Source: Aquificota bacterium
Lineage (GTDB): Bacteria; Thermosulfidibacterota; Thermosulfidibacteria; Thermosulfidibacterales; B14-G1
Reading direction: 5' to 3'
Assembly (NCBI GenBank): GCA_003648675.1
Contig: QMPS01000003.1
Span: forward strand, 1 to 14,498
Length of the DNA stretch: 14,498 nucleotides
Every line of letters begins with the position of its first letter. Within the stretch, counting starts at the first letter, position 1. Below the pieces are notes generated by a model. It searched no databases, was not told where the DNA came from, and worked only from the letters and a program-made list of their open reading frames with translations. Positions 1 through 14,498 of the stretch are shown piece by piece. The position numbers were made by a program, and so were the translations under genes.

Positions 1-705
1 GAGTAGATGTTCTGGAGAATTGAGGTACTTGGGCTCCTGCTCTGGGTCCAAAGCCCTGCCCCCAAAAGCCACCACCCGGCCCCTGGAATCCCAGATGGGG
101 ATCATGAGCCGATGGCGGAACTTCACGTAAGGCTCTCCTCCTCCCTCCCTCTCCCCCAGCAAACCCACAGAGAGCATCTCAGCCGTAGTGAACCCCTTAG
201 ACTTCAATGCCTCTCTAAGCCTATCCCAGCTGTCGGGAGCATAACCCAATCGAAAGGCCTCTATAGCCGAAGAGTCTAGCCCTCTAGACATAGCCACTTC
301 CCGGGCCTTTTTGCCAGAAGAAGAAAGGAGCACCTCATGGAAATAGTCCGCAGCTTCCCTATGAAGGTGATAAAGCCTATCCCTCTCCTCTCCACTATCC
401 TCCCCACGGCCCCTAGGGATCTCTACTCCCGCCTGTTCAGCCAACCTCTCCAAGGCTTCCGGAAAAGTGACATTCTCCATCCTCATAAGAAACTGAAAGA
501 TATCTCCACTGGCCCCACAGCCAAAGCAATGGAAAAACTGCTTTTCAGGGCTTACGGTAAAAGAGGGAGTCTTCTCCGTGTGAAAAGGGCATAGGGCCTT
601 GAAATTCCTGCCCGCCCTCTTGAGGGGAAGATACTGGGAGATCAACTGGACAATATCCACACGGTCCTTGATCTCCTCCAAAATATCAGGGGCAATTCTT
701 CCCAT
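1..705 (-). CDS. dnaG: DNA primase DnaG, N-terminal part (runs off the left edge)
   Basis: Synthesises the RNA primers for chromosome replication, working with the replicative helicase. The reading frame is open from an ATG at 705 to base 1, giving 235 residues of a protein usually near 600. Residues 39-63 form the CHC2 zinc-binding domain (C39, H42, C60, C63, with CPFHTEKTPSF and CFGCG). A helical linker and the start of the catalytic core follow, including the RLMIPIWD and GRVVAFGGRAL motifs typical of the DnaG N-terminal core. The TOPRIM domain and helicase-binding C-terminus lie outside the window. The ATG is the only sensible start, since no in-frame start lies just upstream. The nearest GGAGG is about 19 bases upstream, too far for a normal ribosome site, and it falls inside a predicted promoter. 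The gene follows the cytochrome gene on the same strand, separated by a hairpin. Confidence 0.96.
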   Translation of the reverse strand, partial: MGRIAPDILEEIKDRVDIVQLISQYLPLKRAGRNFKALCPFHTEKTPSFTVSPEKQFFHCFGCGASGDIFQFLMRMENVTFPEALERLAEQAGVEIPRGRGEDSGEERDRLYHLHREAADYFHEVLLSSSGKKAREVAMSRGLDSSAIEAFRLGYAPDSWDRLREALKSKGFTTAEMLSVGLLGEREGGGEPYVKFRHRLMIPIWDSRGRVVAFGGRALDPEQEPKYLNSPEHLL

Positions 706-716
706 GATTGGGGGAC

Positions 717-744
717 AATATAGACCTCCCCCCTGGCTTTTCAA
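717..744 (-). promoter_or_regulatory. dnaG: Predicted sigma70-type promoter of dnaG
   Basis: On the minus strand, TTGAAA (744-739) and TATATT (722-717) are separated by 16 bases. Each hexamer matches the sigma70 consensus at five of six positions. The transcript would begin near 710, only about five bases before the dnaG ATG. Prediction by eye only. Confidence 0.5.
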
Positions 745-767
745 GGGGAAGAAAGGATTTCAAGGAA

Positions 768-803
768 ACGGGGAAAGGGCTCCTAATATCCCCCCTTCCC
801 CGT
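768..803 (-). terminator. Hairpin after the cytochrome gene, probable terminator
   Basis: Arms 768-779 and 792-803 pair over 12 positions including one G-U wobble, with a 12-base loop. The hairpin begins 13 bases after the cytochrome stop codon. On the minus strand it is followed by TTTCC rather than a clean T run, so it is an imperfect intrinsic terminator. It would separate the cytochrome unit from dnaG. Confidence 0.5.
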
Positions 804-815
804 CGTCATCAAAGC

Positions 816-1190
816 TCACTTCTTGGGATGACACTTAACACAGCTGGTGGGCCCAGTCTTCTTACCTTCCTTCTTCATTTTGACATGGCAACCCTTGCAG
901 TTCTTGTGGAAGGCTATTTTAGCGGCTGGAGCCTCACCCTTCTTGCACTGGTGACACTCAAAGCAGCTCTTAGGGGTCTTACCCTCTTCCATCTCGTGAT
1001 GACAGGCTTTACAGGTAACACCCTGGATCTTCTGATGCTGGTAATGGTTGAAAGGAACAACGGGTTTCTTCTTCTGACACTTGTCGATGGTGTACTTCTC
1101 AGCACCCTTATTCGCCTCTGCCATGGTCACAACCGCCATGGCACCAAAGACAAAGATCACTGCGACCAACAGACTCAACACCCTCCTCAT
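816..1190 (-). CDS. Tetraheme class III cytochrome c (cytochrome c3 family), exported
   Basis: A periplasmic low-potential electron carrier. In sulfate reducers and relatives such proteins accept electrons from hydrogenases or formate dehydrogenases and pass them to membrane redox complexes. The 124-residue precursor has an N-terminal signal (MRR, then a hydrophobic stretch to about residue 24). It carries exactly four CxxCH heme sites at C60-H64, C76-H80, C98-H102 and C117-H121. Likely axial histidines are H49, H52, H65 and H95, in the NHYQH, CHH and FHKNC contexts typical of the family. Two extra cysteines, C38 and C82, lie outside the heme motifs. The mature protein (about 100 residues) is Lys-rich and compact. 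The ATG at 1190 has a perfect AGGAGGTGA ribosome site. The gene has its own promoter and no redox partner gene beside it, so its partner cannot be read from context. Confidence 0.93.
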   Translation of the reverse strand: MRRVLSLLVAVIFVFGAMAVVTMAEANKGAEKYTIDKCQKKKPVVPFNHYQHQKIQGVTCKACHHEMEEGKTPKSCFECHQCKKGEAPAAKIAFHKNCKGCHVKMKKEGKKTGPTSCVKCHPKK

Positions 1191-1240
1191 ACGCCGTCAC
1201 CTCCTTCCGTTTTAATGCTCTTATGTTCACTTTCCCGGAC

Positions 1241-1270
1241 TAGATAAGCCAAAATCCCCATAACTGTCAA
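1241..1270 (-). promoter_or_regulatory. Predicted promoter of the cytochrome gene
   Basis: A perfect -35 box TTGACA (1270-1265) is followed after 18 bases by TATCTA (1246-1241), which matches the -10 consensus only at its first three positions. Transcription would start near 1234, leaving a leader of about 44 bases that contains the strong AGGAGGTGA site. The weak -10 suggests an activator may be needed. Confidence 0.5.
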
Positions 1271-1402
1271 CTACCTCCCCTCGCCCGTTAAGCAGGTACA
1301 AAAGCGTGCCAGACGAGTTAAGCCCACTTTATGAATATATTGCCAAAACTGCTTCACAACGGTGAGAGGAAAAGGGAAGAAAATTTTGCACAAGAATGCA
1401 AT

Positions 1403-2680
1403 TCATGCCTGTAAGACCGGATGTCTCCCCCAGAGGGGCGCCCTACGCGAGTGACTCAATATGGAGACCATGAGCTCTTCTCTCCTGAGAAAACCTATAG
1501 ATCCGTAAGCCAAGGAAGGCTCATCAAACTTGAGGCTGGGCCCCCTTCTCACTCGGGGACCTACCATCAACAAGGGCGAGGGATCTCCCGAGTAGAGATA
1601 AGGCCCTCCCGTAGAAGTGGAAGAACCACCCCACACCACCAAAAGTCTCTCCTCCCTGGGCACAAGGTGCTCCAAAAGGTAGAAAAAGGCCCCGTCCAGT
1701 TCTTCCACTACCTTCACTTTCTCCCAAGGATTATGCCTCCTTGAAGCCAGTTTGGGAGCCCTAGTGTGAATCACCACCAGAGAGTAGGTCTCGAGTAAAG
1801 GCAGGGCCTCCTTGAACTTGACCAAAAGCTCTTTCTTAGGACTGCCCTCCCCCACCCCTATAACTGTCATGCCCAGTTTTTTTCCTATCCCCAAAATGAA
1901 AGGCTCGGAAGCTACCAGGGCACCGTCGAATCCCCAGCGCTCTTTCAAAAAGGGCAAGGACCTATCCTTGCCCGCCCCCTGAACCAAGAGGGCATTCATG
2001 GGATTTTTGCCCTCCTTGATTCTTCTGGCGTTAAAGGGAGCTTCCTTCAGTCTACAAGCCACCTCATCCAGGTAACGATTCAACTCCCCAGCCGTGTAAC
2101 TGGCCAGATCACCCCCCTCGTTTCGGGGCATTACCTTGTAAATCCTGCCCCCTCTATGGGAAGGATCTGAATCGGTGATGCGAGGATCCACCTCCCCTTC
2201 CAACCTCAAAATGCCTATCCCCACCTCCAGGGGATGGAAAGTGATCTCTAGCCCGCTGCCATGCCAGGGATAAGAAAGGATCTCCAGGGCCTCCTCCCAC
2301 TCCTCCGAGTCCAGGTCTCCTCCCCGTTCCACCAGGACAGGCCCATCCGGACAACTCTCCTCCAAAGAGGCAAGGGATGCCAAGACGTAAACCTCCTCTG
2401 GGGAAACAGAAAGCCCTGCCGCGTACCCTCCCAAAATCCCCCTGCCGGGGAACTCCCCCTGGAAATACCCCATGGCCATAAAAAAGGCCAAATCACTAAA
2501 ATAAGCCACCCCCCTTCTACCAGGGTGATAGCTTCCCCCTCCCCCTAGAAGGGCCAAATGATCCAACTGGGGTGTCCTGGCCACCTGCAAAGGGGTTCTC
2601 CCTCCCAGAGCCTCTAGAGCCTGGTCTCCTAGACCGTCTAGAACCACCAGGAGAACCCTTTCCCTACCCGCTGCTTTCAG
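1403..2680 (-). CDS. Degenerate paralogue of archaeal-type phosphoglycerate mutase (ApgM), probably not a mutase
   Basis: A member of the alkaline-phosphatase/iPGM superfamily, recognised by LDGLGD, LGGRTPLQVARTP and RRIKEGKNP, all shared with the intact ApgM-family protein at 12157-13380. Aligning the two shows only two metal ligands kept (D15 and S62, counting from the CTG start). The other five are replaced: the APDEAGH Asp and His become K310 and R314, the SDH pair becomes G351-G352, and the THT His becomes Y363. Mutase or phosphatase activity is therefore unlikely, and a binding or structural role, or new chemistry, is possible. Start choice: an in-frame ATG exists at 2767 but would overlap iorB by 91 bases, and its first ~29 residues look like an iorB frame shadow. 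The CTG at 2680 overlaps the iorB TGA as CTGA and has GGGAG eight bases upstream. A GTG a little further in is another option. Length from CTG is 425 residues. It is the last gene of the iorAB operon. Confidence 0.8.
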   Translation of the reverse strand: MKAAGRERVLLVVLDGLGDQALEALGGRTPLQVARTPQLDHLALLGGGGSYHPGRRGVAYFSDLAFFMAMGYFQGEFPGRGILGGYAAGLSVSPEEVYVLASLASLEESCPDGPVLVERGGDLDSEEWEEALEILSYPWHGSGLEITFHPLEVGIGILRLEGEVDPRITDSDPSHRGGRIYKVMPRNEGGDLASYTAGELNRYLDEVACRLKEAPFNARRIKEGKNPMNALLVQGAGKDRSLPFLKERWGFDGALVASEPFILGIGKKLGMTVIGVGEGSPKKELLVKFKEALPLLETYSLVVIHTRAPKLASRRHNPWEKVKVVEELDGAFFYLLEHLVPREERLLVVWGGSSTSTGGPYLYSGDPSPLLMVGPRVRRGPSLKFDEPSLAYGSIGFLRREELMVSILSHSRRAPLWGRHPVLQA

Positions 2681-3267
2681 GAAGAAAGCTCCCTCCCCAG
2701 GCCAAAGGCCTTGACATTTATTTCCCTGGCCTTGGCGGGCACCCGCTGCTCTAGCACTGTCAGCCACAACCGGGGGTCAAAGGGTAAATACCGAGATAAA
2801 AGGCCAAGCATCACTGAGTTCACTGCCCTTGGAGAGCCCGCCTCAATGGCCAAAGCCAAAGCATCAACAGCCTCCACGTTGGTGAAGTGCTTCTTCAGCA
2901 TGCCCAGGGGGTCTTCAGGATAAGATGCCTCTCCCGAAAGGACGGTGATGGGGTTTACCCTCAGCGTATTCACCAAAATTCTGGCTTGTGGAGAGGCATA
3001 AGGGGCGTATCTCAAAGCCTCTAACTCCTCAAAGGCCACCAGTACATGGGCCTTACCCAAGGGGATAACAGGGGAAAAGACCCTCCGACCCAATCTCACA
3101 TGCGAGAATACAGAGCCCCCTCTCTGGGCCATACCGTGGACCTCGCTCTTCTTCACATCTAGCCCAGCCTCCAAAGCCACCTGGGCCGCCACCTCAGAGG
3201 CCAATAGCACTCCCTGACCGCCCACACCGCAAAACACCAAGTTTATCACATCATGATACACCTTCAT
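2677..3267 (-). CDS. iorB: Indolepyruvate:ferredoxin oxidoreductase, beta subunit (IorB)
   Basis: The pyruvate-ferredoxin-oxidoreductase gamma-type subunit that pairs with IorA to oxidise aryl 2-oxo acids such as indolepyruvate to aryl-CoA, reducing ferredoxin in the cytoplasm. The 196-residue length fits the family. GVGGQGVLLAS near residue 14 and SEVHGMAQRGGSV near residue 41 are the signature motifs of this subunit. The ATG at 3267 overlaps the iorA end by 17 bases, but GGGGAGG touches that ATG directly. A GTG two codons later (3261) has the same GGAGG six bases upstream and is a credible alternative start. The gene lies immediately after iorA, so a heterodimer is expected. It ends in a TGA that overlaps the probable CTG start of the next gene. 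Confidence 0.93.
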   Translation of the reverse strand: MKVYHDVINLVFCGVGGQGVLLASEVAAQVALEAGLDVKKSEVHGMAQRGGSVFSHVRLGRRVFSPVIPLGKAHVLVAFEELEALRYAPYASPQARILVNTLRVNPITVLSGEASYPEDPLGMLKKHFTNVEAVDALALAIEAGSPRAVNSVMLGLLSRYLPFDPRLWLTVLEQRVPAKAREINVKAFGLGRELSS

Positions 3268-4987
3268 CCTCCCCTATAGCCCCCTTAGGGCAAACCTGAG
3301 CACAAACACCGCAGCCGTAACAGAGATGGCGGTCTATACGGGCCTTTCTCTCTTCTCCTTCTCCCACCATAGACAGGGCTATGCATCCCACCTTTACACA
3401 AACTCCACAACCTATGCACAGATCCTCATCCACGGAGAAGAAGCCTATCGGACCAGGAGTGATGAGGGTGCAGGGACGCCTGGTAATGATCACAGACGGC
3501 TCCGGAGACTCCGTCTCCTCCCTGAAAACCTCTTCCATAGCTTTTAGATCATAAGGATCCACCACCCTTACTCTATCCACCCCCAATCCCTTTACCAGAG
3601 ATTCCAGATGGATCCTTTTACCTTCACCTTGTAAGGCTACACCCGTTCCGGGATGGCCCTGTTTCCCCGTCATAGCCGTGGTCCCGTTGTCCATAATCAC
3701 CACTGTGGATGCTCCTCTGTTGTAAACGATATCCGCCAGCCCAGTTATCCCAGAATGGTAGAAGGTACTATCACCTATGACAGCCACCATCCTACCGGAA
3801 GACCCGGCCTTTTCAGCTCCATGGACCATGCCTACCCCTGCTCCCATACAGATGCAGGAGTGAAGCCTGGAGAGGGGAGGCAAAGCCCCCAGGGTATAAC
3901 AGCCAATGTCTCCAAAAACCGTCACCTTCAACTTCTTCAACACCACAAAGACCCCTCGATGGGGACAACCTGGACACAAGGAGGGAGGACGCTGGGGAAT
4001 GTCGGGAAAAGCAACAAAAGAAGGCTTATAACCCTTCTCCACACCCTTCTTCACCAACTCAGGGGAGAGTTCCCCCACCCGAGGGAAGACCTGTTTTCCC
4101 ACCACCTCGATACCGAGAGCCCGGATTTGCTCTTCAAGGAAGGGATCCAACTCCTCCACTACAAAGAGCCTCTTCACCCTGCCTGCAAAATCCAAGACCC
4201 TAGCCCTGGGAAGGGGATAAGTGAGAGTGAGCTTCAACACTGATGCCCTGGGGAAAGCCTCCCTCACGTACTGATAGGCCACACCAGATGTGATGAACCC
4301 TAGATCCGGCTCCCTCAACTCCATCCTGTTACCAGGGAAACTCTCCCCGTAACTCACCAGGCGCTCCATGCGCTCTTCCACTATAGGATGACGATCCCTG
4401 GCAAAATTGGGAAGCATAACCCACTTGGCAGGATCCAGTTCCATGCCCTTGGAGGAGACCTCCCTGCGCCTTCCCAACTCTACCACCCCTTTACCATGGG
4501 CTATGCGGGTGGTGATGCGGAAAAGCACTGGAGTGTCAAAGGTCTCCGAAATATGATAAGCTTCCTCCATAAGCTCTTTACATTCCCTACTATCCACAGG
4601 CTCCAGCATAGGCACCTTGGCCATTCGAGCGTAGTGGCGATTGTCCTGCTCGTTCTGGGAACTGTACAAGGCTGGATCGTCAGCTGAAACCACTACCAGC
4701 CCCCCTCGGACGCCAGTGTAAGAAAGGGTCATAAAAGGATCGGCAGCCACATTTAGGCCCACATGCTTCATGGCCACCAGAACCCTCACACCAGCCATAC
4801 TGGCCCCTATACCCACTTCCAAGGCCACCTTTTCATTGGGAGACCACTGGGCATGGACCCCTGGGAGAGTAGCTAAGGCCTCCAAAATCTCAGTGCTGGG
4901 AGTACCGGGATAGGCAGTGGCCACCACCACCCCCTCCTCCCAGGCCCCCCGAGCGACGGCTTCATCCCCGGAAAGGAGGACCTTCAC
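3251..4987 (-). CDS. iorA: Indolepyruvate:ferredoxin oxidoreductase, alpha subunit (IorA)
   Basis: The catalytic, thiamine-diphosphate-dependent subunit. Together with IorB it converts aryl pyruvates, CoA and oxidised ferredoxin to aryl-acyl-CoA, CO2 and reduced ferredoxin (or works in reverse). The 578 residues match the usual length. In order there are a pyrimidine-binding domain (TAYPGTPSTEIL from residue 24), CPGCPHR at 338-344, and the ThDP-binding domain with GDIGCYTLG at 359-367 and GDS...N at 405-423. A C-terminal two-cluster ferredoxin domain has C524, C527, C530, C535 and C556, C559, C562, C566. The first cluster has CxxCxxCxxxxC spacing, which is normal in IorA. The start is GTG at 4987, overlapping the previous stop as GTGA, with GGAGG seven bases upstream. 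In anaerobes the enzyme serves aromatic amino-acid fermentation or aryl-acid assimilation. Which applies here is not visible. Confidence 0.96.
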   Translation of the reverse strand: MKVLLSGDEAVARGAWEEGVVVATAYPGTPSTEILEALATLPGVHAQWSPNEKVALEVGIGASMAGVRVLVAMKHVGLNVAADPFMTLSYTGVRGGLVVVSADDPALYSSQNEQDNRHYARMAKVPMLEPVDSRECKELMEEAYHISETFDTPVLFRITTRIAHGKGVVELGRRREVSSKGMELDPAKWVMLPNFARDRHPIVEERMERLVSYGESFPGNRMELREPDLGFITSGVAYQYVREAFPRASVLKLTLTYPLPRARVLDFAGRVKRLFVVEELDPFLEEQIRALGIEVVGKQVFPRVGELSPELVKKGVEKGYKPSFVAFPDIPQRPPSLCPGCPHRGVFVVLKKLKVTVFGDIGCYTLGALPPLSRLHSCICMGAGVGMVHGAEKAGSSGRMVAVIGDSTFYHSGITGLADIVYNRGASTVVIMDNGTTAMTGKQGHPGTGVALQGEGKRIHLESLVKGLGVDRVRVVDPYDLKAMEEVFREETESPEPSVIITRRPCTLITPGPIGFFSVDEDLCIGCGVCVKVGCIALSMVGEGEERKARIDRHLCYGCGVCAQVCPKGAIGEDEGVS

Positions 4988-5649
4988 CTGAGAACCTCCA
5001 GAAGGCGCTGAGCCTCCATTCCAAAGGGAGAAGAAGGAAAACGTCCCCGGAGGTCTTCCAAAATACCAACGGCCTTATCCAGATCACCCTTCTCCTGGTA
5101 AAGGAGGGCCAGATTATAGCGAAGGTAGGGTTCCAAGAAGGGCTTCTCTCCTTTAAGCCCCTCCTTTAGAGTGTCTATCCCTTTATCTGGCTCCCGGGCC
5201 AAGGCCAAAGCAGTAAGCCATTGGGGCCAGAAGTACTTTTCAGACCTGATACCCTGCACACCCAGGGCGTACTCTCTCACCGCATCTTCCCCTTTCCCCA
5301 TCCTAGAATAGCACTTACCTACATAAAGATGGGCAAAAGAGGCCCATTTGGAATTGGAATACTCCTTCACCACAACCCGAAAGGCCCGAACGGCCTGTTC
5401 CACATCGTCCGCCTTGGCCTGGGGAGGCAGTCCCCTATAAATCCGCAGAGCCCGAGCAAAAGCCAAACCACCCCTCTTCTCATAGCTACTACGATAGTAC
5501 ACCCACCCAGCTGCTGCAGCCATCACCACAAAAAAGGCCACCAAGCCACCTATCACAAGAAGCTTATTCTTCAGAACCCAGTCCAAAGCTTTGGAAAAAG
5601 CCTCAAGAAAAGGGTCGGATGCTTCCACTTCCACGGGTCTCTTAGCCAT
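4984..5649 (-). CDS. Membrane-anchored TPR-repeat protein (YfgM-like)
   Basis: A protein of 221 residues with a short Lys/Arg-containing N-terminus and one hydrophobic helix at about residues 29-50 (LLVIGGLVAFFVVMAAAAG). The long helical region that follows has tetratricopeptide character: FAHLYVGKCYSRMGKGEDAVREY and RYNLALLYQEKGDLDKAVGILEDL are clear TPR-type units. The topology suggests the repeats face the periplasm, as in YfgM, which assists the Sec translocon and periplasmic chaperones. That function is inference from architecture only. The frame is open further upstream to 5781, but that part shadows the PHP gene. The ATG at 5649 has GGAGGTGA eight bases upstream and overlaps the PHP stop by eight bases. 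The stop overlaps the iorA GTG start, so translation is probably coupled. Confidence 0.8.
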   Translation of the reverse strand: MAKRPVEVEASDPFLEAFSKALDWVLKNKLLVIGGLVAFFVVMAAAAGWVYYRSSYEKRGGLAFARALRIYRGLPPQAKADDVEQAVRAFRVVVKEYSNSKWASFAHLYVGKCYSRMGKGEDAVREYALGVQGIRSEKYFWPQWLTALALAREPDKGIDTLKEGLKGEKPFLEPYLRYNLALLYQEKGDLDKAVGILEDLRGRFPSSPFGMEAQRLLEVLR

Positions 5650-6307
5650 TCCTCTCACCTCCCAGCCTCTTTGCCAGCTCCTCTCCTGCAGAGAGAACCT
5701 CCAGGGCCTCCTCCCGGGAGAGCCCTGCCCCCAGAAGAACACCAAAAGCCCTCTCCCTGTCAATGAGGTCTCCTGGAGCATGGGCGTCTGTGTTGAGGAC
5801 TAGAGAAGCCCCCAGCTTCCGGGCCAACTTAGCCACATGACCATTAGTCAGGCAGTGGCCTTTTCGGGCGGATATCTCTAAATAAACTCCCCTTTCGGCA
5901 GCCAGAATCACCTCTTCCTCAGTGATGAGCCCCGGATGGGCCAGGATGTCGGCTCCACCCTCAATGGCCGCCCTGTTGGTTCCCGGGGCCACAGGCTCCA
6001 CCAGAGTCTCACCGTGGACCACTACCACCTGAGCCCCCAATTCCCTGGCCTTGAGAATAAGGGGAGGGATCTCAGAAGGAGGTACATGGGTGAGTTCTAT
6101 ACCCGGTATAACCCTTATATCTTTCAGCACCCCGTTGAGTTGGTGAGCCACACGCACCATGGCAGGCACGATAATCTCCAGATTGGAAAGATCCCCATGG
6201 TCCGCGATACCCAGGTATCTTACACCTAAAACCTGGGCCCGTCTCACCAGCTCGCTGGGAATGAGTTCTCCGTCACTGAAGGTCGTGTGAGTATGAAGGT
6301 CTACCAA
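5642..6307 (-). CDS. PHP-domain metal-dependent phosphoesterase
   Basis: A stand-alone PHP (polymerase and histidinol phosphatase) domain of 221 residues, related to histidinol phosphatase and to YcdX/TrpH-like enzymes. All the classical metal ligands are visible: H5 and H7 (DLHTHTTFSDG), D12, H37 (ADHGD), E71 (PGIE), H98 (VVHGE), H124 (LAHPG), and D174 and H176 (NTDAH). A trinuclear site is thus expected and the protein should be active. The substrate (a phosphorylated metabolite, nucleotide or nucleic-acid end) cannot be told from sequence. No histidine gene is nearby, so histidinol phosphatase is only one possibility. The start is TTG at 6307, overlapping the upstream stop by seven bases, with GGAGGAG about eight bases upstream. 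The H5 ligand lies so close to the N-terminus that a later start is excluded. Confidence 0.9.
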   Translation of the reverse strand: MVDLHTHTTFSDGELIPSELVRRAQVLGVRYLGIADHGDLSNLEIIVPAMVRVAHQLNGVLKDIRVIPGIELTHVPPSEIPPLILKARELGAQVVVVHGETLVEPVAPGTNRAAIEGGADILAHPGLITEEEVILAAERGVYLEISARKGHCLTNGHVAKLARKLGASLVLNTDAHAPGDLIDRERAFGVLLGAGLSREEALEVLSAGEELAKRLGGERNG

Positions 6308-6975
6308 TCCTTCAACTCCTCCTCCATCGCCTTGTCCGCAGCCACAAGCTCAGGAGAAGGCGAGTATCCCACATCCTCTAAAAGAGCCTTTCTCACCCTG
6401 AGAGCCATCTTGTAAGCCAAGCGAGAAGCCACCTTGTTGAAGAAAACCTCTGCCGGACTATCCTTGCACATGTAGCCCTCAGGGCCGTGGAAATCTCTCT
6501 CAGGCACCACCTCCCACCCTGCCACAGAACAGTCGTAGCTCCCCTTCTTACCCTCCAGGCTCCCCTTGATCTTCCCTCCTATCACATAGTTCCTACCGAA
6601 AACGCCCAAACCTCCTTTGATATACCCCCTGTAGCTGTTCTCCCAGGAGAGAGAGACTAAATAACACCCCTTGGGAGCCTTGTCCTTCTCACCCAAGAAG
6701 TAGACCTCACGAAAATCGGACAGTTCCGACCTGATATACTTCTTCAGTTCGTAATCCACGTTAGGCTTCATGCACACGAAGGAAAGCTTTGAAGGATAGA
6801 GAGAAAGCTTAAGGGTATACTTTTGAGCTTCTTTCCCCTCCATCCTTACACACACTTTCTGGGGCTTGGGCGCCTGAGTAACAGGAGAAGGAAGAGTAGA
6901 CCAATAGCCCTTGGGAACCCCCGCACACCCCACAAGGATGAAAAGAACCAAAGCCGCCGATCCAAGCTTTCTCAT
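6301..6975 (-). CDS. Predicted lipoprotein of unknown function
   Basis: A 224-residue protein that I do not recognise. The N-terminus MRKLGSAALVLFILVGC is a classical type II signal peptide with lipobox LVGC, so C17 should be lipidated and the protein anchored to the inner or outer membrane. The mature part begins with a Pro-rich linker. It then has mixed beta/alpha character, a Gly-rich segment (GGLGVFGRNYVIGGKIKG) that could be beta-strands, and a helical charged C-terminus. There are several further cysteines (C42, C69, C104, C149, C170), which could form periplasmic disulfides. The ATG at 6975 has GGAGG seven bases upstream. It is the first gene of the six-gene overlapping chain ending with the ApgM paralogue, so it marks the operon's promoter-proximal end. 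Confidence 0.82.
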   Translation of the reverse strand: MRKLGSAALVLFILVGCAGVPKGYWSTLPSPVTQAPKPQKVCVRMEGKEAQKYTLKLSLYPSKLSFVCMKPNVDYELKKYIRSELSDFREVYFLGEKDKAPKGCYLVSLSWENSYRGYIKGGLGVFGRNYVIGGKIKGSLEGKKGSYDCSVAGWEVVPERDFHGPEGYMCKDSPAEVFFNKVASRLAYKMALRVRKALLEDVGYSPSPELVAADKAMEEELKDW

Positions 6976-7088
6976 CTCCTCCCCTCCTTTCTTTGGTCCT
7001 CTAACTTATACAACCAGACCTCGCCAAGCAACACAGCCGGTCTAAAGGACTATTTTCCTCTCCCGCTTCCACCGATGATCCAGATAAT

Positions 7089-7112
7089 AGAGTATGGACA
7101 CCACCATACTCT
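7089..7112. repeat. Perfect inverted repeat, 9-bp arms
   Basis: AGAGTATGG (7089-7097) and its exact complement CCATACTCT (7104-7112) flank a six-base centre, ACACCA. It lies 40 bases downstream of the predicted leftward -10 box, in the leader of the lipoprotein operon, and upstream of the rightward promoter. It could be an operator for a dimeric regulator or an RNA hairpin. No T run follows it on either strand, so it is not a terminator. Confidence 0.5.
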
Positions 7113-7146
7113 CCACACTCAACATGCCCACCCCCTGGAGAAACTC

Positions 7147-7175
7147 TTGATATTAGTATATCATTATATTAGGAT
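7147..7175 (+). promoter_or_regulatory. Predicted promoter of the metallo-hydrolase/DUF3108 unit
   Basis: TTGATA (7147-7152) and TAGGAT (7170-7175) are 17 bases apart and match the sigma70 hexamers at five and four positions. The leader to the ATG at 7292 would be about 110 bases. The element overlaps an opposing promoter almost completely. Confidence 0.42.
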
Positions 7176-7180
7176 ATCAA
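7152..7180 (-). promoter_or_regulatory. Predicted promoter of the lipoprotein-iorAB operon
   Basis: On the minus strand, TTGATA (7180-7175) and ACTAAT (7157-7152) are 17 bases apart. Its -35 overlaps the end of the opposing -10, and its -10 overlaps the opposing -35. The leader to the ATG at 6975 would be about 170 bases and would contain the inverted repeat at 7089-7112. Confidence 0.38.
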
Positions 7181-7291
7181 TACTAAATTTGGATCTATAT
7201 CCCTCTTTATCTGCCGAGGATAAGCTGAGTCTCCACCATCCTGCGGACTCTCCCTCAAGTACCATGCTTCCCTGATCCCACTATATGGTGT

Positions 7292-8290
7292 ATGAAGCAA
7301 GGCATGGCAGAGAAATTCCAACTCCATGAGATAAGGCCGGGTATCTTCCAGCTGGAGCTTCCCACTCCCTACCCCATAGGACCCGTATACGTTTATCTCA
7401 TTAAAAAAGACCCCATCACCCTCATAGATGTGGGAGTAAACAGCCCAGAATCCTTAACAGCCCTCCGAAAACAACTCCAACATCTAGGAGTCAAAATCAA
7501 TCAGATAGAACGGCTCCTCATCACCCACGGCCACTCGGACCACTACGGAGCCGCCCAGACCCTCAAAGAGGAAGGTGCAAAGGCCGTGGTCATCCATCCC
7601 AGGGACTGGGACAAAGTGACTGACCGCAGGGATTACTACTTGAGGATGAAACCCTACCTGGCTCAAATGGGTATGCCCTCCGACTATCTGGAATACTTCG
7701 TCAAGTTCATTGTATGGGAGACACCCTACGCCAGAGACCTGGAGGAGGTCCAAAACCTGAGGGACGGGGAGCTCCTCTTCTGGGAGGACTTGAAGCTGGA
7801 AGTGATGCACACCCCCGGCCATTCCCCGGGCCATGTGGTCCTCCTATGCTCAAAGGAGAAATGGGCCATTACAGGCGATTTCATCTTCACTCACATCACC
7901 CCCGATCCCATTATAGACATCACCCCCAGCGGTTATCGAACCCCTTCCATGCCCCTTCACATGGAATCCTTGAAAAGATTCGCTGCCCGGGGGATAACCA
8001 CTTTCTTCCCGGGGCACCGGGAGAGGAAGGGAAGAACAGAGGCGGCCCTGAAAGAGATGAAAAAGCGCATGAAACACAAGAGAGAAAGCTACCTTGAGAT
8101 CCTGGCAAAAGGCCCCTTAACTCCCTTCCAGCTCATGAGAAGGCTCTACCCCACCAGTCGAAAAGGAGAGGCCTTTGTACTGCTGTCGGAGGTCATAGGA
8201 CGCCTGGACCTGTTAGAAATAGATGAAGCGGTGATCAGCTGGCGGAAGGCAGGACTCATCTTCTATGGCCTAAAGGAGGGAAAGATATGA
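7292..8290 (+). CDS. Metallo-beta-lactamase-fold hydrolase with C-terminal winged-helix-like region
   Basis: A 332-residue binuclear-metal hydrolase of the MBL superfamily, glyoxalase II/LACTB2-like branch. Metal ligands are all present: H79, H81, D83 and H84 in THGHSDH, H177 in TPGHSPGH, D196 in TGDFIF and H242 in FPGHR. The core ends near residue 250. The remaining ~80 residues (a Lys/Arg-rich helix, then GPLTPFQLMRRLYP and a hydrophobic helix) resemble the winged-helix-like tail seen in many of these proteins. Typical activities are thioester, lactone or phosphodiester hydrolysis, but the substrate is not deducible. Neither candidate start (ATG at 7292 or ATG at 7304) has a good ribosome site. 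I keep 7292. The stop overlaps the next start as ATGA, so the two genes are co-translated. Confidence 0.9.
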   Translation: MKQGMAEKFQLHEIRPGIFQLELPTPYPIGPVYVYLIKKDPITLIDVGVNSPESLTALRKQLQHLGVKINQIERLLITHGHSDHYGAAQTLKEEGAKAVVIHPRDWDKVTDRRDYYLRMKPYLAQMGMPSDYLEYFVKFIVWETPYARDLEEVQNLRDGELLFWEDLKLEVMHTPGHSPGHVVLLCSKEKWAITGDFIFTHITPDPIIDITPSGYRTPSMPLHMESLKRFAARGITTFFPGHRERKGRTEAALKEMKKRMKHKRESYLEILAKGPLTPFQLMRRLYPTSRKGEAFVLLSEVIGRLDLLEIDEAVISWRKAGLIFYGLKEGKI

Positions 8291-9012
8291 GAAAAGCCCT
8301 TGTCATAACCCTGACCCTTCTCCTCTCCTCCCTCGCGTCGGCTTCAGAGATACCACAAAGGGAAATCCTCACATACCGCATTAGCTGGAACAAGCTCATC
8401 GGAATAGCCAAGGCCAGCATCACCATGGAAAAAGGAGAAGAAGTACTCACCATAAAAATGAAAGCCAAAACGGTAGATCCCATAGACACCTTTTTCTCAG
8501 TGAGGGACTACTTCTTCTCCTCCACCCCCTCGGATCTATCCTCCTTCCTCCGCTACGAAAAACGCTTAAAAGAAGGGCGATATCATCGCCGCGACGAAGT
8601 GATCTACAGCCCCTCCACGGGTGAGCTGATCTATAGAAAAAACGGAAAGCTCAAAAGCCAAAAGACGGTTCCTCCGCCCCTCTACGACCCCTGCTCCATC
8701 CTTTACGCCTTCCGGTTCCGTTGCTCCAAAGAGAGCGCCTCCTGCACCATTCCCTCCACCGACGGCAAGCGAGTGGAGAGGATCCGGGTGGTTCCCTTAG
8801 CGGAAGAGACGGTCAAAGTCCCCGCCGGCACCTTCGAGACTATCAAGGTAGAACCCCGCTGGAAGAAGATGAAAGGGGTCTTCAGAAAGAAGAAAGGGGG
8901 CCACATCTACGTTTGGTTCACTAAAGACCAGCGCCGCATTCCTGTGAAAGTGGAGGTGGATATTTTCCTAGGCAAGGTTGTAGGGGAACTGACGGGCTAC
9001 GAAATAAAGTAA
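8287..9012 (+). CDS. Secreted DUF3108-type protein
   Basis: A 241-residue protein with a signal peptide (MRK, hydrophobic to about residue 17, probable cleavage after ASA at 17-19). The rest follows the DUF3108 pattern: an opening ILTYRISWNKLIGIAKASI, a central VDPIDTFFSVRDYF, PPPLYDPCSILYAFRFR, the VPAGTFETIKVEP segment, and a terminal WFTKDQRRIPVKVEV. Members are predicted periplasmic beta-rich proteins of unknown role. The start ATG overlaps the hydrolase stop by four bases and has GGAGG seven bases upstream. Cysteines at about 136, 148 and 155 could form a disulfide. Family assignment is from pattern memory. Confidence 0.82.
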   Translation: MRKALVITLTLLLSSLASASEIPQREILTYRISWNKLIGIAKASITMEKGEEVLTIKMKAKTVDPIDTFFSVRDYFFSSTPSDLSSFLRYEKRLKEGRYHRRDEVIYSPSTGELIYRKNGKLKSQKTVPPPLYDPCSILYAFRFRCSKESASCTIPSTDGKRVERIRVVPLAEETVKVPAGTFETIKVEPRWKKMKGVFRKKKGGHIYVWFTKDQRRIPVKVEVDIFLGKVVGELTGYEIK

Positions 9013-9015
9013 CGG

Positions 9016-9107
9016 GGTGAATGGGTAGATGGATAAACAAGACAGACGGGAGGAAAGGGTCGGCTAAACATACTTCACCTCCCCCCATCCACACATCTAT
9101 TTCTCTT
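9016..9107. terminator. Convergent gene ends, possible loose terminator
   Basis: The plus-strand DUF3108 gene ends at 9012 and the minus-strand cimA ends at 9108. Within the gap, 9021-9032 pairs with 9085-9096 at 10 of 12 positions, and GGTGAA (9016-9021) can alternatively pair with TTCACC (9074-9079). A T-rich stretch follows at 9097-9109 on the plus strand. The loop is long, so this is weak support for a terminator. Confidence 0.25.
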
Positions 9108-10706
9108 TTACTGGCCGTTCTCCTCTTCGTCCTTCATGAGCTTGTACTCTATGGAGTCTACCAAAGCCTGCCAAGAAGCCTCAATCACGTTCTCATGAAC
9201 TCCCACGGTGCCCCAGCGGCGCTTGCCATCGGTGGACTCGATAATGACCCTCACTTTAGCAGCGGTGCCTGCCCCCTCGTCTAAGATGCGCACCTTGTAG
9301 TCGGTGAGATGAACCGTGGAGAGGGTGGGATAGAACTCCTCTAAAGCCTTCCTCAAGGCCCTGTCCAGAGCATTGACAGGGCCGTTGCCTTCGGCAGCCA
9401 TGAACTGGTGCTCTTTCCTGTCAGGAGGCACACTCACCCGCACCATGGCCTCGCTCACTGGCTCATCCTCACGGCTCCTCTTGTCCACAATGACCCGGAA
9501 GCCCTTAAGGGCAAAGTAGGGTCTGAACTTCTTCATGGCTTTTTTGATGAGGATCTCAAAAGAGGCTTCAGCACCCTCAAACTGGTATCCCTGATGCTCC
9601 AACACCTTGAGGTCATCCAGGACCTTCTGCACCACGGGATCCTTAGAGTCCAGATCCAAACCGAACTCCTGGGCCTTATAGATAATGTTGCTTCTACCCG
9701 AAAGGTCGGAGACCAACACCCTCTGGCGGTTACCCACCAATTCGGGCCGGATATGCTCATAAGTCTCGGGATTGCGCATCACAGCCGAAACATGAACCCC
9801 TCCCTTATGGGCAAAGGCACTCTTACCCACGTAAGGCTGGTGAGACCAGGGCTTAAGATTGGCCACCTCGTAAACAAAGCGGGAAAGCCGAGTGAGGTTA
9901 CGCAACTGCTCCGGAGATATACACTCTATACCCATCTTGAGCTGGAGATTGGGTATGATGGAACAGAGATTGGCATTGCCACAGCGCTCTCCAAAACCAT
10001 TGATGGTGCCCTGAACATGCTCGGCCCCGCAGAGGACAGCCATGATGGAATTAGCCACTGCAGTCTCCGAATCGTTATGGGCGTGGACACCCAAAGACAC
10101 CGAAATCTCCTGCTTCACCCGGGTCACAATCTCTTGAATCTCAAAGGGCAGACAGCCTCCGTTGGTGTCGCAAAGAACAATACAATCAGCCCCCGCCTCC
10201 TCGGCAGCCTTGATGGTTTTTATAGCGTATTCGGGGTTTCTCTTGTAACCGTCGAAAAAGTGCTCAGCATCGTAAATCACCTCGGGTACCCTGGTCTTCA
10301 AATAGGACACGGAATCGTAGATCATCTGCAAGTTCTCGTCCAAGCTGCATCTCAACGCATCGGTGACATGAAGGTCCCAAGACTTACCAAAAATGGTGAC
10401 CACAGGCACATCGGCCTTAAGGAGCATTTTGATGTTGGGGTCATCCTGGGCTTTAATACCCGCCCTCCTGGTGGAACCAAAAGCGGCTATTTTGGCCTGC
10501 TTTAGGTTGAGCCTCCTGCTCTGCTCAAAAAAGTCCATATCTTTGGGATTGGACCCAGGCCATCCACCCTCAATGTAGTGGATCCCCAGATCGTCCAGCT
10601 TCTCCGCGATCATGAGCTTATCCATGCTGGAGAAGCTGATCTCCTCCGCCTGGGTCCCGTCCCTTAAAGTGGTGTCGTAAAGCTTAACCTTCTTCACCCT
10701 CCCCAC
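9108..10706 (-). CDS. cimA: (R)-citramalate synthase CimA
   Basis: Condenses pyruvate with acetyl-CoA to (R)-citramalate, the first step of the threonine-independent route to 2-oxobutyrate and isoleucine. The 532 residues match the long-form family. The N-terminal TIM barrel opens with [11 protein letters not shown] (residues 9-19, D11 a metal ligand), and GVHAHND supplies the metal histidines. [12 protein letters not shown] and the [15 protein letters not shown] motif are typical. The last ~130 residues form the LeuA-type dimerisation/allosteric domain, so feedback inhibition is likely. Length and motifs favour CimA over isopropylmalate or homocitrate synthase. The start is GTG at 10706, with AGGAG nine bases upstream, overlapping the lysC end by 23 bases. 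A second GTG three codons later has GGGGAGG touching it and is less likely. Co-transcription with lysC places isoleucine synthesis under the same control as the aspartate family. Confidence 0.95.
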
Positions 10707-11925
10707 TACCCCTTTCTCCTATAAAAGCATCGTGCAGGGCCCTAACGGCCAACTCGGTGTACTTATCCTCAATGACACAGCTCACCTTGATCTCCGAGGT
10801 AGAGATCATGAGGATATTGATGCCCTCATTGGCCAGGGTCTCGAACATCTTAGCAGCCACACCGGGATGGGAACGCATACCCACACCCACAATAGATACC
10901 TTGGCGATGTCCGCATTAGTGGTGAAACCCTTAGCCCCCAAACCAGGCACCACCTCCTTCATCACCTCAATGGCCTTGGGCAGATCTGTCCTGGCCACGG
11001 TGAAGGAGATGTCAGTGAGTCCGTCTTGACTCACGTTCTGGATGATCATGTCCACATTTATGGCCGCATCGGCAATGGGGGTGAAGAGAGCCTTGGCTAT
11101 GCCCGGCCTGTCAGGCACCCCCATGACCGTAATCTTGGCTTGGTTCTTGTCATGGGTCACCCCCGAAACCAATACTGCTTCCATCTCTTCACTGAATGGC
11201 ACCACCATGGTTCCCTCCTTATCTGTAAAGGTGGATCTCACATGTATGGGTATCCCATACTTCATACCCATCTCTACGGATCTGACCTGGAGCACCTTGG
11301 CCCCGGCACTGGCCATCTCCATCATCTCCTCGAAACATACACGATCTAACTTCTTGGCGTGGGGCACGATCCTGGGATCAGCGGTATAAACACCCTCCAC
11401 GTCCGTGTAGATCTCACACACATCGGCCCGGAGAGCTGCTGCCAAGGCAACGGCAGTGGTATCGGACCCCCCACGGCCCAGAGTGGTCACATCATGGGAC
11501 AACTCGTCCACACCCTGAAAACCCGCCACCACAGCGATCTCGCCCCGAGCCAGAGCATCTCTCACCTGCTGGGCCTCAATCTTTTTTATCCTGGCTTTGG
11601 TGTGAACACCATCGGTGATGAAACCCGCCTGCCTACCCGTAAAAGAACGGGCGGGATAGCCCATGGCCTTAAGGGCTATGGCCAGCAAGGCAGAAGAGAC
11701 CCTTTCTCCCGAGGAGAGGAGCATATCCATCTCCCTCTCATCGGGCATCTCCGTGATCTCTTTAGCCAGGCCTATGAGCCTGTCTGTCTCCCCTGCCATG
11801 GCAGAGATGACCACCACCACATCGTTCCCCGCATCTTTGGTTTTGGCCACCCTCCTGGCCACGTTCTTGATCTTCTCCACCGTGCCTACCGAAGTTCCCC
11901 CGTACTTTTGCACCACCAGTGCCAT
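10684..11925 (-). CDS. lysC: Aspartate kinase, ACT-regulated
   Basis: Phosphorylates aspartate, the committing step to lysine, threonine and methionine. The 413 residues are the usual length of single-function aspartokinases. KYGGTS at 7-12 opens the kinase domain. [12 protein letters not shown] and [16 protein letters not shown] with the following [13 protein letters not shown] complete the nucleotide and aspartate sites. Two ACT domains occupy about 265-335 ([13 protein letters not shown]) and 345-410 ([15 protein letters not shown]), so lysine/threonine feedback control is expected. The ATG at 11925 has GGAGG eight bases upstream. The C-terminus ([11 protein letters not shown]) is short, acidic and probably disordered. 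The 231-base gap upstream carries several possible regulatory elements. Confidence 0.97.
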
Positions 11926-11974
11926 CGCTCTTCCCTCCTGGAAGAAATCCCCTATCCCAAATCTCTAGGCCCCA

Positions 11975-12003
11975 AAGGGCTTCAAAACCCTCTGGAAGCC
12001 CCT
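11975..12003 (-). promoter_or_regulatory. lysC: Hairpin in the lysC leader
   Basis: On the minus strand AGGGGCTTC (12003-11995) pairs with GAAGCCCTT (11983-11975) over nine positions with one G-U, around an 11-base loop. The right arm is directly followed by TGGGGCC, which can instead fold back on the GCCC of that same arm, so two alternative structures compete. There is no T run before the lysC ribosome site, so classical attenuation is not shown. Confidence 0.35.
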
Positions 12004-12045
12004 GATTAAGTCCAAACCGCGAACCACCAGTTCAGACTCGCCCCC

Positions 12046-12074
12046 TCCATAGCAAAAGGATGTCCCACCTTCAA
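12046..12074 (-). promoter_or_regulatory. lysC: Weak predicted promoter for lysC-cimA
   Basis: On the minus strand TTGAAG (12074-12069) and TATGGA (12051-12046) are exactly 17 bases apart, matching four and three consensus positions. The palindrome at 12076-12094 ends one base upstream of the -35 box, a placement that would suit a regulator. Confidence 0.3.
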
Positions 12075-12075
12075 C

Positions 12076-12094
12076 GGTTTTTGTGACAAAAACC
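12076..12094. repeat. 19-base near-perfect palindrome upstream of lysC
   Basis: GGTTTTTGT (12076-12084) and ACAAAAACC (12086-12094) are exact complements around a single central G. The symmetry and tight centre look like a protein-binding operator. As RNA it would be an A/U-rich hairpin without a following T run. It could also help end transcription from the gene at 12157. Confidence 0.45.
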
Positions 12095-12111
12095 ACAAAT
12101 TTTATTCACTA

Positions 12112-12160
12112 CCCTCTGCCCTCCGCCTTCAGCCTTTAGCCTTTCACCTTTTGCCCCTAC
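12112..12160. repeat. Degenerate heptanucleotide tandem repeat, about seven units
   Basis: On the plus strand the bases fall into consecutive 7-base units beginning CC, broadly CCYTYNG, for example CCCTCTG, CCTTCAG and CCTTTAG. Seven units run from 12112 to 12160 without an offset. The last unit covers the stop codon and final base of the gene ending at 12157. No other stretch of the window that I read shows this period. Confidence 0.6.
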
Positions 12161-13380
12161 CCACATGCTCCACAAGAGTGGCAAAGATGCCCCAAAAAGA
12201 GGGCCATGAGCCTATGCCCCTGGGCTAAGGTATAAGCCCTGAGATGGCCCAACGCCCTCTCATTGTAACCCTCCTCACCAGCCCACTCCTGATGGCTCCG
12301 CCATATCACAAAAGGTACGGGATCTGCCGTATGGGTCTTGATGGTGATGGGAGTGGGATGATCGGAGAGTAACAGAATATTGAAGGGCTCTTCGCTGGAG
12401 TAGGCAGCTTCTAAAAGGAGAGGTAACACCCGGGAGTCTATATCCTCTATGGCCCTTATTTTGGCCTTCACATCCCCTTGATGGCCTGCCTCATCAGGGG
12501 CCTCGATGTGAAGATAGACCAAATCTCCCCCCTCCTGGAGAAAGTCCAGGGCTGCCCGGGCCTTGCCCTCGTAGTTGGTGTCCAGGTAACCCGTGGCACC
12601 AGGCACCTCAATGGGCTCCATACCCAAAAGAACTGCCAACCCCCTCATGAGATCCACCGCCGAGATGACAGCTCCTCTCAAACCGTAAACATCCCGGAAA
12701 GCGGGCAAAGTGGGTCGTCTTCCTTGCCCCCAAAGCCAGATCATGGTGGCGGGATTCTTCCCCTCCTCTATCCGCCTCTTGTTCACTGGGTGGGCAGCCA
12801 AAACCTCCCTGGACCTTTCCATAAGGGCCAAAAGCCTTTCGGCCCCCTCTCCCTTGGGCAGATACTCCCGGATGGGCCTACCCGATATGTCATGGGGAGG
12901 TGTAGTCTCCAAACCGTTCACACCTCCCTTCCACAACAGCAGATGTCTATAGCTCACACCAGGGTAAAAGGAGAACTCACCGTCCCCCAAGGCCCCCCGA
13001 AGGGCCTCTATGAGCTGGGCAGCCTCTTCAGAAGAGATATGGCCTGCGCTGTAGTCCTCCATTATCCCATCCCTCACCGTCACTAAATTGCAGCGATAGG
13101 CCACATCATCGGGACCCATCTCCACACCCATGCTGGCCGCCTCTAACGGAGCCCTGCCGGTATAGTAGGTGGCGGGATCGAAACCCAAAACCGAAAGATT
13201 GGCCACATCAGAACCGGGAGGCAATCCCGGGGGGACAGTTCTCACCCAGCCACAGATACCCTCCTGGGCCATCTTGTCCATGTGAGGCGTAGAAGCCACC
13301 TCCAAAGGAGTCCTACCACCCAATTCCTCTAAAGGCTCATCAGCCATGCCGTCGCCAAGGAGTACCACGTATTTGGCCAT
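12157..13380 (-). CDS. apgM: ApgM-family protein, proposed homoserine kinase in a threonine cluster
   Basis: Similar to archaeal-type cofactor-independent phosphoglycerate mutase. A closely related subfamily found next to hom, lysC or thrC in bacteria without a classical ThrB has been proposed as an alternative homoserine kinase, and its position between hom and lysC here fits that. All seven metal ligands expected by analogy with iPGM are present: D10 (LLGDGM), S57 (PPGSD), D296 and H300 (APDEAGH), D340 and H341 (LLSDH) and H350 (KTHT). NKRRIEEGKNP and WLWGQG are also typical. The frame opens at a TTG (13395), but that codon has no ribosome site. ATG at 13380, after GAGGGG, gives 407 residues and the normal N-terminus. 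The C-terminus is odd: LCHSCGACG puts C400, C403 and C406 in CxxCxxC spacing. True mutase activity remains possible. Confidence 0.88.
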   Translation of the reverse strand: MAKYVVLLGDGMADEPLEELGGRTPLEVASTPHMDKMAQEGICGWVRTVPPGLPPGSDVANLSVLGFDPATYYTGRAPLEAASMGVEMGPDDVAYRCNLVTVRDGIMEDYSAGHISSEEAAQLIEALRGALGDGEFSFYPGVSYRHLLLWKGGVNGLETTPPHDISGRPIREYLPKGEGAERLLALMERSREVLAAHPVNKRRIEEGKNPATMIWLWGQGRRPTLPAFRDVYGLRGAVISAVDLMRGLAVLLGMEPIEVPGATGYLDTNYEGKARAALDFLQEGGDLVYLHIEAPDEAGHQGDVKAKIRAIEDIDSRVLPLLLEAAYSSEEPFNILLLSDHPTPITIKTHTADPVPFVIWRSHQEWAGEEGYNERALGHLRAYTLAQGHRLMALFLGHLCHSCGACG

Positions 13381-13410
13381 CTTTCCCCTCTTCAAAATTT
13401 AGATAACTAA

Positions 13411-13438
13411 AATCTATGCTAAACAAAATTCTTTTCAA
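13411..13438 (-). promoter_or_regulatory. Weak predicted promoter upstream of the ApgM-family gene
   Basis: In the 100-base AT-rich gap after hom, TTGAAA (13438-13433) and TAGATT (13416-13411) are 16 bases apart on the minus strand and match five and four consensus positions. It may let the lower genes be transcribed separately from hom. Confidence 0.35.
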
Positions 13439-13480
13439 CTCAGATATCGAACAACCTTCCATCCCGGAACCAAAGGTAAA

Positions 13481-14498
13481 CTACCAGCCACCACCGTCCT
13501 CCACCCTAATGAGAACCGTCCCTTTACCTATAACGTCCAACTGGTCTATCTCCTCTAAAGCCTCCCTAACATCCCTCTCCATGGCCTCATGGGTCATCAT
13601 AACCACGGGCACCGTGCCCTCCTCCCGACGTCCTTTTTGAATCACCGACTCTATGGAGATCTGCCTAGAAGCCAGAATGCCCGAGATTTTAGACAACACC
13701 CCAGGTCGATCCTGGGCTGTAAAGCGCATGTAGTACCGGGTGACCACCTCATCCATAGGCTTGATCTCCACCTTCCTGTCCAGCCTGTCGTAGGAAAAAG
13801 GCGGTACCCTGCGTCCCACCCCTTTAAGCAAATCCCGAGCTATATCCACCACATCAGCCACCACAGCGCTGGCCGTAGGCATCTCCCCTGCCCCCCGGCC
13901 ATAAAACATAGCAGGTCCCACACCATCGCCTTCCACATAGACGGCATTAAAGACGCCCTCCACTTTGGCCAGGGAATGGTCCAAAGGAATCATAGTGGGG
14001 TGGACCCGAATCTCCACCTGCTTCCCGCCTTTTATGATGGCCAACAGTTTTACCCGATAACCCAATTCCTGGGCGTAAAGGATATCCTTGGAATCCACCC
14101 GGTCTATGCCCTCCACATAAACCTCCTGAGCCTTGAAGTAACGTCCAAAAGCCATGGTGGCCAGAATAGCCGCCTTGTGGGCAGCGTCCATGCCGCTGAT
14201 GTCCAGGGTAGGATCCGACTCCGCGTAACCCCTGGCCTGGGCATCGGCCAGAGCCTCATGAAAGGAAAGACCCTCCCTTTCCATCATGGTAAGAACGTAA
14301 TTGGCCGTTCCATTAATAATCCCATAAATACGGGCGAGGGGATTGGCAACCAACCCCTCTCTCAAGGCCTTGAGAATGGGGATACCTCCCGCTACACTGG
14401 CCTCAAAACCAAGATCCAAGCCCGTTTCCTCCAGAGCCTGGAGAATCTCTTCTCCCGCCTCTGCCAGTAAGGCCTTGTTAGCGGTGACCACAGGCTTA
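13481..14498 (-). CDS. hom: Homoserine dehydrogenase, C-terminal part (runs off the right edge)
   Basis: Reduces aspartate semialdehyde to homoserine, the branch point to threonine and methionine. The frame is open to the right edge, giving 338 residues that begin [12 protein letters not shown]. The N-terminal NAD(P)-binding Rossmann half (about 100 residues) lies outside. Visible motifs are [24 protein letters not shown], and the catalytic [18 protein letters not shown] with its conserved Glu, Asp and Lys. A C-terminal ACT domain ([18 protein letters not shown] onward, ending EDGGGW) points to threonine feedback inhibition. The internal GTG near the edge is not the start, because the preceding residues still align with the family. 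It is the first gene in this window of the hom-apgM-lysC-cimA series. Confidence 0.96.

Follow-up and report, generated by a model that had tools for sequence, protein, structure and literature searches.

At one end of a 14,498-nucleotide stretch of DNA from an Aquificota bacterium (contig QMPS01000003.1; the whole stretch is referred to here as the window), the genes for the two subunits of indolepyruvate:ferredoxin oxidoreductase, iorA and iorB, are followed by a gene whose product resembles the ApgM family but differs from it at the metal site. The question raised by this locus is whether that product is the remnant of a decaying gene, an altered enzyme or a maintained pseudoenzyme, and whether it works with the oxidoreductase beside which it is encoded. 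The genes concerned are:

1403..2647, minus strand: metal-less ApgM-fold protein (probable pseudoenzyme), from GTG 2647, the start of most database relatives
2677..3267, minus strand: iorB, indolepyruvate oxidoreductase beta subunit (NF005322, 240.1 bits, cut-off 237)
3251..4987, minus strand: iorA, indolepyruvate:ferredoxin oxidoreductase alpha subunit (TIGR03336, 692.9 bits, cut-off 650.9)
12157..13395, minus strand: intact ApgM-family comparison protein, probably a ThrB2-type homoserine kinase (TIGR02535, hom/lysC neighbours, PMC9026213)

Fold and metal site of the protein encoded behind iorB

The window protein matches the Pfam families PhosphMutase and Metalloenzyme, both above the Pfam cut-offs, and PDB 2zkt (E 7.4e-41), and its predicted structure is a confident and complete ApgM fold. 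By curated score it falls outside ApgM itself (227.9 bits against TIGR00306 apgM, cut-off 320), and it differs from ApgM (TIGR00306; PDB 2zkt, 3idd, 3kd8) in this score, in five of the seven site residues and in Glu84. None of the 62 other rows of our residue-column table (19 PGM-like rows of which were chosen by hand, with odd-ligand rows excluded and counted separately in P0019-P0096) lacks this last residue, which is Gly in 14 and Ala in one of the 15 members of the clade described below. PhpG (NF038358, CMP-phosphonoformate transferase) is likewise ApgM-like, and against its model (cut-off 545) the window protein reaches 112.4 bits. No Rfam match was found within the window and no relative on viral contigs.

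The intact ApgM-family protein encoded at 12157-13395 served as the reference for the residue comparison. The ApgM bimetal site comprises D, D, H, D, H and H plus Ser; the window protein retains Asp15 and Ser62 and carries K310 for D301, R314 for H305, G352 for D345, S353 for H346 and Y363 for H355. The initial annotation had already reported two residues kept and five replaced, and its account stands except for the fourth replacement, which it gave as Gly and which is Ser. The positions are:

2495..2497, minus strand: Ser62, the phosphorylated-nucleophile position, retained; Ser in 15/15 clade members
1751..1753, minus strand: Lys310, replacing a metal ligand Asp; Lys in 15/15
1739..1741, minus strand: Arg314, replacing a metal ligand His; Arg in seven, Lys in six, His in two of 15
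1622..1627, minus strand: Gly352-Ser353, replacing the Asp-His metal pair; Gly in 15/15, then Ser in six, Pro in four, Ala in three, Gln in two of 15
1592..1594, minus strand: Tyr363, replacing a metal ligand His; Tyr in 15/15

Protein searches, in which the best 8000 candidates were scored, gave 96 matches. Homologues with the same substitutions, which the initial annotation had proposed to look for, are among them: 14 database proteins (P0001-P0014) share the pattern of ligand loss, as does the protein of genome G003. In the clade count (n = 15: the window protein, P0002-P0014 and G003, near-duplicates included; P0001, 98% identical, was left out) the loss is clade-wide, with four positions changed in 15/15 members and the fifth in 13/15, His at 314 being retained by P0007 and P0011. 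K310, G352 and Y363 are invariant though identity within the clade falls to 50%, Trp350 is also fixed (15/15), and His316 is the one fixed gain of a histidine. Position 15 is Asp in 13 members and Glu in P0013 and P0014, and positions 314 and 353 vary, as they would under drift. Among the matches listed, all seven residues are found in 61 of the 78 others (P0019-P0096, counted by hand); the exceptions have Thr for Ser (five), Glu for one His (eight), a gap at the first metal-site column (P0042), or two, three and four residues lost (P0082, P0091 and P0095, respectively). A further ApgM-like branch with Glu at one metal His (H305, ApgM numbering) contains G001:C55 (L101) and G008:C227 (L089) and, in the database, P0076, P0078, P0079, P0084, P0089, P0092, P0093 and P0096.

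The loss of five ligands and the want of a clear start codon might suggest that the gene is decaying or that the assembly is at fault. The open frame in the window (1403-2767, minus strand) contains no internal stops, and the gene is open and full-length in 5/5 genomes, as the initial annotation had held for the window. Across these five genomes dN/dS is 0.053-0.178 (9/10 pairs, one saturated), similar to iorA (0.051-0.156, 9/10 pairs) and iorB (0.063-0.153, 10/10 pairs); dS is near saturation, so these ratios are rough. The gene is nonetheless under purifying selection, clearly against neutral decay, and with the confident, complete predicted fold and the same pattern in P0001-P0014 this disposes of decay and of the frameshift error that had been named as a possible refutation.

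We therefore consider, at a probability of about 0.9, that the window protein is a lineage-specific pseudoenzyme whose metal ligands were lost in a small bacterial lineage; judging from its residues, metal-dependent phosphoryl transfer should be beyond it. Lys310, Arg/Lys314, Tyr363 and Ser62 could, less surely, form a putative metal-free pocket able to hold an anionic ligand; the initial annotation had suggested, as candidate roles, binding of a phosphorylated or acyl ligand or partnership with the oxidoreductase. An altered enzyme, in which Lys310 and Arg314 together with Ser62 would stand in for the metals in a new reaction, is improbable: Ser62, K310, G352, Y363 and Trp350 are all fixed in 15/15 members and Arg80 is invariant across the window family, its single-substitution relatives and the more divergent orthologues described below, but P0013 and P0014 have altered Asp15 as well, no Asp, Cys or obvious new catalytic group has been gained as a fixed residue (His316 being the only fixed His gain), and enzymes of the alkaline phosphatase superfamily depend on the bimetal site for their chemistry.

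Relatives and probable ancestry

The phylum-level group to which the window belongs is represented by nine genomes only, G000 to G008, among which we distinguish family f1 (G000-G004, with G000 the window genome), f2 (G005) and f3 (G007 and G008). The metal-less proteins form one clade with support of 100/100 (13 of the 15 rows were in the tree), and this clade groups, with support of 100/99, with four proteins that we call H-type (P0015-P0018) and with two f3 proteins (G007:C68 and G008:C37). The H-type, to which the G005 gene belongs (type of P0015), has only Asp310 changed, to His, with the other ligands intact, unlike the metal-less clade. The f3 proteins show different losses (D15 to G, S62 to P, D to H, H to V or I, D kept, H to V, H to Y). 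Branching among the metal-less clade, the H-type and f3 is weak (83/66), and a single clade of f1 and f3 is not rejected (AU p 0.309), so we do not claim two independent losses. The first tree was built without P0001 and P0042, and the second, which gave the 100/100 and 100/99 support and the AU test, without P0009, P0010 and most SE-type and PGM-like rows. The f3 orthologues, at L135 9218-10435 (minus strand) and L136 1692-2882 (plus strand), have lost the nucleophile serine and sit on a very long branch; apparent internal stops in the f3 ApgM matches arose where the match overran the end of the gene.

Outside this group, and nearest to it among intact branches in the trees, lie proteins that we call SE-type, from sulfate reducers and others, with paralogues in two f1 genomes (G001:C61 and G002:C96). 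They share ~30-38% identity with the window protein, are partly labelled 'alkaline phosphatase family protein' in database records and, unlike the window protein, keep all ligands (37 rows used). At the ten SE-type loci L006-L015, some of them on short contigs, no iorA or iorB match was found; a cytidylyltransferase-like gene lies directly downstream in 7/10, with PF01467 in 5/5 of those scanned. The conserved two-gene cassette (ApgM-like gene, then cytidylyltransferase-like gene) is present at L008, L010, L011, L012, L013, L014 and L015, and its nucleotidyltransferase has only distant matches (29-34% identity) in 8/9 of the phylum genomes. PhpF, the partner of PhpG, is a nucleotidyltransferase, as in this cassette, which we take to be reminiscent of phpG/phpF; our search for literature on PhpG/PhpF returned nothing.

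The intact window protein at 12157-13395 scores 566.2 bits against TIGR02535 'proposed homoserine kinase' (cut-off 446.3), although it also passes the phosphoglycerate mutase models PRK04200 (573.5, cut-off 426) and TIGR00306 (550.6, cut-off 320). Its gene sits between hom and lysC (these names, like dnaG, leuA and glyQ, were assigned by eye), and a published reconstruction (PMC9026213) describes ThrB2, a predicted homoserine kinase that resembles ApgM and whose gene is found together with hom and asd. The protein is thus probably ThrB2-like rather than a mutase. The ApgM arginine column R101 is absent from the SE branch, most rows having Leu there, and, taken with the ThrB2-like window member, this makes it probable that the pseudoenzyme arose from an ApgM-like side branch and not from a glycolytic mutase. 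The selection proposed by the initial annotation is borne out, as purifying selection, but its qualification of the role as 'non-mutase' says little when the intact member used for comparison is probably not a mutase either.

Gene neighbourhood and a possible role with IorAB

Both oxidoreductase subunits in the window exceed the cut-offs of their models and are true IorA and IorB. The order iorA-iorB-pseudoenzyme gene is found in 5/5 f1 genomes; in G003 the genes downstream differ but the junction with iorB is retained. No such junction is seen in G005, G006 or G008. The H-type gene of G005 lies before iorA, ending 3.7 kb from it; the interval holds php, tpr and a histidine kinase gene in the other orientation, and an opposite-strand gene lies behind iorB. 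Other genes follow iorB in G006 and G008, and the G007 contig ends just past iorB. In G007 and G008 the degenerate orthologue lies between leuA-like and glyQ-like genes, and no copy of it was found in G006 (71% complete). The link to iorAB noted in the initial annotation therefore holds throughout f1 but is specific to that family, and because G005, G006 and G008 keep iorAB without the gene behind it, IorAB in general does not need the gene.

Genes for a PHP-domain protein and a TPR protein (4984-6307, minus strand) precede iorA in the window, and the php-tpr-iorA-iorB block is conserved in f1, f2 and f3 where contigs reach (G000, G001, G002, G004, G005, G006 and G007). The php, tpr and cytochrome c3 neighbours being likewise conserved, the adjacency to iorB may reflect no more than shared gene order among five related genomes.

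In f1 the gene, directly behind iorB, is likely to be produced together with IorAB, and we give even odds to the proposal that the pseudoenzyme assists IorAB as a non-catalytic accessory. Somewhat less probable is a maintained pseudoenzyme with a role unrelated to IorAB, as partner of another ApgM-like protein or in a lineage-specific pathway, that lies behind iorB by gene order. Such a role would suit the f3 orthologues, which are degenerate too yet lie elsewhere, the distance of the f2 copy from iorA, and the 52 invariant residues common to f1, H-type and f3, many of them after the DG motif, which are held whatever the neighbourhood; it accords less well with the overlap with iorB, kept in 5/5 f1 genomes including G003 with its broken downstream order. 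A literature search of open-licence PMC articles, judged by title and abstract opening, turned up nothing on an ApgM pseudoenzyme, whether linked to IorAB or not.

The junction with iorB

The frames of iorB (2677-3267) and of the pseudoenzyme overlap, the latter extending open upstream to 2680 and then to a GTG at 2767. The elements of the junction are:

2648..2680, minus strand: pseudoenzyme-frame codons 1-11, across and beyond the iorB stop, without a conserved start codon
2677..2679, minus strand: iorB stop codon, at the same position in 5/5 genomes (TGA, TGA, TAA, TAG, TAG)
2692..2709, minus strand: six codons AFGLGR at the iorB 3' end, nucleotide-invariant in five genomes, with GGAGG at 2692-2696

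Translational linkage to iorB, as first annotated, is upheld as far as the overlap of frames goes, but the codon at 2680-2678 is CTG in G000 and G001 and TTA in G002, G003 and G004, and a CTG start at 2680 is rejected since the codon is not conserved. GTG 2647 is invariant in the five genomes, as expected of a start codon, and close database relatives mostly start at or near it, although P0007 has an ATG ~20 residues upstream. A start deep within iorB would be possible through a GTG in G000 and G002 only. In G001 only 11 codons of open frame precede the iorB stop, none of them ATG, GTG or TTG, and a GTG follows at codon 9 past the stop; in G003 and G004 the GTG that corresponds to 2647 is the first in-frame ATG, GTG or TTG. 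Starting at 2647 would cost a predicted strand (residues 8-14) its residues 8-11, the first half of strand 1 being encoded by codons 1-11. By Fitch counting on (((G000,G001),G002),(G003,G004)), changes in codons 3-11 fall 7/3/14 on codon positions 1/2/3 (p 0.01), compared with 10/3/40 in control codons 13-40; the G000-G001 pair gives 0/0/5, but G003-G004 alone gives 2/2/2 and so lends no support to coding there.

The AFGLGR run of six invariant codons compares with a longest run of two elsewhere in iorB, and two also in the pseudoenzyme frame and in the iorA part shared by the five genomes (~131 codons); its chance is 7.5e-7 before correction for position, a value calculated after the motif had been seen. 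The stretch varies in iorB of G005-G008. It ends 11 nt ahead of the iorB stop, and its GGAGG lies 8 nt before T-TCY-stop in 5/5 genomes, the spacing of a Shine-Dalgarno-like stimulator of -1 frameshifting: internal elements of this kind lying 8-11 nt ahead of a slippery site are described as stimulating such events (PMC6321510). Part of the output of the two genes might then be a single fused chain joining IorB to the metal-less protein: on reaching the iorB stop, ribosomes held by the conserved GGAGG would slip by -1 and continue in the pseudoenzyme frame, whose product would thereby gain its first beta strand. A slippery heptamer with full re-pairing is absent from the five genomes (T TCT TCC in G000 and G001, A TTT TCT in G002, T TTT TCT in G003 and G004), the second codon never re-pairing fully, so recoding is no more than a possibility, and we think the fused chain unlikely. 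No natural in-frame fusion to IorB is among the 96 matches from the best 8000 candidates scored, which are at most 482 aa long where ~795 was allowed. Were the fused chain real, IorAB would carry a tethered non-catalytic domain in fixed stoichiometry.

In the proposed history, an ApgM-like side-branch protein would have lost its metal ligands in one small lineage, and stages of such a loss stand side by side today: the SE type is intact, f2 has a single ligand altered, and f1 and f3 have lost most of theirs. With these stages, the selected, clade-wide loss of the metal site in the ApgM branch of the alkaline phosphatase superfamily offers a natural series for asking why a metalloenzyme fold is retained after its chemistry has gone. 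If the pseudoenzyme is indeed a subunit of IorAB, a regulator or scaffold would have been added to a well-known ferredoxin oxidoreductase.
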